Of a stretch of 64,000 nucleotides of DNA, positions 1 through 64,000 are shown piece by piece. The stretch lies in assembly GCA_003116975.1 (NCBI GenBank), contig BGKB01000214.1, positions 27,769-91,768 on the forward strand, read 5' to 3'. Source of the DNA: Aurantiochytrium sp. KH105. Its lineage: Eukaryota > Sar > Bigyra > Thraustochytrida > Thraustochytriidae. Both the position numbers and the translations under genes were made by a program. How positions within the stretch are numbered: position 1 is the first letter of the stretch; each line of letters opens with the position of its first letter. The notes under the pieces are model-generated. The model ran no database searches and was not told where the DNA came from. It worked only from the letters and a program-made list of their open reading frames with translations.

Positions 1-3000
1 AATTGAAAGAGCCACGCACGTTGAAAGCGTGTCGAGTGCCCGGCGCAGCGGGGTGAGCGGTAGAATGACGTATTTACGCTTGTTGATGTGAGCAAAAAGG
101 CTTGCGTGAAAGGTGACGTTGGCTTCGCTGCAGCGTCTGTGTTGCGTTCCCACGGCCATCGGGGGTGCTTCTTGGCCCTTTTTGCTTCGATGGCGCGGCC
201 CTGGTGATCCTGTGGTGGTATTTGTCATGTTTGTCACGTTTGAGCCCGACGACTGCGTACTCAGACCACGTGCCACATCGCTTCCCCTTCTGCGAAGTAG
301 ATTGCAGCCAGACTGAATAAGTAAGGCGTCTTCCGGAAAAAGCTCCAATGCGCGAGAAAAGTCAGCAGCTGAGATGCAGAGAAACATCGATTGCTCCAGG
401 ACCTGCACAGAGGACGTGTATGGGTTATCGCAGACGATGTCCTCGAATCCAAAGTACGACCCCGGTCCTCCGAAACCCTTGAGACCTTTCTCAGTTGCCT
501 GGACCAGGCCATCGAGAAGAAAGTAGGCATGCGTGGCCTCCTGACCAGTGGTGATAAGCGGGGAATGCGCGATGCCCAGCTCAACGCGCAAGTGCATGCA
601 GACTTCGGAAAGAAAAGCTGAGCTCGTTCCCTTGAAGAGTTTGTTTCCAGGCGTCGTCTTTTGCAGTGAATGGCCCATTGGCATCACGCGGGCATGACCT
701 CGACCGCCCGAACCTTCATCGCAGCGAGCGTTGCCACGGAGAAGAGGCCCGTACAGCTCGTACGCAACCTTTTTCGCAAGCCAAGGCGGCATCTCGGCAA
801 AGAAGTCCTGAGGTTCAAAGTCTTGCTCCTCCACGTGAGACAGATAGGCTCGTATTCCTGAAACAAGGTTTTCCTGTGTCGCAAGGATTTTGCAGGCCTT
901 GGTACGCTCGACGAGAACATCCTTGGAAGGCTTATCTTTGAGAGCGCGCTTGCAAATTCTGCCAGACTCCGACGGTTCTCCTTGCATGACGGAGATATTG
1001 GCCACAATCACAGGGTAAAGACCAAGTGAAGCAAAGAAAATGGCAACAACTGCAAAGAGACTCTCTGCCGTCGTAATCGCGGCGACGTCTCCATAGCCAA
1101 CGGTGGTTAGTGTCATGATGGCCCAGTAGATGCTCTGCTCCATGTGGGTATCCTCGCGCAAAGAAGACGCCCACGCTCCTATTCCCAGCTCCTTGAGGTC
1201 GTCGTTTGCGAATAGCGCCCACAACGATGCTAGCCATATGCTTGAGATAGCACTAAAGATGGCAAGCTCTGCAGAACTTCGCCGGGATGCGTCGATGCGA
1301 ATACCACGTCGTTCCAAAGCCGCGGAACATTTGCGAGAGTACGTGGGAATGCGCGTGATACACAAACATCTGATAATGCGCAGCGTGGCCCACAGTGTCC
1401 AGTCTGGCTCCGTGGATATGAGCAGCAGCACAACGTCGATAGGTGCAAGAGAAAGAAGATCAAAAACGGAGCGTCGAAAGAACTTGCGCTTGGCTTCAGC
1501 AGAGAGCAACTCTCGAAGCTCGTAGCGCCGATAGATGCGTGAGACGAGGTCGGTGGCACAGAATATGTCAAGCGCGTATGCCATGACAATTGTCGCTCGC
1601 TGACGCGCCAATTCTTCCTTCCAGGAATGCAGGCCAATGGCGAGCGGCACCATGACCAAGTAGCCTGCAGCTACGACGAGGCGCATGCAGGCCCACACAA
1701 GGACGGAAATGGAGCGAGACGCTGCAGCGTTGGCTGCTTGGCCAAAGCTTCCCAGCTTTTGCACGAGGGCCTCGGTCACAATGGCGTCGACGGCAACCGA
1801 AGCCGACCGGCTCCGATGCTTTTGCACGGGAAACTCTCGTCTGGCACTTCCTGAGCTCGCAGCGCTGTTGGGACTTCGAAGCCTCGATGTCACCTGGGCG
1901 CGTCCGATCTTAAATGACGAGAGAGTGGCTTCTGCCCCTGGAAGCTGATACGATGTGGTATCAATACGAAGCGCCTCACCTTCCTTGATGACGCCTCCTG
2001 TATTGTGATTTGCCTTTTTGGCTTCGACTTCCATACGAGCCCGAATTTTGTCCACGTCTTCTGGCTGGAGTCGCTCTTTCGACCTGAGCCTGTACGGTCT
2101 CATCCAGTCTCCTGACTCAAGCGACTGCTCACATTTTTCTCGAATTTCTTCAAGAGAGAGAAAGCACTGGGCGACGGACTGAAACGTCGTCATGTCGATG
2201 CAAAAGATTTCGGAGAGACCACTGCTCTTGACAACAGCAGACACCAAATAGGGCTTTTGTGCAATGGCCTCAGCATGCCCTAGCAGAACGCCCGTGTTTG
2301 CCTCGAGTGAAATACGCTCTGCGTGGGTCACGTCCTCATACACCATGGAAACGGACCCCTTGCAGATGCCATAGAAGGCGAGAGCGGTCTGCCCACTGTG
2401 GAAAATGTGCTCTTCGGCCACAAATGTGATAATGTTGGCGTCCTGCAGAAGCGCCCGGACCATGTTGAGGTCGGCATTTTCGAATGCAGGGTCGTTAATG
2501 ATAATGTCGCCGTGGAGCATGAAAAGCACTGAGGCGCGCAGCTTTCGAGGAAGCTGCTCAAGCAAGAGGTCCTCTTCGAATCCTTGCGACTGTTGCCAAA
2601 TGAGCTCGAAATAACGCAAAACCTTGACGCCCGACTGGTCTGCAATTCCGTAAGCTTGGCAGAATCTGCTCAGCTGGTGGACCTTGCGATTGTACGCAAG
2701 TCGAGCCGCGTCCTTGTTACTCACAAACGAGGTTACACTCGAAAGGAGAAGTACATACAAAGCAATGCCGAGAAGCTCTGCGAAAACGGCAAAGACCGTC
2801 TCTGAGGGGCGTATCGGCACAATATCGCCATAACCGACCGTGGAAATCGTTGCCACCGCCCAGTACAGGCTTCGAACATACATGCAGGCTACGCAATCAC
2901 GTACCTGACAGCTAGCGATGTCGGCGTTTGTCCAGGAACTCGAAAGGGGCGCGTTACCATAATAATGATCCAGCCCGATGTGTTCGCATGAATGCAGCGT

Positions 3001-3924
3001 TGTAGTGTCAGCGAGGTGATGCCAGCCGCAAGCTAGCACATGCGCGACAGCAAAGCCGGCGCCAATAAGATAGATACAACGTCGACTTGCTCTTGCATCA
3101 GCAGGACCGAGACTGTCTAACACGGAGTAGTACTCTGTAGCCCTGGCCAGCTGAAGCATCTTGAGAAGTCGCATCCTTGCCCAGACCTGAAATGCAAGAC
3201 GACTATCGACCGCAAAGACAATCCAGCAGGCAATATCAAAGGGAACGACACCGATAATACGAAGTGCGCGTCGGAAGAAGCTCAAACAAGTCATTTGCCG
3301 GCGCGCATTGAATAAATCGATCATTGCTGGAAGGTCGAGGACGAGTAGCTCCAAGAGCATCCATCCTGCAAGAAACCTTGGCGCAAGGTTAATATTGGCC
3401 TGAGGAGTGATGAAAGCAATTTTTGCAGGGACGAGGATAACATGTGCGAGAGTCACCATGGACATGCAAAGCGTCATAAAGTGGTAGTCTTCAAGCCATT
3501 TGGGTTTTGCGCGGGGAATCCTTGGGCCATAGAGTGCGACATAGGAGACATTGAGATTGCTGCCGGACCGCGTGCGTGATAATTTGCTTACATCGATGCG
3601 GTTAATCGTTCTTCGAATCGCGTCAGGCACCGAGAGCGCGACAGCGCGTCCATGGCCGCTGTCTGCGGAAACTGATACTCGACCGGAAGCATGATCGTCT
3701 GCACTATTGCGCGACGCTGACAATCCTTGTCGAGACACGCTCTCCTTGGGCGTGGCGTCCGGACCTCCCTGCGATGGGGCTACTTGCGCCTCGGGCATGG
3801 CCCTTCGTGCGCTGGCGCGCAAATCGCAACTGCCTTTGCGCGCGTCCTTGTGGCGCGCGCCACGGCAGGTCGCTGCAGATGCAAAAGAATGTTGTATGCG
3901 TTGTGCATTTGCGGGCAACGACAT
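1..3924 (-). CDS. Two-repeat potassium channel with two cyclic-nucleotide-binding-like domains (3' end beyond window)
   Basis: One open frame with no stop runs from the ATG at 3924 off the left edge, about 1308 residues. It holds two consecutive channel modules. Module 1 has membrane segments from about residue 148, an S4-like helix (MRLLKMLQLARATEYY) and selectivity filter TVGYGD at 362-367, followed by a CNBD-like beta roll at about 495-580. Module 2 has membrane segments from about 735, S4-like LRIIRCLCITR, filter TVGYGD at 941-946 and a second CNBD-like region at about 1100-1200. The S4/pore/CNBD order is that of the EAG/HCN/CNG superfamily, where one gene normally encodes one module and four subunits assemble. 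Inference: two of these chains would make a channel. The first 140 residues are low-complexity and basic. The frame upstream closes at 4006-4008, and 3924 is the first ATG after that. Ligand binding by either CNBD is not shown. Confidence 0.9.
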   Translation of the reverse strand, partial: MSLPANAQRIQHSFASAATCRGARHKDARKGSCDLRASARRAMPEAQVAPSQGGPDATPKESVSRQGLSASRNSADDHASGRVSVSADSGHGRAVALSVPDAIRRTINRIDVSKLSRTRSGSNLNVSYVALYGPRIPRAKPKWLEDYHFMTLCMSMVTLAHVILVPAKIAFITPQANINLAPRFLAGWMLLELLVLDLPAMIDLFNARRQMTCLSFFRRALRIIGVVPFDIACWIVFAVDSRLAFQVWARMRLLKMLQLARATEYYSVLDSLGPADARASRRCIYLIGAGFAVAHVLACGWHHLADTTTLHSCEHIGLDHYYGNAPLSSSWTNADIASCQVRDCVACMYVRSLYWAVATISTVGYGDIVPIRPSETVFAVFAELLGIALYVLLLSSVTSFVSNKDAARLAYNRKVHQLSRFCQAYGIADQSGVKVLRYFELIWQQSQGFEEDLLLEQLPRKLRASVLFMLHGDIIINDPAFENADLNMVRALLQDANIITFVAEEHIFHSGQTALAFYGICKGSVSMVYEDVTHAERISLEANTGVLLGHAEAIAQKPYLVSAVVKSSGLSEIFCIDMTTFQSVAQCFLSLEEIREKCEQSLESGDWMRPYRLRSKERLQPEDVDKIRARMEVEAKKANHNTGGVIKEGEALRIDTTSYQLPGAEATLSSFKIGRAQVTSRLRSPNSAASSGSARREFPVQKHRSRSASVAVDAIVTEALVQKLGSFGQAANAAASRSISVLVWACMRLVVAAGYLVMVPLAIGLHSWKEELARQRATIVMAYALDIFCATDLVSRIYRRYELRELLSAEAKRKFFRRSVFDLLSLAPIDVVLLLISTEPDWTLWATLRIIRCLCITRIPTYSRKCSAALERRGIRIDASRRSSAELAIFSAISSIWLASLWALFANDDLKELGIGAWASSLREDTHMEQSIYWAIMTLTTVGYGDVAAITTAESLFAVVAIFFASLGLYPVIVANISVMQGEPSESGRICKRALKDKPSKDVLVERTKACKILATQENLVSGIRAYLSHVEEQDFEPQDFFAEMPPWLAKKVAYELYGPLLRGNARCDEGSGGRGHARVMPMGHSLQKTTPGNKLFKGTSSAFLSEVCMHLRVELGIAHSPLITTGQEATHAYFLLDGLVQATEKGLKGFGGPGSYFGFEDIVCDNPYTSSVQVLEQSMFLCISAADFSRALELFPEDALLIQSGCNLLRRRGSDVARGLSTQSSGSNVTNMTNTTTGSPGPRHRSKKGQEAPPMAVGTQHRRCSEANVTFHASLFAHINKRKYVILPLTPLRRALDTLSTCVALSI

Positions 3925-5044
3925 ATAGAACGTGAGGCGTCTCGCTCCCTTTGTTGATTCACCTGAACCCGGTATAGCACCTACCCTTTTTCCACTTGCG
4001 GACTTTTATGCCTTTGACCAGCCAAGCTTCTTCGCGCAACAAAAAAAGCTTTTCTTGCTTCTTTCTACTGACTTTGGGCGAGAAAAGCCAAGCCTCCAAG
4101 GCTCTCCGTCGAGTCTGGCCGGCAGAGCAAAGTGGCCTGTTGCTTGCAAGATCAAAGCAAAGCTATGCCGGCCACAAGGCATCAGCTTCTTCGACAGGCG
4201 TTTTGCTTCTTTGCGTCAGGGGGGCAGCACGAAACCGTCATTTCTCAATGAGCGACCCTTTTACCACACTTCATCCTCCTTCCTTGAACTTGCTGTTGAT
4301 CGACACGTCCGAGGCGCGAGAAGGGTGTGTCTTGACGGAAGATTACCACCGCCAGCATTTGCTCCGGCAGAATACTTCTTCCAGTTCATCGGCTATCCAG
4401 AGAAAGGAAGCCCTTCGTCGATCATCTTGTCCCCATCTCCCCCGCTTCGTCGGACGCCATCCGTGGTGCCAGCGGGCGGGTGAATGCCAGTGGGCGTTGA
4501 AAAGTTGATCGGGTCCTCATGATGTAGGCCGCCACACCTTCCCATGTCACGGCATTGGCGACCTGACTCGACTCGGAGAGCACAGTTTCAACGGTTCTCT
4601 GAGCAACCCCAAAATGTACTAGGCCTAAAACTTTTTTACACCACATTTTATCAAGCCGGACTTTCGTGCCATTGCCTTCGGCGTGTGGTGGTGGTGGACG
4701 CAGAGCTTCGGGATCGATCGGCCAGTGCCACGTACAGAGGCAGACCGTGATAGGCAGACCTTTTGGCGCAACGCTACGCACTCGGGAAGCGCTAGCAAAC
4801 CTTTTCGCTCGCTTGCTGGAAAAGGAACGACTCAGCTACAACGCGAGAAGCAAAGTTGAGATTGAGATTTCGCTCGAACCGGGCCGTAAGCGGGACCCTT
4901 TGGAGAAAGCAAAAGCGAGCAAGCAAGCAAGCGACTGACTGACGTGGTTGGTAAACAGAAAAGAAAAGAGATCGTGTCCTCTCGTCATACATTCAAGTAA
5001 CAACTGCAGCGTCAAAGCACGGGTGGCGTTAGAATACTGGATCT
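3925..5044. promoter_or_regulatory. Divergent intergenic region between channel and ketohexokinase genes
   Basis: This 1.1 kb lies between two genes read outward. It contains only short overlapping open frames in several frames (for example 3932-4483 and 3996-4508 on the plus strand) with no recognisable protein motif. No TATA box, RNA gene or long repeat was noticed. It presumably holds both promoters. Confidence 0.4.
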
Positions 5045-6124
5045 ATGTCGACGCCTGTTGGACCTGCGAGCAATTGTGATACTCGCCCAGAGCTCGCGCT
5101 CGTCCGAGGCCCCTTCCAGGAGCGCGTGACTAGATCCAGCATTGCCGCCTGGGAAAATGTTCTCTGCGTTGGGATTGCATGTGTAGATATCGTCGATGAG
5201 TTGGCCAGCTTTCCTGCCGAGGACTCTGAACAGCGAAGCCTCGGGCGAATCCGGCGTCTCGGTGGCAACGGAGCAAACATGCTCTGCACACTGAGTCAAT
5301 TTGACGGCGCCAAGTCCTCACTCATGTTTGCAAGTGCACCGAGAGAATCCGATCCCAACGTTGCATTTGTAGGGGACGAGCTGTGCAGATTCAACGTGAC
5401 ACAGGTACCTGTGCTCATCAAGGAATGGAAGGGGACGGTGCAGATGCCAACCTCTTACATTTTGCAGTCGCGCTTGACAGGCTCTCGCACAATAATTCAC
5501 TATCGCAACATCCCTGAACTGACTTGCGCGGATATGACAGGGAACGTTGATCTGAGCACATACACCTGGGTCCACTTTGAAGGTCGATCTGGGCCAGACT
5601 TGGAAGAAATGCTCAGGGCGTCAGTTCATGCAGGGTGCACAATCTCACTTGAGATCGAAAAGCCGCGTCCTCCCTTTGACATGCTGACTTTGCTGCGGTA
5701 TTGCAATGTGGTGATGATTGGCAAGGACTTTGTCAAGGCGCAAGGTTTCGCTCACGCACGAGAGTTTCTGGTAAACTTGTGGTCGCAGCGCCAAACTCTA
5801 GGAATAAAGCTCCATGCAAAGATTGTTTTGCCATGGGGTGAGGAAGGAGCCTTTGGTATTGCCTTTGGAGAAAATGTGATGAGAGACGAGGCAGAACCTG
5901 GGCCGGAAATCATTTACGCGCCGGCAGCGACACTGGACAAGCCGATTCTTGACTCTGTGGGTGCTGGCGACGTCTTTAACGGGAGCCTTGTCGTAGGACT
6001 GCTGCGCGGACAGCCGCTTCGCGAGGCCATGCGCTTCGCCTGCAACATTGCAGGCGGCAAGTGCACGCAGCAAGGTCTCGAGCATCTTGCAAAGTTTGTA
6101 TCGGAGGATAAAAGGGGCTTGTAG
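5045..6124 (+). CDS. KHK: Ketohexokinase-like PfkB-family sugar kinase
   Basis: The 359-residue protein belongs to the PfkB/ribokinase family and reads most like animal ketohexokinase, which phosphorylates fructose to fructose 1-phosphate with ATP. Family landmarks are in order: N-terminal strand NVLCVGIACVDIVDELASFP from about residue 38, with EDSEQR after it; the sugar-binding glycine-rich segment RLGGNGANML (G73-N78); WVHFEGR in mid-protein; SLEIEKPR; and the anion-hole/catalytic signature SVGAGDVFNGS with the presumed catalytic base Asp309. The C-terminal GGKCTQQGLE resembles the KHK end. Length is slightly above the usual 300 because of a 38-residue N-terminal extension, so a later start is possible. 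No targeting signal is evident. Substrate is inferred from whole-protein resemblance; another ketose kinase is possible. Confidence 0.88.
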   Translation: MSTPVGPASNCDTRPELALVRGPFQERVTRSSIAAWENVLCVGIACVDIVDELASFPAEDSEQRSLGRIRRLGGNGANMLCTLSQFDGAKSSLMFASAPRESDPNVAFVGDELCRFNVTQVPVLIKEWKGTVQMPTSYILQSRLTGSRTIIHYRNIPELTCADMTGNVDLSTYTWVHFEGRSGPDLEEMLRASVHAGCTISLEIEKPRPPFDMLTLLRYCNVVMIGKDFVKAQGFAHAREFLVNLWSQRQTLGIKLHAKIVLPWGEEGAFGIAFGENVMRDEAEPGPEIIYAPAATLDKPILDSVGAGDVFNGSLVVGLLRGQPLREAMRFACNIAGGKCTQQGLEHLAKFVSEDKRGL

Positions 6125-6835
6125 TAACCCTCGCACCGACAACCAAACGTCAGAATGTCAGGTTGTGAATCGTCAAACCCCACTTAATTGTGAAGCGGGC
6201 AACGAGAAACATGAATATCTTTTCATTAATGAAAACAACGATGTGGGCGGTCGAAGCGATTGAAATGTCGAAAACTAAAAAAATCAATATAATTCATGGA
6301 AAAAGGGCTGAGGTTTTAGAGGCCAGTAAAGTTGACTTCGTCACACAGAAGTCGAGAGACCCGGGTTCAGCCAATGCATCGAGCCTTCGCCAATGCACCC
6401 ACGAAGAATGGGACGTAAAAGTTCTGCAAACTCATAGGATCATGGTATCACCAAAATCCAAAATACGGCCACAAATGCACCAGTCACAGGACCCACGGTA
6501 AGCGCCAGCGGCGTAGCCGACGACTCGCCATCGATAATCGCTGTCGGCCCGGTCGAAGGGGACTGCGTAGTAGGGGAACACGCGTCGAATTCCCCCGTTC
6601 CGTTATAGGGCCTATTTGCCCCGGTGAGGGAGGCAGGAAGAATTGGCTGTGGGCCGCAGAGAGGAACGCTATCAATTTCACTGCGCATCGGAATCGTGTG
6701 AGCTTCCTTGCACCGCTGATATCTCGCGAAGGACTTACAGCCTCGAAAGACTTGTCATGCTACTGACCGCTTGAGGAAGCTTCGTAAAATTTGTGTCGGT
6801 GATATATCTATTCGATTGATTGTGAGTATGCTTAG
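6125..6835. other. Intergenic spacer, no gene recognised
   Basis: The sequence is less GC-rich than its surroundings and has only short unconvincing open frames on both strands. It separates the 3' ends of the ketohexokinase gene and of the LRR exon array, which converge here. Confidence 0.5.
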
Positions 6836-8313
6836 TCAATCTCTGCTTCTAATGAGTGAGTGCGATGAACGTACAGATACCTAAGCTTTGTGAGTGCGGA
6901 CAGACTTTCTGGGAGGGAGGTGAGAGGGTTGCCACGAAAGGATCTATAACAAGGAACAACGAAAGTTAGTGGCAACTCTTTCAGGTCTCGTCAACCATTC
7001 GATGGCATCATCTGACCTACAGGACGGTAAGTTCGGAAAGTCCCAAAATGCTCTCGGGGAGGGACGTGGGCAGATTGTATCCTGAAGCGCTGTTGTGCGC
7101 ATGTTTGTGCTCGTGAGCTTGCTTGCACTTTTTTGCAGTCAAAGGGGAAGGCCAGCTTCGGCCCGTGTAACGTACAACCAACGGAGCTTGGTCAAAGCCC
7201 CAATCGAATAAGGAAGTGTCGTGATGCTGTTGTGATTGATAAGTCTGCAGTGAGATATTTTCGAAAGGCGAATGTTAGTGACAATTCTTTTTGGTCTCGT
7301 CGACCATTCGATGATATCATCGGACTTACAGGCCAGTAAGTTCGGAGAGTCCCGAAATGTTCTCGGGGAGGGAGGTGAGCTCGTTGTTGAAACAAGTTCT
7401 GTTTTGCTCGTGTTCAAGCAAGTGTAAGAGTCATATCACTAGAATTCTGGGAGAACAATCAGCTTTGGCCACTCTCACGTACAAGGCAGTCAGCTTGGTC
7501 AAAGTTCCGATCGAAACGGGCAATTCAGTGAGGTTGTTATGGGAGAGAAATCTGCAACAAAGTAGTTTTCGAAAGGCAGATGTAAGTGGCAACTCTTTTC
7601 TGTCTCAACAACCCATTCAATGACATCATCTGACTTACAGGTGGGTAAGTTCGGAGAGTCCCGAAATGTTCTCGGGGAGGGACGTGAGCTGGTTGCCGTC
7701 GAGGGCACTGTTTTTGCTCGCGTTCAAGAGTAAGTGTCATCTTTCTAATAATAGAGGAGCACGGCCAGCTTCGGCCCCTTTCACGTACAAGTCTCGCAGC
7801 TTGGTTAAAGCCCCGATCGAAGAGGGCAAACCGGTGAGGTTGTTGAAGTCAAATATTCTGCAATAAGGTATTTTTCAAGCAGCGAAAGTTAGTGGCAGCT
7901 CTTCTTGTCTCCTCAACCATTCGATGACATCATCTGACTTACAGGCGGGAAAGTTCGGAAAGTCCCGAAATGCTTTCGGGGAGGGACGTGAGCTGGTTGA
8001 TTGATAAAGAGCTGTTGTACGCATGCTTGTGCTCGTGAGTTTGATTTCACTATTCTTGCAGTCAAAGATTATGGCCAGCGTTGGCCATTTTCACGTACAA
8101 GTCAGTCAGCTTGGTCAAAGCCCCAATCGAAGAGGGCAAACCGGTGAGCTTGTTGCTATAGAGATCTCTGCGATGAGTTGAAAGGCGCATGTTAGGGGCA
8201 ACTCTTTAGGTCTCATCAATCATTCGACGACATCATCTGACTTACAGGTTGGTAAGTTCGGAAAGCCCGAAATGCTCTCGGGGAGAGAAGTGAGCTGATT
8301 ATACCTTGAATCA
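6836..8313 (-). CDS. Leucine-rich-repeat gene of ten single-repeat exons (5' end unresolved, possibly truncated)
   Basis: Ten short exon-like blocks are read on the minus strand, 5' to 3': 8246-8313, 8099-8167, 7943-8011, 7789-7857, 7639-7707, 7483-7551, 7330-7398, 7176-7244, 7021-7089, 6875-6943. Nine are exactly 69 nt (23 residues), begin after a CAG (or TAG) acceptor, end before GTAAGT- or GTACGT-type donors, and have phase 2 at both ends, so a leucine codon is split at each junction. Introns are 77-87 bp. Blocks alternate two LRR types, LTSLPE(S/N)ISGLSEL and LTGLPSSIGALTKL. No internal stop occurs. The last exon can read on to TGA at 6836-6838. The first block is 68 nt (one base missing), which shifts frame. 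No exon homologous to the repeats lies upstream of 8313, although intron-like sequence continues to about 8400. The gene may therefore be a 5'-truncated relic, or its first exon is unrelated. Function is unknown; the repeats resemble plant intracellular Ras-group LRRs. Confidence 0.75.
6875..8313 (-). repeat. Tandem array of about 305-bp units, five copies, each holding two LRR exons and two introns
   Basis: Equivalent donor sites recur at 8246, 7943, 7639, 7330 and 7021, giving periods of 303, 304, 309 and 309 bp. Exons and introns are both conserved between units, including the intron start GTAAGTCAGATGATGTCATC and near-identical acceptor regions. This points to duplication of two-exon units. 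Confidence 0.85.
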
Positions 8314-8324
8314 CTGTTGTGCGC

Positions 8325-8360
8325 GTGCTTGTATTCGTGAGCGTGCTTGTATTCGTGAGC
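8325..8360. repeat. 18-bp direct duplication
   Basis: GTGCTTGTATTCGTGAGC occurs twice head to tail (8325-8342 and 8343-8360), with a related third start after it. It lies in sequence homologous to the acceptor-side end of the LRR introns, at the 5' boundary of the LRR exon array. Confidence 0.8.
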
Positions 8361-8549
8361 GTGCTTGCAGTTCTCTTGTAGTCTCATCGAAAAGAGTTGT
8401 CTTCTGGTCGCCCGAGATCTCTCGTAACTGCAAGGTCCCTGGGGATATGTTTGCAAGTCTGCAAAAGCCAAGATCGCTTTATCTCCAAGAAACGACACAC
8501 AAAAAAGCCCGTGGGCCATATGAAAACATGCACTCACTGTCAGTCAAAG

Positions 8550-11500
8550 TTAGGGCACAGATTTGGGATCACGCTGGAGAAAAGAGCTAAAGAGCGGATC
8601 GCTGGCAAGGTTGGGGAAGCGCTTGACGACGCGCGAGGAGACGCGACGCGCGCACGAAGCATTGGAAGTCGCGAGACTCGTCATGTGAGGCCGAAACGCC
8701 GCGACAAGACGCAGCCCCTGCGCATCACTCGCAACATGAAGGGCCCGCTGCGCGACGTAGTTCCCGTACGAGTCGTTGAGGAGCTCGCGAGTGACCTCGC
8801 GCTGGCAAAGCTCTTCGATGAGCGGCTCGAGCAGAACGGGCGATGCATGCTGCAAGCACTTTTCGACCACGTTACTTGAGAATTTCTGGGTGGAAAGCTC
8901 CACGAGGCGGCTCTTGAGCTGATGCACGATACGGTCACCCTCATCGGCGCGCGCCTTTTCGAGCACGTATTGCACGACATAGTTGGAGAAAGGGTCCTGC
9001 ATAAGGTCAATGGCGTGTTCGATGACCTTGTCAACGAGCGCGGCGCGTTGTTTGTCGTCCGCAGCGTCTAGGCAACGCTGAAAGACGCAGCACCCATGGC
9101 GATGGCGAGTGATGACGAGGACGTCTTTGATGACGGTCTCGTAGACAAAGCCAACGCGATCGTGTGGGATGTATTGCAAGCAGCGTTGAATGACGTGGTT
9201 TCCGTTGGTGTCCATGCTAAGGCGCGTCACGTGAGGCGTGAGGGCTTTAACAATGAGGTCAAGCTGGTCATAGGTGGGGGCGTTGCCGCCAGTAACCTCG
9301 ATGAACTTTTGGACGGAGCGAGTGCCGTGCAAGTTGAGGGCGGCCTCGATGAGCTTGCTTTCGACTTCCTCCAACATGAGAGCGCGCTGCGCGACTGTGG
9401 CTCGCTCCAAAAGTTTCTGGAAGAGGTAATTTCCAAAAGGATCAAGCATGAGCAGCACAAGACGGCTGCGCACCTCATCGAGGATGACCTGACAAGCACG
9501 GTCGCCGTCGGCGTCGACCTTGACCTGGAGAAACCTACATCCTTGCTGTTCCTTGGAGAGCTGAAAGATGGAATCGCGCATTTCCTCTAGAGGGGCCTGC
9601 AGACTCGGACCGCCAAGGCCCTCGAGGCGGCTGCCCATGGGCGCTCCCCCTCCAACGCTGGGACCGCCGGCGCCGCGGCCGCCGCGCTTGCCACCAAGAG
9701 CACCTCCGCCGCGCCGTCCACCTCCGGTCCCGGTGCCAGGTCCGCCGTTGCTAATTCCACCCTTGCGGCCCCCACGTCCACGAGAGGCGTCGAGTTTGGC
9801 CCCGTGTCCATTGTTGGCATGACCCGACGTGGAGCCGAGCGGGTCCCCGTGATGGGCCGTGAGGGCACCCGGTGGAATCATGGCACCTTGATCGTGGTTC
9901 ATGTGCTGGTGCTGGTGCCGAGGATGCTGGTGCTGTTGTTGTTGTTGTTGTTGGTGCTGGTGCTGGTGCTGTTGTTGTTGTTGGTGATGGGCGTGCTGCT
10001 GGTGCGGCTGCAGGTGATGATGCTGCACATGATGATGGTGTTGTTGCGCCGCCGTCGCTTGGTGGGCAAGAGAGGAATGGTGCATCGACATATCCGAGGG
10101 GGGCGGACCCGGTGGCGGAGGAGGAATTCCCGCGACCGGTGTCCAATGGCCGCCGTGAGACATCATGGGCATCATCATCGTTTCTACACCGTTGGCAAGA
10201 ACAACCTTTTGCGGCGCAGCGTTTGAAGCGTTCGAGCCGCTGTAATAAGGGTTTGCTGCAGATGGGTACATGGACGCATGCTGACCGTAACCACCATCAT
10301 AAGAACCTTGCATATACAGTCCTTGCTGTTGATCGTAGCCGACAGAGTACATGGGCAGACCGCCCGCAGAGGTTTGCTGCGCGTGGCTCGAAAGGTGTTG
10401 ATGTTGATGCAGCTGGTGGCCAGAAGACGTTTGTGCGGTTCCGTCATCGAAATGGTACATGGGAGCCGCAGCTGTCGCGTCAAAGGGGGAAGACTTCGAG
10501 CTCACTGAATCTTGCATTCTTGCGTGACCCTGAGCTTGCACGTCCGAAGGAGCTTGCGCATGGTGCAGTGTCAGTGGGGGAGGAGCGCCGCCCGCGGAAG
10601 TGGGGACTCCCGAGCCAGGGGAGACGGGGGAAGCCCCAGCGAGCTCATCTCCAATAGGGGTGAAGATGCTAGCAACATGCTGCGCGTCTTGCTGGGAGGA
10701 CTCGTTGTGTCCATTTTGCCGAACATTATGTTGGTGCTGTTCCGGGGAGTTTGCAGATTGATGGGAGCGCTGCTGTTGCTCCTCCTCTTGCTGCTGCATC
10801 TGGTACTCTTGATAGTCGGTGTTGAGGTCGAGTTCGTCGATGCGCTTGCGAAGACTCTTCAGAGAATGCCCGGGGCTTTCCATATTGATGAACTGCATGG
10901 CATCGTCTTCGTTGGCAGAGGTTGTCGTGCGCAACGCCGTGCGCGGAACGCCATTAGAGTTTTCGACGTATTTCTTGCGCGGGGCGAGGATGCTGCCGGG
11001 ACTCTGGGCAAGGAATTTTTCGATACTCTGTGTGCGCCTTCGCGCATCGCGAGCATCGCGGTGTTCCATGGGGTCGTACGAGCCAAAAGTCGACGAGGCC
11101 TGCGAGAAGGCGCCACCCATGGAGCTCCCCGAAACGGGTGATGATGACCCAAAGTTATCTTCAAAGGTGTCCTCGGCCTCCGCTGCAAGTTGCTGGTGCT
11201 GGTCCTGCTGGTGTTGATGATGATGGTGTGAGGAAGACTGGTCCGAGGGAGACAGCGAGGTAGCGTTCGACAAGAACGCGCTCTCGGAGCCTTGGAGCAC
11301 GGACACGCCCGAGTGGCTTGGAGGCGACGAAGACGTGAGGTTTGAATCGCGCCTAGGCTCGTTGCCAGCAGCCGCAGTGGCAGCGGCTGCAGCTTCTTCC
11401 ATCCACGAAAAGAGGGCTCCATCCGCAATATCAATCTTTGGTGGCGCTGACGTAGGCCGCTCGGGGCTATCTTCGCTGCTCCCGCCCCCTTGGTGGACGT

Positions 11501-11612
11501 CTGCCGCGGCGGCGGCGGCGGCAGCAGCAGCAGCAGCAGCAGCCTCGTCGGCTGCGCCTAGCCGTTGCGTTTCCGCGGCGTAGCGGGCGAGATCGTCCTC
11601 AATGTCGTCCAT
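8550..11612 (-). CDS. Pumilio/PUF-family RNA-binding protein
   Basis: The protein has 1020 residues. PUF proteins bind 3'UTR elements and repress or destabilise mRNAs in the cytoplasm. The C-terminal third (about 675-1000) is a complete eight-repeat Pumilio homology domain. The base-reading motifs in order are GCRFLQ, GNYLFQK, GTRSVQK, GNHVIQR, GCCVFQR, SNYVVQY, SSNVVEK and GNYVAQR. By the PUF code these give the standard 5'-UGU plus AU-rich element (UGUANAUA-like); repeat 5 has Cys-Cys in place of the common Cys-Arg, so that position is less certain. The N-terminal two thirds are low complexity: poly-Ala near residue 25, long Gln/His runs (about 500-570) and Gly/Arg-rich segments, typical of PUF regulators in RNP granules. 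The start at 11612 opens with the acidic MDDIEDDLARYAAE. It is divergent from the coiled-coil gene. Confidence 0.95.
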   Translation of the reverse strand: MDDIEDDLARYAAETQRLGAADEAAAAAAAAAAAAAADVHQGGGSSEDSPERPTSAPPKIDIADGALFSWMEEAAAAATAAAGNEPRRDSNLTSSSPPSHSGVSVLQGSESAFLSNATSLSPSDQSSSHHHHQHQQDQHQQLAAEAEDTFEDNFGSSSPVSGSSMGGAFSQASSTFGSYDPMEHRDARDARRRTQSIEKFLAQSPGSILAPRKKYVENSNGVPRTALRTTTSANEDDAMQFINMESPGHSLKSLRKRIDELDLNTDYQEYQMQQQEEEQQQRSHQSANSPEQHQHNVRQNGHNESSQQDAQHVASIFTPIGDELAGASPVSPGSGVPTSAGGAPPPLTLHHAQAPSDVQAQGHARMQDSVSSKSSPFDATAAAPMYHFDDGTAQTSSGHQLHQHQHLSSHAQQTSAGGLPMYSVGYDQQQGLYMQGSYDGGYGQHASMYPSAANPYYSGSNASNAAPQKVVLANGVETMMMPMMSHGGHWTPVAGIPPPPPGPPPSDMSMHHSSLAHQATAAQQHHHHVQHHHLQPHQQHAHHQQQQQHQHQHQQQQQQQHQHPRHQHQHMNHDQGAMIPPGALTAHHGDPLGSTSGHANNGHGAKLDASRGRGGRKGGISNGGPGTGTGGGRRGGGALGGKRGGRGAGGPSVGGGAPMGSRLEGLGGPSLQAPLEEMRDSIFQLSKEQQGCRFLQVKVDADGDRACQVILDEVRSRLVLLMLDPFGNYLFQKLLERATVAQRALMLEEVESKLIEAALNLHGTRSVQKFIEVTGGNAPTYDQLDLIVKALTPHVTRLSMDTNGNHVIQRCLQYIPHDRVGFVYETVIKDVLVITRHRHGCCVFQRCLDAADDKQRAALVDKVIEHAIDLMQDPFSNYVVQYVLEKARADEGDRIVHQLKSRLVELSTQKFSSNVVEKCLQHASPVLLEPLIEELCQREVTRELLNDSYGNYVAQRALHVASDAQGLRLVAAFRPHMTSLATSNASCARRVSSRVVKRFPNLASDPLFSSFLQRDPKSVP
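9918..10050 (-). repeat. Trinucleotide-rich Gln/His coding tract
   Basis: On the plus strand this is runs of CTGGTG and GTTGTT, coding on the minus strand for interleaved Gln and His inside the Pumilio N-terminal region. Mixed CAA/CAG and CAC codons make it an imperfect microsatellite. Confidence 0.8.
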
Positions 11613-12296
11613 GGCGCGCGAGTCTCTAGCTAGAATAAATGACTTCCTGGTCTACCAAAGCGTCGCCCTTGCTTGCGAGCTGCGTCGGCGACTTTCTTCT
11701 CCAATGACCAAAAAAAAGCACGCCGGTCGTAGCCAAGCCAGCTCTGGCAAAGCCGGGCCTCGTCCCTCCCGGGAAGCCGCCGCGGTGGCGGCGTAGCTAG
11801 CTAGCTAGCGCGCCGCCGCGCCGTGTGCCCGGCCTTGGGACGTCGCCCGAGTCTTTCGGTCCCGGTCGGCCGGCCTCGCGCAGCAGGCAAGCAAGCTGCT
11901 TTTCGCAAAGTCCGCTCGCCCCAGACTCCGCCTCGCTTCGCCTCGCGCGACCTCCGCGCGGCCACGCGGCGCGCGCTCGCTCGCTGGCGAGGTCCCTGCG
12001 CCACGATTTCTGGTCGCACCAACTCCGGAAATGACGGAGAGGGGCGGGTCGACGCCCCCGCCGGCAGGCAGGCAGGCGGGCAGGCAGGCCGGCACGCAGG
12101 CTGGCGCGCCGGCAGGCAGGACAGACGCCGGCCGCCCGCGCTCCGCGCTCGCCGCTCGCGCAGGCAGGGCCCGGCCTCGCGCGCGGGCTCGTGGTCGCTC
12201 CTGTCGCGCCTTCTTTCTTTGCTTCGCCCTGGAGCCACAAGAAGCCGCCCGCCTTAAACGCCCCCCGCCGCCGCCCCCTTCAGCTTAAGGCGGAAG
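11613..12296. promoter_or_regulatory. GC-rich divergent spacer between Pumilio and coiled-coil genes
   Basis: About 0.7 kb of very GC-rich sequence between two outward-reading genes. It includes GCAGGCAG-type tetranucleotide repeats at about 12060-12125 and a TAGCTAGCTAGCTAGC run at 11795-11810. Several overlapping open frames exist on both strands, all of biased low-complexity composition and without family motifs. Probable bidirectional promoter region. Confidence 0.45.
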
Positions 12297-14411
12297 ATGG
12301 GCCACTTCGAGCGCCCGAAAAGAGGCGCAAACGGCCCCGGCGGAAAAACCGTTTCGCGAATTGGGGTTGCGCACTCGTGCTTTGCGCGCGCGGCTCTGGA
12401 GGGGAGGGCAGCACGGGGAGTTCTCTTCGAGCTCGAGCTCGAGCTCGCAGCGCTGCAGCGCGGCGCGCGGGAGGGCGGAAGCGGCATGCGCGCCGCGAAG
12501 AGAGAGGACGGAGCCGAGGGCGAGGTCTCCTGCTGCGCGGAGGCTGATGGAGAAGAGAGGTTGAGCAGAGAGGACCTCGCGATGGAGGACGACGCCGGGA
12601 CCGCGCACGTGCGCGACACGGACGGCGACAGCGAGCTTGCTGGAGGAGGCAAAGCGGAGCCCCAAGACGACGATGCGCAGCAGCAAGAGCAGCAGGTATC
12701 GCGAGTGGAAGAGGTCTTTGGAATCAATGACGATGCAATCGTGCCTTTTCCTACGAGCCCAGCAGCATCGTTTGCAGCAGCTTCAATCACACCAAGGCCG
12801 GGAAATGACAGCAAACGACGACCCGCGCCATGTCTGGACATTGTCACTGGAGAAGAGGACATGGCGCGATCTAAACGAAGCGAGAGCGCACGCTCATCGA
12901 CGTCGAAAGGAAAGAGAGCAGCGCCATTTATGTACAAAAGTGCCCGCTCGCCCATGTCAACAAGCACGCTGACCGCCCCAGAGACCGCCGTCGAAGACAT
13001 GGACGAGGAACTGGAGGATATATTAGGCCGCGTTGACGCGTGTGCAAAACTGTCAAGGTCGCTCATTAGTGAGCATGACAGTACGAGGCATGGCCGTGGC
13101 ATCACCGAGGATGCTGACACATTGCTGCGCCGAAGTCTCGACGTGAGCATGGAACTCCAGATGGTTGCGGCACGATTCTCGGCCATGTGGGGATCACAAG
13201 TTCGCGCTCGCGTGGGGCCAGAGGGCTGGCCTCGCGACGCCTCGGCTGCGTCCGTGTCTGCCGCGGAGGCGGCGCGAAGTCGGCGGCTGAGTCTCGGCAA
13301 GGCGACCAAGGCAGTGCAAAAGTGCTTTGAAGCGGAGCGAGAGGGACTTTTGCGCGAAATTCGTGCTCTCGAAGCAAGGAATCGCAAATGCGGACTCACG
13401 ATCCGTGGGCTAGAAACGCGCAAGGAGCGAGAAGAACACCTGGCCAAGAGGTGTCGCACGCTTCAAGAGCGGGTTGACGATGGGCGTGCAAACCTCGACG
13501 CCGTCAAGCGGCAGCTGGAGCGCAGTCAAACGCATGCTGCTGATACGGATCGAGTGCGGCACCTTTTGGAGGATGAAGTCGTGCAGCTTCGGCGCGAAAA
13601 GCAAGAGCTCGATGCGCGACTCGAGGCGCAGGAACACGAGGCAGCGCGAACCCTACGCGAGCAGACTCGTCAGCTGGCCCGTGACCTCGAGGCCGAACGC
13701 GAGGCCCACGCAGCCGCGCGCGAGTCGTGGCATCAAAGCAAATTGGAGGCAGACCTTATTCGGCGCCAGGTGGATATCAAAGAGTCCGCCTTGCGCGAGA
13801 AGGACAGACACGCCGAAGAGGCTGGCGACATTCTGCGTGAGACGACCGGGACGTTGCGCACCAAGCTCAAGCAGGCCGAAAACCGAGCCTTTGCAGCAGA
13901 AGATGCAATTGCCGGAGCACGCGCCGAGGCAGACGGGGTGCGAGCAGAGCTCACGGAGCAGCTCAACGATTTGCGCGCAAAACTCGCGCGCACGGAGGAT
14001 TTGCGGCAAGATGCCGTGCTCGAAACGCGAGATTTGCGAGAACAGCTCGCTCGACGGCACAGTGGCAGCGAGGACACGGATACCCTTTCTTTGCAGCGAC
14101 AAGTTGCCCGCCTCTGCGAGGCAAACACAGCTTTGCGCGCGGAAAGAGATCGTGCGGAGCGTACGTCGGAGCGCGCGCTCGGAGCGCTGCGCCAGGCGCG
14201 ATTGCTGGAGGAGACTGTCTCGCAGCTTCGCGCACAAATTCGCGATCGGGACGAGACCATACACCAGCTCACGGTGCACTATCGTTCGCCCGAGCAGCAC
14301 GAGCAACTCGCAATCGTCGCGGCTGAGTCTTCGAATTTGACCACAATGAATGATGCACCATCGTGCACTGGGGGAGATGCTGTTGATCTCTCTTTTACCT
14401 TGTCGCCGTAA
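12297..14411 (+). CDS. Long coiled-coil protein
   Basis: The open frame encodes 704 residues from 12297, but the first 60 are GC-driven and the true start may be the ATG at 12486 (MRAAKRED) or 12582 (MEDDAG). Residues about 1-230 are charged and disordered-looking, with many Ser/Arg. A short mixed region at about 235-300 (LEDILGRVDACAKLSRS and onward) may fold. From about 335 to 685 the protein is an almost unbroken heptad-rich coiled coil, with frequent Leu at a/d positions and Arg/Glu/Gln elsewhere, as in cytoskeletal, centrosomal or Golgi scaffold proteins. The C-terminus is short and Ser/Asp-rich. No motor, kinase or zinc domain is visible. I do not recognise the family; function is not assigned. 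Confidence 0.8.
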   Translation: MGHFERPKRGANGPGGKTVSRIGVAHSCFARAALEGRAARGVLFELELELAALQRGAREGGSGMRAAKREDGAEGEVSCCAEADGEERLSREDLAMEDDAGTAHVRDTDGDSELAGGGKAEPQDDDAQQQEQQVSRVEEVFGINDDAIVPFPTSPAASFAAASITPRPGNDSKRRPAPCLDIVTGEEDMARSKRSESARSSTSKGKRAAPFMYKSARSPMSTSTLTAPETAVEDMDEELEDILGRVDACAKLSRSLISEHDSTRHGRGITEDADTLLRRSLDVSMELQMVAARFSAMWGSQVRARVGPEGWPRDASAASVSAAEAARSRRLSLGKATKAVQKCFEAEREGLLREIRALEARNRKCGLTIRGLETRKEREEHLAKRCRTLQERVDDGRANLDAVKRQLERSQTHAADTDRVRHLLEDEVVQLRREKQELDARLEAQEHEAARTLREQTRQLARDLEAEREAHAAARESWHQSKLEADLIRRQVDIKESALREKDRHAEEAGDILRETTGTLRTKLKQAENRAFAAEDAIAGARAEADGVRAELTEQLNDLRAKLARTEDLRQDAVLETRDLREQLARRHSGSEDTDTLSLQRQVARLCEANTALRAERDRAERTSERALGALRQARLLEETVSQLRAQIRDRDETIHQLTVHYRSPEQHEQLAIVAAESSNLTTMNDAPSCTGGDAVDLSFTLSP

Positions 14412-16549
14412 TGCTAATTGCTGCTTTATTGTCGATCCTTTCCGATGTTTGCAATGCTTTGCTTGCACGCTGCACCAAATTTGGTGTGTCTATGTGTGTT
14501 TTGAGTAGTTGTCAGCCATGAATTTCTCTCCAAAAGACCATGTTGATTTTCTACGAGCCCGCATGCATCATCATAGTCCTCCTCGACAACCTGACTCTTG
14601 CGATCCGCTGCCGACAACAAACTCGAACTTGACATGAAACCATGTTTGTTTCTCTTTACTATACCCATCGTCGAAGAAGAAGAAGACGAAGAAGAAGAGG
14701 ATGATGATGATAAAGCCTATACAAACATTCGAGTCTTGACCTTTGCGGCGGCCCTAGAGCGTGCGTGCGCAACCCCAAATGCACACCTGTGATTGGATGA
14801 CGCTCAGCTTTTTCTCACAGCCTGCCGCACCGCTCGCTGCCACACCACCGACTCGACAAAGCGAGTGAAGCGCTGCGTTCGCGCCGGCGCTCGCGGCGCG
14901 AAGGTCGTGCTTCTCGAAGGCCTTCTTGGCCCCGCTCTCGCGCGTCTTGTCGGCAGGCCTGGGCGTCTTCCGCGCCAGCGTCCACCCATTCCCCCCCCGG
15001 CGCCGCGCGCCACCTTACCCTGGCCGGCGCCTACCCAGCTTTAGCCATAGTCTCCGCCTCGCTTTAAGGCGGTACACGCCGCTCCATCCACACGTGCCTC
15101 GCGAAACAAAAGAAAACAAAAGAAAAGAATACAAAAGAAAAGAAAAAGTAAAAAGGACGAGAAAAGGAAAGTATAAAAAAGAAAAAAGGCGCGACCTCGA
15201 CTGCCACTGCTCGATTTCGATTGACTTGATTGGTTGGTTGATTTGGTTGACTTGATTGATTGACTGTGAGCGATTTTAAGATTGATTGATTGACCTCGCG
15301 TCGCGCGTCCCGTCGCCGCCGGCGCAGCGGCTGCTGCCGTCGCGACCACGGCAGCGCCGCCGGCTGCGCTGCCGTCGGCCCCCTCGCGCACGTCGCAGCC
15401 GCTGCCGCCCGCCCCCCCGCCCGCGCGAGCGAAGCACGCCCGCGCGCCCGCGCGGCTCGGCGCCCTCTCCGGCCAGCTGGCGGCGGGGAGGCGCAATAGA
15501 CGGTGTGCGGCGGGGCCTCCTCCCCTTGGATGCCAGCAAGTGCAGTATCCGCCATTCCCCACTTGCGGCCCGCGATTGCGCACTTGCGGTCGGCGGAGGG
15601 CAGTCGGCCCAGGTTGGCTGGCTGGCCGGCCGCGCGCGCGTGAAAGCGTTTGCGCGGGGCGCCGCAACACAAGTATGCGGCTGCAGCCAAGTCGACAAAG
15701 GCGGCTCACAAGTGAAGCGCCGGGCAGTTGCCGCCCGCGCAAGAGGAACAAAGAAATGGGTGGCAGCAGCTTCTCGCAAACTACTATCGCAGACCGCATC
15801 ACGACAAGGTACGTGCCCACGCCCTCTGCCGCCCGCCCGCCCGCCCGCCCGCCCGCGCGGGGCCCGCCTGCGCGGCCGCCGCCGCGGCCGCCGCGCCGCG
15901 CCGCGCGGAGGAGGAACGCGCCGCGCTCGCGCCCGCGCGCGCCCGCGCGCGTAGGCAAGAGCGGAGGAACGGGATGGAAATCGATGGGGCCTGCGTTTCG
16001 AACGAGCGGCGAACGAACCGAGGCACGTCTTCGCCTCGCGCTCGCGCCCGCGCCCACGCTCGCGCCCGCGCCCGCGCGGTCCGTGGAGCCTGGACTCTGC
16101 GCGGCTGCGTGACCGCGCTGCCCGGCTGATCGCCTCTGCGTGTATGCGTGTATTCGAGCGAGCGTCGAGGAGCCCGTGCGTTCGCCCCGGCGCTCAGGGA
16201 GAAGAAAAGGGGAGTGAAGCTGGCGACGGCCCCGCGTCACCCTTTCTTTATCCCTCTCGCTCGGTTGTGCATCAGGCAGGCTTCCCCATCCATCCGAACC
16301 CATCCATTTGTCCATCTGTCGATGAATCGATTGATTCATTTGATTTACTCTCCTCCTTCGTTCCTGTAGGCACCTGCTTGGAAACCGGCGGAGAGTTGAG
16401 TTGACAGACGCCGTGGCGAGGTGCACAGCACAACACACGTGAAGCAGCAAACCACTAACGCGAGAGACTCTTGTACTGCACTTACACCGAACAGGTTCCA
16501 CACTTCGCATCCTTAACTTTACCCTTCCGTAACCACCAAGACAGCAAAA
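14412..16549. other. 2.1-kb intergenic region upstream of eIF5A
   Basis: It contains an imperfect GAA/GAT run at 14668-14712, an A-rich tract at 15105-15190, an ATTG-type simple repeat at 15218-15297, and very GC-rich low-complexity sequence from about 15300 to 16130. Open frames crossing it are composition artefacts. The last 200 bases before the eIF5A ATG are pyrimidine-rich and probably hold its promoter and 5' leader; a leader intron ending near CCTGTAG at 16364-16370 is possible but unproven. Confidence 0.5.
15218..15297. repeat. ATTG/GGTT simple repeat
   Basis: Runs of GATT and GGTT units (TTGATTGGTTGGTTGATTTG, then GATTGATTGATTGACC) make a degenerate tetranucleotide microsatellite. 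Confidence 0.7.
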
Positions 16550-17035
16550 ATGGCTGAGGTCGAGACGTTCGAGTCTGCCGGCGAGGTCGCCGAGAAGACG
16601 TACCCCATCCGTGCCGGTGAGGTCAAGAAGGGCATGATCGTCATGCTCAAGGGCTTCCCCTGCAAGGTGATCGAGGTGACCACCTCGAAGACCGGCAAGC
16701 ACGGTCACGCTAAGGCCAACATCACCGGCCTCGACATTTTCACCGGCGCCAAGAAGGTCGATATCTCCCCCACGTCGCACAACATGACGGCCCCCTTTGT
16801 GACCGTCTCCACGTTCACCCTTCTTGACGTGTCCGAGGATGGCTTCTGCTCCCTCATGGACGAGGCCGGCGAGACCCGCGAGGATCTCAAGTGCCCCGAC
16901 TCGAACTCCCCGGACTCTGAGCTCGGTGATAAGATCCGCGCCGCCCTTGATGCCGGCAAGGACGTCTCTGTCACCGTCACCAAGGCCATGGACTCCGAGG
17001 TCATCACCGACTACAAGGAGCAGGATGCCGCCTAA
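16550..17035 (+). CDS. EIF5A: Translation factor eIF5A
   Basis: The 161-residue protein is a full-length eIF5A, which binds the ribosomal E site and relieves stalling during elongation and termination. The hypusine loop TSKTGKHGHAK is intact, with the modified lysine at Lys50, the same number as in human eIF5A. The SH3-like N-terminal domain (GEVKKGMIVMLKGFPCKVIE) and the OB-fold C-terminal domain (VSTFTLLDVSEDGFCSLMDE onward) follow in order. The start context AAAAATGGC is a strong eukaryotic initiation site. Codons are strongly C-ending, as expected of a highly expressed gene. Deoxyhypusine synthase and hydroxylase must be encoded elsewhere. Confidence 0.98.
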   Translation: MAEVETFESAGEVAEKTYPIRAGEVKKGMIVMLKGFPCKVIEVTTSKTGKHGHAKANITGLDIFTGAKKVDISPTSHNMTAPFVTVSTFTLLDVSEDGFCSLMDEAGETREDLKCPDSNSPDSELGDKIRAALDAGKDVSVTVTKAMDSEVITDYKEQDAA

Positions 17036-17703
17036 GTTGCGTGTGCTGTTGACCCGTAGTAGCATGTAGGACCATTTGGGCCATTGGGAACTTTTCGTCT
17101 CTGAAGTGGGTTGCATGGACCTCGCCTGCGTTGTAATGCCGTGGGTCTGGGTAAGGGGGTTTAAGCCAGGTCTTCTTCTTTGTCTGTGGCGCCTCTTTTC
17201 TCTGTCCTAGAATGGAGCTCATCGCGGCTCTAAGTAACCTCGAAGAATTCAGCGAAAGGCAAAGCAAAATTACAAGAAAAAAAATTAAGTCCAGACTAAT
17301 GGGTGGTATTCACGTTCTGTTCGTTTTCTATTTTCTCATTCGTTCAGTCTTTCATACATTCATACATTCGTTCATTCACATGTCAGCCACTTGATCGATC
17401 AGTCTATCCGTCTGTCAGCCCATACAGACAGAAAAAAGCGACTTGTTGCAATCCTTCAACAAAAAAACGACTTGGGTGGTGGTGTCTCTCTTTTGCAGTA
17501 TACATTTTCCGTGATCACCGTCGATCACCGCAGGTTGTCTTCTTTGGGTCAGAGTAGAAAAGAAAAGAAAAGCAAAAAAAAGGAAGAAGTTCACCCTAGA
17601 ACATTCTTCACCTTGCGGGGCCTTGACGCCGAAGACAAAAAGATGCATTCGCGTGTCTCTCATAATATGTCTCCCCACAGCAAGCGATGCTCGTTGCTCA
17701 GTA
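17036..17703. other. Convergent spacer between eIF5A and the GABA-B-like receptor gene
   Basis: AT-richer sequence between two 3' ends. It holds CATTCATTC-type simple repeats around 17330-17385 and an AAAAG-rich tract at 17556-17585. No gene recognised. Confidence 0.5.
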
Positions 17704-20361
17704 TTAGGCAATGGAAAGGGCGAGCTGGCTTCCGCTCGTGCCGTCAGCATCCCTGTCATGGCTGTCCCTGCCGGTGTTGTCGGTGCTGGCCTCATCGTCA
17801 CCATCGTCACCATCCTCTTCGTTGTCCGTAACGTTGCCAGAGTCTTCAGTCGCCACAGATGCTTCTACGATCGTTTGCACAAAGGAGCTCGGCTCCTCAT
17901 CGTCATCATCGTCGGGTGCATCGACAGGCGCGCTCCCGCTACCACTGCTTGCGTCTTCGTCTGCTTCGTGCAAGATGGATTCCGGAAAGAGTTGCGTCTG
18001 CACGTCAGACTCGAGATGGCCCGAATGAAAGCAAACCTGAACAGACGCGTCGCGTCGGTTGAAGCCTTCGAGACTCGATGGATAATGACGCAGTTCGTAC
18101 AGAGGGGGGCTTGCTCCGGACTGCACCTCGGAGCGGACCAAATCCGTGGCGGAGGAACGCTGAGGCTTGATGCGAGACGAGGGACCGATTGCCTTTGCCC
18201 GATGATGCTGCTGAGAGGTTGCATGCTGCTGCGAAAAGGAGTTGAGAGAGTTGGCGCGGTTTGTGTTGTTGTACATGGCCACGAACTTTGGCACATATAT
18301 GACCAGAGTCAGTAGCAGATTGTTGAAAAAGATGACCAGCGTCATCACCATGAAGCGCGCGAGCGAATTCATTTTGGGGAAAATGAAGAGAATAAGGAAT
18401 CCAAGGCAGTACAGCTGCACTTGCGAGACCAAACTGATGACGATATGCGTGCTTTCCTGAAACTCGGACGGCGTATTGCGCACCATGAACGAGAAGACGG
18501 CCCCCACAATAAAGAGCGCAAAGGTGTAGGTGAAAAGGATGGCCATGAAGATGGTCTCCCGCTCCGAGGTACACTGCCCGTAGGTTATAGTAGGGTTGTT
18601 GAACCTGTCCTCCGACTGCACCGCGCGCTCCCACGTAAGCGGGTCGACAGCTGTCCACACGGTGAGAATGAGAACGTCCACGGCGACAACAACGCCTAAT
18701 GCTGTATATAGGTGCATGTTGGTAATGTGAATTCTGCGGAGGGCCTTGTTGTGAAATATACGATAAATGCGGTACAACTTGGCAGTAAGCGCCCCAAACG
18801 TGAGCACGGTGCCAATACTCCAGAACCAAAAAACAGCCATGCAGGAAAAGTTTTGAAACTCTTGGCTAAAGCCATCCACATCCTCGATGCCAACGAAAAA
18901 GAGACTGCACGAGCTTATTGCGACGCCCATGAGAAAGCTGATGAGTATGGTCGGCTGCGCGCGGGAAAGGATACGCGTCTTGCGCTTCAACCACGTAAAG
19001 ACAATGAGCCCCAGACTCCAAAGAATGAGCAGGACGGCCAGCGCTACGGATGCCCCATTCGCGCCAGCTGTGATGAAATTTGCCTCCAGATGGACGTCCA
19101 CGTCCGGTGGCAGCGTGAGGTTCGCGGAGGTCTCAAAGGCCCAACCGTCGCTGCCGAAATAATACGCAGCCGGCACCGCCGCAATGCTGCTACCGATACT
19201 GAAACGCTCCATCACAAAGTTCGAGGAATCAACGTTGCGAGTGCCCGTTTCTGCGTCGATGCGCACGTTGCCCGAAACGCCGGCAAACTCATTATCCACA
19301 ATGCTCTGCCAGAGCGCAGTCCCGGCCTCAACTTTGCTTTTCCAGTCGGCCTGCCGGACCGATGAGGAATTGAGTATTGAGGAGCAAACGGTACGGCTTG
19401 CGTCGTACGCGAATGGAATGTAGCCATGCATGCCGTCGAGGGTTTCATTGAAGAAGGCGGCATCCACGAGTGAGGCGTTGGCGCTCGCCAGTTTTTCGTT
19501 GAAGAACTCCAGCAAGGTCGCATTCTCTGCCAGCTTGGTCCAGCGCGCCTCCATGTCCTTGTATGCCTGACCTTCGTTGTACCCAGTGGCCTGGATGCGC
19601 ATGACCTTGCTCTCCACGAATGCGCCCCAGTACTCGGGGTCTTCCGCGACCAAGGTCTCGAGTCCGTCGATGGTGACGGCATCGCTTCCGATGAAAACTT
19701 GCTCGTCTGAGGCCTTGTGGTCAAAGATTTCTTTGAGCGACTCTGAAAAGGCGACCGTAATAACAATATTGAGACCCAGGCCCTTGATGTAGTCCATTGC
19801 AAACTTGATTGAGGTATCAGATCCCTGCTGGAAACTGGTTGCGAAAACGTTGATATCGAGGCTAGTGCATGCATCATCGAGCGCGTCGCGGTAAGCCGTT
19901 CCGTAGTCGTCGTCAGTGAAAACAAGAGCCACGTTGCCGACGCCTTTCTTGTTGAGCATGGCGCAGAGGGCGATGGCTGTCTCTGCGTCTGATGGCAGCA
20001 CGCGTGCAAAGAGCGAGTCTGGGCTGAGGTCGCGAGACGTGGCGCTAAAGGAGATCGTCGGGACGCCACGCACGCCGGCCAGCGTGGAGAGCGGCACGGC
20101 AACGGCCGAAAGCGAGGGGCCCACGATGGCATCGATGCCCCCCTCATCATCGAGCTCCACTTTGAGGAATTTGTCGATGGCGTCTCCAGGATTACTCCCC
20201 GTATCCCTCAGGAGAATGTTCACCCCGTCGCCGTCCGGGCCGCAGTGCTCAAAGAGGCCCAGAAGACTGCTCACCACGAGCGCCCGCCAGTAGTCTTCCG
20301 CCTCTTCGCCGCCCTCGAGACTCAACCTCGAAAAGAGAGCCACCGTCTTCGACGCCGCCAT
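17704..20361 (-). CDS. GABA-B-like class C G-protein-coupled receptor
   Basis: The 885-residue protein has an N-terminal periplasmic-binding-protein type I (ANF-receptor/Venus-flytrap) domain at about 1-425. Typical landmarks are DAIVGPSLSAVAVPLSTLAG, GVPTISFSATSRDLS, VALVFTDDDYGTAYRDALDD and FIGSDAVT. A seven-helix class C membrane domain follows from about 433 (ASVALAVLLILWSLGLIVF) to about 690, including FNNPTITYGQCTSERE in the extracellular loop. The tail (690-885) is Ser-rich, then acidic, and probably cytoplasmic. Such receptors sense amino acids or other small molecules in protists; the ligand here is unknown. The chain starts directly with the binding domain and shows no signal peptide, so an upstream exon may be missing or the N-terminus is atypical. 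Confidence 0.92.
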   Translation of the reverse strand: MAASKTVALFSRLSLEGGEEAEDYWRALVVSSLLGLFEHCGPDGDGVNILLRDTGSNPGDAIDKFLKVELDDEGGIDAIVGPSLSAVAVPLSTLAGVRGVPTISFSATSRDLSPDSLFARVLPSDAETAIALCAMLNKKGVGNVALVFTDDDYGTAYRDALDDACTSLDINVFATSFQQGSDTSIKFAMDYIKGLGLNIVITVAFSESLKEIFDHKASDEQVFIGSDAVTIDGLETLVAEDPEYWGAFVESKVMRIQATGYNEGQAYKDMEARWTKLAENATLLEFFNEKLASANASLVDAAFFNETLDGMHGYIPFAYDASRTVCSSILNSSSVRQADWKSKVEAGTALWQSIVDNEFAGVSGNVRIDAETGTRNVDSSNFVMERFSIGSSIAAVPAAYYFGSDGWAFETSANLTLPPDVDVHLEANFITAGANGASVALAVLLILWSLGLIVFTWLKRKTRILSRAQPTILISFLMGVAISSCSLFFVGIEDVDGFSQEFQNFSCMAVFWFWSIGTVLTFGALTAKLYRIYRIFHNKALRRIHITNMHLYTALGVVVAVDVLILTVWTAVDPLTWERAVQSEDRFNNPTITYGQCTSERETIFMAILFTYTFALFIVGAVFSFMVRNTPSEFQESTHIVISLVSQVQLYCLGFLILFIFPKMNSLARFMVMTLVIFFNNLLLTLVIYVPKFVAMYNNTNRANSLNSFSQQHATSQQHHRAKAIGPSSRIKPQRSSATDLVRSEVQSGASPPLYELRHYPSSLEGFNRRDASVQVCFHSGHLESDVQTQLFPESILHEADEDASSGSGSAPVDAPDDDDDEEPSSFVQTIVEASVATEDSGNVTDNEEDGDDGDDEASTDNTGRDSHDRDADGTSGSQLALSIA

Positions 20362-21139
20362 GGTGCTTGCCGCCGCTCGCTCCTCCCCTCCCCGGGCCCC
20401 TGTGCTCGCCCCGCCCGGCTCCGCGGCCCCGCCGCGCAGCCGGCTTCGCGCGCGCGAGCCCGCCGCCCCGCACGCGCGCCGACGCGGTTCGCCGCCGCCC
20501 GGGCCTGGCCGGCGCTCTGGCGGCCTTCCCGCTCCCGGCCTGCGTCTCCTGCCCGCCTGCCTGCGTCTCCTGCCTGCCTGCCCGCGCCGCGCCCGCGCTC
20601 GCCCGCGCCCGCGCGCGCGCCTGTCTGCGCCGCGCCGCGCCCTCCGGCTCGCGACCGGGGCCTGGCTGGACCCTCCCTGCCTGCCTCTTCCTTTCGCGCT
20701 CTGCCGCGGGGGTGAAGGCGAGTCTTTGTCCGCTGCGCCGAGGCGAGGCGAGGCGAGGCGAGCCTGGGCCCCTTCCCTGACTGTGAGCAGTGTTTGGGTG
20801 TTTGGCTGGGTGTTTATTTGTTTGTTTGTGCGCGGCCTGCGTGTTTACGGCGTGCCTGGCCGGCCGGCCCTTCTCCTTCTTGGCGCGCGAGCCGCGGCGG
20901 TTCAAACGTGCCCGCGCCTTGGTCTCCGCGTCCTCGCGACGGCGGCTGCCTGCCGGGCCGGCGAGGCCGCTCCGCTGAGCAGCGAACGCGCGATGCGAGC
21001 TGCTGCCTCGTTTCGGATGGGCGGACGGATGGAATGTTTGAACCTGGATGGTTGGATGGGTGGAGGAATGGATGGATGATGATGATGCCCTGCGCTGCGC
21101 TCGCTCCAAGTCCGGGCTCCGGCTCGGCCGTGCTGCCCG

Positions 21140-21171
<32 letters not shown>

Positions 21172-21464
21172 GCCCGCCCGGACCGCCGCGTTCCGCGCCG
21201 GTCCCTGCGCCGCGCCTGCCGAGCGAGCGAGCGAGCACGCAAGCAAGCCAGGCCAGAGGAGCCGGAGGTCTCCGGAGTGCTCCGGGTCTGCTCTCCGCTG
21301 CTTTGACCTGGCGCGGGAGCTAGGCCACGCGCGGCGCAAAGGGCAAACAAGCACCCGAGGGCCGCGGCGCCGCAGACTTGCAGCTTCGCCGCGGGTGGGC
21401 TTTGGCGGCGAGCGCCAAGGCGTCGTCGGTCGCGCGGCGCTCTCTGCGCTGCGCTGCGCAGGCT

Positions 21465-21488
21465 AGCAGCAGCAGCAGCAGCAGCAGC
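21465..21488. repeat. (AGC)8 microsatellite
   Basis: Eight perfect AGC units in non-coding GC-rich spacer. Confidence 0.9.
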
Positions 21489-21960
21489 TGTACTGCTTGC
21501 TTGCTGCTGCTGCTCCGGGGCGCGTGCAGTGGATGCGCGTGTGTACGGGTCCTTACTTCTCCAGCGAGCGGGGACAACGGGACGAGGGGGGCGCGGAGCG
21601 AGAGTCCTGCCGTAGCCCCTTTCGGGACACGCGCTGCGGTGGTACAAGTTGGCGGTGGCGGTGCACACCAGGGCAGGAAAGGGAGTGCGAAGACAGCGGG
21701 GGAGGCGCCTTCCACGCTGTTTGGGCGAGTGTGAGCGGGCGAGTGGGGCCGCGCAGGGACGCGGAGATGGCAGTTTGCGAGCGAGCAAGCGAGCGCTGCC
21801 TGCCTGCCTGCCTGCCTGCCTGGGCGTTACGTCTGCTGGCTGCTGGGCCACGAAATGAGAGATTGCTGCGCATTCGTGCGAGGCCATCTTGCACCAAATG
21901 GACGGAACGGATGGATCAAGCAATGCGTGAACGGGGGTATAGAGAAAATGGTCGTATGGA

Positions 21961-21975
21961 CCCCCCCCCCCCCCC
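21961..21975. repeat. C15 homopolymer
   Basis: Fifteen consecutive C residues. Lengths of such runs are often uncertain in sequencing. Confidence 0.85.
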
Positions 21976-23362
21976 TCTTTCTTCCCCTCTCCCCCCACCC
22001 TCTCAAACTATCTTGACTCGTGCCAAGGCTAGTAGAGTGCAGCTTCGAAGGTCGCGTTATCACATCTAGAGCCGTCTGACAGCCAGATGCCTCGCCTCGC
22101 GCGTGGATGCTTTTGGTCCATCTCATGAGAAGTGATCAACGCGCGACTCTTGATCCGGTAGGGCGATGGCCTGCGAGGAAAACCCCGCATTGGCCACCGG
22201 CGGCCATACTCGCGAGATTTACGGGGTCGGCCTGACATCACTCCATGAAATCTTTGTCTAGACGCTTGTCCCTCTATAGATTTCGTTTAGCTGCCGTTCT
22301 GCCCGCCTGCCCACACGTTGCACACAGACGATGTAAGATTGATCGCACTATGCCTCGGGCTGAGGTAGTTGTGCAATTACAAGGGATCCTACCCCCTTCT
22401 TCCCCCTTCCTTGTCATTGACGATGAATCACTTGAAAGTTCGTATCTATCTTGCAACCATGAGCATGCGCATGCGCATGCGCATGAGAAGAATGAAGATG
22501 TTCTCACGCGCGCACAGAGACGGGCATCATCATAACGCGTCTTGCGGATGATCGATTCGCACTACTTTGTAGTCCTTTGTTACTTGACTGCATTGCCCTT
22601 TTTGGCAACGATCGATGTTGATGCAACTACTCTTCGCATTCAGTACAAAGTTTAGTTAAGGGACTATGTTTGAAACGATGCGGGCAAATGCTTCTCGGAA
22701 AAATCCACCTCCAGTGTCATTTTGATAAGACTCTTGTGATCGAAAGTTATAAAGTCGCATCCTATTCTTAAGTGAAAGCGGTTACTTTAACAAGCTGCGA
22801 CCCTGCATGCGCATATCGTTAGAGTATCGTATGCACAAATGCTCCTTCATCGCTGCGCATCCTTGCAAGCAAGCAAACAAACAAACAAGCAAGCAAGAAA
22901 GAAGACTGCTTGCAGATAGACGTGTGCGCTTGTGATCGATTCCTTTCACTCTCTGACTGTATGTTCGAGTCTCAACGTATCGAGACGAAGATTGCCACGT
23001 TGTCATCTGGCCTCGAGGTGACTTTGCTCGGCCAACAAGGACATCATCCACATCTGTGCTGTATCTAAACAAGAAATGACACCAAACAAAAGACAGCTCC
23101 TTTTCTTTTTTCCACGAGCCAGCGGCATGCCAGTCTCAGAAGGTAGCCAGGTTCACCGGAGAGCTTTCCTGGACCCACTATCAGCTCAGTCTTGCAGCTT
23201 TAAAGAAAAAGTAACAAGGCTGTGCAGACTTTTATGTTTCTGTTTATGTTCTTGTTGTCAGCCCTCAGCCTGAGCCGCCGGAACCTAACGACCGCGGCCC
23301 AAAGAACAAACAAACAATCAAACAGAGACGAAACGCGCAACCTAACGGTGAGGTAACAGACG

Positions 23363-24880
23363 ATGCAGCTCGGGAGCGCGCGCAAGAGCGTGCGCACGGC
23401 CGGCGGCGCAGCCGTAGGCGGCTGGAAGCGCAGCAAGTTCGAAGGCGGGGTGCCTGCGCTCGGCGGCAACAACGATGGCAACGTGAGCGGGTTGACGCTG
23501 TACAAGTACCCGCCGGAACACGCCATCTCGCTCGACGACTTTGAAGGCCTCGCCGTAGAGCGTCTGCGCGCACTAAGCAAGGTGGAGGACGCACAGGCAC
23601 GAGGTGCGAGTGACCTCGGTGCCATCATGCGCGAAGCTATTCGCGATACTCACATGGACGTGCGTTCCCAGGATGACCTACGCCTGGACAATATCTCGCA
23701 CTGGGTCTTGCGACTCGCGTTTAGCGCCACCGAGGATCTGCGTCGGCGCTTTCTCAATTTTGAACTTGCCCTCTTTCGCCATAGGTTTGCGCAGCGCCAC
23801 AATATGAAGGAAGTCCAGGCGTTTATGAATGAGAATGGCCTCGGCTTCTCCGTCATGTCCCCCACTGAACGCGAAACCCATCGTACGCCGCTCGAGCGCG
23901 TCTACATGGCCGGACATGCGTGGCGTGGCGCGCAAGTCAAGGCCTTTGACCGCGTGCAGTACTTTAAGGTTCCTTTCACTGAAGTCCTCGACCTCGTCAG
24001 CAAACGGGCCGTGTATCTGCATCGAGGCATCGCCTTTGTGCCAGAGACAGATTTGGTGTCCATTCTTTCGTCGCGCTTTCGAGCAGCCATGTCGCAAAAG
24101 CTCGCGGTGGCATACAAATCTCTCCCTTATGTACGCCAAGAGGAGCGGATCCGTCCGATTTTGAAAAAGCTCGAAAATGCCTACCTGGGCCCAAGCTATG
24201 GTTTAGGCAACGGCAATGGTGCTGATGGGTCGGCTTCGCTCACGCTGGAAAACATTGACGAGCTTGCCCCGCGCTCGTTTCCCCTGTGCATGCGAAACTG
24301 TCACGCTCACATCAAGCGCGAACACCACCTCAAGCATTTTGGACGACTCCAGTTCCAGCTCTTCCTCAAGGGTGCCGGGCTCACTATGCAAGACTGTCTC
24401 AATTTCTTTGCTCGCGAATTCACGAAGAAACCCATGTCTCATGAAGAGTTCAACAAAAAGTACGCGTACAACGTTCGACACGCTTATGGCCAGGAGGGTA
24501 AGCGCACCAACTACACACCACGCAACTGCGTACAAATTGTCACGGGGCAGCAACCAACGGCACAGGGCGAGGTCCACGGCTGCCCATTCCGCTCCACCTC
24601 GGAGCACACTCTTCGTGCGCAGCTCGCGCGTCAGCTTGGTACGGGGGCCTCTGATAAGATCGAGCCGATTCTCGCCAAGGTGCGCGAGAAGCAGCCCCAA
24701 ATTGCTTGCCGCATGCATTTCGAGGCTGCTCATCCGGGAGTCGTCTCCCGCGAGGCTGGTAATCATCCCAATTCATGGTTTCAAGAGAGTGTTGAGTACT
24801 TTCAGAAACAAGCAGACGGTCAGCCTCAACCTTCCGCCACATCCACCGCCACCTCTGCGCCAGTTCCTCCGTCTTCTTGA
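23363..24880 (+). CDS. PRIM2: DNA primase large subunit
   Basis: The 505-residue protein matches the eukaryotic primase large subunit (PRIM2/Pri2), partner of the catalytic small subunit in the Pol alpha-primase complex that makes RNA-DNA primers in the nucleus. The N-terminal helical domain includes LYKYPPEHAISLDDFEGLA, SHWVLRLAFS and FLNFELALFRHRF. The C-terminal iron-sulphur domain keeps all four cluster cysteines: Cys309 (FPLCMRN), Cys389 (RNCVQIV), Cys407 (HGCPF) and Cys449 (IACRMHF), spaced 80, 18 and 42, close to 80, 17 and 40 in the human protein. HLKHFGRLQFQLFLKGAGL is the well-conserved helix between the first two. A low-complexity Pro/Ser/Thr tail ends the chain. Start at 23363 fits the family length. 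Confidence 0.97.
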   Translation: MQLGSARKSVRTAGGAAVGGWKRSKFEGGVPALGGNNDGNVSGLTLYKYPPEHAISLDDFEGLAVERLRALSKVEDAQARGASDLGAIMREAIRDTHMDVRSQDDLRLDNISHWVLRLAFSATEDLRRRFLNFELALFRHRFAQRHNMKEVQAFMNENGLGFSVMSPTERETHRTPLERVYMAGHAWRGAQVKAFDRVQYFKVPFTEVLDLVSKRAVYLHRGIAFVPETDLVSILSSRFRAAMSQKLAVAYKSLPYVRQEERIRPILKKLENAYLGPSYGLGNGNGADGSASLTLENIDELAPRSFPLCMRNCHAHIKREHHLKHFGRLQFQLFLKGAGLTMQDCLNFFAREFTKKPMSHEEFNKKYAYNVRHAYGQEGKRTNYTPRNCVQIVTGQQPTAQGEVHGCPFRSTSEHTLRAQLARQLGTGASDKIEPILAKVREKQPQIACRMHFEAAHPGVVSREAGNHPNSWFQESVEYFQKQADGQPQPSATSTATSAPVPPSS

Positions 24881-25071
24881 GCTGTTTTTTTCAACAAGGC
24901 GTCTGAAGCGATTATACCCCAAATCAGATCAACATAAACATTTTAACCCCATCAAAGCAAAAAGATTGTGAGCAAAGCCCTTTGGGCAACACCGAGCGAT
25001 AGCATAGGGCCATAGGCCACAGTCTCCCACGTCAACGTTCACGTTCACGGGAACAAAAAAAAAAAAAGGGA

Positions 25072-25142
25072 AGCGCTGGCCGGGAATCGAACCCGGGGCA
25101 GCCGCATGGCAAACAGCTATTTTACCACTAAACCACCAGCGC
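25072..25142 (-). tRNA. tRNA-Gly(GCC), copy 1
   Basis: The 71-nt gene (counting N73) folds as a cloverleaf: acceptor GCGCTGG pairs with CCAGCGC, anticodon stem GCTGT/GCGGC closes loop TTGCCAT with anticodon GCC, and the T arm contains GGTTCGATTCC. Internal A box (TGGTTTAGTGG) and B box are intact. A long T run follows on the coding strand and is a Pol III terminator. All eleven copies in this window are identical across the mature region. Confidence 0.97.
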
Positions 25143-25251
25143 TTGCTTCCGAAGCAAGGTCCTTCCCTGCTTGGATTGGTGGACCACGATACTTCGCTTA
25201 CTCTTGAGAGAACGAAACAACAACAAGGATGAGGCAGCCAAAAAAAAAGAA

Positions 25252-25322
25252 AGCGCTGGCCGGGAATCGAACCCGGGGCAGCCGCATGGCAAACAGCTAT
25301 TTTACCACTAAACCACCAGCGC
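25252..25322 (-). tRNA. tRNA-Gly(GCC), copy 2
   Basis: Identical to copy 1 and exactly 180 bp from it. A T run follows on the coding strand, and CCAATCCAAGCAGGAA lies about 30 bp upstream. Confidence 0.97.
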
Positions 25323-25431
25323 TTGCTACCGAGGCAGGATTGTTCCTGCTTGGATTGGTGGACGACGGCACTGTGTCCACACTTGAGAGACTGCAACAGA
25401 CAAAAGGTGACAAATGAAAAAAAAAAAGGAA

Positions 25432-25502
25432 AGCGCTGGCCGGGAATCGAACCCGGGGCAGCCGCATGGCAAACAGCTATTTTACCACTAAACCACCAGC
25501 GC
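25432..25502 (-). tRNA. tRNA-Gly(GCC), copy 3
   Basis: Identical mature sequence, again 180 bp from its neighbour. It is the innermost copy of the left arm of the inverted duplication. Confidence 0.97.
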
Positions 25503-26220
25503 AAGCTTCCGAAGCGAGGTCATTCCTGCTTGGATGTAAGGCAGTGTTGAATGGTATTCATAAAGCAATTTTGACGCTCTAATTGTGGCACGTCTCCTTC
25601 AACCTCGAATTCAAGTGATGCTTTGCATTGATGGTAGAGAGGTGACTTTCGATTTTGCCTGTGCGCAAGGTGCGCGAACCTTGATCACCACTTGTGGGTC
25701 TCCAATGGATCATTATTCGTGTTGCTCAATGATGAAGACCTCCGCGCTGCATCCACTTTCAAAATTTTACGGAAGATGGTAGATTCTTTATTTGGGTACA
25801 GGATGATGATTGGCATGCGTGCCATGCATAGTAAGGAAAAAATGGAGATGAGGGAAAGGTTGGAAAGGGGAACGGAAACAAACGCTTCAGTCATTCGAAA
25901 TAATGCCTGACCGTCACCGATCCACGATAGTAAAAAAAGTGATCTACTTTCAATGTTAAAGGTCAAACGAGGTGTTTCTAGATTACCTGCTACAAGAGTC
26001 AAAACGCCTACATACAGATGTAACGAATCCCTGAGAATACTTGTCACTGTTTTCTCCTGCTCCACTCACGTTGACATACAAGTCTCGTCGTGAAAGGAAC
26101 TCATTGTAAACATGCATCAGAGTGCCTAAACATAACAAAGGAAATACACTCACTATCTTATATATGTTACAAAGACCCAAACCCAGCACCGAAGCAGGAA
26201 TGACCTCGCTTCGGAAGCTT
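25503..26220. other. Spacer inside the tRNA inverted duplication
   Basis: The ends belong to the inverted arms; the middle is unique, AT-richer sequence. A 126-codon minus-strand open frame (25685-26065) has no recognisable motif and is not called. Confidence 0.5.
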
Positions 26221-26291
26221 GCGCTGGTGGTTTAGTGGTAAAATAGCTGTTTGCCATGCGGCTGCCCCGGGTTCGATTCCCGGCCAGCGCT
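26221..26291 (+). tRNA. tRNA-Gly(GCC), copy 4
   Basis: Identical mature sequence. Upstream GAAGCAGGAATGACCTCGCT matches the upstream flank of copy 3, its mirror image. A T12 run follows. Confidence 0.97.
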
Positions 26292-26401
26292 TTCCTTTTT
26301 TTTTTTTCATTTGTCACCTTTTGTCTGTTGCAGTCTGTCAAGTTTGGACACAGTGCCGTCGTCCACCAATCCAAGCAGGAAAGATGCTGCCTCGATAGCA
26401 A

Positions 26402-26472
26402 GCGCTGGTGGTTTAGTGGTAAAATAGCTGTTTGCCATGCGGCTGCCCCGGGTTCGATTCCCGGCCAGCGCT
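26402..26472 (+). tRNA. tRNA-Gly(GCC), copy 5
   Basis: Identical mature sequence. The upstream flank carries CCAATCCAAGCAGGAA; a T-rich terminator follows. It mirrors copy 2. Confidence 0.97.
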
Positions 26473-26583
26473 TCTTCTTTTTTTTTTGCTGCCTCATCCT
26501 TGTTGTCGTTTCGTTCTGTCAAGTGTGAGCGAAGTATCGTGGTCGACCAATCCAAGCATGGAAGGACCTTGCTTCGGAAGCAA

Positions 26584-26654
26584 GCGCTGGTGGTTTAGTG
26601 GTAAAATAGCTGTTTGCCATGCGGCTGCCCCGGGTTCGATTCCCGGCCAGCGCT
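26584..26654 (+). tRNA. tRNA-Gly(GCC), copy 6
   Basis: Identical mature sequence. The upstream flank has CCAATCCAAGCATGGA and the downstream side a T run. It mirrors copy 1; homology of the arms ends at the T tract. Confidence 0.97.
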
Positions 26655-27102
26655 TCCCCTTTTTTTTTCCCTCTCTCCTTATATAATCACCGACACTGCA
26701 ATCTCGAAGGCAACGCCCGAGCGACACTCTCCAGATCAAGAGGAAGAATGAACCGTCGTCTTCACACTGTGAAGCCTCTTTGGTTGATGGCCTCACCAGC
26801 TTGCTTTCTTTTTTCTCCCGGCCGCTGGCGATACCATGCGCAGCAGTCTGGCTCTCAAGATCCTCACACGAACGATGGATTCAAGCCACGGCAAGCAAGC
26901 AATCGAGCTGCTGTTGCTGCTGATGATAACCCGACTGGGCTTCTCACTTTTTCCTCTCTTCCCTCTGTCCTTCTCTCTCCCACTGATTGACTCGGGAGAA
27001 CCTATCAGGCAGTGAGAACCTGCGGCTAAGATCTCATGGTGCACACGTTCTTTCGGCCCACCACGCCAGCTTGCGTTAGTAGAATCCCGTCACTCTGAGA
27101 TC
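26655..27102. other. Spacer upstream of the TIR-like/TPR gene
   Basis: No gene recognised. Presumably contains the promoter of the downstream protein gene. Confidence 0.45.
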
Positions 27103-29172
27103 GTGAGCCGCGAGCAGACCACTTCAAATTCGTTTCTGCAGCAGGAACTCAGCGGCCAGACTACTACCATGTCAATCGTGCCGACGAAGCACGCGAGCTT
27201 GCGTGAGAGTCCGCGCAATCTCACGCGCTCATCCGCGGTCGCGGGTAGGGATGGAGGCATTTGCAACGAGCCCGCAATCGATGGAGACGCTCACATCGAC
27301 GACCTTTGCCGCAACGGCGACGAGGGTCACAAGAGCGACAAATCCATCGACAACGACGACAACGACGACAACGACGACAACGACGACAACAATGTCGGGA
27401 ACAATGACGGCAACAACAATGACAAAAACGACGACATCGACTTCGACAACGAGGACGACCTCAGTAACGACATCATCTGCTACCGTGGCATCAGCGTCGC
27501 GGCACTTCAAAAGATCTGGCAAGATGTTCTCCACGAAATCCTCGCGCCTGGCATTCAGCTGCACGTCCTCCAAAGAAATGTAAAGGCAGTCGCAAAAGAT
27601 CTGAAGGAAGGGGCTACCACGAGTAAAGTCAATGCCGAGAGATTCGTAGTCGTAGAGAAGGGCAAGTGGGAAGGGCAAGTAGGAAAATTTGATGGTAATG
27701 GTCGCGTTAGGCCCGGCTGGCAAGCCAAAGCCCAAGCCAAAGCCCAAGCCAAAGCCCGAAAAGACTGGACCGTCGAGGACGTCTGTGCCAATGTTGTCCT
27801 GTCCCCCGAAAACTCGCAAAAACCGGGCTTCTACCTTGACGTCCTCCGCGAGGAAAGCAACGACAAAGCGTGCGTCGGTCCTCCCTTTCGCGGCGCTTTC
27901 ATCAGCCAAGCGCGCAAGTGCAGCTTTGGAGAGCTTGTGGAGTCCATCGTCGCACATTATTTAAGACAAGGTCGTGACCTGACGCGCACATACGTTTGGC
28001 TTGACCTCTTCTCTGCCAACCAGCCCAAGCTCACTGCCAAGGAGTGCGATCTTGTGGACGGTGGCAAAGCGCAGTACGAGGAACTGCTCAAGAACGGCCT
28101 TCACGTTGCCATCGAGCGCTTCGACGAGCGCCTCATCTTCTTTGACAAGTGGGAAAAACCGTCGCCCCTCGAGCGCATGTGGTGCGTGTGGGAGATCTAC
28201 GGCGCCATCAAGTGTGGCAAAAGTTTCCAGCCCATTTTCGCTGCTGGCGAGGATGAACGCTTTGTCCAGCTATTGGAAGATGAAACGCCGAGAGCCATTA
28301 CTAAAGCTTTTGCGGTGATAGACTTGGCAAATGCAGAGTGCTTCTGGCCAAAGGATCGAGACATGATTGACGAGGCAGTGAAGAGCATTGACGGCGGGTA
28401 TTCGGCGCTCAACGCTGCAGTTCTCGTAGAAATTCGCCAGTGGCTCGTGCAAACATCGTATAGAATCGTCGATGCGCGAAAGGTTGCCGAGGGTTTGACT
28501 GTCAAGGTTGCCTTTTTAATGGTTCATGTTGCATGGCTGCTTCACGACCAAGGCCAGTACAGCGCAGCGCTTACGCTGCACCAGGAAGTTTTCGAGATCA
28601 GGAAGGTAAAGCTCGGGCCCAAGCACCTTGACACGGCGTTTGCGATGGGCGGCATTGCCATTGTGCTCTTTTCCCAGGGCAAATACGATGCCGCACTTGA
28701 TCTGTTGCAGGAAGTCCTCAAGATTAGAAAGGAAAAGCTTGGGCTCAAACACGAGCTCGTGGCCGCAGCGCGATATTGGATGTCCTTTACATTCTCTGGC
28801 ATCGGCCGTTACGTGGAGGCTCTCGAAGCTGCGGATGACGCCTTGGAGATACTTCGACATATCTTTCCATCAGATGACATGGACCCTCGCTTTGGCTCTG
28901 CATGGCTTGCCAAAGGCCAAGCATTGTTGGGTTTCGGAAAGCCCGCTCACGCAGAGGCTGTAATCGCGCTCGAAACGTCCGTGGAGATTCGATCGACGCG
29001 ACTGGGCCCGGAGCATGATTCTACCGCAGAATCACTTTACTGGCTTGCGTTGGCGACGCAGGACGCTGGCATGGCTCAGCGGGCACTCGACATTCAATGC
29101 CAGAAACTCGGTGATACTCACCCATTGACGGTGAAATCGCAGGAGCAAGTCCGAGTCTTGACTGCGAAATAA
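27103..29172 (+). CDS. TIR-like domain protein with C-terminal TPR repeats
   Basis: The protein has 689 residues. After a disordered N-terminus with an Asp/Asn run (DNDDNDDNDDNDDNN, about residues 84-98) and an Ala-Lys-Gln repeat (AKAQAKAQAKAR), a globular domain spans about 255-400. It shows GPPFRGAFISQARKCSFGEL, TYVWLDLFSANQP and LERMWCVWEIYGA. That pattern (an F-S-H/Q-A start, a W-x-D-L-F-S-x-N-Q strand, and R-x-W-C-x-W-E) is the TIR-fold-like module often fused to TPRs in algae and other protists. From about 470 to 680 come kinesin-light-chain-type TPRs (ALTLHQEVFEIRKVKLGPKH, ALDLLQEVLKIRKEKLGLKH, and later degenerate units). Such architectures suggest a signalling or self/non-self recognition scaffold; activity is not assigned. 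It lies between tRNA-Gly genes on the same strand. The domain naming is from pattern memory. Confidence 0.72.
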   Translation: MSREQTTSNSFLQQELSGQTTTMSIVPTKHASLRESPRNLTRSSAVAGRDGGICNEPAIDGDAHIDDLCRNGDEGHKSDKSIDNDDNDDNDDNDDNNVGNNDGNNNDKNDDIDFDNEDDLSNDIICYRGISVAALQKIWQDVLHEILAPGIQLHVLQRNVKAVAKDLKEGATTSKVNAERFVVVEKGKWEGQVGKFDGNGRVRPGWQAKAQAKAQAKARKDWTVEDVCANVVLSPENSQKPGFYLDVLREESNDKACVGPPFRGAFISQARKCSFGELVESIVAHYLRQGRDLTRTYVWLDLFSANQPKLTAKECDLVDGGKAQYEELLKNGLHVAIERFDERLIFFDKWEKPSPLERMWCVWEIYGAIKCGKSFQPIFAAGEDERFVQLLEDETPRAITKAFAVIDLANAECFWPKDRDMIDEAVKSIDGGYSALNAAVLVEIRQWLVQTSYRIVDARKVAEGLTVKVAFLMVHVAWLLHDQGQYSAALTLHQEVFEIRKVKLGPKHLDTAFAMGGIAIVLFSQGKYDAALDLLQEVLKIRKEKLGLKHELVAAARYWMSFTFSGIGRYVEALEAADDALEILRHIFPSDDMDPRFGSAWLAKGQALLGFGKPAHAEAVIALETSVEIRSTRLGPEHDSTAESLYWLALATQDAGMAQRALDIQCQKLGDTHPLTVKSQEQVRVLTAK

Positions 29173-29496
29173 TGTGGCCTCAGCTCACCACTTGGGTTGG
29201 CATGACCATTATTCCTTTCGTTACATCGTCGTGCCATCCAATTCCTCGCCGTCATCCATCATGGCACGAGCACTGGTCGCCTCTTCATCGAAATCCCTTG
29301 CCCGCCCGCAAGAGAGACCTTCTCCCGTCGTGCTTCAAGCAGCCACCGCCGTTGTTCCCTGCCCGCCTCGATTCTCAGAAAGGAGGTGTGCGCGCAAAAA
29401 GGGAACCCGGCCAATACGACGATCGTTCTGGTCTGTCAAATGAGATCGAGGGAGCCCTTACCACCAATCCAAGCAGGAAGGATGCTTCGGAAGCAA
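29173..29496. other. Spacer between the TIR-like/TPR gene and tRNA copy 7
   Basis: No gene seen. The right end carries the CCAATCCAAGCAGGAA element just before tRNA copy 7. Confidence 0.5.
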
Positions 29497-29567
29497 GCGC
29501 TGGTGGTTTAGTGGTAAAATAGCTGTTTGCCATGCGGCTGCCCCGGGTTCGATTCCCGGCCAGCGCT
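29497..29567 (+). tRNA. tRNA-Gly(GCC), copy 7
   Basis: Identical mature sequence, preceded by CCAATCCAAGCAGGAAGG and followed by a T7 run. Confidence 0.97.
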
Positions 29568-29685
29568 TCTTTTTTTGAATTTTTGGGGGTTGATCTGGCT
29601 CTTCGTGTAGCTCTGAAATTTTCAAGAAGGAGCGTTGCGGACTCATTCACCACTCCGAGTCGCGAAAAATTCGGGTCGACAGCAA

Positions 29686-29756
29686 GCGCTGGTGGTTTAG
29701 TGGTAAAATAGCTGTTTGCCATGCGGCTGCCCCGGGTTCGATTCCCGGCCAGCGCT
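29686..29756 (+). tRNA. tRNA-Gly(GCC), copy 8
   Basis: Identical mature sequence. Its upstream flank is diverged and lacks the CCAATCCAAGCAGGAA element; a T5 run follows. Confidence 0.97.
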
Positions 29757-30360
29757 TCTCTTTTTGCTCGCTGTTGCGCACGTTCAGCGATGAAATCTCT
29801 ATGGCTCAGGACCTCGGCATCTATTTATCGTGCGAGAATGTATGCGCAAACATGCTCGCAACAAGTAAATGCAGGGTCACAAGATGTTTTTTTTGGGGCG
29901 ACGAAACGCAGATTAAACCTGGATTCGGAAAAGCGAGCTCAGCAAATTTCAATTCCGCGACCAACCATGGTATAGGCCAAGGCTTAGAGTTTGCGTTTGC
30001 CATTGCTGCTTAAGTGTTCACAACGTGTCCTCGTATGTTGTGGCAGCATACGATGTTGCTGTCATGACCCCGAAAGAGTCAGGTCAGCAAAAGACTCAAT
30101 ATTCTTTCTGTGTTTTGACGAATTTCCTCGAAAGAATCAACTCTTTTTATACTTGGTGTATTTTATCGAGCTGCTATGCTCATGCTCCGGGCGCATAAGC
30201 TAGTCTCGCCAAATTCTCTTATTCTAGACATGACAGCACATCAATCATGTCCCAAGCGGGTCAGACAGGACGTAGACAATAACCCCTGTGCAAGCCTAGT
30301 CAATATACCTGCCTATGAGCTTTGTAGGGCAAGAAGCGTTCTCAGAAGCTCCTACAACTT
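29757..30360. other. Spacer with a diverged tRNA-flank repeat
   Basis: No gene recognised. Segment 30031-30092 (CGTATGTTGTGGC, then TGACCCCGAAAGAGTCAGGT) is matched in reverse complement at 37085-37178 beside the tRNA relic. Confidence 0.55.
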
Positions 30361-30431
30361 GCGCTGGTGGTTTAGTGGTAAAATAGCTGTTTGCCATGCG
30401 GCTGCCCCGGGTTCGATTCCCGGCCAGCGCT
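30361..30431 (+). tRNA. tRNA-Gly(GCC), copy 9
   Basis: Identical mature sequence, followed by TATC and a T10 run. The upstream flank is diverged. Confidence 0.97.
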
Positions 30432-31250
30432 ATCTTTTTTTTTTTGGCTGTCTTCTTATTTTTTTACTTTATGAAGACTAACTGACTTCCTGCGTGGCCG
30501 GTTTCTCCACTGCAGATGGTCGGTCTGCCCTGGCTGCTTACTTGCTTGTAAGAAGGGCCCTCATGACTTCTATCTCTCGTGCATGAGAGAACTAGAGTCG
30601 GTCGTGATGTTGGCTTCTTTTTCTTATACGCTATGAAATGAGGAGGTGTCGCCTTTGTGCAAAGTAGACGGTGGTCAGGAATGTGATAAACTCATGAGCT
30701 TGTAGTAGATTCTTAGAATTATCGAAATTTCGCCAATTTGAGTTTTCTAGGTGATCGAGTACTGCTAAGCATGTCTGCAAAGCTCTGTTTGAAGAGGCAC
30801 GAATTCCGGGTGATCGCGATACACTGTGCACTCCTATCCTATTCAGCAAAGACCGTCTTATGAAACTCGATCCAGACCAGTCCGGACGTACTTTTGCCTC
30901 CCTCTAAGTTTGTTTTCGATTCCTTATCAAGAATAGCAACAAGACGAGTAACACGCTTTTGCCAGAAGTCATACTTTCTCAGTACCTCCATTATTCTGCC
31001 CAAGATTGGCTCACTGGCTGACTGATGGCTGACGATCTTACAGGCCGGTTGGCTGACTCGTAATTACTAGCCAGCTAGCTGTCTGTTTGATCGGCTGCCT
31101 GTTTGATTGGCTGCCTGTTTGATTGGCTGCCTGTTTGATTGGCGTTTGAGTGCCCGTCGGTATTGGCATAGATACTTTGCCGTCGTAGTATATGTATTCC
31201 AGCATGCGGATGCGGCTCAAGAAGCGTCAATGACTTCGCTTCAGTAGCTA
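30432..31250. other. Spacer between tRNA copies 9 and 10
   Basis: No gene recognised. Contains the 16-bp tandem repeat listed separately. Confidence 0.5.
31083..31143. repeat. 16-bp tandem repeat, 3.8 copies
   Basis: The unit CTGTTTGATTGGCTGC repeats from 31083; the first copy has one C-for-T change and the last is partial. Confidence 0.9.
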
Positions 31251-31321
31251 GCGCTGGTGGTTTAGTGGTAAAATAGCTGTTTGCCATGCGGCTGCCCCGG
31301 GTTCGATTCCCGGCCAGCGCT
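31251..31321 (+). tRNA. tRNA-Gly(GCC), copy 10
   Basis: Identical mature sequence followed by T runs. Upstream GAAGCGTCAATGACTTCGCT is a diverged form of the common flank. Confidence 0.97.
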
Positions 31322-31815
31322 TCCTTTTTTTGGTTAGCTCTTTTTTTTTTTTTCCTTTTCCTTTTTATATCAGAACAAATCAAATCAAATAATCTCAAAC
31401 CAAATCTATTCAATTCGAATCACATCGTTGCAACCTTACGCACCGCCGCCGCTGTCGAGGCCGCTTTACCCTGCACTCTTCGTCCTCGTCCTCATCCTTG
31501 ACCTCGTTCTTGTCCTCGTCCTTGACCTCGTCATTTGCCTCGTCCTCCTTCTTCATGGTCACCAAGGAGCAACCGCTCACGGCACGACCCTTGTGCTCCA
31601 TGAGCAGCTCAACGATCAGACGCAGATCCATGCGGCGCTCCGCCTGCCACATGGCTGCACTTTTTGCAGGTCTGCACAACCTGCGGATCGCTTTCGTTTT
31701 TTCAATCTTTCGATAAAAAAAACAACTTAGGTTTGATGTTCACATGTCAATTTCCTTTTTTTTTCCCAAAATTTTTGAAAAAACTAAGAAGGAAGGAAAA
31801 AAAAAAAAAAGAGTA
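31322..31815. other. Spacer between tRNA copies 10 and 11
   Basis: Contains an imperfect CTCGTCCTTGAC-type repeat at 31475-31550, which gives acidic Asp/Glu/Lys-rich open frames on the minus strand. I do not call a gene. Confidence 0.45.
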
Positions 31816-31886
31816 AGCGCTGGCCGGGAATCGAACCCGGGGCAGCCGCATGGCAAACAGCTATTTTACCACTAAACCACCAGCGC
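31816..31886 (-). tRNA. tRNA-Gly(GCC), copy 11
   Basis: Identical mature sequence with a long T run downstream on its strand. Its upstream flank keeps AAGCAGGAAAGACCTT and, further out, ATTGCTATATGAACAC. Confidence 0.97.
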
Positions 31887-32552
31887 AATTAGAAGGTCTT
31901 TCCTGCTTCTTGAGTGGCAAACCTCGAAAGGTGTTCATATAGCAATAACGTACTCCTCTCAATGTGCGCCGCTGGCTGTTCGCTAACTTGGATCTCGGCG
32001 TCATCATGCAGATCGTCGGTCTCATATGAAGCAGATCGTCGGTCTCATATGAAGCAGATCGTCGGTCTCATATGAAGCAGATCGTCGGTCTCATATGAAG
32101 CAGATCGTCGGTCTCATATGAAGAAGATCGTCGGTCTCATATGAAGCAGATAGTCGGTCTCATATGAAGAAGATCGTCGTCGTCGGTATCAGATCATGAA
32201 GACTGCCAAAACCACTCCAGCTCAGCAAAAAGTATAAATTTGATGAGGCGTGGCGAAGTGCGGTAAGGTCCGCGTCCGTGAGCACGTCCCGGGCAAATCT
32301 TCCAGAGCACCCGTGGCCGGAACTTGTCGAAGGAACACAGGATTTCTTCATCGCGTTGTCTCTCCGTTTCAGATCGTCGGCGGAAAACGAGTGCTCGAAA
32401 GGATCAGCGGACTTCAATCTTACGCCGATTCTGTCATTTCGGACATTCTTTCCTGTTGGTTTAATTTAAAAAAAAAAAGTATAGGATTTTGTTTGTAACA
32501 TGCGACATACAATTCAAGTGCGCCGAGATCCGGGCACATGTCGATCATGTCC
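31887..32552. other. Spacer with 23-bp tandem repeats
   Basis: Apart from the tandem repeat and the tRNA flank at its left end, no gene is recognised. Confidence 0.5.
32008..32187. repeat. 23-bp tandem repeat, seven full copies plus a partial
   Basis: The unit begins GCAGATCGTCGG and ends CATATGAA. Copies start at 32008, 32031, 32054, 32077, 32100, 32123 and 32146; a partial copy follows at 32169. The first five copies are identical; later ones carry single changes (GAAG, ATAGTC). Confidence 0.95.
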
Positions 32553-34148
32553 CTAAGTCGCAACGACCCGCCGCACGACGGACGCCGACCTAGTGTCGAC
32601 ACGCATGGAAAAGGGTTTTTCGGCCTGAATAAGAAGTTGAACGCCTTCCGGGGAAAGAAAGTTGTCAGCCAGCCCCAAATACAAGAGCTTCGAAGCAGCG
32701 AGAAGTGGGGCAAGTGTTACAGAGGCCTCAAACTCGACGCCGTTAAAGGCAAAGTTGAGCCTGCGCAGTCGAGACGTCTGAGAAGATATGCAAGCGGCAA
32801 AAGCTTGGACGCCTGTCGTACCAGCTCGATTGCAGCGCAATTCAAGCTCGTGGAGCGTCTTATTATTTTCTAGAGCGCGCGCCAGGGCCTCGGCGCCTTG
32901 AGGCCCGATTCGATTATCTGAAAGGTCCAACACACGCACGCTCGTGTTTTCTTCGAGAGCCTTTGCCAAGACCACGGCACCTCGACTTCCGAGAAGATTT
33001 CCCGCGAGACGGAGCGCCACGAGTCCAGGCATGCAGGCTGCCAGAGGGCGCGCGGCATCCTCATCTTCGAGATTACAATGCGCCAAATTCAAATCCAGCA
33101 AAGCGGGTGGGATACCGACGAGACTCTCGTCTAGACGAGAAGGAACGAGCCCTGCCACAAAACGCTGTAGCGAGTTCTCTCCACTCCACTCGGCACCCGT
33201 AACGTCGAGGCGTCGCAAACGTAGCGATGTCGACGAGAGTGTCTCGTCAATGTGCCCGAGCTGATTGTGCCCAAGCACTAGCTCGCGCAAATGGTTTGCT
33301 TCAGCAGCGACAATACGGGTCGCTCCCTGTGCGCCGAGATGATTATGCGAAATATCGAGAAATTCTAGCTTTGAGAGCGTACGCAAGCCGTCGAGACGGT
33401 CTCCGGGGATCCCATTGCGTGAAATCCATAGTTTGCGCAATGTCCACTGCGATGAAAGTTCTACAAGAGCATCGGCGCCATCGCGTCGCAAGGCATTGCC
33501 GCTGAGGTCGAGGGCGTCCAGGGTTGTACAGGAAAGCAAGGCACGTGCACCTTCGGCTCCAACTTGAGCTCGCGCGAGAAAGAGTTCCTGCAGACAACCG
33601 CCCCGTGAAGCAAGATCTGCCAAGAGCTTGGCACCCGAGGCGTACACGTGGTTGCCGCTCAGGTTCAGGGAGCGGAGGCGGAAAATGCCTCGCAAGCTCT
33701 CGACCTTGGAGAGATTGTTCTCGCGCAAGTCGAGCTCGCGAATCGACACGGCCAGTCGCGACACGGAAAGTGTTTGCAAGCCGACCGAGCAGAGTTTGAC
33801 GCGACGCAGACGCTTCGTGTCTTGGAGGAGAGCCTGCTCGCGCGCTTTGTTCAGGCGCAGACTGTCGACTTCGACTTGCATAATGGACGAGGTCTCCTCG
33901 CCGACGGCGCGGCAGAGCGCGTCGAGGCGCCCGGCGCCATGCCTGCCGACGAGCGCGACCTCGCGCAGGTCTCCGAGCACGGCGCGGTCTGCCGCCACGC
34001 ACACCGCCGATTCACTCACGCGCGCACATCCGACGCCGAGCTCGCGACGCCATGCCAGCGCTAGCTCGAGGTCGTTCCCGGCCTCGAGCACGCCCACGAA
34101 GTCAAGCACCACCTCGCGCACGGGGGCTGGCAGTCGCAGCAGCGCCAT
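32553..34148 (-). CDS. Ribonuclease-inhibitor-type leucine-rich-repeat protein
   Basis: The protein has 531 residues. A helical N-terminal segment of about 110 residues (ALLRLPAPVREVVLDFVGVL) precedes LRRs running to the C-terminus. The repeats include SIRELDLRENNLSKVESL, RLRSLNLSGNHVYASGAKLL, TLDALDLSGNALRRDGADAL, KLEFLDISHNHLGAQGAT, SVRVLDLSDNRIGPQGAEAL and LLYLGLADNFLSPEGVQLL. The L-x-L-x-x-N-x-(L/I)-x-x-x-G-A pattern of 28-29 residues is the ribonuclease-inhibitor subtype. No kinase, NACHT or membrane segment is seen. It is likely a protein-binding scaffold; the partner is unknown. It is a single exon, unlike the LRR array at 6.8-8.3 kb, and its LRR subtype differs. Confidence 0.88.
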   Translation of the reverse strand: MALLRLPAPVREVVLDFVGVLEAGNDLELALAWRRELGVGCARVSESAVCVAADRAVLGDLREVALVGRHGAGRLDALCRAVGEETSSIMQVEVDSLRLNKAREQALLQDTKRLRRVKLCSVGLQTLSVSRLAVSIRELDLRENNLSKVESLRGIFRLRSLNLSGNHVYASGAKLLADLASRGGCLQELFLARAQVGAEGARALLSCTTLDALDLSGNALRRDGADALVELSSQWTLRKLWISRNGIPGDRLDGLRTLSKLEFLDISHNHLGAQGATRIVAAEANHLRELVLGHNQLGHIDETLSSTSLRLRRLDVTGAEWSGENSLQRFVAGLVPSRLDESLVGIPPALLDLNLAHCNLEDEDAARPLAACMPGLVALRLAGNLLGSRGAVVLAKALEENTSVRVLDLSDNRIGPQGAEALARALENNKTLHELELRCNRAGTTGVQAFAACISSQTSRLRRLNFAFNGVEFEASVTLAPLLAASKLLYLGLADNFLSPEGVQLLIQAEKPFSMRVDTRSASVVRRVVAT

Positions 34149-34747
34149 TGTGCTGCCGCTCCGCGCGGCCTCGTTTCGCTTTCGCTTTCGCTTTTGCCTT
34201 CGCTCGGAGCAGGTTCCGGGCTTCCGGGCTTCCTTCGGTCTTGGCTGGCCGGCCGGAGGCTAGAATCGGCATAGGGGGCTTCTGTTTTATCAATGAGCTC
34301 TATCAACCATCATGATGCTGAGTTGACGCGGACCGTGCGATCGACACAGACGGTCGGCCAGCCACGTGCCTAGTTGGGTACTGACTTCTTCTTTGGCAAG
34401 CCATCAACGAATGACAGGGAATGCAGGTCCAGGCGCTTGGACCGCATTTGATTCTTGGTCTTGTAGAGGGGATGACGGACGTGGGAAAGGAACATTTGGG
34501 AGCCTGCCACGTGCGCAATGGGTTTTTCTCTACCTTTTATCTGATCTGACTCCTGTCAGTCCGAGATGCCAATGCGAAAATAAGGCTGCCATCAGGCCTA
34601 AAACCATGAATTTCCCCACAAAATGCTCTCGAGGAGGAAGAGAGAAAGAAGGACGCCACAGAAGAATCGCCTCTGCGTCCACTCTCTCACTTTTTTAGCC
34701 CTCACAAATAAGCCCACTATTCTGCAAACAATACCCAAGGGAAATCT
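34149..34747. other. Intergenic spacer between LRR and membrane-anchored protein genes
   Basis: Both flanking genes are on minus. The left end has TTTCGC-type hexamer repeats (34174-34205) upstream of the LRR gene. No other gene recognised. Confidence 0.5.
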
Positions 34748-35188
34748 TCATGCGTCCTTTTTGGTTTCCATTGATGCAGCAGCGGGTAGAGAAGGTCCGG
34801 CTTGATCTGGAGGAACAAAATCAGGGTGAAGCTTCAAGTAGCGCGCGCGTGCTTCCTCCTTAAGCGCATCCATGCGCTGGTTCTTCGCCTGCGCCTGCTT
34901 TGAGCCAGAAGCGCCTCCACTGCTTGCCGCAGATGCGGGCTTTCTCCTGCTTGCAACCCCTGACGTTGATCCGTCTGCGCTCGCCCTGGCAGAGCTCGAG
35001 GTGGCCGCGCCGTTTACCCGAGCACCATTTCTCGCTCCTGCTCCTGCTGATGACGATCTTGCAGACGAGGATGCCCCCGCTCTTGCGCTCGAAGTCCTTG
35101 ACGAGGACTGCAGCGGCCCCGCAAAGAGGACGAATACGAGCAGGACCACGACAGCGACGGCGAGCACCGTCGCCCAGAACGGGTGCAT
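34748..35188 (-). CDS. Small single-pass membrane protein, family not recognised
   Basis: I place the start at 35188 (MHPFWATVLAVAVVVLLVFV), giving 146 residues; the frame stays open further upstream but with biased composition. Residues about 4-25 are one hydrophobic helix that could be a signal anchor. A Ser/Ala/Arg/Gly-rich linker of about 80 residues follows. The C-terminus has a conserved-looking helix and motif, EEARARYLKLHPDFVPPD. The layout suggests a membrane-tethered adaptor with a short C-terminal peptide motif. I do not recognise a family. It is divergent from the UDP-rhamnose enzyme gene. Confidence 0.55.
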   Translation of the reverse strand: MHPFWATVLAVAVVVLLVFVLFAGPLQSSSRTSSARAGASSSARSSSAGAGARNGARVNGAATSSSARASADGSTSGVASRRKPASAASSGGASGSKQAQAKNQRMDALKEEARARYLKLHPDFVPPDQAGPSLPAAASMETKKDA

Positions 35189-35681
35189 GGCGCTGGCCGC
35201 CTCGTCGTGGACGCCGACTCGACGCAGCAGGCGCACGCGAACCCAATCGACACCGAGTCGAGTCTTGCGCAGAATACGCGCGCGCGCGCGTCCTCGCTGC
35301 CTCCCCTCGCTCGAGGCGTCTCCGTCCCCGCCGAGTTCAACTTGTGCTGCGGAGCGAGCGACTGTGAAGTGGCACCTGGAGCTGATTACAGGTCCGTCCA
35401 CCCGTGAACCGAAGCAGACAGGGCGAAAAGATCGAAGGCTTCGACAGTCAATCGATCGAGCACTGTGAACGTTGGCGGGTCCAAGTCGGCTGAGACGCGG
35501 AAACAAAACGTTCAAAACGTTCGAACGAGCCCCTTTGTTCGTCGCAGGCGCGGGGATTCTTTGAGCGCGACGTCGCCACGACCTTGCTGGGCTCGTGCTG
35601 GTTGTCCAGACGCTCGTGCGCCGACCGGCCAGCCAGTCAGCCAGCCAGCCAGCGAGCGCGAGAGGGAGACCGCGAGCGACC
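35189..35681. promoter_or_regulatory. Divergent spacer with CAGC repeats
   Basis: About 0.5 kb between two outward-reading genes, ending in CAGCCAGTCAGCCAGCCAGC (from about 35632) shortly before the downstream ATG. Probable promoter region. Confidence 0.45.
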
Positions 35682-36674
35682 ATGGCTGCCATGAGAGATG
35701 CCCACTCGAGCCTCGCAGAGGAAGACTGCCGCGACCTCCGCTTCCTGGTCTTTGGCGGCAAGACCGGCTGGCTGGGACAGTCGCTCGTCAAGATTATCGC
35801 AGATCAGGCACCTGCTTGCAAGGTGATCGTCGCGCAGAGTCGCATGGAAGACCGCGCCCAGGTCAAGAAAGAGCTCGCCGAAACGAAACCCACCCACGTC
35901 CTCTGCGCCGCTGGAGTCACAGGGAGACCCAATGTTGACTGGTGCGAAGACCATCGCAAAGAGACCGTTCGCGCCAACGTCCTTGGTACCTTGACTCTTT
36001 GCGACGTTTGTGACGAGGTTGGCATCCATCTCACCATCTATGCCACAGGCTGCATTTACTCGTATGACGCAGAACACCCATTGGGGGGAGCTCGCGGCTT
36101 CACCGAGGAAGACGCGCCCAATTTTCACGGATCTTACTACTCTAAAACCAAGGGCATGGTCGAGGAACTTGTGCAGCCCTTCCTCAACAACACCTTGCTG
36201 CTACGAGTCCGCATGCCACTCTCGGAGGACATGTCTGCGCCGCGCAACTTTATCTACAAGATTGCTCGCTACGAGCGTGTCGTTGACATTCCAAACTCCA
36301 TGACGAGCCTTCCTGATATGCTTCCCGTGTCCGTGCTCATGGCAGTGCGAGGTCTTACGGGCGTTTTTAATTTCACCAACCCCGGTGTCATTTCGCACAA
36401 TCAGTGTTTGGAGCTGTACAGGCGGTACGTGGACCCAAGGTTTACGTGGCGCAACTTTACCGAAGCAGAGCAGGCGCGCGTGCTCAAGGCACCGCGATCC
36501 AATAACATGCTTGACACGAGCAAACTTGAAGCGATGCTGCCAGACGTGGCGATTCCTGACATTCTCACAGCCACGGAAAATCTCTTCTCTCTTTCTTCAG
36601 ATCGTCCTCATGATGGAACCTCCGCGTCTGCCACTTCGTCTTCGCCTGCAGCTTCCCCGTCTTCTTCTCCGTGA
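35682..36674 (+). CDS. UER1: UDP-4-keto-6-deoxyglucose 3,5-epimerase/4-reductase (UDP-rhamnose synthesis)
   Basis: The protein has 330 residues from the ATG at 35682 (CGACCATGGCTGCC context); the frame opens earlier at 35595 but that part is repeat-derived. It matches the plant NRS/ER (UER1) bifunctional enzyme, which converts UDP-4-keto-6-deoxyglucose to UDP-L-rhamnose with NADPH. Evidence: the Rossmann start FLVFGGKTGWLGQSL, THVLCAAGVTGRPNVDWCED, YATGCIYSYDAEHPLGG, the short-chain-dehydrogenase pair in GSYYSKTKGMVEEL, LRVRMPLSEDMSAPRNFIYK, and the C-terminal FNFTNPGVISHNQCLELY and APRSNNMLD. Length fits the roughly 300-residue family plus a Ser-rich tail. A UDP-glucose 4,6-dehydratase must act before it and is not in this window. 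The product would feed surface glycans. Confidence 0.93.
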   Translation: MAAMRDAHSSLAEEDCRDLRFLVFGGKTGWLGQSLVKIIADQAPACKVIVAQSRMEDRAQVKKELAETKPTHVLCAAGVTGRPNVDWCEDHRKETVRANVLGTLTLCDVCDEVGIHLTIYATGCIYSYDAEHPLGGARGFTEEDAPNFHGSYYSKTKGMVEELVQPFLNNTLLLRVRMPLSEDMSAPRNFIYKIARYERVVDIPNSMTSLPDMLPVSVLMAVRGLTGVFNFTNPGVISHNQCLELYRRYVDPRFTWRNFTEAEQARVLKAPRSNNMLDTSKLEAMLPDVAIPDILTATENLFSLSSDRPHDGTSASATSSSPAASPSSSP

Positions 36675-36904
36675 TGATCATGATGCCCTCACTCAAATCA
36701 TACATGCAGGCCTACCAATTTTCTTCTTCATTTTGTTCAGACTACTCATCATCTCCTCCCACATCATCTCCTCCCACATCTGGATCCTAATGGCCCACGC
36801 AGGTGAAAAGTGCACCATCTTGTGCGACGCCAATGGCGTGAGAGGGCGCATCGGTCGCCGGCACGCCCGACCTCGGATGCAGCGGTGGGACTGCTGGCGG
36901 CTCC

Positions 36905-36938
36905 GCAAACAGCTATTTCACCATTCAACCACCAGCGC
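36905..36938 (-). pseudogene. tRNA-Gly relic (5' half only)
   Basis: Read on minus, the first 34 bases follow the tRNA-Gly(GCC) sequence from GCGCTGGTGG to AATAGCTGTTTGC, with a few changes in the D arm (GTTGAATGGTGAAAT for GTTTAGTGGTAAAAT). The anticodon arm then breaks off, and no T arm or acceptor 3' strand follows. Confidence 0.85.
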
Positions 36939-37178
36939 AAGCGCTTCCAAAATGAGTTTATTCCTGCTTCGATGCGAGCGCTGTTCATAAAGCAATTTCG
37001 TGGCATGACTCGTGCCTCTTTCAACCTTGAAGACGAGTGACTCTCTGCTTTGCTAGCAGAGAGACGACTCTGAGTTTGGCATGAGTACAACTCCTTGCTG
37101 ACCTGACCCTTTCGGGGTCACGATAGCCTATTTTTTAATCTCTCCAAAGTTGTAAGCGTTGCCACAACATACGATGAT
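36939..37178 (-). repeat. Diverged upstream flank of the tRNA-Gly family
   Basis: Read on minus, this carries ATTGCTTTATGAACAG and GAAGCAGGAAT, as upstream of tRNA copy 3. Further out it carries TGACCCCGAAAGGGTCAGGT and CGTATGTTGTGGC, as at 30031-30092 upstream of copy 9. It shows that the relic was duplicated together with its flank. Confidence 0.75.
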
Positions 37179-38134
37179 ACGTTGGATTACACGCGTCCCT
37201 CATTTTAGGATAGAATTGGAGGCACAGTGAATGCCAAGGATTTGCAGAAAGAGGAAGTCAAGCAGCGGCGCCTGGCCGCCGAGATGCCGGTGGCCGTTTC
37301 GGCTTGCGACGTTGCCGATACTTTTGATGATATGCGTGGGCATGGGTGACGTCGAGGACAATAACGGCGCGGCCGTTAGGATTCCCATGACGCACGAGCA
37401 GATCACAGAGGTCAAGTTCAAAGAGATCTGCTTCGCCTGCAAGTACATCAATACCCGGTCGATACGGGAGAACCCGGAGATCGTCATCCTCATGAAACTG
37501 TACACCAGGAAAGCCGAGGCTGTTGGTCAGCCCGCGCTTTTCCGTGCACCGAGGGGCATCTCACGGTGCAAAACCTAAAAAACCAATTACCCCACGGACG
37601 AGATTTTCAAGCAGGTCAAGGTGCTCACCTCCATCTGCAACTGCATGATTTTCACGGCGCTCTTGCGCAATGTGCGCAGCGCTTCCGGACCACTTGTAGC
37701 CCCTCGATGCACGCCCACAGCCTGGGCTTTTTCTTCGTTGCACTCACCGCTGCCGGCGACGAGACCGTAGCTTACTTGCCTGCCAGCATGCCTGCGTGCA
37801 GCGCAAAGTTCTCTCTCTCTTCTTGCTCAACTCAAGAGTTGGCTGCATTATGCAAAGCGACCGGGTAAACAGATTGTGTATAATCTTACTTTATCAGTTC
37901 TTCTTCACAAATTGGACTGATCGTAGTACGCGAAACTTATTCTTCTTCTTTGGCAAAAGGACTGGCGCAAAGCCAGCCAGCCACCCAACCACGCGCATGC
38001 CCTTTATCACAGGACAGGAACAAAAGGTTGGCTGTGGCTGTGGCTGTGGCCATTGTCGATATCGTCAATTCCACCATCTCGTGCATGGTGTACGCAGCTC
38101 TTGCTTCTGTAAGGCAGGGTGGTACCTTTTGTGT
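37179..38134. other. Spacer with a possible gene relic
   Basis: A plus-strand open frame at 37231-37578 (115 codons) contains the protein-like stretch HEQITEVKFKEICFACKYIN. After it, another frame gives TDEIFKQVKVLTSICNCMIF near 37597-37656. The change of frame suggests a decayed or spliced gene, but I recognise no family and do not call a CDS. Confidence 0.35.
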
Positions 38135-39691
38135 TTAGAAGCTGGGCGGGCCCTCCGGGAAGTACTTCTTGGGGAAGACGCCGAGACGGACCATGCCAGA
38201 TTCGAACTCCTCATAGTCGATGACGCCGTTCTTGTCCGTGTCGAGGGCGGCAAAGAAGGACTGCATCTGCTCCTTGTCGACGAGGCGGAAGCTCGGGTTG
38301 GTCTTGGGCTTGACCTTGCCCGAGGTGTCAGAGGACTCCTCAATCTTCTCGAGCAGCGAGTCGTTGCCTGCGAGAACCTCGGCAACGAGGTCCACAAAGG
38401 CCTCAGTGGTGAGGCCCGAGTCGCCGGAGATGTCGCGAGTTCCCTTGCCAGCCACAAAGGCCTTGTGGATCGTGCTGCGCATCTTGTTCGTGTAGTCGAC
38501 AATAAAGGCCTCGTCCTCGCAGTCGGAGAGCGCGGCAGAGTGCTGCATGGCGCCGATGAGGGCCTCAACGAGGCCGAGCGGGTTCAGGCTGGTCTCCTCA
38601 CCGTCGAGGTGATCCTCCCACATGTCAGCGACAGTGCCGTGTGATGCCTCATACTCCTTGATCATGGTGCCGTCCTCGGACTTGCCAATAAGGTTGCTCG
38701 TGATGAAACCGGGGGAGCGGTGGATCTGCGCGAGCTCGTCGGTGAGCATGTCACCGTCATAGTTGTGGGAGCTGCAGCCAAAGCCACCGTCGGTCCAGCG
38801 GATAAGCTGCATGGTGGCGGCGTCCGAAATGAGGTGGCGGAGCTCGCCGCCCGTGTTGTCGAGGAGACCGGCCTCCTGGAAGCGCTCCTTGTAGTGCTCG
38901 TCAAAGACGTCCTTGTGGCGGGTCCAAAAGCCCTCCTGCCACTTGAAGACCGTCTTCTTGGTCACGACATAAGGGGTGACGCGAGCCTTGAGGCAGCGCG
39001 TGAAAAAGTGGTGTGCAAGGTCGGTGACGTTGTCGAGCGGGTTGTCGTAGGTGACGACGGCGCTCTCGCTGTCACGAAGGTGACGCGCGTCGACCAGCTT
39101 GCCGGCCTGGGGATCGCTCTCCGGGTTGACGCCCTCCGGGTAGTAGAGGGTGCGCAGCTCGCCCTTGCCCACGGTGGCGTAGCCGGCGCCGTACTCGCCA
39201 CCGACGGCATGGCGTTCAAAGAGCACCGGGTTCTTGTAACCGAGCTCCATGCCCTCAATCATGATGGTGTCACGGCTAATGGTGATACCGTTCCATCCGC
39301 GGCGCATGGCGCCGTTCGGGCTGCCCCAAGTCTTGCGGAGGCCCATCTTTTTCTTTTGCACCTCGGTCGGGGTCACGGTGGGCTCCTTGAAGATGGCCTT
39401 GATGCGCTGGCCGGCCTCGACAGCATCGTGGAGGACCTTGTCCTCGGAGTCGTCGCGGGCCTTGCAGCTCAGGTCATAGTATTCCCAGCTCGAGGTGTCA
39501 AAGTGGGGCTCGATCCACTTGTCCAGGATGAGCTGCATGCAGTACCGGGTCATCTCCTCACCCTTGATGAAGACCATGGGAGGCAGCTTGACCTTTTTCT
39601 CCGGCGTGGCCGAGGACAGGGCGCGAGCGCCATACTGCACCTTCTTGGCGGCCTGCGGGCCGACGAGCCCGTTGCGTACTGCCGCGAGCAT
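38135..39691 (-). CDS. IDH: Isocitrate dehydrogenase with a C-terminal EF-hand
   Basis: The protein has 518 residues. The N-terminal 27 residues are basic and rich in Ala/Ser, like a mitochondrial presequence. The catalytic body is of the eukaryotic isocitrate dehydrogenase fold: substrate-binding KTWGSPNGAMRRGWNGITIS, CSSHNYDGDMLTDELAQIHR with metal-binding aspartates, IKEYEASHGTVADMWEDHLD and TSLNPLGLVEALIGAMQH. It oxidises isocitrate to 2-oxoglutarate and CO2. A C-terminal extension (about 450-518) contains an EF-hand with a canonical loop, DTDKNGVIDYEE, at 484-495, so calcium binding is likely. IDHs with this layout have been described from a diatom and a green picoalga as homodimeric NAD-dependent enzymes; cofactor choice here is inferred from that resemblance. 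It is divergent from the acyltransferase gene across 3.7 kb. Confidence 0.93.
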   Translation of the reverse strand: MLAAVRNGLVGPQAAKKVQYGARALSSATPEKKVKLPPMVFIKGEEMTRYCMQLILDKWIEPHFDTSSWEYYDLSCKARDDSEDKVLHDAVEAGQRIKAIFKEPTVTPTEVQKKKMGLRKTWGSPNGAMRRGWNGITISRDTIMIEGMELGYKNPVLFERHAVGGEYGAGYATVGKGELRTLYYPEGVNPESDPQAGKLVDARHLRDSESAVVTYDNPLDNVTDLAHHFFTRCLKARVTPYVVTKKTVFKWQEGFWTRHKDVFDEHYKERFQEAGLLDNTGGELRHLISDAATMQLIRWTDGGFGCSSHNYDGDMLTDELAQIHRSPGFITSNLIGKSEDGTMIKEYEASHGTVADMWEDHLDGEETSLNPLGLVEALIGAMQHSAALSDCEDEAFIVDYTNKMRSTIHKAFVAGKGTRDISGDSGLTTEAFVDLVAEVLAGNDSLLEKIEESSDTSGKVKPKTNPSFRLVDKEQMQSFFAALDTDKNGVIDYEEFESGMVRLGVFPKKYFPEGPPSF

Positions 39692-42600
39692 CGTGCTGGT
39701 GCGTCCTCACACGTAAGGTAGGCCTTTGCTGCTGTTCTCTGCGAAACGACCTGCGCAAAGAATGGAAAAATGTTGGATTTTTATCGCCAGCGCCTTCTTC
39801 TTCGTCAGTCCCTCGTCCTCCTTCTCCGTCTCCTTCTCGTCCTCCTCCGCATCCGCCTCGGCCTCGCTCCTTCGCCAGCTCTAGCTGCCCGTCTCGGGCG
39901 CGCAGGTGCTGCGGCGTGCGTGCGTGCTGCAGCAGCATGCTGCTGCTGGCGACTGCGTCGATTCCCTCAAGCGAGCACTGAGGCTGGCTGCGCCCGCGCG
40001 GACCCGGCCGCCCGGCCGCGCGCTCGACGAGCGGGCGGGCGCGGTCGCGCGGCGGCGCGCTGCTGCTCGGCCCTCCTCGCGCGGGCCCGCGGGGACCACG
40101 GAAACAACAAACGTACGCAGCTTTGGTTGGGTGTCTGTCTGTCTGTCTGTCTGTCTGACTCGCTCGAGGGGCGCCGGCCGAACCCGCGAAGCGCGAAAAG
40201 GTTTTGAATTGGCCTTCCTTGCTTGCTTCCTTCGAATTTGGATTCAAAAAGCCTTCCTCCCTTCGCTGTCTGTGTCAATACAAATTTTTCAAATCCGCGG
40301 CCAGCTGCGGAGCTAGCTGCACTGCTGCTGCCGGCCGGCACTGGACAATGGCGCCGGCTACCAGTCGAACAAACAGAGGAGAAGTGGAACAAACAGTCGA
40401 GGCGGCAGTGGCAGTGTGGCGGGCGGTGGCGGGCCAGCACGCAGCCAACCAAATGGAACAAACGCGAGCGCGAAGTGGCAAAGCGGAAACGGGAATGGGA
40501 AATGCGCTGCCGTGGGTGGGCAGAGGCAGAGGCAGGCGCTGCCGGCTGCGGCCAGCCAGGGAGGAAGATTTAGTTAGCGCCGACGCGCAGCAGCAGCAGC
40601 AGCAGCAGCAGCAGAGAGCGGAGCTGAAGCGAGGCCAGCCAGCCAGCAGGCGAGCGAACACCCTCGCATTGCAAATAACAACAAGAAGCAGAACTCACAG
40701 TCAATCGAACAAGCAAACAAACGCTGCTGCTGCTGGCAGTGGCTGGCCGGACACCGACCGGCCAGCCAGGCTCTTTCCTCCTCCGCGCTCTCTGCTCGGC
40801 GCAGCTGTCGACACCGACGACCGCTCTTGCTCGCAGTCGCCTGCATGTCTGCATGCCTCCCTGCGTGCGTGCTTGCATGCGTGCGTTCATTCGGCAGGCG
40901 CTTCGCCACGCCTTGCAATTTGAATTTTCGAGGACTCGGGAGGAAGGGAAGAACCTGGCTGGGCGCGGGATCGTCATTTCTCTCTACTGCCAGCTATTAC
41001 TAGCTGCAGGTAGAAGAGGTGCACGCACGCTCTGCTCCGCTCGGCTCGACTCCGCTCGGCTCTGCTCTCCACGAACAAACGCAGGCAAAGCAGAGCCAGG
41101 CAATGCCTGCAATGCAATGCAATGCAATGCAATGCAATGCACTAGCACTGCACTGCGCTGTGCTCCACTGCATTAGCAATGCCTGCTGCATGGTGCACTC
41201 GATCGAATAGAGCCAACACAAGACATGCATGCAGAGAGAGAGAGAGGGAGAGAGAGACGCCTGCCGCCCACCCATTCAGCCCAAGCGACCCGACCCAAGT
41301 CGGCGTGTGTGCTCTCGCTCGCTCGCTGTCGCAGTTCCATTCGTTCGTGGTCAGCCAGCAGCAGCCAGCCAGCCAGCCAACCAGCCAGCCAGCCAGCCAA
41401 CCAGCAGGCACGGCAGGGTGTTTGCTGAGCATCCTTCGTTTTGTATCTCGGGAATGACCACCAATTTCGGGCGCACGGCAGCTGCAGCTGCAGAAGCAGC
41501 TGGCATGGCCAAGGTAGGCAAGCGGGCTGACTGGCCGAGCTGACGAGCCGCAGCCGAGCAAGGCCAGCGAGCACTCCTCTGCGTCGGGATGCGCGCTCCA
41601 GGTCTCCATTGTCATCGTCAGCGATTTCATTGCTTCAAATTCGTCATTCAGACCGTCTGCGCTGCATCTGCCATGGCTGCATCTGCGTGCTCGATCGACA
41701 GTGACAGCGACCATCGATCGTCTTCGATCCGCTGCCGCGACCTCCGCTACCTCCGCTACCACCATGCGAACGAACCTCGCTCGCCGGCACCTGCAGAGCC
41801 GCGTTGAGCTGTGGCCGGCGGCCGCAGTCGCGCTCGTGCGTGTTGCGGGCGCGCACGCGCCTCCTCGAGGCAGAACGAACGCACTCTCGCCGCAGGGCAG
41901 CAGCAGGAGGCGTCGTCATCATCATCCCGCGACTACCACTTATCTGCGCGAGCGGCAGCTGCAGCAGCTGCAGCAACTGCGAGGGGCGGACGAGTCGGCG
42001 GGAGGAAGACGAGGATGCCGCTCCCTTGCTCCGCCTCTTGGCAGTATGTTGTGTGATTATTTGTTTATTATTATTTATTGATGCACGCACGCATCGTGCA
42101 TGCTGGCTGGTGGTTCTGATGACGGCGATGATGGCGGCGTCCCGCAGCTGGACGGACTATCTCGCCGAACAAACAAGGGATGGCCGGCAACTGCTGCTGG
42201 TCAGGCTTGGAGGCTGGCGCATTGTGTATTCACATCACGACTCCTCCCTCCCTCCAACCATTCAAGCACAGCATGCAGCAGTGCAGATGCATGCGTGTGC
42301 GTGTGCGTATGCGACAGCGGTAGTGACAGCGACATTCGCAACCATCGCAACCGATCGAGGAGCCAGGTTCATTCGGCTGCGGCTGCGTCGCACGCGTGGA
42401 GCTCGCGACTGCATCTGTGCAAGATGTGACTGCCGACTACGTAGGCTTCTTCTTGGCCAGAATGTTGCCGCATGGCCGCTGCCGACTACGGCAGGAGAAA
42501 AGCAAAAAGGCAACAAGAGAGCAATGGTGGCCGTCAACAGCTTGAATTCACGAGCGGCAGCAGCAGAGCGCGCAAGCACCACCTGCGGCAGAAAGTGGAA

Positions 42601-43418
42601 TGAATGAGCGACCTCGAACCCACCTTTTCGGTGGGCATCTGCGCCGGTCGGAGGAGAGCTCCTCGAAAAGTGCATGTGGTGTGACGTTGTCGTTGGAAGA
42701 GAAATAGGCGCACAAATCACTTGCCGAAATCAGCCACCATTGATTGACTGTGGCTGGCAGTGAGTTACAATCACGATCTTGCATTCGATATTTGAAAAAA
42801 GAAAAGGGTGGATCTGTGTTTTGGATCGTCCATGTTGACGTTTGCGCTCCCATGTGACTGCAACATTGATTCAATCATAAGCGAGATGAAAGTGCTTGTT
42901 GTGAGTTGCCATGCCCGGCATCTTCTTCTTGATCAAAGCGTATGATTCGAAGATCCGCGTTGGAGCTTGGATATTTCCATGCTTTCGATGATGTCGCGGA
43001 ATCTCAGCCCTACCTTTTCCTTTTGTTTCCTTCATACTTTGCTTCATTCGTTGAGGAGTATGCATGCCTTTGCCATGCGACTGCTTCGCGTAAACGTAGT
43101 AGAAATACGCATTTGGGCACGCGACAACTTCAAGTGCCGGCATAAGCTGTAGGGGCATTTGCTATTTGTTTGTTTGGTCTAACTGTAAATGAAAAGAAAA
43201 CCCGAGAAAACCAAAAAAAAATCTTGACCATCATCATGTAGCCAATATAAACGCAGGGACAGTTGCTCTGGCAATTCGTGCCAGCTAGCAGGCGCATCAA
43301 CCAGCCAGCGCCAGCCAGCGAGTCAACCAGCGCCAGCCCGACTACCTGCCCGCCCCGAGTGGGCCTGTTTGCTCTCAACTTCTGCGGCCGTACGCCATCG
43401 AAAAGACCTTACTCGATC
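39692..43418. promoter_or_regulatory. 3.7-kb low-complexity divergent spacer
   Basis: No supported gene. It holds GTCT repeats (40132-40157), a (CAG)9 run at 40588-40614, TGCAA repeats at 41103-41140 (AATGC units), GA-rich repeats at 41233-41256 and CAGC/CAAC repeats at 41358-41405. Many overlapping open frames of 100-270 codons exist on both strands but are Arg/Ala/Ser/Cys-rich repeats without family motifs. Its ends should hold the IDH and acyltransferase promoters. Confidence 0.45.
40588..40614. repeat. (CAG)9 microsatellite
   Basis: Nine perfect CAG units in non-coding spacer. Confidence 0.9.
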
Positions 43419-44654
43419 ATGGCAACAGCGACGGCAAGACCACGCAACGTCGGCGTCCTCAACGGCGCACGCGCCGTGTCAGCGGTGATCGTGCTTTTCC
43501 ACCATATTGGAGCCCTCGACGAAGATCTATGGGACGCACGATATCTCAAAAGACAGCGTGAAGCACGAGGTCACATTCCCATCGGAAGCGGACGACGCAT
43601 GCTCGGATCCCAGCAGCAATCCGCACTTGATGGCCAAGGCAACCCCATCGCCGAGTTCTTCCTTCATCTCATTGGTTTTGGACCTGGACACCTTGCGGTA
43701 GAAGTCTTCTTGATCCTTGCCGGCTTTGTTGCCGCGCATGAGGTCTGGTACCGCTTGGCACGAGATAATGAAAACCTTAACGAGGATGAACGCTTTGCGC
43801 GCGCAAGTTCTGCCCTCGTTAGACGCTATCAGCGCGCCTTCCTGTCAAGATTTTGGAGGCTCGGCCTGCCTCTTCTCGCGGTACATGGCGTGCACCTCAT
43901 GCTCTGGTCGCAACGACTTGCGTATGGCCCGTATTTGAGCTTTCCGCGAAGCGAGGACGTCCTCAAACCATACCGCATAGGAATGCGGGCCATATGGTCA
44001 AGTTCACTTTCTGGATCACTTTGGATTCTCGAGACGCTCTTTCTCGCGCCTTTTGTGGCCCTTGCTGCTCAACTTCCAGTCATGGGCGCTCGCGGTAGAG
44101 CTCGCCTCGCTTGGTACGCTCTAGTTATTACTTATTTATCGGGAAACCCTCGCGATAGGGAGTCCTACTCATACTTTACAGGCGTGGTCGCAGGGGCAGC
44201 CCTCGCGGATCTATACAATAACGTTGCCCTCCGCGACCGCATCCGACTCGTTTCGCTTCCAATCGCAAGCGTGCTCGTCTCTTTGCCTTGGTGGCCGGGC
44301 CCAATGTATGGTCAGCACTTTTGCCTTACCTTGTCGGCAGTGGGATTTGTGTATTTTATTCTCTATGCCCCACGCGCCATGCAGCGCATTCTCGACAACC
44401 GACTCATGGAACGCGCCGCGCCGTACAGCTATCAGCTGTACATTTGGCATTTGCTCGTCTTTTCCTTCTTTGCCGTCAATGTCCAACCTTACGTGCCCAA
44501 GCTTATGCTCTATATTGGTGGCTTTGTCGTGAGTTTTTTCGTGGCGGTACCTGCATATCATCTTTTGGAGATTCCGAGCGCAAAGGCGGGTGCTCTCTTC
44601 TCTCAATGGATGCTTGCGAGGTCCTCGACACCCAAGACGACCTTGCCGACATGA
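43419..44654 (+). CDS. Acyltransferase-3 family membrane protein
   Basis: I take the ATG at 43419 (MATATARPRNVG), giving 411 residues; the frame opens at 43263 but those 52 residues are repeat-derived. The N-terminus has the family's first helix and motif, VLNGARAVSAVIVLFHHIG, with the His pair expected near the active site. GHLAVEVFLILAGFVAAHEV, RRYQRAFLSRFWRLGLPLLA and several further hydrophobic helices follow, ending in YQLYIWHLLVFSFFAV and YHLLEIPSAKAG. This is the multi-pass Acyl_transf_3 fold, whose members O-acetylate or otherwise acylate polysaccharides, lipids or small molecules at membranes. Substrate cannot be read from sequence. No extra SGNH domain is attached. Confidence 0.87.
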   Translation: MATATARPRNVGVLNGARAVSAVIVLFHHIGALDEDLWDARYLKRQREARGHIPIGSGRRMLGSQQQSALDGQGNPIAEFFLHLIGFGPGHLAVEVFLILAGFVAAHEVWYRLARDNENLNEDERFARASSALVRRYQRAFLSRFWRLGLPLLAVHGVHLMLWSQRLAYGPYLSFPRSEDVLKPYRIGMRAIWSSSLSGSLWILETLFLAPFVALAAQLPVMGARGRARLAWYALVITYLSGNPRDRESYSYFTGVVAGAALADLYNNVALRDRIRLVSLPIASVLVSLPWWPGPMYGQHFCLTLSAVGFVYFILYAPRAMQRILDNRLMERAAPYSYQLYIWHLLVFSFFAVNVQPYVPKLMLYIGGFVVSFFVAVPAYHLLEIPSAKAGALFSQWMLARSSTPKTTLPT

Positions 44655-44924
44655 CTGCAAATTCCTACCACGGATTTTGCGCAAACCATTAGCCAAATGG
44701 AAATTTGCCTTGCTCCATTGACGGGGCGCCACACATTCGGCCTTGCGTTCCGTCTGCAAGACGGTCAACGCGCTTGACGACTCGACGTTTTGAGGATTAT
44801 ATTTTTTCTTCCAATTGCCACGTCTGCCCTCAACGCTCAAGTATCTTTGAGCTTGGTTGCTCCCAGGCACGATAAAAGAATACAGCAATGCCACAGAACT
44901 GCGTCTTTTCGTTGATGCCTATAT

Positions 44925-46046
44925 TCACGCAAGCAAAGGTGGGTCTTCACTGACTCCGATTTCGTGAGCACTGTTCGCATTTGTACGAGCGATGACATTC
45001 GCATCATCATTCATAGCATCATATTCTTCTCCTCGCGCATCAGCGTCTTCATTTCTCTCGAGTTCATCGTCTCCTTGCGCCTCAAATACCTCGCCTTGTG
45101 AATCGAGCTGCTCTTCTTCTTCTTCCTCCTCTTCTTGCTGTTCTTGCTGCACACCAGCGTCTTCATCGACATTGGCAGAAGAAGCAACCGTCAACGTCTG
45201 GGTTGTCAAAATCGTGGCAGCGTTCCTAACGAGCTCGGCCCACACGAGATCTACGTCGCAAAGAGGACACGCACCAGACTGTGGCCGCAAGAGAGGGTCC
45301 GCGTCGGCCTTGGCGGATTTCGCTACAGAACGCAAAAACTCGCGCGCAAGGCAAACGGGATGCACCAAAAGCCCGCACGTTGGGTGCTGCAAGGCGGGAC
45401 GACCACATACGAACGATTCTTCGCACAGCAGACAAACAAGCGCCTCGGGCGCAGTCACGAGTTCGGCTAGTGATTGTTCGCCAGATTGTTGCTGCTGCAC
45501 AAGATCACGATAGCATGCGCCAATCTCCCGCGCCTCGACAATAATGTGTCGCGGAAGAGGAGCCTCGCCCTTGATGACCTTGTCGAAAAACACCCAATCT
45601 TGCTCATGTCCAAAACAGACATTAAGTCCAAGGTCTTTGAAGGGCTTGCAATGTGCCAGCATCACCTTGAGCTCGATGAGCTTCCGCCGGACGCCTCCAC
45701 GACGGCCAAAACCCTTGACACGTTCGTAGGGAGCCATTTGATCTTTAGTAAGTCGACCTTTAAACGGGTTTTGCCACGCCCATTCAAAGCTCAGTCCCGA
45801 AAAGCGCGAAGGCAGGCCCATGACCACGCACACAAACCGCCATGGTCTGTAATAGCGCGTTCTTTTCGCGCCCATGGTCAATTCCCCATTGTGCTGCCTG
45901 ATTCTTCGTGTCGGGTCCGTCGTGTACCCAACATAGGTGCGTTCACCGCTCTTGTCTTGTACGGGCGTCAGCAGATAGCAGCAGTGCATCTGTGTTGCAT
46001 ACGTCTCGCCACAACGCGTCCAGCCACGTTGGCCCCTTGCCTTCAC
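44925..46046 (-). CDS. SLX1: Structure-specific endonuclease subunit SLX1
   Basis: The protein has 373 residues from 46046; a second Met at 45989 (MHCCYLLTP) fits the family start better. SLX1 with SLX4 cuts branched DNA such as Holliday junctions in the nucleus. The GIY-YIG nuclease domain is at about 20-105: CCYLLTP, TYVGYTTDPTRRIRQHNGEL with the catalytic Tyr and Arg, and FEWAWQNP with the metal-binding Glu. The RING-like zinc domain at about 205-275 has CLLCEESF, HPTCGLLVHPVCL and GACPLCDVDL. A Gln/Glu-rich acidic tail of about 90 residues is an extension of unknown role. An SLX4 partner is not in this window. It is divergent from CSE1. Confidence 0.94.
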   Translation of the reverse strand: MKARGQRGWTRCGETYATQMHCCYLLTPVQDKSGERTYVGYTTDPTRRIRQHNGELTMGAKRTRYYRPWRFVCVVMGLPSRFSGLSFEWAWQNPFKGRLTKDQMAPYERVKGFGRRGGVRRKLIELKVMLAHCKPFKDLGLNVCFGHEQDWVFFDKVIKGEAPLPRHIIVEAREIGACYRDLVQQQQSGEQSLAELVTAPEALVCLLCEESFVCGRPALQHPTCGLLVHPVCLAREFLRSVAKSAKADADPLLRPQSGACPLCDVDLVWAELVRNAATILTTQTLTVASSANVDEDAGVQQEQQEEEEEEEEQLDSQGEVFEAQGDDELERNEDADARGEEYDAMNDDANVIARTNANSAHEIGVSEDPPLLA

Positions 46047-46795
46047 CTGGGCTTACTCCCAACTCTCGTCTCGCCCTCGCTCTCGCTCTCGCTTTCCTCG
46101 TCGCTCGCGGTGCGTTGGTCAGTTCATGCAAGCGGACACCCAGCTCGCTGCAGCACGCGCCCGCAAGCCCAGACCTTCTCCCGCGCCTTGTCCTCCGCCG
46201 CCGCCTCCTCGGCGCTCTCCAGCCCGCTCGGCTTCGGGCTCTGCTGCTCTTTGCCGTGCTGTGTCTGCCATGGCATGCCGGGCCACGCCTTGCCTCGCTT
46301 TGTCTCGCGCCTCACCCCGATGCCATGCCATGCCAGGCCAGGCCATGCCATGCCCTGCCAGGCCACTCTCGCTTGGCACGCTCTCGGGCCCGACTCGGCG
46401 CCGGGCAGGTCGCCGCCGCCGCTGCTGCCGCCGCCGAGGAGGCCGCCGCGGGGGCCGCCGGCGTCGGCGTCGTCGTTGCAGCGTCGCTCGACGGAGGCGC
46501 CGCGGCGTGAAACGGACGCGGTGGTTGGACCAGCCGGCGTAGTAACGAAGAGGCCCAGCAGAGAGAGGCCCAAGCAGAGCGAGCCAAGCAGGCGAGCGAG
46601 CAGGCGGCAAAGCCAAAACCAGTATCCACCGCGCCGAGGACGGGCGGAGCGCGAGCGCGAGCGCGGCGAGCGAGACGCGCGGCGGAGGCGCAGGCCCTGC
46701 GCGCGAGGCCGGCGTGCAGAGAGGGAGCGAGAGCGAGAGCGGGAGCGGCGGCGCGGCCCGGTGCCAGGAGGGAGATCGGGATCGGCCGGGAGACC
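46047..46795. promoter_or_regulatory. GC-rich divergent spacer between SLX1 and CSE1
   Basis: Contains GCCATGCCAGGCC-type repeats at 46321-46364 and CTCGCTCTCGCT runs at 46076-46095. A 515-codon minus-strand frame crossing it continues antisense through CSE1 and is not a gene. Probable bidirectional promoter. Confidence 0.45.
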
Positions 46796-49738
46796 ATGGG
46801 CGATGTGGCGACCCTGCTGGGCAACACGCTCAGCCCCGTCGCGGAGACGCGGCGGGCGGCGGAGAAGACGCTGGACCAGATGACCGCGCAGCCCGGGTTC
46901 GCGGTGCAGATGCTCGGCTTGCTGGAGGCGCAGAACGCGCCGCCCGGCGTGCAGCAGGCCGGATCCGTGTACTTCAAGAACCTCGTCAAGAGATACTGGG
47001 ACGACGACCCCAACGGCGTGCTGGCGCCCACAGAGCGCGAGCAAATCAAGAACAACCTGCTCACGCTCATGTGTCAGGTAAACCGACAGGTCCAGGCCCA
47101 GCTCGGGGAATCCATTCGCATCATCGGCAAGAGCGACTTCCCCAACAACTGGAAGACACTCCTCCCCGACCTCACGCAAAAGCTCGGGGCCACCGAGGAC
47201 TTTACAATCATCATCGGCCTTCTTGAGACGGCTAACACCCTCTTCAAGATGTTTCGCGACGAAAAGGCCTCGGACGAGCTCTTTCTCAAACTCAAGTACT
47301 GCCTCGAGGAGTTTCAAAAACCTCTTCTTGTTTTCTTCAAGAGCTGCATGGGCATGATCGAACCCAATGGCAGCAACCCAGCCATGCTGACCAACATCTT
47401 TACGGCCCTGCGTCTTCTCACGCGCATCTGGTACTCGCTCAACTGGCAAGATCTCCCCGCGTTCTTTGAAGACCACATGACCGAGTGGATGCAAGAGTTT
47501 CACAAGCTTCTCGTCTTCGAGTCCAAGGCTCTCGAGTCCGACGACGACGAACAGCCTGGCAAAGTGGAGCTCGTGCAGCAGGCAGTCATCGAGAACCTCA
47601 AACTCTACTTTACAAAGTACGAGGAGGATTTTGCCCAGCACGTCCAGCAGTTTGCCATCACGACCTGGCATCTACTCAACAAGACACCCATGCTCGCGCG
47701 CTACGATGGCCTCGTCACCTCGGCACTTCAGTTTCTTGCACAGCTCATCGGTAACGTCAGGCAAAAGCATCTCTTTGCGCAGCAAAGCACTCTGCAGGAG
47801 ATTATTGAAAAGATCGTGGTCCCGAACCTCCGTCTCCGCGAATCCGACTACGAGACCTTTGAGGACAACCCCATAGAGTACATTCGCCGCGATATCGAAG
47901 GCTCGGACAGCGAGACGCGCCGGCGCATGGCCTGCGATCTCGTGCGCGCAATGTGTCGCCATTTCGACCAGGAGACCACCAAGCTTTGCGAAACTGTTGT
48001 GACCGCTCTCGTCAACGAGTACCGCTCCAACCCGTCTCAGAATTGGTACCAAATGGACACCGCCATCACGCTCATGCTTGCCGTCGCCGTACGCCGCCAC
48101 TCACTCGTGGGCGGCGTCAGTGAGGTCAACCCCAACATCAACGTCAACGAATTTTTCTCACAGCTCATCCTGCCTGAGCTCACATCCTCCAATGTCGACT
48201 CCCAGCCCGTGGTCAAGGCGGACGTCATCAAGTTCTTTGCCACGTTCCGCAATCAAATGCCCAAGGAAATGGTCGTTCAGATCTTACCTCAGCTCGTTGC
48301 CCTCCTCAAAGCTAGCTCCTTCGTCGTGCACACCTATGCGGCCCAGGCGATCGACCGCATCTTCATGATCCGCGAGCAGCCGCAGGCAGGGGCTACTACC
48401 ACACCTTCTTCTCGCAGAAAGTTCGTCTACACCGCAGAGGATCTCACTCCCGTGTTGGCACCTGCGATGACCAACCTCTTTGCCATTCTCGAGTCTTACG
48501 AGGGCGGATTCGAGAACGAGTACGTCGCCAAGGCCGTCATGCGTATTATCACCAAGGCACAACCGGCCACTATTGCGCAGGCTACCGACGGCGTGCTCGA
48601 CAAGCTCAATACTGTGTTGGGCCGCGTTTGCGCCAACCCGCAAAACCCCAAGTTCATTCACTTTCTCTTTGAGTCCATCGCTGCGCTTATCCGCAGCGCC
48701 TGCTCAGTCAACCCGCAATATGCCGAAGAGTTTGAGAAACGCCTCATGCCTCCCTTCCAGGTCGTGCTGCAGCAGGAAATCAGCGAGCTCACGCCCTATG
48801 TGTTTCAGATTCTTGCTCAGCTCCTCGAGCTGCGACCAAGCAAGATCTCTCAAGGCTACCTTTCGCTCTTTCCGCCTCTCTTGCATCCGGACAACTGGCG
48901 TAATGTCGGCAACCATCCGGCTCTCGTGCGTCTTCTTGAGGCCTACATGCGCAAAGCTGCGGCAGAGACCGTCGGCGCCAACCCCAAGCAGCTCGAGGGC
49001 ATGCTCGGCATCTTTCACCTCCTTCTCTCGCAAAAGTCCACCGTTGACATCGCCTTCCGCCTGCTCATTGGCATTGTCGAGTTCCTGCCACCAGAAGCGT
49101 ACCGTGGCTACTTGCCGAAGATCTTCGAGCTTTCCTTTACGGCGCTCCGCCAGTCGAATAGCAAGGACTTTGCGCTCTCTCTCACCAACTTCATCTCAGT
49201 CATGGTCGGCAAGCACGGTGTGCAGGATGTCCAGCAGGGTATGCAGTCGCTTGGGGGGCTCAATTTTAACGACTATCTTGCCAACGTCTGGGTCCCCAGC
49301 TCCAAGGCAATCAAGGGCGTTACCGACCGAAAAGCCTGCGCCGTTGCTCTCACTCGCGTTGTCGTCGAGGCCCCGGAACTGCGCACGCCACCTCTTTCTA
49401 CATCGCTCTGGCCCAACGTTTTTGTGGCCGTGCTCCACATTTTTGAGGCCCCGGCTCCTACTGTGGATCTCGAATCGCAAGAGGAGCAGCTCGATCAGAT
49501 TTCTGAAACGGGTTACGCATCTTCGTTCTCGAAGCTTGTCCACGGACAAACCGAGATTCGAGATACCTTCAAGGAGATTGAGAACCCCAAGCTGTTCTTT
49601 GTCAGAAAGATTGCCGAGGCCTCGCAGGCCACGCCCAATGTTTTCCCGAACCTCATCCAAAACGCCCTCAACGGCAAGCCAAATTTTGCAACCTGCTTTC
49701 AGAACATCACGCAGGAGGCACAGGTTAACATCGTGTAG
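46796..49738 (+). CDS. CSE1: Exportin-2 (CAS/CSE1), importin-alpha re-exporter
   Basis: The 980-residue protein is close to the 971 of human CSE1L and collinear with it throughout. It is a HEAT-repeat karyopherin that binds RanGTP and returns importin-alpha from nucleus to cytoplasm. Diagnostic segments in order: SVYFKNLVKRYW; ESIRIIGKSDFPNNWKTLLP in the importin-beta N-terminal region; YSLNWQDLPAFFEDHMTEWM; DNPIEYIRRDIEGSDSETRR and MACDLVRAMCRHF, the Ran-contacting CSE1 signature; KADVIKFFATFRNQMPKE; SFVVHTYAAQAIDRIF; and the CAS C-terminal domain with NWRNVGNHPALVRLLEAYM. It is a single exon with no frame break. The start at 46796 (GGAGACCATGGGCGATG) is in good context. Confidence 0.97.
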   Translation: MGDVATLLGNTLSPVAETRRAAEKTLDQMTAQPGFAVQMLGLLEAQNAPPGVQQAGSVYFKNLVKRYWDDDPNGVLAPTEREQIKNNLLTLMCQVNRQVQAQLGESIRIIGKSDFPNNWKTLLPDLTQKLGATEDFTIIIGLLETANTLFKMFRDEKASDELFLKLKYCLEEFQKPLLVFFKSCMGMIEPNGSNPAMLTNIFTALRLLTRIWYSLNWQDLPAFFEDHMTEWMQEFHKLLVFESKALESDDDEQPGKVELVQQAVIENLKLYFTKYEEDFAQHVQQFAITTWHLLNKTPMLARYDGLVTSALQFLAQLIGNVRQKHLFAQQSTLQEIIEKIVVPNLRLRESDYETFEDNPIEYIRRDIEGSDSETRRRMACDLVRAMCRHFDQETTKLCETVVTALVNEYRSNPSQNWYQMDTAITLMLAVAVRRHSLVGGVSEVNPNINVNEFFSQLILPELTSSNVDSQPVVKADVIKFFATFRNQMPKEMVVQILPQLVALLKASSFVVHTYAAQAIDRIFMIREQPQAGATTTPSSRRKFVYTAEDLTPVLAPAMTNLFAILESYEGGFENEYVAKAVMRIITKAQPATIAQATDGVLDKLNTVLGRVCANPQNPKFIHFLFESIAALIRSACSVNPQYAEEFEKRLMPPFQVVLQQEISELTPYVFQILAQLLELRPSKISQGYLSLFPPLLHPDNWRNVGNHPALVRLLEAYMRKAAAETVGANPKQLEGMLGIFHLLLSQKSTVDIAFRLLIGIVEFLPPEAYRGYLPKIFELSFTALRQSNSKDFALSLTNFISVMVGKHGVQDVQQGMQSLGGLNFNDYLANVWVPSSKAIKGVTDRKACAVALTRVVVEAPELRTPPLSTSLWPNVFVAVLHIFEAPAPTVDLESQEEQLDQISETGYASSFSKLVHGQTEIRDTFKEIENPKLFFVRKIAEASQATPNVFPNLIQNALNGKPNFATCFQNITQEAQVNIV

Positions 49739-49841
49739 TTAGTTCTATCGCGAAGAAAAAAATAAACTGCTCTGCCTCGCCTGGCTACTTTCATTCTTAC
49801 AAGATCTCTTTTGTTCTCCCCGAAACCGTCCTGGGTTGTCC

Positions 49842-49876
<35 letters not shown>

Positions 49877-51470
49877 GAGCAACCTGGTCAGTGGTCTGGC
49901 CGGCGAGCAGGCCAAACTCGGAGATTCGTTCGGCTTTGAGGCAGAATTTGGGCATTCGGGATCAAGGCAGACTTGAACGGCAAGCAGGCTTCAGAGACTT
50001 GCCCGGCCCACCCGTTTCTCTTAGATCTGTCGTCACCCTCTTAAAGTAAGTTTTCGCTGAGCAGCAATACCGACACGTGACGAGTCATTTGTTGCTCGTT
50101 CGACCAGTATCGACCAGGTCATTCGTCGCATACCCTCTTATTCGTCATGTCAGATCATGTTCAATCTCGAGCTTGAGTCATAGCGCAGAGGACTCTCGCG
50201 TCTAACCTACAAATCCCCAAGCGGTTATTTTTAGATTTAGAGTTTCGAAGGCCCAAACCTGCCCCAAAGCCGAACGAACTCCCGAACTTGGAATTTCATC
50301 CGTCTCGGTACAGGCACACATCAGAAAATGTCACCGCTGTCTCTCTCCCCCGGAGAACGAACAGCCCGCAGAAGAAACACCGCAATTGATGTTGCATCTT
50401 CCTTCTACTTTGTGCTTGAAGGAACGCAGAAAACGAATGCCCAGTTGGACGCTGATGTTCTTGTCTGCACGACAATTGCTCCCCCTCCGACATATCTTCC
50501 TTCAGCCCCGCAGGGTTATCGACTCTGATCCAGGTTTTTTTCTTTCCTTTTTGTGAAAGCCGTTGACCACAGAAAACCAAGGAGAGACGTACTAGGCAGC
50601 CCGGATGCGGTTGTTGATGAGCCAGCAAGCTAATGGCTAAAGGGCAACCCCGAATCAGTGTCGGCAAACGAGGGAGGCGGTTTGCGAGGTCCTTGTCAGT
50701 GGTGGTTCACGTCAAAGCTTTGCTTTGAAGTGTCATCGCTCCCCAGAGCCGTTGGCGTGACGATGGGCCAAAAAATCTCAGCGCCCCCCAAGGACCAAGT
50801 ACACTACGCCTTTGTCGGAGGCTCCCACGAATTTGGTAGGCGTAGCCTGCTGTGAGCTAAGGTGGCTTTAAAAAAACGGTCCCGCTGGTGTGGGGCGGAG
50901 CGAGTTGGAGCACGGTACAACCTTATTTGGAGAGGGGGGGTGTCACAACCTACGCCGGATCTCTTGCGCAAGCGCAACACATACGTTGCATGTTAAAGCT
51001 GAAGAGGGCAGAATGGCGCCAAGCATGCGGCTGCGCCTTACAAGAGGTCCACCCGTTTCGCTTTTGCTCCAGATCCGGCTCGCAGAGCCAGCCACCAAAC
51101 TTTTCCTTCATTCTCTCAGTTGGTAAGAACCTTGTCTTCGACCGAGCGCCGTCACTTCGAAAATGACGAGTCGACCAATGTGATGTGTATCGTCGGTTTT
51201 GCTGCATGTTTTTGAAACAGTATGTCAAAGGAATACAAATCAAAAATTGCTCGTGCTTCGTCGATGGCGGCGCCTCGGTAAACCGCAAATCACCGTCGAC
51301 GAGCAACAACCCGCCTCGACTGACATCGTTGCAACTCAGGAGTGGAAGACCAAGCTGGACAAGCTCTTTCCGAGGGCGGGGGGAGGGTGAGGGAAGGAAA
51401 GATGGGCAAAGGACGAGCTCTCGAGATTGGGGAAGTTCACGCTGCCGTGCGTCCAAACAGACCCTGTCGC
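49739..51470. other. 1.7-kb spacer upstream of the PstS-GPCR gene
   Basis: Contains a (GGCT)n run at about 49842-49876 just after CSE1. No gene is supported: a 65-codon frame ending MGQKISAPPKDQVHYAFVGG and onward (50658-50855) is noted but has no family. The open frame of the receptor extends upstream to 51342 without coding signals. Confidence 0.45.
49842..49876. repeat. GGCT tetranucleotide repeat
   Basis: About eight GGCT units downstream of CSE1, one of several CTGG/CAGC/GCCT tracts found in this window's spacers. Confidence 0.85.
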
Positions 51471-54400
51471 ATGCTTCGACTCGATATCAGCAACCTTTCG
51501 TACATCTTCATGCTTTGCGTAGCCTTGAACCCAAAGGGTATTATTGCAGGCCCTGTATATGCAAACGAAGAGGCCGCTGCAGAGGCATGCGAAGCATTCA
51601 CAGAAGCAGATGCAAATTCTCTTGGCAGCTCCGGCGAAGTCCTCTTACAAGTCGCTGGAGCGACGTTCCCGGAGCGTCTCTACGAATCGGCAATGTTTGC
51701 CTATGGTTTTACGGCCAGCGACGTGCAAATCTCATACACTGGAACGAGTAGCAGCAAGGGATTGTGCCGCATCAAGGAGTATTGCAAAGAGTGTGGACAC
51801 CCCTTTGAGGTTGACTTTGACGGGACAAGCAGTGGCGACGACCGCCAGCCTTCCGTGATTGACCTTGCTGGGAGCGATGCAGTCATGACGTGGGACTCAT
51901 ACAACGAATACAGCGACCTGGAAATGTACCCGTCCGTGGCTGGTGCGGTCGTCCCCATTTACAACTTGGAAAATGTCCCAGATCTCGTCTTAAGCACTGA
52001 AGTTCTGAGTCGCATTTTTCGACAATGTGATTATCCCGCAACTGATGGTTGTGAGCCAGAGTCGATCGCCTATTGGAATCATAGCGACATCTTGGATCTT
52101 AATCCTGGTCGTGAAGACGCGCTGCACGAGGCGTCGCAGCAGCATGGAAAAATCAAGGTCATGGTTCGAGCTGACGGTTCGGGGACGACGGAGATCTTTC
52201 GCAGTGCACTCTCTTCGTTTGAAGAGGCCTTTAAAATCCAAGTCGGTGTCTCCTCCAAGTCGACGTGGAACGCAGTGAATCTCGAGAAGAAAGACACAAC
52301 TATGGGCCTTGTTTCATCGGTGCTTTTGACACCTGGGTCCGTCTCGTACGCGGTACTCGCAGATGCTGACGAGATGAACGCTCAGAAAGCAGGTATTTCC
52401 AAAGATGGGACCATTGTGCATGCGTCATCAGAATCTGTCAACTTTGCTGTCATGGAAAAGGGTCTTGATTTTGGCAATAATGGTGACAACTCCACAAGCA
52501 TGACTGCCGATATTTTTGGTGCAAAAGGCCGTCTCGCCTGGCCTGTCGTGGGCTACACGTACTTTGTGCTGCGCAAGGACACCTTGCGAGAGGGCGCAAC
52601 CTGCGCCAATCGCGAGGCCACGTTCGACTTTCTGACGTGGTTTTACACCGACACCGTCGTTGCTAACTTGGCGGAAACACTTGGTTTTGCAAGCCTTCCT
52701 TCAGAGGTCAGTGCCGCCGTTCTCGAACGAATTCGCACCAGTTTCAAGTGCAATGGCGAGCTCGTCTATGAAGCACCTCGCAAAGTGAACGTGCACTTTG
52801 ATATCAACCCAGTGCTTGATCAGGTGATGGCCCTCGTCGAGCCTGCATACAAGTCTATACGCGACACGCTCACGTTCAACGTATCGATCGCGTCTGACGC
52901 GCCTTCGTGGACCGATGTGGAGATTGCTCAGCCTGCGATGCTGATTGACTTTGCCGACAGGATCACGGACATGCTCTCGCGCAATAGTACCATGGCCATC
53001 GAACTTGGGCTGCGTCGTCTGCGCTTTACGGGCGTGGCTCACGCGATTGTTTTCAATCTTTGTGGAGCGATTAGCCAGAATCAGTGCTCTTACTCGACCG
53101 TTGCCGTCTCAATGGACGTGAAAACGTTGACGGCCATCTTGGATGGCAGTATATCTCGCTGGGACGCCTCGGGCATTATCGCCGTGGACAAAGAGACGAC
53201 CGCGACGCTCCCCAATGAGACGATTCGACTCTTTCGTTCGGACGACGCTTCCAGCCTCGATTGGATGGACCGCTTCAGCGCGCAGCTCAGCGCGGCGAGC
53301 GGCGAGAGTAACTTTACGTTCTCAGCATCAGCCACGACCGTAAACTCGCCGGAAGCTCTCCTCGCAACAGTGTACAGCACTCCATTCTCAATGGCTGTGA
53401 TTCCTCTAGTCTCTCAGCTCGGCTCACTCGCTTCGATGATCTCCATCCAAACGGACGACGGAGATACACTCGCGATTTCCGAGTCTTCGATTCTGGAATA
53501 CATTGAAGACATCGAGATTTCGTCATCGGTTCCTTCACGCAACGTTTCTACGTCGTGCTGGCCCTTTGTCGAAGTTCTGGACGCGGTCTTTCCCACAAAC
53601 TTCCTCAACGAGGCTTGCAAGGACGATAACAACGAAGACGACAGCGTCTTCAGCGAAGGCGAAGAGTTTGCGACATTTTTACACTGGTTTCTGGACGTTG
53701 ATACGTTGCAGCGTCCGCTCGCCTCGGCTGAAATGGCATACGCACCTCAGCGCTCTTCCTCCGCTCTCGCAGACGTCGAGCTGGCAGCAACGGCAGTAAC
53801 CTGCAACGGACAGTCCGTGATGCTGCCACAGCACGACATTGGCGTCATGTCGGATGCGTCCAAGATTGTCATTACTATTGTAGTGCTTCTCTTCGAGGCA
53901 AGCATCCTTGGGCTGCTTGTTTGGGTCGTGAGAAAGAGACGTGCGGCGATCATCCACGTTTCCTCGCCTGTCTTTCTCATCCAGGTCTTGGTCGGCGCAT
54001 TCATCTCAGTGCACACAGCCATTCTTGTGACCAAGGACGACAGCGTCCTGTTTGGCGAGAACGCGGATCTGTACAATGAGATCGACGTGTACGCAAGTCT
54101 GGATATCAATTGCATGCTCATTCCTATTTTTTTCTTTGCGGGGTTTGGTATCATCGTCGTACCGTTGCTGCTCAAGACGTGGCGAATCAACAAGCTCTTC
54201 AACAACAAGCGATTGAAGCGTATCTCCATCTCCAATCGACAGCTTTTTCAATACGAGCTTCTGTTTCTCGCGTGTGTGCTCGTTACTTTACTAGCTTGGC
54301 TCATTGTCAATCCACTCCGTTTCAAGAGAACAATCATTGAAACGGATCCAGTCACGGGTGCGCCAGTCCAGTCTGTGGGAATCTGCACGTGCGAAAATCC

Positions 54401-55043
54401 TATACCGTTCCTGATTCCTCTCATTTGCTTTATTGTCGTCTGCTTGGTTGGGGGAAACTACCTGGCGTACAAGGGGCGAAATGTTCCAACAAAGTTTTCA
54501 GAAGGTCGCTTTATCGCCATGGCGCTCGTCAGCTACTTGGAGCTCTTCGTCCTCGGCATTCCAATCTTCATGGTGACCATCAACACTCCTAGTCTCGATG
54601 GACTCGTCAAAGCTCTCGTGATCATCCTCTGCACGCTCGATGCGTTGGGCCTCATTTTTGGCCCCAAGGTTTACGGTTACCTCTTTTCTGAAGAAGCCAA
54701 GCACCGTCTCTTCTCGACGAACAAGACGTCCGTCAACACGTCAGGCTACCACCAGACGGCGCACGGTCTCACCTCCAAAGGCACGAATTCGGTCGCGTTG
54801 AATTCGGCCTTGGGCCTAGAACTAGATGATGCTCAGGCTGCAGTAAAAATCTCAACATGTAGAAACAAGATAACTGAAGTGTGTGTTCCTCAGGCTGGCA
54901 AAAGCTGGATCGATTGCAGATCTTTTTATTTTCAAGAAAAAAAGAAAAAGATTTTTCCCTCCGCTCCAGCGACGGATCGATCGCACGACTCCCTTGGGGG
55001 GCGCGAGACCAAATCGCAATCGAGCTTAGCCCGCGGAATTTGA
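51471..55043 (+). CDS. PstS-type phosphate-binding domain fused to a class C GPCR
   Basis: I start at 51471, where the signal peptide begins (MLRLDISNLSYIFMLCVALN, ending near GPVYA), giving 1190 residues. Residues about 55-460 are a complete PstS-like (PBP type II) domain with AGATFPERL (T65, F66), TGTSSSKG (90-97), AGSDAVMT (D136) and RADGSGTTEIF (R233, S237, G238, T239). These correspond to the phosphate ligands of bacterial PstS (T10, F11, S38, D56, R135, S139, G140, T141). A second, degenerate PstS-like segment lies at about 540-780 (VAVSMDVKTLTAILDGSISR, then RLFRSDDASSLDW), with the SGT motif lost. Residues about 798-1075 are a seven-helix class C membrane domain. Inference: a cell-surface phosphate receptor. 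The last 45 residues look like non-coding sequence, so the true stop may be earlier. Confidence 0.9.
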   Translation: MLRLDISNLSYIFMLCVALNPKGIIAGPVYANEEAAAEACEAFTEADANSLGSSGEVLLQVAGATFPERLYESAMFAYGFTASDVQISYTGTSSSKGLCRIKEYCKECGHPFEVDFDGTSSGDDRQPSVIDLAGSDAVMTWDSYNEYSDLEMYPSVAGAVVPIYNLENVPDLVLSTEVLSRIFRQCDYPATDGCEPESIAYWNHSDILDLNPGREDALHEASQQHGKIKVMVRADGSGTTEIFRSALSSFEEAFKIQVGVSSKSTWNAVNLEKKDTTMGLVSSVLLTPGSVSYAVLADADEMNAQKAGISKDGTIVHASSESVNFAVMEKGLDFGNNGDNSTSMTADIFGAKGRLAWPVVGYTYFVLRKDTLREGATCANREATFDFLTWFYTDTVVANLAETLGFASLPSEVSAAVLERIRTSFKCNGELVYEAPRKVNVHFDINPVLDQVMALVEPAYKSIRDTLTFNVSIASDAPSWTDVEIAQPAMLIDFADRITDMLSRNSTMAIELGLRRLRFTGVAHAIVFNLCGAISQNQCSYSTVAVSMDVKTLTAILDGSISRWDASGIIAVDKETTATLPNETIRLFRSDDASSLDWMDRFSAQLSAASGESNFTFSASATTVNSPEALLATVYSTPFSMAVIPLVSQLGSLASMISIQTDDGDTLAISESSILEYIEDIEISSSVPSRNVSTSCWPFVEVLDAVFPTNFLNEACKDDNNEDDSVFSEGEEFATFLHWFLDVDTLQRPLASAEMAYAPQRSSSALADVELAATAVTCNGQSVMLPQHDIGVMSDASKIVITIVVLLFEASILGLLVWVVRKRRAAIIHVSSPVFLIQVLVGAFISVHTAILVTKDDSVLFGENADLYNEIDVYASLDINCMLIPIFFFAGFGIIVVPLLLKTWRINKLFNNKRLKRISISNRQLFQYELLFLACVLVTLLAWLIVNPLRFKRTIIETDPVTGAPVQSVGICTCENPIPFLIPLICFIVVCLVGGNYLAYKGRNVPTKFSEGRFIAMALVSYLELFVLGIPIFMVTINTPSLDGLVKALVIILCTLDALGLIFGPKVYGYLFSEEAKHRLFSTNKTSVNTSGYHQTAHGLTSKGTNSVALNSALGLELDDAQAAVKISTCRNKITEVCVPQAGKSWIDCRSFYFQEKKKKIFPSAPATDRSHDSLGGRETKSQSSLARGI

Positions 55044-55060
55044 CCTCGTCGTCCAACAAG

Positions 55061-57607
55061 ATGACAGCGACGGAGGCGCGCAGACGCGCGTGCTCCCAGA
55101 CATGGGCGACTGCCTTCGTCTTGGCGCTCTCGCTAGCGTGCCTCGCAGCCGTGGCTTGGGGCAGAGCGCCGAAAACTGCCATGGACCCCATCAAGCTGGG
55201 CTTCACCTTGGACCTCGACGAGGGCAGCTTCACGCTTGGCTTTGATATGCAGGACGGAAAGCACGGCGACCCTGCAATTTTTACAAGTTTGCCTGTGAGT
55301 ACGACTGTAGACGGTCAGACGCTGACGGCTGGCGTTGATCTAAAACTCAAAGACGTCAAGACCTGCAACGGCACCGACAAGTTGGGACACTTTCGAGAGA
55401 CGCGCTTCATTTGGCAGCGCAAGGGAAACGCCGACGATACATGGACCTTTGAAACGGCCGTGTTGCGCTACGAGGAAAGCGAAACCTTGGTGTTCGTGCA
55501 AAATTGGCCTCAGGGCGCCAATGATACTTCTGTGCATAGCAGCAATCATGCCGCCTCTCACTGGCCCAGCTTCGCCATTGCGCCTTCGTATTACGACAAA
55601 GTCCGACATGACCGTCCACTTGAGTATGTTGACTATCTCACGCAGCTGAACATTGGTCTCTTGTCCTTCAATGATCGATTTATGCAGCGGAGCGCGGCTG
55701 ATGTGCTCGGATACGCAACTCACGAGTTCGGGGGCGAGCGCGCTGGCCCAATGATCTTTTTTGATCGGCACATGAGCTGGAATCTTGCAATTGGCCCTCT
55801 CGCGGGCTCGATGGCAACGACTGTGCAAGGTCTCGATATTCGCGAGGGCGAGATCTTTGCAAGTGGTCTTCTTGGAAGTATCGACCACGTGCCTCCTGGT
55901 TTTGAGCTCCGCACCATTTTGACCATCTCCGGCGCGGGTGTCACAGTCGCTTGCAAGCAGTTGGGCGAAGCTATGCTTGCGTACCACGACATTGGTGACA
56001 TGCGCCAAGAAGCCATCGCGCGCGACATATCTCTCTCTTATCTGGGCTACATTACAGACAACGGCGCTTACTACTACTACAAGACAGAAAACGGAGCAAC
56101 CTACGAGGACACCATGCTTCAAGTCTATGAGGACGCCAAGAGCAAGGACATTCCATACCGCTACATCCAGCTTGACTCTTGGTGGTACAAACGCGGCAAA
56201 GGCGGCGGCGTCGAGCGTTGGGAGGCTCGCGACGACGTCTTCCCGCATGGCCTGGCCGAGTTTTCCAAACGCACAGATTGGCCACTCTTTTTGCACAACC
56301 GGTACTGGTCGCCCGACAATGTTTACAATGTCGACAACGGGGGCAAGTATCACTTTGAGGTCGAGAACTCCTACTCTGTACCTCTGGAGCAAGAGTTCTG
56401 GGACGATCTCATGCGCAATATGAGTGCAAAGGGCATGTTTGTCTACGAGCAGGACTGGCTTTATAACGAGTTCGAGGGTATGCCATCGCATCTCATGCGC
56501 GAGCCGACGCTTGGGGCTTCGTGGCTAGCACAAATGGCGCGCGCTGCGCTTGCTTACAACGTCTCTATCCAATACTGCATGCCATTGCCACGCATGGTGC
56601 TCCAAAGTATCGAGCACCCGGCATTGACTCAAGTTCGTGCTGGAGATGACTACCACCCTGGAAACACTCAGAATTGCCGCTTTCCGTATTGTCTGTACTA
56701 CATTCAGACAACTTCTTTGCTGTTATGGTCTCTCGACCTCGCGCCGGCAAAAGACGTCTTTTGGACGTCTCAAGTGCAGCCCGGAAACCCGTATGGCGAG
56801 GCGGAGGAGCCCCATGCTGAGATGCTCGCTGCTGTTGCAGTCTACAGCGCTGGACCCGTGCAAGTCGGAGACAAGGTGGGACATGCCGACAAGCGAGTCA
56901 TCGACCTCATGTGCGCCCCTGACGGGCGTCTCTTGCAGCCCTCTCGCCCGCTTACGGCCATTGACCAATGTTTTATAGACGCGGCTTTTGGTGGCGCCCA
57001 GCCCAATGTTAACATTGGAACGACGTTGTCAACCAAGGGTCATGAGATCTGTGCTATCTCTAGCACGCATACGTATGTGGATGGCCACAAATGGGTTCAT
57101 GTCGTCTCGATCCTCTCCCAGATGGAGACGGTTGTCACTCCCGCCATGCTGCCCGTGGACGCGGACCCGAGCCAAAAGTACCTCGCCTACACAGGATACG
57201 GGGCGCCTCGCAACTTCACCCAGCTCGGCGATTTTGACGGCACGCATCCCATGCGCGTGCCCAAGAGCGGAGCAAGTGATTTTCGCGTTTTTCATGCCGC
57301 GCCCTGGCTTGGTGACAATGACAAGGGAACCCAGATTGCCATTCTTGGCGAAGCAGCAAAGCTTGTGCCAGTCTCGGAGCATCGCTTTGCGGCCATCAAA
57401 TGGGAGTCAGGTGGTGTACGTCTTGGACTGCGAGGTGTCCCCGGGGAATCGGTGGTGGTCACAATTGCGCGCCGCAATCTCTCGCGAGCCACCGCGAGCC
57501 AAGCGCCACCGCCAGTTCTAGACCATATTGAAGTCAAGTTTGCAGAAGACTATCATAGTCTTCTGGTTCCCTTGATGGCCGAAAGCTTTGCGCAAGCCAT
57601 TCTTTGA
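55061..57607 (+). CDS. Secreted clan-D (GH36/raffinose-synthase-like) glycoside hydrolase
   Basis: The start is taken at 55061 (AACAAGATGACAGCG), giving 848 residues with a clear signal peptide (ATAFVLALSLACLAAVAWG, cleavage near residue 32). A beta-rich N-terminal region is followed by a TIM-barrel-like core with LSYLGYITDNGAYYYYKTE (about 323-341), YIQLDSWWYKRG (368-379), VYEQDWLYNEF with candidate nucleophile Asp465, and VRAGDDYHPG with candidate acid/base at Asp529/530. The W-x-D and R-x-x-D-D pattern is that of alpha-galactosidase and raffinose synthase families. A C-terminal beta domain ends the chain. It probably trims an extracellular glycan; substrate is not known. The frame is open upstream to 54881, overlapping the receptor, and only 17 bases separate the receptor's stop from this ATG. 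Confidence 0.72.
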   Translation: MTATEARRRACSQTWATAFVLALSLACLAAVAWGRAPKTAMDPIKLGFTLDLDEGSFTLGFDMQDGKHGDPAIFTSLPVSTTVDGQTLTAGVDLKLKDVKTCNGTDKLGHFRETRFIWQRKGNADDTWTFETAVLRYEESETLVFVQNWPQGANDTSVHSSNHAASHWPSFAIAPSYYDKVRHDRPLEYVDYLTQLNIGLLSFNDRFMQRSAADVLGYATHEFGGERAGPMIFFDRHMSWNLAIGPLAGSMATTVQGLDIREGEIFASGLLGSIDHVPPGFELRTILTISGAGVTVACKQLGEAMLAYHDIGDMRQEAIARDISLSYLGYITDNGAYYYYKTENGATYEDTMLQVYEDAKSKDIPYRYIQLDSWWYKRGKGGGVERWEARDDVFPHGLAEFSKRTDWPLFLHNRYWSPDNVYNVDNGGKYHFEVENSYSVPLEQEFWDDLMRNMSAKGMFVYEQDWLYNEFEGMPSHLMREPTLGASWLAQMARAALAYNVSIQYCMPLPRMVLQSIEHPALTQVRAGDDYHPGNTQNCRFPYCLYYIQTTSLLLWSLDLAPAKDVFWTSQVQPGNPYGEAEEPHAEMLAAVAVYSAGPVQVGDKVGHADKRVIDLMCAPDGRLLQPSRPLTAIDQCFIDAAFGGAQPNVNIGTTLSTKGHEICAISSTHTYVDGHKWVHVVSILSQMETVVTPAMLPVDADPSQKYLAYTGYGAPRNFTQLGDFDGTHPMRVPKSGASDFRVFHAAPWLGDNDKGTQIAILGEAAKLVPVSEHRFAAIKWESGGVRLGLRGVPGESVVVTIARRNLSRATASQAPPPVLDHIEVKFAEDYHSLLVPLMAESFAQAIL

Positions 57608-58099
57608 TTTCAACGCGCGAGTGTAGCAGACACGGCAATCAAGAAGAAGCTTACAGGTCAAGAGCCTGCTTGCACGGAAGCTCTTGCGATGCTCTCAGAG
57701 GCCTACTCTAAATGATGAAGCGAATCCTTCTCCCTTTCTTTCTCCTGTCTTCGACTCAGTGTACCTTGATGGTCGATTGATTGGTGCATCGGATACAAAG
57801 CCTCCAATGGGCCTGGATAAATCATCCAATGGTCGCAACAAAAGTCGTTGATAGACGTTTCACCATTGTCTTTCTCGTACTTGTCGCAAGCGTCGGCGAG
57901 AAGGCGCTTCCTGCCGTAATTTGCAAGGTTTTCGCTTTCGGTAGTCTCGTGCTACGTCACGAACCGTTGGCGAGGGGAAATTCTATTTCAGTCGACACAG
58001 ACTCTGACAGGCCCACTTTCGATTCATTGTTTTGAGTCTCCTTCCTACTTTCCTCTTGGCAACGAAACAGGCCGAGTTTCTGATGTCAGTGGTGTCCCA
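57608..58099. other. Convergent spacer after the glycosidase gene
   Basis: About 0.5 kb between two 3' ends. Only short open frames; no gene recognised. Confidence 0.5.
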
Positions 58100-58744
58100 T
58101 TAACTTCTCGTGGCCTCGAGCTGACGTCGTTGCTGTGCAGCGCGAAGCATGTGATCGTATGCAAGAAGTAGGAATGCAGAAAGTGGAATTCGCGCCGCCG
58201 ACGTCGCAAGAGCCATTCCACGATTCCCTCCTGCAATAGCATGTTTCGCCTTGTCAAGCGGAAACTCCACCACCGCTGCTGCAGTGGCCGCAGCCACTGC
58301 AGTGCGTGCTTTTGTGGAAAATTCTGCCGGGCGCTCAGATGGGACCGCCGTGAAGAAGATGCCAAGATACACGGCCATGAATGGCACAGTACTCGCTGCA
58401 AACGAGGACGTGCCTCGTTGCACGGCGCTCTGGCGCAAGACGTCAAACGGGTACAGGGCCACGGCTGCTGCGAGCCCCGCGGCGGCGCCCGCTGTCGTTT
58501 CCCGCGCCCAGCGTGGGACGCCGCCGTCGCTCTTCTCGCCCGTCGCGCCCGTCAAGTCCGCCGAGCCCGGCGTCGCCGGCGTGTTTGCATCCGGAGCCGC
58601 GGGGCGCGAGCCGCACAGAAGGTAGTGCACCGCGAACGCGAGGGCGTAGTCGAGGCAGAACATGGCCGCCGCCGCCCGCGCGCAGCGACGCCGCGCCCGG
58701 CGCGGAGCCTCGGCCCGCTCGATGGAAACGGGTTCTGCTGACAT
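58100..58744 (-). CDS. Short mitochondrial-carrier-like membrane protein
   Basis: The protein has 214 residues. It shows a transmembrane helix near residues 25-45, a Pro/Ala/Gly linker, then GAAAGLAAAVALYPFDVLRQ with the carrier signature P-F-D-x-x-R, and later ATAAAVVEFPLDKAKHAI with P-L-D-x-x-K. Members of the mitochondrial carrier family have three such repeats in about 300 residues; only two signatures are visible here and the chain is shorter, so it is either a divergent carrier or a derived membrane protein. The transported substrate cannot be inferred. It shares a 214-bp spacer with the divergent lectin-domain gene. Confidence 0.65.
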   Translation of the reverse strand: MSAEPVSIERAEAPRRARRRCARAAAAMFCLDYALAFAVHYLLCGSRPAAPDANTPATPGSADLTGATGEKSDGGVPRWARETTAGAAAGLAAAVALYPFDVLRQSAVQRGTSSFAASTVPFMAVYLGIFFTAVPSERPAEFSTKARTAVAAATAAAVVEFPLDKAKHAIAGGNRGMALATSAARIPLSAFLLLAYDHMLRAAQQRRQLEATRS

Positions 58745-58958
58745 GGCGCCGCCCAGCGCGAGGGAAATATCTTTGCTGGCGATCGTTGCCCGGCGCAGAG
58801 TCGGAGGCAGCTAGCGACCGCGGCAGACCCTCAAGCCCCGAGCGACCGCGGCGCCGGCCCTCCCCGGCCCGACGCGCGGCGCAGCGCAGCCCGCGCGGCC
58901 GCACGCCCCGCTCCTGCCTCCGCAGCAGCTGCTGCTGCCGCTGCCGTCGGCGGCCGCC
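58745..58958. promoter_or_regulatory. Short bidirectional promoter region
   Basis: The 214 bp between the divergent carrier-like and lectin-domain genes are GC-rich and must contain both 5' ends. No TATA box is evident. Confidence 0.55.
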
Positions 58959-59865
58959 ATGGCGCAGGAAAGCTCGGGCGAGATGGACGCCGCGTACAAC
59001 CCGTTCGCGGACTCCGACGAGGACGAGGGGCGGGACGAGGGACGCAGACGGCGCGGAGAGGGCTCAGGCCGAGCTCAGAGGGTGGTGGCGGCGCAAGGTG
59101 ACGATGACGAGGATGAGGAGGAAGGCGCGATGAGCTCCATCGAGGTCCTCGAGGTGCCGCTGCTGGCGCAGGAGGATGGGCCCGAGAGTGCCGAGGCGCC
59201 AGGCAAGCCGTGGTGCTCAAGGCGACGAGTCTGCCTTTGTGCAATGACCTGCGGCGTCTTATTGCTGGCGGTTCTTGGTCTCGCAATCTTTGTTGGAGTT
59301 AAACTCTTCGGAGTCTACAAAAAGTGCGATGCGAGCGGCAGCAGCGATGGCGATGGCGGCGGAGGTGCGAATGATAGCTGCGTCAAGCTCGAGAGCATCG
59401 AGCTTTTCGGAACGGGAACCAACAGCAAACCACACATCGACATTCCCTTCAATGTCAAAGCATCGATTGATCTTCCGTCCTTTTCTTGGGTCAGTCTCAT
59501 GGTCGACCATGTCGAGGTCGAGGCCTTTCACAATGATTCTCTCCTCTTCCGCACAAATGCGCTCACGCCCGTCTTTACCGACGCGAAGGGAAGTTCGCGA
59601 AAACGGTGGCTTGATTTTGGCAAGAGTGCGGTCCGCCTTGCTGCATATCCTATGATGCATGTTGACAATGCCGACGATCAAGCGGCTCTCCGCGTTGCAA
59701 ATGTGGCGTGGCTCATGGTCAATGAGCTTGGTCTAACTATTGATGTGCATGTGCGCGCCCAAGTCGGCATCAATCTCTTTTTGATTCCTTTTCGCAAGCA
59801 CATCGACCAGCGCATCTCCTTTCACGTGGATGCGGCCAAACCCTCACGCAATTCAAGACTTTCTC

Positions 59866-59900
<35 letters not shown>

Positions 59901-62900
59901 GCTTCGTCAAATCTCCTGATTGATCTCGTGAGCGTCGACTTTCACGAAACCGCGAACCCGCGCACAGACCTGTCCTTTAATTCAACGGTGAGCGTCACGA
60001 TCAGCGACACCTTGCCCGAGCTGCGCGCCAATTTCACGACAGCAAATCTAGGTCGGCTCGATGTCTATGCATCCAACGAGTCCTTTGTCCCAATCATGGC
60101 CAATCTTGCTCACAATCCTGACGTTGGCCTCGTCGCTGAAGCGAAAATTGCACCTTTTCATGCCAGTCGCACCTTTGCGCTTGAGGCATCAGTGCTCAGC
60201 AGCTCGCAAAACATGAGTCTCGCGACAATGCAGACCGTTGCAAGCGGATATGTGGTTGCTCACGGCGGTCACTCCAGCTTCATGTACGTAAAGACGAACG
60301 CGGATCATCAAGCCGTCGACACGAGCTTCCTTGCGCGTGTTCTCGACAAGATGGACCCCGTCCGCGTAGAGTTGGTGCCCCTGAGCGCTCGCGCGCTACA
60401 AGATCCGATACATACTGCGACGCGGCAGTCTCTAGTCCACGAAGTTCGGGTCGAGAATATTACTTCGTCGCAAACGGAGGGGCGAGTCGACCTCAAGACG
60501 TTTTTGACGGCTAACGTTACGGGCTTTATTCCCGAAGTTGTCATGGACGTGGCTTCACTTGGGGAGCACACGATTGAGATCAGCGTACCGAATGGCACAA
60601 TCTTTGATCCACGACGTGGAGTATCTGCCACGGTGAACTTTCAGCGTCCTGGCCTGCTCTGGGACCAGCTTCTCGCGGCCAAGTATGATGCGAATGAGCT
60701 CAAACCTGTTCTCGTTGGCTCTTCTCGTGACGATGTGACGCTTATTTCGGCAATTCTCCGGAATGTATCGTATGCCCTGACAAATGAAACGCCCAACCAA
60801 GCTGCTCGGAGCCTCAATCGCCATGCTATTAAACAACCTGAGCTCCGATTAAAGAGATCTCGCGACGAGGCTTCTGATTCCATCGACCTGTACGCACGCT
60901 CGTCCACGACCGAAGTTGCTGCGGGCATTCATGTGCTTTTCTCCTCCCTCAACGATACATTGCCGTTCCGTGTCCGCTGGGCTCCGCGCTGTGTGGGTGG
61001 TGACCCGGTGGTAATCTCAAACGCACGCCACAAGGTTCGTATGGAGCTCAGCGTCCCCTCAATGGAACTCGGGCCAAAGACGCGAAACACCGTTCAGGTA
61101 GATTTCTCGTGGAGAGATGATAATGTTGGAGCGGGCTTTGGAGCACTTGTGCGCGAGATACGCGCACATGGTAACACCTCACTGACCTTGCGCAAAAGCC
61201 AGTGCATCGACTTGACGCTCTTGGCGCTGCATAGACTCGTTGCTCCGAAGCAGATTGTCGAGTCCTCGAAATCTTTTTCCTCGACATTGGACGAAGCAAG
61301 CATTATATACGAAGCAAGCGCTCTTTTTGCGTCCCTTAAGTCCACTGGCCCAGCCGGCGCGGGTTTGGACTTTGGGTGCGCTACAGCAGGCACGCCCTGC
61401 GATCCAGACGGTGCTGGCATCCGGGCCGAAATTGCTCCCGTTCAGTTCGCGCTCGCCTTACCAAATATTCGGTTCAACATACGCGAGCTGCCGGGTCTCC
61501 GCCTCTTGCCTGTTCCCGGGGCAACGCTCGAGGTCAGTACACCTGACCTTTCGACTTTTATGAGCAGTGGTACGCGTGTGTCCAGCACGGTGGCCTTTGA
61601 AACATCCACGAGTGAGGCTTTACGGAACGTCGTCCAGGCAGAAGTTCTGAGCAAATCGTTTCGTGGTGACAGCAGCTACAGCCTGCTTAGCGCGGCGATA
61701 GGTTACGTTGGAGCAGCGCTTCTCAGCCCTTCAAACACATCATCCGGCAATCAGGTAAATGCGAGCGCAGCTGATTCTGACAATGTCTATGCTGAAGACG
61801 TTTCACTCGATGTCTTCTCTGGACCTGACCACGTGAAGGTATCCCTGGACTGTACGCCATCCCCACGCCAAGCAGGTCAGCTTCGTCTCGATGTCCCTGC
61901 GCTCGAACTCGTGCTTGGAGACGTGGGTACGCTGAAGACGAGCGCCTGGGTCTTTGCGAATACAGGCTTGGTGTCCGACTTTCAGGTGGACTATCAGGTC
62001 GACGCAAATACAGCGCCTGCAGTTGCAAGACTCATTGGATCGCTGGTCAATAAACTCAGCTCAGACGTGCACCTTCGGTCTGCAGACGAGATCATTGACG
62101 TAAGATTAAACTTGACTGCAGTTTCGACGCGCGATCGCGCGCCTGCAGAGTATTCACTCGAGATTCTTGGTGGCCGGACTTCTCCCGGGGCCGCTCGAGT
62201 ACTTGAGCTTAACGTGCCGTGTGTGCTTCCGAATCTGTGCCCTGCCGTCCCCAAGGATCTGAATGGCGCTCCGTACACGCTCATCTACGACTTGCTGGGT
62301 TCGCTCGCCCTAGACGCTCGCTTTTTTCGTCGCCTTCAGCTGAGAGCGCCACCCATTGCCTTTGCGCTCAACGCGGGTGTGCACAACCGTATGATCGACT
62401 TTTCCGTACCCGCGGTTGACATCAAGGTAGACTCGTCCGTCTCGCATTTGGTGTCCGTGCCGTTTACGATGACGCTTCGAGACGTGCAGCTCTTGCGAAA
62501 TGCGCTGCAGACACTCTTGGACTCGGTGGTGCCCATTTCTTTTCGCGTTTTCGTCCCTCAAGAAAGGCATGAGCAATCAATGCTCCCCGCGCTACTCCGA
62601 GATGCCGATGTGATGCTCAAGTTTGAGGCTGCCTCGCCCGACGGACGACCTGTGCCGACTCCCAAGGCAAAGCAGTGGTGGTTTCCACTGGCAAGCACAG
62701 GGGCATGGAGACTTGTGTACACGACGTCGACGACTGCGTCATTTGAAGTGAATATGCTCTTGCACAATCCATCGCCCGTGACGGCTGTTTTACCGGATAT
62801 GGACTGCAAGGTGGCGTACTTGGTTGGCGGAGCCGACGCGGCAACGCCGCGCGAAGCTTTATTTTTTGGACACGGCCATGTGAACGCCGGAGACCTTATC

Positions 62901-64000
62901 TTGCCGGGAAATGAAAGCTCACGAATTCTGTCGACCTTGGTCGCAAAGCAGGAAACTTCTGGGCATGGCGACAAGCCGCCAGCAAGTTGCAGTAAAGCTT
63001 CGATCTCGGATCCTGCAACTCGGCACAATTGCGTTATCTCCACGTTGCTGGAAAAGATGGTAGGCAAGACGGAGACACATATTCTTGTCGCCGCAGGCTT
63101 TCGCAATCCAGAAGGATCACGGATTCAAGTCAACTTCGAGGCAGTTTTTCTCGAAGGAGAGACGGGTAAAGCCATTCGGCCGTATGTGCCTCCACCTCGC
63201 TTTGCCAAAGATCTTCCCTCGGGCGCCAATAGCTCAGCCATGGACGAGTTTGTCGGTGTCTTCAACACGGTCAATGTCGACGGCTGGAGCACGGCCTGGC
63301 AGTCACTCGTGGAGCAGGGAATCGATCTCGCTGTTCAGGTGGTTCTGCACAATCCGTTTGCTTTTCCAATCTGGGTTGACGCGTACGCGTTAAACCTCAC
63401 TTTTGATGACCCAACGGGCGAATACTTGTATTACCTTCCGAGCAACTACGCGCCGCAGCTCAACATTCCGCTGGTGACAGATCTCTCCGCTACGGGACTG
63501 GACATGGTGATCCCTGGCAACGCCACAATGTCTTTACCTGAAACCACAGTCCGATTACTCGAACGGCGCGTCGAACTCGCTTGCCGCTTGTACAATGCGG
63601 CAGAAAAGGTCCAAGAGCTTTGCGCTTCGGTTCCTGGGGGCATTTTTAAGGTCGGCGTCGGTAGTTTTGTGTGGACGCAAAAGCTCAGCATTTACAATGT
63701 CACGGCTGTCGGCAGCAACGCATGTCTTTATGAGCCTGCTTGCATGCCCGCGCTGCTGCCAGCGCCTCCCCCTGCATCGGCAAAGTGGTCCTTGCAAGGT
63801 ACAGCGAGCATGACTTCGCCGGGGGTTCTCTTGCTGACCAAGGGTGAGACGGACGAGGTTGCTGCAGCGTGGCTGCAGGAAAAGGTCAAGGTGGGCGACG
63901 GTTTTGACGCAAGTTTCGACTTTGAGCTCAAGGACACGTCGACATTTGGGGGCGGTGATGGTATTGCATTCGTCGTCCAACGAGATGGCGGGCCTCAGGC
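58959..64000 (+). CDS. Giant membrane-anchored protein with legume-type lectin domain (3' end beyond window)
   Basis: The frame from ATG 58959 (GCCGCCATGGCG, strong context) stays open to the right edge, at least 1680 residues. Residues 1-90 are acidic and charged, probably cytoplasmic. One hydrophobic helix spans about 93-116 (TCGVLLLAVLGLAIFVGVKL), giving type II topology. Outside follow repeated beta-rich segments resembling LEA14/DUF3712-type domains (for example ISVPNGTIFDPRRG, RMELSVPSMELGPKTRNTVQ, LRLDVPALELVLGDVGTLKT), with many N-x-S/T sites. A poly-Ser run encoded by AGC repeats lies at about 303-315. From about 1609 the sequence TASMTSPGVLLLTKGETDEV and GGGDGIAFVVQRDG is an L-type (legume-like) lectin fold, cut by the window end. 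Inference: a surface glycan-binding or adhesion protein. The naming of the middle domains is tentative. Confidence 0.8.
59866..59896 (+). repeat. AGC repeat encoding poly-Ser
   Basis: About ten AGC units inside the lectin-domain gene, in the serine frame. Confidence 0.85.

Follow-up and report, generated by a model that had tools for sequence, protein, structure and literature searches.

A PstS-family domain with an intact phosphate pocket on class C receptors of Aurantiochytrium: candidate eukaryotic receptors for phosphate

Periplasmic binding proteins have been described as the source of the N-termini of class C G-protein-coupled receptors (GPCRs), in an account whose accessible text does not use the word phosphate (PMC8687355). 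The nearest precedent for the architecture reported here is that of Krishnan 2012 (PMC3251606), where a PBP_like_2 domain (PF12849) was placed on one class C receptor of Spizellomyces, SPPG_06488, and OpuAC, SBP_bac_1 and LysR_substrate domains on other fungal receptors of this class; the word phosphate is absent from the main text of that study as far as it is accessible. The accessible part of a further source (PMC10445921) links the Dictyostelium class C receptor GrlD, putatively, to polyphosphate and carries PBP_like_2 solely in its abbreviation list for amoebozoan GPCRs, so that an amoebozoan receptor with this domain may exist. In mammals, the class C receptor CaSR is linked to phosphate via an anion site (PMC6795806). 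The words periplasmic, PBP and Pst are absent from the accessible main text of PMC12716839, and our literature search found no pairing of PstS with a class C GPCR or with 7tm_3.

The window analyzed here is a stretch of 64,000 nucleotides from the thraustochytrid Aurantiochytrium sp. KH105 (contig BGKB01000214.1), and the receptor gene occupies 51471..55043 on its + strand, the strand of every feature given below. As the original prediction held, a signal-like N-terminus, a PstS domain and a class C seven-helix (7TM) domain share one uninterrupted frame, which runs for 1190 codons plus a stop from the ATG at 51471; a second in-frame ATG lies upstream at 51402. By its hydropathy, judged by eye, the N-terminus (about residues 1-30; 51471..51560) is likely a signal peptide of modest hydrophobicity (1.51 over residues 1-19). 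The predicted PstS domain is present, but its extent needs revision: this domain, D1 (residues 57-433; 51639..52769), stops near residue 433, and residues 434-790 (52770..53840) form a degenerate PstS-like domain, D2, which had gone unnamed. The 7TM domain follows at residues 794-1066 (53850..54668), and a presumed cytoplasmic tail (residues 1073-1111; 54687..54803) extends to the stop used by the other haplotype. Because that haplotype, L002, has a TAG stop following residue 1111, a codon that in the window allele is TCG and no stop, the final 79 codons of the window frame (54804..55043) are probably not native, representing a stop-loss extension. Two adjacent genes were examined, one encoding a CSE1 exportin and the other a protein without a Pfam family, and no link to phosphate was seen in either.

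The placement of D1 in the PstS family, and with it the presumed binding of phosphate, draws on profile, PDB-sequence, tree and pocket matches. Pfam PBP_like_2 matches D1 well above its gathering score (E 4.9e-14; 53.2 bits vs 27), whereas ANF_receptor, the type I Venus-flytrap domain, finds no match in the protein up to E 1, in agreement with the claim that the ectodomain is not of the ANF type. The NCBIfam model for PstS, TIGR00975, also matches the receptor (E 1.5e-45); however, its 155.6 bits, like the 123.9-162.7 bits of D1 across the eight loci described below, fall short of the curated equivalog cut-off of 205 bits, and D1 is therefore classed as a PstS-family domain and not as a PstS orthologue. 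The best PDB matches of the ectodomain by sequence are PstS proteins (2z22, 1ixh; E about 1e-18), which bears out the PstS type proposed for it, and the strong family and PDB matches of D1 are phosphate-binding proteins, with no non-phosphate family among them.

The pocket is preserved in full. Eight positions of E. coli PstS, which we take from its structures to be those contacting phosphate (numbering of the mature protein), align with identical residues of the receptor, so that the motif positions reported as intact are indeed so: T10 and F11 with T65 and F66 (51663..51668), S38 with S94 (51750..51752), D56 with D136 (51876..51878), R135 with R233 (52167..52169), and S139, G140 and T141 with S237, G238 and T239 (52179..52187). 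All eight ligands are identical to those of E. coli in all eight D1 copies of the genome, against a background of 61 invariant columns in 316 across these copies and E. coli; the hypergeometric chance of such retention is 1.3e-6, a rough figure since pocket columns are non-random and the copies are related. The same eight residues recur without exception in the 79 bacterial PstS used for comparison, a set in which T10 and F11 are favored by construction because the search patterns include GATFP. Family and pocket together point to phosphate as the putative ligand of D1, though the phosphate might be a permanently bound ion, or the pocket might take another oxyanion. That the ligand sensed is not phosphate itself but a phosphonate, a phosphate ester or a different oxyanion is rather doubtful. 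Such a reading would accommodate the score of D1 below the equivalog cut-off and a Phosphonate-bd domain on another class C receptor of this genome, which suggests that non-phosphate phosphorus ligands may be sensed, but it sits poorly with eight identical phosphate ligands and with strong matches that include no non-phosphate family.

Searched against the PDB up to E 10, the profile of D2 matches 17 sequences, each a phosphate-binding protein (best 1.3e-6); a profile of 35 bacterial PstS recovers D2 from all eight copies (E 1.7e-10 to 1.7e-5 in a 16-sequence database), and hhalign relates D1 to D2 (95.8%, E 8e-9). These three results rule out that D2 is unrelated to PstS, and D2 of the L007 copy, taken alone, has no NCBIfam match. 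An origin of D2 as sister of D1, by internal duplication, finds no positive support: the D2 branches are long and separate from those of D1, a constraint joining the two is not rejected (p 0.213) but does not by itself establish the link, and a D2 model retrieves bacterial PstS and none of the eight D1s. Across the copies D2 retains between none and two of the eight phosphate ligands, two in the window copy, and only 28 of 320 columns are invariant. By these comparisons D2 is a PstS-like domain that has lost its pocket and is kept by selection. Its divergence between the distant paralogs L001 and L005 (20% identity) could mean diverging ligands, and one might propose that phosphate in D1 is merely structural or a co-ligand, the real signal being bound in D2 or between D1 and D2 in the manner of CaSR, for which the accessible text describes phosphate as a non-competitive antagonist acting via an anion site (PMC6795806). 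We regard this proposal as unlikely, though as the strongest of the alternatives: the ligand set is lost in every D2, and between these same paralogs D1 is the best-kept domain, at 46% identity compared with 37% for the 7TM.

The class C seven-helix domain expected behind the PstS domain is clearly present, with a Pfam 7tm_3 match of 113.3 bits (E 2e-32; curated cut-off 33.5) and, as best PDB match by sequence, GABA-B subunit 2 (E 8e-16). The L003, L005 and L007 copies also exceed the 7tm_3 cut-off, and the sole further Pfam match, DUF3483, falls inside the 7TM and below its own cut-off. As an ANF_receptor ectodomain is usual but not universal in class C GPCRs, its lack was not taken as excluding membership. 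The same applies to the cysteine-rich linker NCD3G, which is absent from GABA-B; it has no match in the receptor protein, and none of its four matches in the genome is over the cut-off. On the side of downstream signaling, 27 of 46 G-alpha matches in the genome are above the cut-off, and SPX domains, known from phosphate signaling, are present. The genome also encodes a PfaA-like PUFA synthase, in keeping with a labyrinthulomycete. It might be argued that the function is phosphate capture for uptake, or sensing linked to a transporter, with the 7TM mainly an anchor, given that bacterial PstS serves uptake and that no stand-alone PstS was found among the PBP_like_2 matches of the genome, all ten of which belong to the eight receptors and two Kelch-PstS proteins. 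This appears improbable, as an anchor would have no need of a 7TM that is a complete 7tm_3 domain and is strongly held by purifying selection (Ka/Ks 0.02-0.14 over five pairs).

The eight receptor copies lie on eight contigs and, we infer, represent four genes in two haplotypes. The order D1-D2-7TM in one open frame recurs at all eight loci, down to 31% identity, which upholds the placement of D1 and 7TM in one gene and rules out a chimeric contig or two separate genes. An artefact of gene model or assembly, with two genes merged into one, can on this evidence be practically dismissed; the in-frame stops in L002 and L004 that might speak for it come only once the open frame has closed, downstream of the 7TM. 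In the pair L001/L003 Ka/Ks is 0.10 for D1, 0.25 for D2 and 0.12 for the 7TM, and in three of five close pairs the most constrained domain by this measure is the 7TM, not D1. As each of the three domains, D1, D2 and the 7TM, groups in a single clade and evolves under purifying selection, the fusion is, from these comparisons, real and maintained.

In a tree with four D1s, D1 groups with PstS of Chloroflexota (Anaerolineae; support 97/89), and the gene downstream of the nearest Chloroflexota PstS is pstC in all four cases examined. Identity to the nearest Chloroflexota relatives is 34-36% for the window D1, and 33-37% to the top matches for that of L007. Recent bacterial contamination was ruled out on these identities and on the single clade formed by the four D1s; one scan with D1-derived patterns found no virus-borne relative among 41 matches. 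Most simply, the fusion would have arisen once, from a Chloroflexota-type PstS, and then multiplied to four genes.

These observations are best explained, and with reasonable though not full assurance, by a class C GPCR for inorganic phosphate. The conserved pocket and the biology of PstS suggest that phosphate would close the two lobes of the membrane-distal D1; D2 may serve as a relay or dimer contact, by analogy with the non-binding trap of GABA-B, and would hand the change to the 7TM and, through a presumed coupling, to heterotrimeric G proteins, for which the genome has genes. The novelty originally claimed holds in part: PBP_like_2 on a class C receptor was already known (Krishnan 2012), but the intact phosphate pocket still appears to be new relative to the accessible text of that study. 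So, within the reach of our searches, are a second PstS in decay, the existence of a gene family, and the location on class C receptors of the OpuAC and Phosphonate-bd domains found in this genome as well. Evenly poised, in our judgement, is the broader picture of a protist reading its nutrients through class C receptors made of bacterial transporter traps, with four phosphate-receptor genes (PstS pocket plus pseudo-PstS relay), one of phosphonate type and several of betaine type. To our knowledge, cell-surface sensing of external phosphate is poorly known in most eukaryotes. If the proposal is true, the receptor would have no known eukaryotic forerunner in sensing phosphate by a bacterial PstS pocket, and would illustrate a general route from captured transporter domains to GPCR sensors. 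It would add a second layer to class C evolution, in which solute-binding proteins of transporters act as ligand readers beside the usual type I trap and in which one domain has decayed into a likely relay. Because its pocket matches that of PstS, the most thoroughly studied phosphate-binding protein, the receptor is a directly testable candidate, through binding assays and pocket changes with the expected ligand known beforehand.

Among known systems, the chytrid SPPG_06488 is similar in combining 7tm_3 with an outer type II periplasmic binding domain of the same family, PF12849, but is a single sequence, for which the accessible description mentions neither PstS identity nor a pocket, and neither a tandem domain nor a role in phosphate sensing. 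GrlD and CaSR differ in that the accessible texts name no PstS pocket for either. Bacterial PstS of the PstSCAB transporter, as in E. coli and Chloroflexota, shares the domain family and the eight ligands with D1, which in the receptor is instead fused to a degenerate D2 and a 7TM. GABA-B resembles the receptor in its 7TM and in the lack of NCD3G, and there too a non-binding trap is part of the machine; however, its traps are of type I and on two chains, whereas the receptor has two type II traps on one chain. Sensor kinases of the BvgS type likewise set two tandem type II traps before a membrane signaling part, but these are bacterial and not PstS, and they signal through a single membrane helix and a kinase.

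The frame of the candidate receptor (51471-55043 (+) of the window) opens with the ATG at 51471 and runs for 1190 codons, its stop ending at 55043. Its product matches the Pfam families PBP_like_2 (residues 57-394) and 7tm_3 (residues 794-1066), both above the cut-offs, which bears out the original prediction of a PstS-type domain and a class C seven-transmembrane domain (7TM) in one frame; at the sequence level this architecture is certain. It also matches the NCBIfam PstS model TIGR00975 (E 1.5e-45, in three stretches, with a score under the equivalog cut-off). In searches of PDB the ectodomain recovers PstS (best 2z22, E 1.6e-18); the match to the 7TM is GABA-B subunit 2 (E 8e-16). Two PstS-related units can be delineated in the ectodomain, D1 (residues 57-433) and a degenerate D2 (434-790).

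A search of the entire 76 Mb genome (367 contigs) recovered eight full-length receptor copies, L001 to L008, including the window copy (L001), to which the other seven show 95, 83, 81, 36, 36, 31 and 31% identity. As contigs C214 and C59 both carry the second class C receptor of the window, in the same order, we infer that the eight copies represent four genes in two haplotypes. This second receptor (17707-20844 (-)) combines the usual ANF_receptor ectodomain with 7tm_3. In one copy of each of the four PstS receptor genes PBP_like_2 and 7tm_3 were found together, and the in-frame stops of L002 and L004 lie past the end of the open frame, 3' of the 7TM.

Searching the genome with the PstS profile gave 16 matches, namely the eight D1s, six second places within the receptors that correspond to D2, and two in a Kelch protein. 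A profile of four D1s strongly matches PstS in PDB (best 1ixh, E 1.4e-31), with a weak tail (E > 2e-4) including DING proteins, one annotated as a putative alkaline phosphatase; that of D2 matched 17 PDB sequences, phosphate-binding proteins only, and comparison of the D1 and D2 profiles gave 95.8% across 318 columns. On alignment with E. coli PstS, the eight positions that we take from its structures to be phosphate ligands (T65, F66, S94, D136, R233, S237, G238 and T239 in the window copy) are conserved in D1 of all eight copies, as had been claimed for the window gene. In D2 the same alignment, which is weak for this domain, retains two ligands in four copies, one in two and none in two.

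Ka/Ks ratios (Nei-Gojobori; D1, D2 and 7TM respectively) were 0.19, 0.14 and 0.06 for the copy pair L001/L002, 0.16, 0.21 and 0.12 for L003/L004, 0.10, 0.25 and 0.12 for L001/L003, 0.09, 0.13 and 0.02 for L005/L006, and 0.06, 0.13 and 0.14 for L007/L008, the lowest value falling in the 7TM in three of the five pairs and in D1 in two. The pairs L001/L005 and L005/L007, with saturated synonymous change, were left out. All three domains are maintained by purifying selection; the N-termini and tails, with few codons, range from 0 to 1.7. At the C-terminus, the other haplotype (L002) has a TAG stop directly after residue 1111, for which the window allele has TCG (54804-54806), extending its frame by 79 codons; either the haplotypes truly differ here or one of the assemblies contains an error. 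L003 and L004 terminate near the L002 stop position, and the stop of the extended frame sits 17 bases upstream of the ATG of the next frame (55061-57607 (+), 848 aa), in which no Pfam family was detected at E 0.001. In three of the four copies examined (L001, L003 and L007) N-terminal hydropathy exceeds 1.5; in the fourth, L005, it does not, and the N-terminus is signal-like by eye only.

A scan of an uneven bacterial sample matched at least 592 stretches, at least 544 of them encoding relatives; the best 80 yielded 79 with a usable frame (L134 was dropped) and 35 after 75% clustering, which were placed in a tree with E. coli PstS, the Kelch-PstS protein and one D1 per gene. The four D1s form a single clade (support 100/100) adjoining, among these clustered best 80 of at least 544 relatives, four Chloroflexota sequences (97/89), with a fifth, L068, branching just outside (97/58). 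All four adjoining sequences are directly followed by a gene for PstC, matched above the cut-off. A C-terminal C(N/E/D/Q)G motif is present in 9 of the 79 bacterial sequences, and its occurrences in the clustered set (5/35) are exactly the five Chloroflexota of the D1 clade; in the receptors it is seen in six of eight D1s and all eight D2s. This distribution supports a Chloroflexota-type origin for D1. It also suggests one for D2, a domain whose long branches kept the tree from placing it. The D2s (99/99) and, among 26 rows of this genome, the 7TMs of the four genes (99/97) likewise form single clades, and a single fusion followed by duplication is the simplest reading.

The genome contains 69 matches to 7tm_3, both haplotypes counted. 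Twelve other receptors were extracted and ten scanned (L024 and L034 were omitted), giving ANF_receptor in five, sCache_2 in two (one just at the cut-off) and no ectodomain family in three, with ectodomains incomplete because most loci reached only 1500 bases beside the 7TM. Six further receptors displayed ANF (two), Peripla_BP_6, Phosphonate-bd, OpuAC and a PT repeat alone (one each). Judged by coordinates and frame length, all ten OpuAC matches, in eight frames, and both Phosphonate-bd matches lie in 7tm_3 frames, two of these ten frames having been translated and scanned; eight of the ten PBP_like_2 matches are the PstS receptors. Thus, at least 18 of the 69 class C matches carry a transporter-type type II trap, and a genome-wide search for these three families found none outside receptors except the Kelch-PstS pair. 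The OpuAC (betaine-type) receptors are L153 (1-2901 (-)) and seven more loci on contigs C34, C258 and C204. For the Phosphonate-bd (PhnD family) ectodomain of L152 (1-2460 (-), contig C70, also C181; E 5e-26), a sequence search of PDB at E 0.01 found nothing. The Kelch-PstS proteins (L055, 1045-3591 (-), and L056; about 850 aa) unite Kelch repeats with a PstS-family domain and show, by eye, one C-terminal hydrophobic stretch; the L055 copy keeps five of eight ligands and is long-branched. G-alpha has 27 of 46 matches above the cut-off, and SPX has 20, some being pieces of one gene. A PfaA-like PUFA synthase match (930 bits, below the cut-off of 1010, as also in 11 of 14 control genomes) fits a labyrinthulomycete.

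The most likely function of the window gene is that of a phosphate receptor, which we consider reasonably probable. Phosphate binding would close D1, and D2 could relay the signal because of its position on the membrane side of D1, with the first hydrophobic helix peaking about 20 residues past the last TCNG motif of D2. The 7TM would then couple to G proteins. This proposal draws on the domain order, the intact D1 pocket, the decayed D2, the class C 7TM, purifying selection and the presence of G-alpha genes. E. coli PstS binds phosphate with about micromolar affinity or below, close to sea-water phosphate levels, so such a receptor could distinguish phosphate scarcity from plenty.

The original prediction knew of no PstS domain on a class C receptor, and we found no publication combining PstS with class C GPCRs or 7tm_3 in the open-licence literature. 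That novelty was somewhat overstated, because Krishnan 2012 (PMC3251606) reports PBP_like_2 on SPPG_06488 and other type II traps on fungal class C receptors, so the type of receptor is not wholly new. Within the reach of our searches, three features are new: a PstS pocket that is intact, a pseudo-PstS domain and the existence of a gene family. Class C receptors can also report phosphorus in other ways: CaSR acts as a phosphate sensor (PMC6795806), and GrlD is a putative polyphosphate receptor (PMC10445921).
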